Assembly: GCA_016926475.1 (NCBI GenBank)
Contig: JAFGON010000041.1
Span: 1-7,793, forward strand
Length of the DNA stretch: 7,793 nucleotides
Direction of reading: 5' to 3'
From: a candidate division WOR-3 bacterium
GTDB taxonomy: Bacteria > SDB-A
A model generated the notes under the pieces. That model did not search any database, was not told the DNA's origin, and was given only the letters and a program-made list of their open reading frames with translations. Below, in pieces: positions 1 through 7,793 of the stretch (within the stretch, counting starts at the first letter, position 1; every line of letters starts with the position of its first letter). The translations under genes and the position numbers were made by a program.

Positions 1-1188
1 TATCGCCGTCGAATCATCGTCTGTCCAGTATTGTGTCGCTATACCGACGAACTGGTCGCTCGTGCCGTATCTCGTGCAGGCTACAAAGGGCATTACTGTG
101 TGGACGTCCCCCAGGATGAAGAATCCGGGCGCAGACCATGTTCCTCCCCCATCCGACGAGACATACTCAAGGGATCTCGTAGCTGGGTCGTCAACTGATC
201 CGGATTGATATACAAAGTGGATGTAGTTTGTTGGATAAGCGTTGTGTCTCGCCGAGGCTAAAACCGGTTTTTGCAGATTCGCGTCTTGTCCCAGGACTAT
301 ATGGTCTATCCAGCCTCCAAAATAATTTTGGTATCTGGAGATCCTGATGTCGTTGCTAGCGGAGTTGTAAAAATTCATAATGTATGCCCTGTCGTCAGGT
401 CCTGCGCATACATCAAAATCAGTTGGATTTATCTGGTTGTATGTCAGCGTGTTTAATGTCCATGTCGCTCCTCCGTCGGCTGAAGCGCATCTGTATAGTC
501 TCCAAGGTGAATAAGGGACAGTAAATGCAGCGTATATGTGCGGGTCTGTTTCGTCGGTAATGTCCATTTCGACCCAGTTAATATCGTTGTAAGTTGTGGA
601 CGAAAAATGGTACCAGTCGAATGCCGAATAGTCCGCTTTCAATCTGCGATAGGATAACAGCGTATCACTTCCGTAGATATATACTGTGGTGGTGTAGATG
701 TATGGGTTTAAAGTCTGGGCTTGGACCCTCATGTCGTAACTCAAAACATTGACACCGGTGCCCTGAAACCACATCTCCCAGCCCTTAACCCATGTATAGC
801 CCATGTCGGTGGACCTGTAAATCCAAATCGTGTCCGTAGCTCCGTGGTTAGACAAAAGAGCGACGTAGATGTATCCATTGGTATCGTAATCAAAAGCCAA
901 CCTTGTCACGTTTGACTGGACAGGGCATTCATTTGTCAACAAAAGATCGTCCCCCCAAAGAGGAGCATAAACCGATGGAGGTTGTGAAAGGTTTAAACCG
1001 CCCGACATCTCTTCGATTGACGGCGTAAAACCAGAAGTATTTATCTCCTGGTTCAAGATATCCGAGGATGATTCGCCTTCACCGACCTGTTCTATAACGG
1101 TTGCTTCTTTGAAACAGGCCTGGCTCACTTGCGCCTGCAGACCCATAAACGCGAACAGGAAAGACGTTACAACCATGACCGGTTTCAT
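1..1188 (-). CDS. Secreted Asp-box (BNR-like) beta-propeller protein, C-terminus beyond the window
   Basis: This reading frame stays open for 396 codons from the ATG at 1188 to the left edge, so the stop lies outside. The start follows a strong AGGAGG. Residues 1-24 form a signal peptide (short Lys start, hydrophobic core about 4-17, small residues at 19 and 24), so export is expected. Three Asp boxes of the S-x-D-x-G-x-T-W type lie at residues 126-133, 236-243 and 344-351. Similar beta strands centred on aromatic-Ile/Val-aromatic recur near residues 107, 164, 218, 270, 323 and 381, a period of about 54. This indicates propeller blades, with an Asp box in every second one. Asp boxes occur in sialidases, other glycosidases and many non-enzymatic surface proteins. 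I see no sialidase Arg triad or FRIP motif, so I do not call an enzyme. The gene lies 85 nt downstream of the VWA gene, on the same strand, with its own promoter candidate. Confidence 0.85.
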   Translation of the reverse strand, partial: MKPVMVVTSFLFAFMGLQAQVSQACFKEATVIEQVGEGESSSDILNQEINTSGFTPSIEEMSGGLNLSQPPSVYAPLWGDDLLLTNECPVQSNVTRLAFDYDTNGYIYVALLSNHGATDTIWIYRSTDMGYTWVKGWEMWFQGTGVNVLSYDMRVQAQTLNPYIYTTTVYIYGSDTLLSYRRLKADYSAFDWYHFSSTTYNDINWVEMDITDETDPHIYAAFTVPYSPWRLYRCASADGGATWTLNTLTYNQINPTDFDVCAGPDDRAYIMNFYNSASNDIRISRYQNYFGGWIDHIVLGQDANLQKPVLASARHNAYPTNYIHFVYQSGSVDDPATRSLEYVSSDGGGTWSAPGFFILGDVHTVMPFVACTRYGTSDQFVGIATQYWTDDDSTAI

Positions 1189-1195
1189 AATTTGG

Positions 1196-1201
1196 CCTCC
1201 T
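1196..1201 (-). promoter_or_regulatory. Shine-Dalgarno site of the Asp-box protein gene
   Basis: On the minus strand a full AGGAGG lies 7 nt upstream of the ATG at 1188. It fixes the start of a gene whose other end is outside the window. Confidence 0.8.
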
Positions 1202-1213
1202 TTTTTGCGTGAT

Positions 1214-1244
1214 TTTATATGGAAAGACTGTTTTCAAAGGACAA
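1214..1244 (-). promoter_or_regulatory. Candidate sigma70-type promoter of the Asp-box protein gene
   Basis: On the minus strand TTGTCC (1244-1239) and TATAAA (1219-1214) are separated by 19 bp, longer than the optimum of 17. The predicted start of transcription is near 1207, giving a leader of about 19 nt that contains the AGGAGG. The -35 is a weak match, and read-through from the upstream operon is an alternative. Confidence 0.3.
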
Positions 1245-1273
1245 CAATATAATTTTATGAAATAACCCAAGAA

Positions 1274-2431
1274 TTACAAGCAGTTTTTTGAAGCATTCAA
1301 GGCAGATGAGACGCCGTTGATTATTTTTTCGATGTCTTTCGGGGACACATCGTATCTCTCTTGGTCGCTGTATATTGTCTTTGAAGATTTCACCCGAGGA
1401 TACAATCTAATAAGTTTTCCTCCGGCATTCTCAGTTATCATTTCTGAAAGCTTTTCTCCAGGTAAAAGCTTTGAATCCTTTTCACCGGGGGGTAAACTTT
1501 TATCCCCGTTGCGATTTTTGAAGTTGGGATTTATTAGAAGAAGAAATATTTTTGATTTTTTAAAAAGCTTTGCCGCAGAAAGGGAATTTATGTATGCGGG
1601 GTCTTCGAAAATATTTTTAAACTTTCCGGTAAGTGGTTCGGGATAGCAATCACTGAGAAGCACCACAAGGCTTTTCGACCCTCTGTTTCTGAACTTTTCA
1701 AGTCTTGCCATGTCGAGTGATTTCAAAAGACCGTCTGCGAGTGGAGTTTTTCCGTGGACTTTAAGAGATAAAAGGCTTTTTGTGACGACTTTGTAGTTGT
1801 GAGTTGGGTGGTTGAGCGTTTTTGCTTGTTGCCCCTGAAGAGAGATTACGCCTATTCGGTCTTTGTTTTTGTTGAAATAAAAGGTCAGCGAATTTATAAT
1901 TTTTGAAAAAGCCCTTGCGAAATTTATCACCGATGTGCTGACGTCGACGACGAGGATCATGTTAAGGCTTTGATGAGCTGCTCTGTCCCAACCCAAAAGA
2001 TCTTTTTGCCTGAGTTCAACCGGTTTTTTTGAGCTTTGTTTCTCGGAAAAAATCTTTAAAAGTGAATAGTAAAAAGCGAGGGAATTTTCGCCGCTTTTGT
2101 AAAGTGTAAGTCGGTAATTTCTTCCTGTGACAGTGTTTTTTACCAAAGCTCTTCTCGAAAATTTTCTCGTCCGGAAACTCTGTGTTCTTCTGAATCTCTT
2201 TAATATTTTCCTGAATTCAAAGCGTGCAGACTTGAAAATGCCTTTTTCGGACTCGAAAAGGGGCGTTTGTTGTCTGTACTCCGGCTTCTTTTTAAAGTTA
2301 CCTTTTTTTTTGAAATGGAAATTTCCTGGATAGAGTGTCAATCCTGCGTTTTTGTTCAGCCGCAGATACTTTTTGAACAGGTGTAAAATTTTCTTTTTTA
2401 AGGTGGGCTTTTGGATGCCCACCACAATCAT
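1274..2431 (-). CDS. BchD/ChlD-like von Willebrand factor A (VWA) domain protein, short form
   Basis: This 385-residue protein resembles the C-terminal half of Mg-chelatase subunit D. A complete MIDAS metal site is visible: D163-x-S165-x-S167 after a hydrophobic strand, T229 in a KTPLADGL context and D261 after a VVLLS strand. In the family this site binds Mg2+ and an acidic partner, coupling the AAA+ ring to the catalytic subunit. Residues about 103-160 also follow the usual pre-VWA pattern of BchD (GR..R, a KSG..SLAF segment, then DLLGWDR). The AAA-like N-terminal domain of true BchD is missing. In its place residues 1-95 are very rich in Lys and Arg, with no recognisable fold. The ATG overlaps the TGA of the ATPase gene (ATGA, 2431-2428), so translation is probably coupled. 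An AGGAGG lies about 16 nt upstream, too far to be optimal. CoxE- or ViaA-type VWA proteins are alternatives, but the pre-VWA pattern favours the ChlD group. Confidence 0.85.
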   Translation of the reverse strand: MIVVGIQKPTLKKKILHLFKKYLRLNKNAGLTLYPGNFHFKKKGNFKKKPEYRQQTPLFESEKGIFKSARFEFRKILKRFRRTQSFRTRKFSRRALVKNTVTGRNYRLTLYKSGENSLAFYYSLLKIFSEKQSSKKPVELRQKDLLGWDRAAHQSLNMILVVDVSTSVINFARAFSKIINSLTFYFNKNKDRIGVISLQGQQAKTLNHPTHNYKVVTKSLLSLKVHGKTPLADGLLKSLDMARLEKFRNRGSKSLVVLLSDCYPEPLTGKFKNIFEDPAYINSLSAAKLFKKSKIFLLLINPNFKNRNGDKSLPPGEKDSKLLPGEKLSEMITENAGGKLIRLYPRVKSSKTIYSDQERYDVSPKDIEKIINGVSSALNASKNCL

Positions 2432-3579
2432 TTTTTTGAGGTGTCTTCCTCCTGTATGCTGGAAACACCGTTTTTTTCATGGTTTTTCGGCGGTTTTGAT
2501 CTACTGTCGGATAAGGATGTTAAAGAAATATTTTTTCCAGAGTTGACGAAGTCTTCTTTTTTTATATAATTTTCCCTGAAGACCCTTTCGATTTCTTCGA
2601 AAGATGGAGGTTCGAGAAGGCCGCTGTCTCTTGTCCTGTGGCAGAGCGTCATCAAAGCGGCTTCGAGGACATCGTCGAATACAGTTTCGGTCCTTTTCCT
2701 CAGAGCAGATATTGTCATGGCGGTTTTTGTGATTATTATATCCGGTCTTTGTCCGTCCACTTTAAGTTCGGAACACGACTTGGTTATAGTCGAAAGAAGA
2801 CTGTCGTCGAGTGTAACTTCCTTCAGAAGTTTTTTTGATCTTTCCAAAGACTCTCTTAAGTCATTCTGGTCTTTTCGGAAAGATTCAAAAAAAGAATCCG
2901 GATTGTTTTCAAATGACAGCGCCCTTCTGACAATCTCGGCTCTCTGTTCAGGGGCTTTAGGTGATTCAGCCCTGACGCATAGAGGAAACCTGTCGAGTAT
3001 CTGTGGCCTGAGCTCTCCTTCTTCGGGATTCATGGTACCCACGAGGATGAAATCAGACCTGTGTTTTATTGAAAATCCTTCTCTCTCTATCACGTTCCAG
3101 TGAAGGGCGGATACGTCGAGTATGTCGTCGACAAGATGGTCTGGAAGGAGGTTGACCTCGTCTATGTATAAAATATTTCTGTGAGCCATTGCGAGTATGC
3201 CGGGCAGTATGCTCTTAACGCCTTCTTTGAGAATTTTCTCGATGTCTATGCTCCCGAGGAGTCTGTCTTCGGTAGTGCTCAAAGGCAAATCAATTATCCG
3301 CCCTTTTTTCTTTTCGGCTTCATGCTGTTTTGCCTCCCTGCAGAAAGTGCAAAAATGCTCGGGTGCCTGGGGGTCACATCCGAAAACGCAGTTTTTCACC
3401 GATAAATATTCCGGCATAATGTCTTCTACAGAATGGACAAATGTGCTCTTACCTGTCCCTTTTGGACCGGATATCAAAAGCCCTCCGATTTTAGGGTTGA
3501 TTATGTTGGCGAGGTAGGCGGTTTTCAGAAAATCCATTTGGACTATGGCTGTTATGGGAAATCTTGTCAATACTTCCAT
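2428..3579 (-). CDS. BchI/ChlI-like AAA+ ATPase (Mg-chelatase subunit I family)
   Basis: This 383-residue ATPase matches the Mg-chelatase I subunit along most of its length. It shows an N-terminal FPITAIV start, Walker A GPKGTGKS (38-45), a Cys cluster C64/C68/C77/C80, the LP-L-TTEDRLLGS-DIEK segment (98-115), Walker B LYIDEVNLL (137-145, D140/E141), then VGTMNPEEGELRPQ-LDRF (180-198) with sensor-1 N184 and the conserved arginines R191 and R197. The C-terminal helical part carries the family's DGQRPDI element. In characterised chelatases I forms a hexameric ring that, with D, powers metal insertion by an H or CobN subunit. None is encoded here, so the substrate is unknown. Residues from about 337 onward form a Ser/Lys-rich tail of nearly 50 residues beyond the usual end. 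The start is supported by GGGGAGG 4 nt upstream. It is 23 nt downstream of the sirtuin gene and overlaps the VWA gene by 4 nt. Confidence 0.93.
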   Translation of the reverse strand: MEVLTRFPITAIVQMDFLKTAYLANIINPKIGGLLISGPKGTGKSTFVHSVEDIMPEYLSVKNCVFGCDPQAPEHFCTFCREAKQHEAEKKKGRIIDLPLSTTEDRLLGSIDIEKILKEGVKSILPGILAMAHRNILYIDEVNLLPDHLVDDILDVSALHWNVIEREGFSIKHRSDFILVGTMNPEEGELRPQILDRFPLCVRAESPKAPEQRAEIVRRALSFENNPDSFFESFRKDQNDLRESLERSKKLLKEVTLDDSLLSTITKSCSELKVDGQRPDIIITKTAMTISALRKRTETVFDDVLEAALMTLCHRTRDSGLLEPPSFEEIERVFRENYIKKEDFVNSGKNISLTSLSDSRSKPPKNHEKNGVSSIQEEDTSKK

Positions 3580-3583
3580 TTTG

Positions 3584-3590
3584 CCTCCCC
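3584..3590 (-). promoter_or_regulatory. Shine-Dalgarno site of the AAA+ ATPase gene
   Basis: GGGGAGG on the minus strand lies 4 nt before the ATG at 3579, inside the 23-nt gap after the sirtuin stop. No promoter fits in this gap, so the ATPase gene most likely depends on the sirtuin transcript. Confidence 0.7.
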
Positions 3591-3602
3591 TGAATTGTTG
3601 TG

Positions 3603-4307
3603 CTATTCTATCACAGGAAAATTGCCTTCAGAAAGTACCAAAGAAGCCGGAAGTCGTATGTTGATATCAAACATTTGTGATAAGTCATTCGGTTCGGTGT
3701 TTATTTCGACTGTAAAAGCCCCTTTTTTTTTGGCGAGAAGAGGAAAACCCGCCGCGGGCCACACTACCGCCGAAGTGCCGACGCTTACGAAAAGATCGCA
3801 TTCTGAGATTTCATCAAGCGCTTTCCCGATTATTGCAGGATCCAATGAATCGCCGAACCAGACAATATCCGGTCTAAACCATTCACCGCAGAGATCGCAT
3901 TTATACGATGGATAATTTTCCGAAAAGATTTCCTTTTTTCCGCACATGCATCTTATCCTCCAAAGCGAACCGTGAAGCTCTATGACGGACCCACTGCCTG
4001 CTCTTTGATGCATTCCGTCTATGTTCTGCGTTATCACGCTGACGTCTGTTCTCGATTTCTGGAGCTCAGAAATCCAGAAATGACCCCCATGGGGCAGGCA
4101 TTTCAAGACGGCTTTTCTTCTCAACTCGTGAAACCTCAGCACTTTTTCCGGGTTCTTCTCAAAAGCATTTTGGCAGGCGTATTCCTCCCAGTTGTAATCA
4201 TTCCAGATTCCGCCTTTTCCCCTGTAAGTTGGAACACCGCTCTCCGCGGACATCCCTGCTCCGGTGAAAAAGACTATTTTTTTGAATTTTTTAAAGATTC
4301 TCCCCAT
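3603..4307 (-). CDS. cobB: Sir2-family NAD-dependent protein deacylase (CobB/SIRT5-type sirtuin)
   Basis: This 234-residue protein is a complete bacterial sirtuin, which removes acyl groups from protein lysines using NAD+. Visible motifs are GAGMSAESG (16-24) with PTYRG (26-30) for NAD, QNID (94-97), catalytic H112 in LHG, Zn ligands C120/C122 and C137/C140, VWFGD (149-153), VGTSAVVWPAAGFP (176-189) and the late INTEP element. The AESG form and the FHELRR helix (59-64) place it near class III (CobB, SIRT5). There the acyl-binding pair is Tyr-x-x-Arg; here it reads H60-x-x-R63. The start is forced: the codon just before the ATG is an in-frame TAG, and the next Met is M19, inside the NAD-binding loop. 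There is no Shine-Dalgarno, and a consensus promoter ends 7 nt upstream. It is the first gene of an apparent operon with the AAA+ and VWA genes. Confidence 0.95.
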   Translation of the reverse strand: MGRIFKKFKKIVFFTGAGMSAESGVPTYRGKGGIWNDYNWEEYACQNAFEKNPEKVLRFHELRRKAVLKCLPHGGHFWISELQKSRTDVSVITQNIDGMHQRAGSGSVIELHGSLWRIRCMCGKKEIFSENYPSYKCDLCGEWFRPDIVWFGDSLDPAIIGKALDEISECDLFVSVGTSAVVWPAAGFPLLAKKKGAFTVEINTEPNDLSQMFDINIRLPASLVLSEGNFPVIE

Positions 4308-4314
4308 CTATAAA

Positions 4315-4342
4315 ATCATAAATGCCGACAGAATTATGTCAA
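4315..4342 (-). promoter_or_regulatory. Consensus sigma70-type promoter of the sirtuin-AAA+-VWA operon
   Basis: On the minus strand a perfect TTGACA (4342-4337) is followed after 16 bp by TATGAT (4320-4315). Transcription should start about 7 nt further on, at or next to the sirtuin ATG at 4307. No ribosome binding site lies between, so the mRNA is predicted to be leaderless or nearly so. Confidence 0.65.
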
Positions 4343-4361
4343 ACGATTATTGCCAAAAAGA

Positions 4362-4392
4362 TTGATGTCTATGTCCGTATTATGAATATAAT
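4362..4392 (+). promoter_or_regulatory. Candidate promoter of the zinc-ribbon/propeller gene
   Basis: A perfect -10 box TATAAT (4387-4392) is preceded by TTGATG (4362-4367) with a long 19-bp spacer. Predicted transcription starts near 4399, giving a 19-nt leader with GGAG before the ATG at 4418. This argues against using the in-frame ATG at 4322, which would be upstream of the promoter. It stands back-to-back with the sirtuin promoter; the two -35 boxes are 19 bp apart. Confidence 0.5.
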
Positions 4393-4407
4393 TAGTAAAT
4401 CAAACAT

Positions 4408-4411
4408 GGAG
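4408..4411 (+). promoter_or_regulatory. Ribosome binding site deciding the start of the zinc-ribbon/propeller gene
   Basis: GGAG lies 6 nt before the ATG at 4418. The other in-frame ATGs upstream (including 4322, 4382 and 4406) have no comparable site, and the one at 4406 overlaps this one. Confidence 0.6.
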
Positions 4412-4417
4412 ATAAAA

Positions 4418-6085
4418 ATGAAAAATTATGTCTGCATCGCGGTTGAGCTTAAAACCAAATGCAGGAATTGCGACGGAACAATCCACATAAACGCTTTAGC
4501 TGAAAAGATACTATGCCCTTACTGCAAATTCGAGTTGTGTTTGAGTCCCGAGACATGGAAAGGGATATTGGAAGACCCGATAAAAGACACCTCGAATTAT
4601 GAAGAAGGAGAGGGTACAAATTCTACGGTCATGGGGGAAATCAATTATCAAATAACATACGGAAAACAGACCCCGAGATTTCCCGAAAGCAAAAAAAGTA
4701 TAGACATAAAAAAAATTGACGATTACGCCGAGCAGGGTTATGTAGAAGACCCTGACACAGGTAAAAAATATTCTTTGAGGAAAATACCCCAAAAGTATTC
4801 AAAAATATTTCCAGGGGCTCTATATCTGGCTATGGAAGACGCGGAGCTCATTCCAGGAGGAGATAAAATTTCTGAAGGGAAAACAGAAAATTCTACCGAA
4901 CCTGTCGCTTTCGCTTGCCCAAAATGCGGTGGATTTCTCGATATTGACGGAAAAGACAGAATGGTAAAATGCTCGTTCTGCAACGCATCCGTTTACCTTC
5001 CCGACGATCTGTGGATGAGGTTGCACCCGGTTAAGACGATTACGAGGTGGTATGTAATTTTAAACGAAAAGGAAATACCCTACACATGGGACTCTGAAAT
5101 CTGGGATATGGCAATCGACAGACAGGGTGATATATTCATGGCTTTGGAGAGTGAAGACTCAAAACTCGATCTTGTATCTCTCGACCAAAATTTCAAGAAG
5201 AAATGGTCGAGGGGAGATCTCGAATACTACCCCAAGACATCCAACGGCAACACGAAACTCGACATAGACAGCAGGGGAAGACTGATGCTTTGGAGCGGGG
5301 ACAGAGAATCCCTTCTTTTTCTGAATTCCCAGACCGGTGAGACCATGGATATTATAGGCGGAAAAGAGGGCAGATCTCCGGAGGAGGGCAAAGAGCCTTT
5401 CACCATGAAAAACGTGTTTTCACTCTGCGCGGACACCGACGAAACATTTCTTGTGTTTCACAGAAGATCGAAAGTTGACGCGGACGGGAATCCATTTTAT
5501 GAGCTTCTCAGGTTTAATTTTGACGGGAAAGAACAGATGACTTGGTTTGAAGACGAAGACAGCGGCGGATTTTTCGGGAAAATCAAAAAAATTTTCAACA
5601 AGACAAAAGGCCCTCAATATTTCGACAGCCTCAAAGACATCCCGACAAAATTCAGGGATTCGGATATACAAATCTCTTTGGGGCAGGACGGGAATTACTA
5701 TCTTCTGAGTTTCAACAAACTGGCCAAGTATTCAAGAGAAGGAAAAAAAGTTTATTCACTTAAACTCGACTGCGATTACACTTACTCCAAAGCGGTTGCC
5801 GACAAGGAAGGCAGCGCATACGTCCTCTCTCACGGTCAGAATGATAGGTACTATGTTTTAAAAATTTCAGGGGATGGGTCTGCGGTGAGGCGCCATCTTC
5901 TCTCTGTCGTTGACGGTGGTGTAATATCTAGCGAGGAAACTCTCGGTCTCGATGAAAAAGGCTCTTTTTATCTAGCGGGATATTCAGGGAGAATGAGGAT
6001 AGTGTCCAGTGAAGGAAAGCTTTTGTTTCGAAGCGAAGAGGCGGAAAAAGACGAAGAGAGAAAAATCGAAGAGGCAAAGCGCTGA
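4418..6085 (+). CDS. Two-zinc-ribbon, six-motif beta-propeller protein of unknown function
   Basis: I do not recognise this 555-residue protein as a named family. It has no signal peptide or membrane segment, so it is probably cytoplasmic. Two zinc ribbons have identical spacing, CxxC-x14-CxxC: C15/C18/C33/C36 and C167/C170/C185/C188. Each is followed by a similar Leu-x3-Trp segment (for example LPDDLW), suggesting an internal duplication. From about residue 229, six strand motifs resembling NHL or Vgb-type propeller repeats (D-x-x-G-x-hydrophobic) occur near residues 229, 279, 333, 417, 457 and 507. The longest gap (333-417) contains a basic amphipathic insert, FFGKIKKIFNKTKG (385-398). The C-terminus is a charged Glu/Lys helix. 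The combination suggests a scaffold or sensor, with zinc ribbons for binding nucleic acid or protein and a propeller for docking; that is inference. It is transcribed divergently from the sirtuin operon and ends 82 nt from the convergent FG-GAP gene. Confidence 0.85.
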   Translation: MKNYVCIAVELKTKCRNCDGTIHINALAEKILCPYCKFELCLSPETWKGILEDPIKDTSNYEEGEGTNSTVMGEINYQITYGKQTPRFPESKKSIDIKKIDDYAEQGYVEDPDTGKKYSLRKIPQKYSKIFPGALYLAMEDAELIPGGDKISEGKTENSTEPVAFACPKCGGFLDIDGKDRMVKCSFCNASVYLPDDLWMRLHPVKTITRWYVILNEKEIPYTWDSEIWDMAIDRQGDIFMALESEDSKLDLVSLDQNFKKKWSRGDLEYYPKTSNGNTKLDIDSRGRLMLWSGDRESLLFLNSQTGETMDIIGGKEGRSPEEGKEPFTMKNVFSLCADTDETFLVFHRRSKVDADGNPFYELLRFNFDGKEQMTWFEDEDSGGFFGKIKKIFNKTKGPQYFDSLKDIPTKFRDSDIQISLGQDGNYYLLSFNKLAKYSREGKKVYSLKLDCDYTYSKAVADKEGSAYVLSHGQNDRYYVLKISGDGSAVRRHLLSVVDGGVISSEETLGLDEKGSFYLAGYSGRMRIVSSEGKLLFRSEEAEKDEERKIEEAKR

Positions 6086-6167
6086 TTTGTTATAATTGAT
6101 CGATAGACTGTTTTGTAGTAGCTTGAATCCGCTCAAACAAAGAAAGCATGGTTTTAAGCCTAAACCT
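6086..6167. other. Convergent intergenic gap without a clear terminator
   Basis: These 82 bp separate the stop codons of two converging genes. The only inverted repeat I find is a 5-bp stem, GGTTT/AAACC (6150-6154 with 6162-6166), followed by TTTATAA on the plus strand. It is too weak to call an intrinsic terminator. Confidence 0.5.
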
Positions 6168-7553
6168 TTATAAGCCTGATTCGGAACCTAACCAGACGAA
6201 AATAGCGCCCTGCGAATTGTCTTCACCCATGATTCCGTAAGCTCCGGCGATGATGTCATCGTATCCGTCTCCGTTGACGTCTCCAGCTCCTGAAACGGAA
6301 ACGCCTAACTTGGCTTCTTCAATTCCCGATTCAATCAGTTCGTGCCTGCTGGTCTGGAGGCCCGATGGTGAACCCCAAAACACATAGACCGCTCCTTCAA
6401 AATGCTCGCCGTTGCTGTAGTCGTGCGCCCCGACGATTACGTCATGGAAGCCGTCGCCGTTTATGTCGCCGGCGGAAGAAACCGAATACCCGAAAATGGA
6501 ATTTTCAACTCCAGAAGAAAAGGACCAGCCCAAAAGGTCGGAAAGCCCCTCTTTTTGACCTGTGAAGACAAAACCCGCGCCTTCCCAGGATTTTGTGCCG
6601 TTGAACATTGGTGCCCCGATTATGATTTCATCAAACCCGTCATCGTCTGCGTCGCCCGCGGTTGAGACTGAAGTTCCGTATTCAGCGCCTATCTGTATGG
6701 GCATGGCCTTCCAGTCCGGTGAATTTGAAAGTCCTTCGGCGTTCCCGTAAAAGACAAGCGCCGCGCCGTATTCGTTTTCTTCGAAGTTGAAAAATGGTGC
6801 GCCGGCGATTATGTCCGAAAGACCGTCACCGTTTAAGTCGCCGGCGGACGAAACGCTGTGACCGAGAAAAGCCCATTCCTGTCCGGACACGTAAGTCCAA
6901 TTGGGTTCATCTTCAAGACCGGAAGACGATCCAAAATAGACGAAAATTCCGCCCTCGTACTCTTCAAGTTGCGAATAGTTTGGAGAACCTGCTACTACAT
7001 CGTCAAAACCGTCTCCGTTTACGTCACCCGCGCCGGACACAGAAAGTCCGAAAAATATTTCTTCCCCTTTGATCTCGGATGTCCACGAGGGTGTCGGCGG
7101 CAGTCCTTCAGAAGAACCGTAAAAGACGAATACTTTTCCCTGGTTCCAGAACCCACCGTCAAATCTAGGGCTCCCGATTATGATATCGTCAAAACCGTCG
7201 CCGTTTACGTCTCCTGCCATGGAAACCGAGAAACCGAAATACGCGTCTTCCTGGTCGGACTGCCATGACCAGTCAGGATCAGAGGGCAATCCTTGTTCGC
7301 CTCCGTAGAAAACGAAAGCGGCTCCTTCAAAAGCCTCTTCTTCCGTGAAATAAGGAGCCCCGGCGATGATGTCGTCGAAGCCGTCGCCGTTGACGTCTCC
7401 CGCTCCTGAAACGGAAATACCAAAACTCGCATAGATGTATTTCGAAGTAAAACGCCAATCCGGTTCAAAGTCAGAAGAAAATAGTGATACGGCAAAAAAA
7501 AGGGATATCAAAACAATTTTTTCTCGCGGGTTAAAACCAATAAAGTTTTTCAT
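6168..7553 (-). CDS. Secreted FG-GAP (integrin-alpha-like) seven-bladed propeller protein
   Basis: This 461-residue protein is a signal peptide followed only by FG-GAP repeats. Residues 1-27 have basic residues (R10, K12), a hydrophobic core (13-24) and Ser-rich cleavage region, predicting export. The seven repeats each carry a P-x-W-like start, (F/L/Y)-G-x-S-V-S, an AGD-x-NGDG-x-(D/S/H)-D calcium-type loop, GAP or a variant, G-A-x-F-V-F and a closing GL. The AGD elements fall at residues 51, 113, 175, 237, 299, 361 and 423, exactly 62 apart. Repeat 5 has the loop variant ADDDGFDE, and repeat 7 has GAY instead of GAP. Seven repeats are the number needed to close an integrin-type propeller. 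No C-terminal sorting, anchoring or enzymatic domain follows; the stop comes right after the last repeat. The likely role is calcium-dependent adhesion or binding outside the cell. The start has AAGGAAG 4 nt upstream. Confidence 0.93.
   Translation of the reverse strand: MKNFIGFNPREKIVLISLFFAVSLFSSDFEPDWRFTSKYIYASFGISVSGAGDVNGDGFDDIIAGAPYFTEEEAFEGAAFVFYGGEQGLPSDPDWSWQSDQEDAYFGFSVSMAGDVNGDGFDDIIIGSPRFDGGFWNQGKVFVFYGSSEGLPPTPSWTSEIKGEEIFFGLSVSGAGDVNGDGFDDVVAGSPNYSQLEEYEGGIFVYFGSSSGLEDEPNWTYVSGQEWAFLGHSVSSAGDLNGDGLSDIIAGAPFFNFEENEYGAALVFYGNAEGLSNSPDWKAMPIQIGAEYGTSVSTAGDADDDGFDEIIIGAPMFNGTKSWEGAGFVFTGQKEGLSDLLGWSFSSGVENSIFGYSVSSAGDINGDGFHDVIVGAHDYSNGEHFEGAVYVFWGSPSGLQTSRHELIESGIEEAKLGVSVSGAGDVNGDGYDDIIAGAYGIMGEDNSQGAIFVWLGSESGL
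6171..7472 (-). repeat. Seven in-frame 186-bp coding repeats (FG-GAP units)
   Basis: The region coding for residues 28-461 divides without remainder into seven units of 62 codons (7 x 186 = 1302 bp). Each unit contains a GC-richer core coding for the AGD-NGDG calcium loop, visible on the plus strand as recurring variants of ccgtcgccgtttacgtc. Units differ at many positions, so they are diverged copies rather than identical tandem repeats. Confidence 0.9.
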
Positions 7554-7557
7554 AGAA

Positions 7558-7564
7558 CTTCCTT
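7558..7564 (-). promoter_or_regulatory. Ribosome binding site of the FG-GAP gene
   Basis: AAGGAAG on the minus strand lies 4 nt before the ATG at 7553. Its AGGA core is 6 nt from the start. Confidence 0.55.
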
Positions 7565-7576
7565 TAAAGCGATTAA

Positions 7577-7607
7577 ATTATAAAAACATTAAACCCCCAT
7601 AATACAA
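7577..7607 (-). promoter_or_regulatory. Candidate promoter of the FG-GAP gene
   Basis: On the minus strand a perfect TATAAT (7582-7577) has TTGTAT (7607-7602) 19 bp upstream. Predicted transcription starts near 7570, leaving a leader of about 17 nt with the ribosome binding site. The -10 is convincing, the -35 only moderate. The rest of the 124-bp intergenic region is AT-rich with no other feature that I can support. Confidence 0.45.
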
Positions 7608-7677
7608 CTGTACTGCATCAAAAATAAAACAAAAGTTTCTTTTTTACGAGATTAAATAAAATTGTCAAGATCCGGCC

Positions 7678-7793
7678 CTAAAAAAATTTTTTTATCTTTT
7701 GGGTGATATCGTCTATCTCCCCGCGTGGAGGGTGATTTTCGTATTTTTCGGAAAATCTCAACCCGAAGCTCTCGCTTTTATACCTTGGGAAAA
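7678..7793 (-). CDS. C-terminal end of an unrecognised protein, N-terminus beyond the window
   Basis: The minus strand entering from the right edge has one frame open to a TAG at 7680-7678, giving 37 residues. The other two minus frames hit stops within about 40 nt of the edge. The peptide looks like real protein: mixed composition, an aromatic and glycine segment (KSESFGLRF), an ENHPPRGEID turn and a final amphipathic ITQKIKKFF helix. I cannot assign a family from so short a piece. The stop is followed by 124 nt before the FG-GAP start, with no clear terminator hairpin. Confidence 0.6.
   Translation of the reverse strand, partial: FPRYKSESFGLRFSEKYENHPPRGEIDDITQKIKKFF
7679..7694. repeat. 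Perfect A7/T7 palindrome at the end of the right-edge gene
   Basis: TAAAAAAATTTTTTTA is a 16-bp perfect palindrome. It overlaps the last codons and stop of the partial gene. It could fold only into an unstable all-AT hairpin, so it may simply reflect Lys-Lys-Phe-Phe codons next to TAG, or a bent-DNA tract. Confidence 0.5.

Follow-up and report, generated by a model that had tools for sequence, protein, structure and literature searches.

Textbook accounts place chelatase motors in the synthesis of chlorophyll and B12. In the putative cobaltochelatases of family TIGR02442, for example, fused ChlI-ChlD proteins serve CobN, and the ChlI/ChlD (BchI/BchD) proteins are those of magnesium chelatase. 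In the AAA+/VWA mechanism, an AAA+ ring and a MIDAS-containing VWA partner remodel a target protein or insert a metal (PMC13036017). The NorQ-NorD, CbbQO, RavA-ViaA and CoxD-CoxE systems are built in this way; they belong to the MoxR subclade and are encoded with, or otherwise tied to, a known target enzyme. MoxR-vWA-beta-propeller ternary systems also join a helix-2-insert AAA+ protein to a vWA protein, to which the propeller is fused (PMC7159879). Furthermore, Spirochaeta thermophila and Brevefilum fermentans carry ChlI/ChlD genes without chlH or cobN and without the pathway, and the function of these genes and the role of such chelatase-type motors are listed as unexplored (PMC9227772). The locus described here likewise encodes a chelatase-type pair without a large subunit or pathway. 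It is likely that this AAA+/VWA pair is a stand-alone, chelatase-derived remodelling motor with a non-tetrapyrrole target and that the adjoining sirtuin is a neighbour.

The window (the whole stretch of 7,793 nucleotides that was analysed) contains three consecutive genes on the minus strand, which code for a sirtuin (SIR2; 3603–4307, 234 aa), a ChlI/BchI-type AAA+ protein (2428–3579, 383 aa) and a VWA protein (1274–2431, 385 aa). The open reading frame coordinates bear out the preliminary description of three same-strand genes with a 23-nt gap followed by an ATGA overlap. The gap (3580–3602), between the sirtuin and AAA+ genes, holds AGGGGAGG, which resembles a ribosome-binding site. The 4-nt overlap of the AAA+ and VWA genes (2428–2431) is specific to this genome (G000) among the congeners compared. 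The other two genomes of the genus (G001 and G002) have ATA at the position of the VWA ATG and start the gene at a GTG located 5 nt past the AAA+ stop, a codon that exists here too (2422). We therefore dropped the overlap as a mark of tight coupling. No RNA families or tRNAs were detected across the window.

The two motor genes keep the domain order of TIGR02442 (ChlI-type AAA+, linker, VWA) but divide it between adjacent genes. In profile searches, the AAA+ protein matched the N-terminal half of the model (positions 1–349; E 2.4e-122, 409.5 bits) and the VWA protein its C-terminal half (positions 393–581; E 1.4e-20, 73.3 bits). Neither reached the full-length curated cut-off of 779 bits, as befits homologous proteins that are split and diverged. 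This arrangement also differs from that of S. thermophila and B. fermentans, where both proteins are believed to arise from a single chlD gene with a frameshift (PMC9227772). The AAA+ protein matched BchI-ChlI as well (E 8.6e-98), and ChlI/BchI are its nearest solved structures (8osf, 1g8p). Its Walker A (GPKGTGKS, 3445–3468, minus strand), Walker B (ILYIDE, 3157–3174, minus strand), sensor 1, LDRF arginine-finger-like and sensor 2 motifs are unbroken. A four-cysteine motif (CX3CX8CX2C, 3340–3390, minus strand) lies between Walker A and Walker B and is shared with the cobaltochelatase family. We rejected it as a distinguishing feature because it is widespread among TIGR02442 relatives; it is absent from a ChlI-type protein of another genome (L006 of G049).

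The VWA protein is nearest, among solved sequences, to the VWA domain of BchD (2x31). Its predicted fold contains a VWA domain, and the fold matches include the VWA of NorD (9qh8). Unlike BchD, it has no AAA-like domain preceding the VWA, the sole match to TIGR02031 being residues 135–261 (model positions 403–529). The MIDAS is complete, but its face and the loop after its aspartate differ from those of the cobaltochelatases. Loop 1 reads DVSTS (1931–1945, minus strand) rather than the usual DASGSM, and an NHPTHN motif (1796–1813, minus strand) aligns with the LPPT(S/N)S of CobN-linked relatives. A further stretch, SDCYPEPLT...EDPAY (1592–1654, minus strand), comprises the MIDAS aspartate together with the clade signature.

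HemC (porphobilinogen deaminase) is required for standard tetrapyrrole synthesis. We searched for it and for the chelatase large subunit in G000 and in three other genomes of the phylum (G001 and G002, of the same genus, and G003; completeness of the four, 94–100%). No CobN/BchH protein (PF02514) was found in any of the four, and the control search detected this family in 5 of 14 known genomes. HemC (PF01379) was likewise missing from all four, with detection in 11 of 14 genomes in the control. The search for BchH/CobN proposed in the preliminary description thus came back empty and gave no sign of a hidden large subunit, in agreement with its claim of a BchI/BchD-like pair without a chelatase catalytic subunit. 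As both defining components of a class I tetrapyrrole chelatase pathway, the catalytic subunit and HemC, are absent from the phylum genomes, the pair, though of ChlI/ChlD descent, would not serve a CobN/BchH tetrapyrrole chelatase.

Many relatives of the pair adjoin CobN. The pair itself falls in a strongly supported clade (100/99 in the AAA tree, 100/100 in the VWA tree) hosted by several bacterial phyla and by Asgard archaea and Bathyarchaeota. Of the 21 clade genomes, one has CobN, against 70 of the 84 that hold other members (Fisher 1.6e-11). This comparison uses a clade label chosen once initial CobN counts were known, includes related genomes that are not independent of one another, and draws mostly on metagenome assemblies. 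A sample of relatives, with six new genomes classed by VWA score before the CobN look-up, gave 0/12 for the clade versus 23/33 for the others (p 2e-5). The lone clade genome with CobN (L030) encodes it elsewhere in the genome. HemC is missing from 18 of the 21 clade genomes and present in three. Members without CobN occur outside the clade too (e.g., G027, G042 and G374), so CobN absence by itself does not define it. Clade VWA proteins lack the usual D[AGS]SG[ST]M form of the MIDAS and carry PEP[LI]T after its last aspartate in all 12 bacterial clade loci (PEPIT in L162) versus none of 87 others. Across the clade the AAA+ and VWA parts are co-encoded or fused, and single-gene fusions are found among the relatives (L028, L030–L032 and L169). 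Neighbour clustering identified no third gene shared by clade loci, and none was prominent in six further loci.

By homology, the AAA+ protein would form a hexameric ring onto which the VWA protein docks, with its Mg-binding MIDAS face gripping a protein target. ATP hydrolysis would then twist or open the target held by the VWA protein, in the way proposed for iron insertion by NorQ-NorD. Active AAA+ motifs and a co-encoded MIDAS VWA partner are present, as in other helix-2-insert AAA+/VWA systems, and the complex itself is predicted. Unlike the NorQ-NorD group, the pair belongs to the chelatase subclade and has no target gene nearby. Going by the family, a protein that needs opening or metal loading is the likeliest target, and it could be a metalloenzyme. 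This retains, for the AAA+/VWA pair, the earlier suggestion of a protein-remodelling or metal-insertion machine and leaves out the sirtuin that had been counted in the trio. We propose, tentatively and with somewhat less than even confidence, that the clade as a whole is an undescribed one, spanning several bacterial phyla and Asgard/Bathyarchaeota, that remodels or metallates a protein target through its own MIDAS surface in hosts mostly without tetrapyrrole synthesis. A distinct clade adds to the earlier report of ChlI/ChlD without a large subunit (PMC9227772). A well-separated motor branch that persists in cells without the chelatase or the substrate pathway implies another job, and the clade may represent an ancestral condition that gave rise to Mg- and Co-chelatases, or a case in which their motor was later put to a new use. 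With this clade, its signature and its list of hosts, the role of the motor can be put to the test: the signature points to the surface where the target is likely to be held, and the phylum's small genomes narrow the candidates.

The chelatase-type sequences of both proteins and the adjacency of CobN to so many relatives would also fit a genuine chelatase, with a large subunit that is unlinked or unrecognised or with a substrate that could be an imported corrinoid or heme. The lack of PF02514 and HemC in the four phylum genomes and a MIDAS face unlike that of CobN-linked relatives make this reading unlikely. A remnant decaying after CobN loss would explain why the usual partners are still present once CobN is gone, and is the least probable of the alternatives. 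Values of dN/dS (NG86) of 0.09–0.18 indicate purifying selection and, together with the unbroken motifs, lead us to read the proteins as working rather than decaying; the same CobN-less state extends throughout a deep clade in two domains of life. A stand-alone motor is the reading we prefer to both.

The preliminary description had the sirtuin leading and controlling the pair, such that deacylation of VWA or AAA+ lysines would set motor activity by NAD+ level. The shared strand, the 23-nt gap and the adjacency of the sirtuin orthologue to the pair in two of the three genomes of the genus (G000 and G002) are consistent with such control, as is the lysine-rich VWA N-terminus noted there (2102–2431, minus strand), which indeed has 32 K/R versus 4 D/E in its first 110 residues. 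As a sirtuin substrate this extension fares poorly: it is largely genus-specific, missing from the G003 and L025 homologues in the alignment, and mainly of low pLDDT (low predicted order) in the fold model. Furthermore, the gene-neighbourhood comparison proposed to check the sirtuin-BchI-BchD order recovered it in G000 and G002 alone. The sirtuin of G001 lies 2.3 kb from the pair, with two opposite-strand genes between them and its own promoter kept; in G003 no sirtuin is next to the pair and the best ones are just 35–37% identical; and none was found beside it by tblastn at 80 loci of other genomes or at the six further clade loci. We therefore rejected the sirtuin operon as one system and hold sirtuin control, against which the conserved promoter of the sirtuin itself also speaks, to be very improbable. 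A ternary conflict system of the MoxR-vWA-beta-propeller type, with the product of the divergent gene (4418–6085, plus strand) as third part, seems slightly less probable still. It draws on a weak bpMoxR match (E 0.03) and on the neighbour's two zinc-ribbon-like CxxC...CxxC motifs and repeats that, from the alignment, may resemble beta-propeller blades. The bpMoxR score (13.8 bits) is below the cut-off of 27, however, and the VWA protein here has no fused propeller domain. The divergent gene adjoins the sirtuin in G000–G002, but in G003 its homologue and the pair lie on separate contigs, and strong matches to the family were confined to 4 phylum genomes among 98 searched. By these comparisons, the gene is outside the motor. 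We also rejected its product as a beta-propeller partner, given a single-sequence fold with a mean pLDDT of 35, no firm match in a profile search of the PDB and the phylum-specific family. PADLOC returned a single, weak AAA similarity, and a defence system was rejected on this basis.

Alongside the stand-alone motor, the sirtuin is thus probably a genus-level neighbour and not a motor component, although it may be co-transcribed with the pair in this genome. The protein matches Pfam SIR2 (E 1.1e-43) and NF001753 (249.7 bits; cut-off 243), is class III-like and has the Sir2 core and zinc cysteines. Its YxxR substrate motif reads HxxR (Tyr to His) in all three congeners. The consensus promoter reported earlier is a sigma-70-type TTGACA-16-TATGAT (4342–4315, minus strand; 11/12 match). 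TTTGACA is invariant in G000, G001 and G002, all of which also have a TATAAT-like element, and this conservation indicates that the promoter is real. Its −10 element ends 7 nt upstream of the sirtuin ATG, so the transcript is probably leaderless. Two further 11/12 promoter matches both lie within genes.

The window corresponds to all of contig C41 (7793 bp). The genome it belongs to measures 2.15 Mb (completeness 100, contamination 0.27), and its phylum is a small one sampled by four genomes: this one (G000), two of the same genus (G001 and G002; with G000, the three congeners) and one of the same family (G003). Open reading frames located in the window placed the genes for a sirtuin (3603–4307), an AAA+ ATPase (2428–3579) and a VWA protein (1274–2431), all on the reverse strand, where the preliminary description had put them. 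The AAA+ protein aligns to positions 1–349 (E 2e-122) and the VWA protein to positions 393–581 (E 1e-20) of TIGR02442, the model of a putative cobaltochelatase (fused ChlI-ChlD protein). Because they cover these two stretches of the same model, the pair is, by sequence, one TIGR02442 protein split into two genes. The AAA+ and VWA proteins keep the Walker A, Walker B, sensor 1, LDRF and sensor 2 motifs and every MIDAS residue, and their NG86 dN/dS within the genus is 0.11–0.18 (for AAA+, against G002 only). Among solved structures, ChlI/BchI are nearest by sequence to the AAA+ protein and BchD to the VWA protein.

The pair falls in a distinct clade that includes both fused genes and split pairs. 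A tree of AAA+ domains (n = 64) split 21 clade members from 43 others (support 100/99, bootstrap not fully settled), and a tree of VWA domains split 20 from 59 (support 100/100, with long-branch warnings). Named clade members are recorded under Zixiibacteriota, CSSED10-310, Gemmatimonadetes, Thorarchaeota, Baldrarchaeota, Njordarchaeota and Bathyarchaeota. The clade also differs in its VWA face. The general MIDAS motif D[AGS]SG[ST]M occurs in 80 of 87 other loci versus none of 19 clade loci, whereas each of the 12 bacterial clade loci examined has SDxxPEP[LI]T after its last MIDAS aspartate (the strict pattern in 11, PEPIT in L162) and none of the 87 others does. In the predicted fold of the VWA protein (mean pLDDT 70, VWA core mostly > 85), this stretch forms a loop between the end of the MIDAS-aspartate strand and the next helix. 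The modelled position would therefore set the loop beside the ligand-binding face, where new target specificity would appear.

The preliminary description also proposed that the pair lacks a chelatase catalytic subunit, and indeed PF02514, the Pfam model covering CobN, BchH and ChlH, had no match in G000–G003 (a control search was positive in 5 of 14 known genomes, Synechococcus and methanogens among them). Nor was PF02514 found in the genomes of the closest relatives (loci L025–L029, L031–L033, L036 and L040); the L030 genome has one such protein, elsewhere than the pair locus. Genomes with more distant relatives had it in 44/47, 3/4, 5/7 and 18/26 cases in four genome sets. Overall, CobN occurs in 1 of 21 clade genomes versus 70 of 84 genomes with other relatives (Fisher 1.6e-11, indicative only because related genomes are not independent). 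When the VWA alignment was run against 386 genomes, 12 matched strongly (E < 1e-65) and, after a gap, the next match stood at 1e-27. These 12 genomes, which take in the phylum's four, G201 (L028) and G169 (L040), all lacked detectable CobN, versus 23 of 33 others with it (p 2e-5, likewise indicative only, for the same reason). A non-clade VWA protein (L147, genome G151) has SDCRPNVPW after the MIDAS aspartate in a genome without CobN; it may mark a second lineage of pairs lacking CobN, as may those of G027, G042, G236, G374, G249 and G381.

A chelatase that uses a tetrapyrrole made by the cell itself is very unlikely here, because HemC (porphobilinogen deaminase, PF01379), required for standard tetrapyrrole synthesis, was not found in G000–G003 or in 18 of the 21 clade genomes (control search positive in 11 of 14 known genomes). 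Action on imported cofactors is possible. What was observed is the gene content, the motifs, the clade and the lack of CobN and HemC; by analogy we infer a NorQ-NorD-type action on a protein target. Foldseek matches of the VWA protein included the NorQ-bound NorD VWA (9qh8), and cryo-EM data on NorQ-NorD support a mechanism whereby the AAA+ ring twists the target-holding VWA partner, opening the target for metal insertion (PMC13036017). Similarly, the AAA+ and VWA proteins may form a complex in which the VWA MIDAS face would hold a protein target for the motor to remodel or load with metal.

Genes for chlI/chlD in genomes without chlH/cobN have been reported, their function being called unexplored (PMC9227772), and chelatases, MoxR, dynein-midasin and YifB have been placed in one AAA+ group working with vWA partners (PMC7159879). 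The AAA+/VWA finding is thus a variation on a known theme, to which we add the recognition of a CobN-less clade with good tree support, the signature at its MIDAS and the fact that HemC is almost absent. No description of the clade came up in a limited search of open-access literature, though one may exist elsewhere.

The sirtuin (Pfam SIR2, E 1e-43) scores above the cut-off that NCBIfam sets for NF001753, a subfamily of protein deacylases, and has a within-genus NG86 dN/dS of 0.09–0.10. Its class III substrate motif is HxxR, usually YxxR, in all three congeners. Promoter-like elements upstream, with an invariant TTTGACA, are kept in the three congeners, so the promoter is probably real; it ends 7 nt before the sirtuin ATG, and the message would be leaderless. 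The 23-nt gap between sirtuin and AAA+ contains a good ribosome-binding site. The ATGA overlap of AAA+ and VWA exists in the window but is not conserved: G001 and G002 read ATA at the ATG position, and their VWA gene starts with GTG, 5 nt past the AAA+ stop.

The proposal that the sirtuin belongs to the AAA+/VWA system did not survive comparison. The adjacency is not unique to this genome, as G002 shares it, but does not reach beyond this genus. The G001 orthologue (70% identity, promoter retained) lies 2.3 kb upstream of the pair, separated by two opposite-strand, secreted-protein-like genes. In G003 a different gene (121 aa, no Pfam match) precedes the pair, and the best sirtuins are merely 35–37% identical to the window's. 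No sirtuin was found by tblastn in 80 loci from other genomes or by blastp in six further clade loci. Because synteny within a single genus says little about function, we treat the sirtuin as a neighbour of the motor pair.

The steady neighbour of the sirtuin, in 3/3 congeners, is a divergent zinc-ribbon-like gene (window 4418–6085, forward strand; homologous loci L105, 2411–4060 and 4123–5799, and L106, 7062–8723). Its first ATG (4322) is probably too early as a start, the congeners favouring 4418. The family has two CxxC...CxxC motifs and a repeat-like C-terminal half, and no Pfam model scores above its cut-off; strong matches occur in the phylum's four genomes only, and the gene is duplicated in G001. 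Beyond it in G001 and G002 lie putative hybrid-cluster-protein-like and Rrf2-type regulator genes, named from reading the sequence (L105, 9–1628; L106, 4490–6121). In 3/3 congeners the next gene downstream of VWA encodes a signal-peptide-like, BNR-repeat-like protein (window 1–1188, reverse strand; L105, 11269–12564; L106, 11965–13229), so synteny is steadier on the VWA side than on the sirtuin side. A secreted-looking protein (window 6168–7553, reverse strand) is made up of FG-GAP repeats over nearly its whole length (Pfam E 3e-59), as in an integrin-alpha-like beta-propeller.
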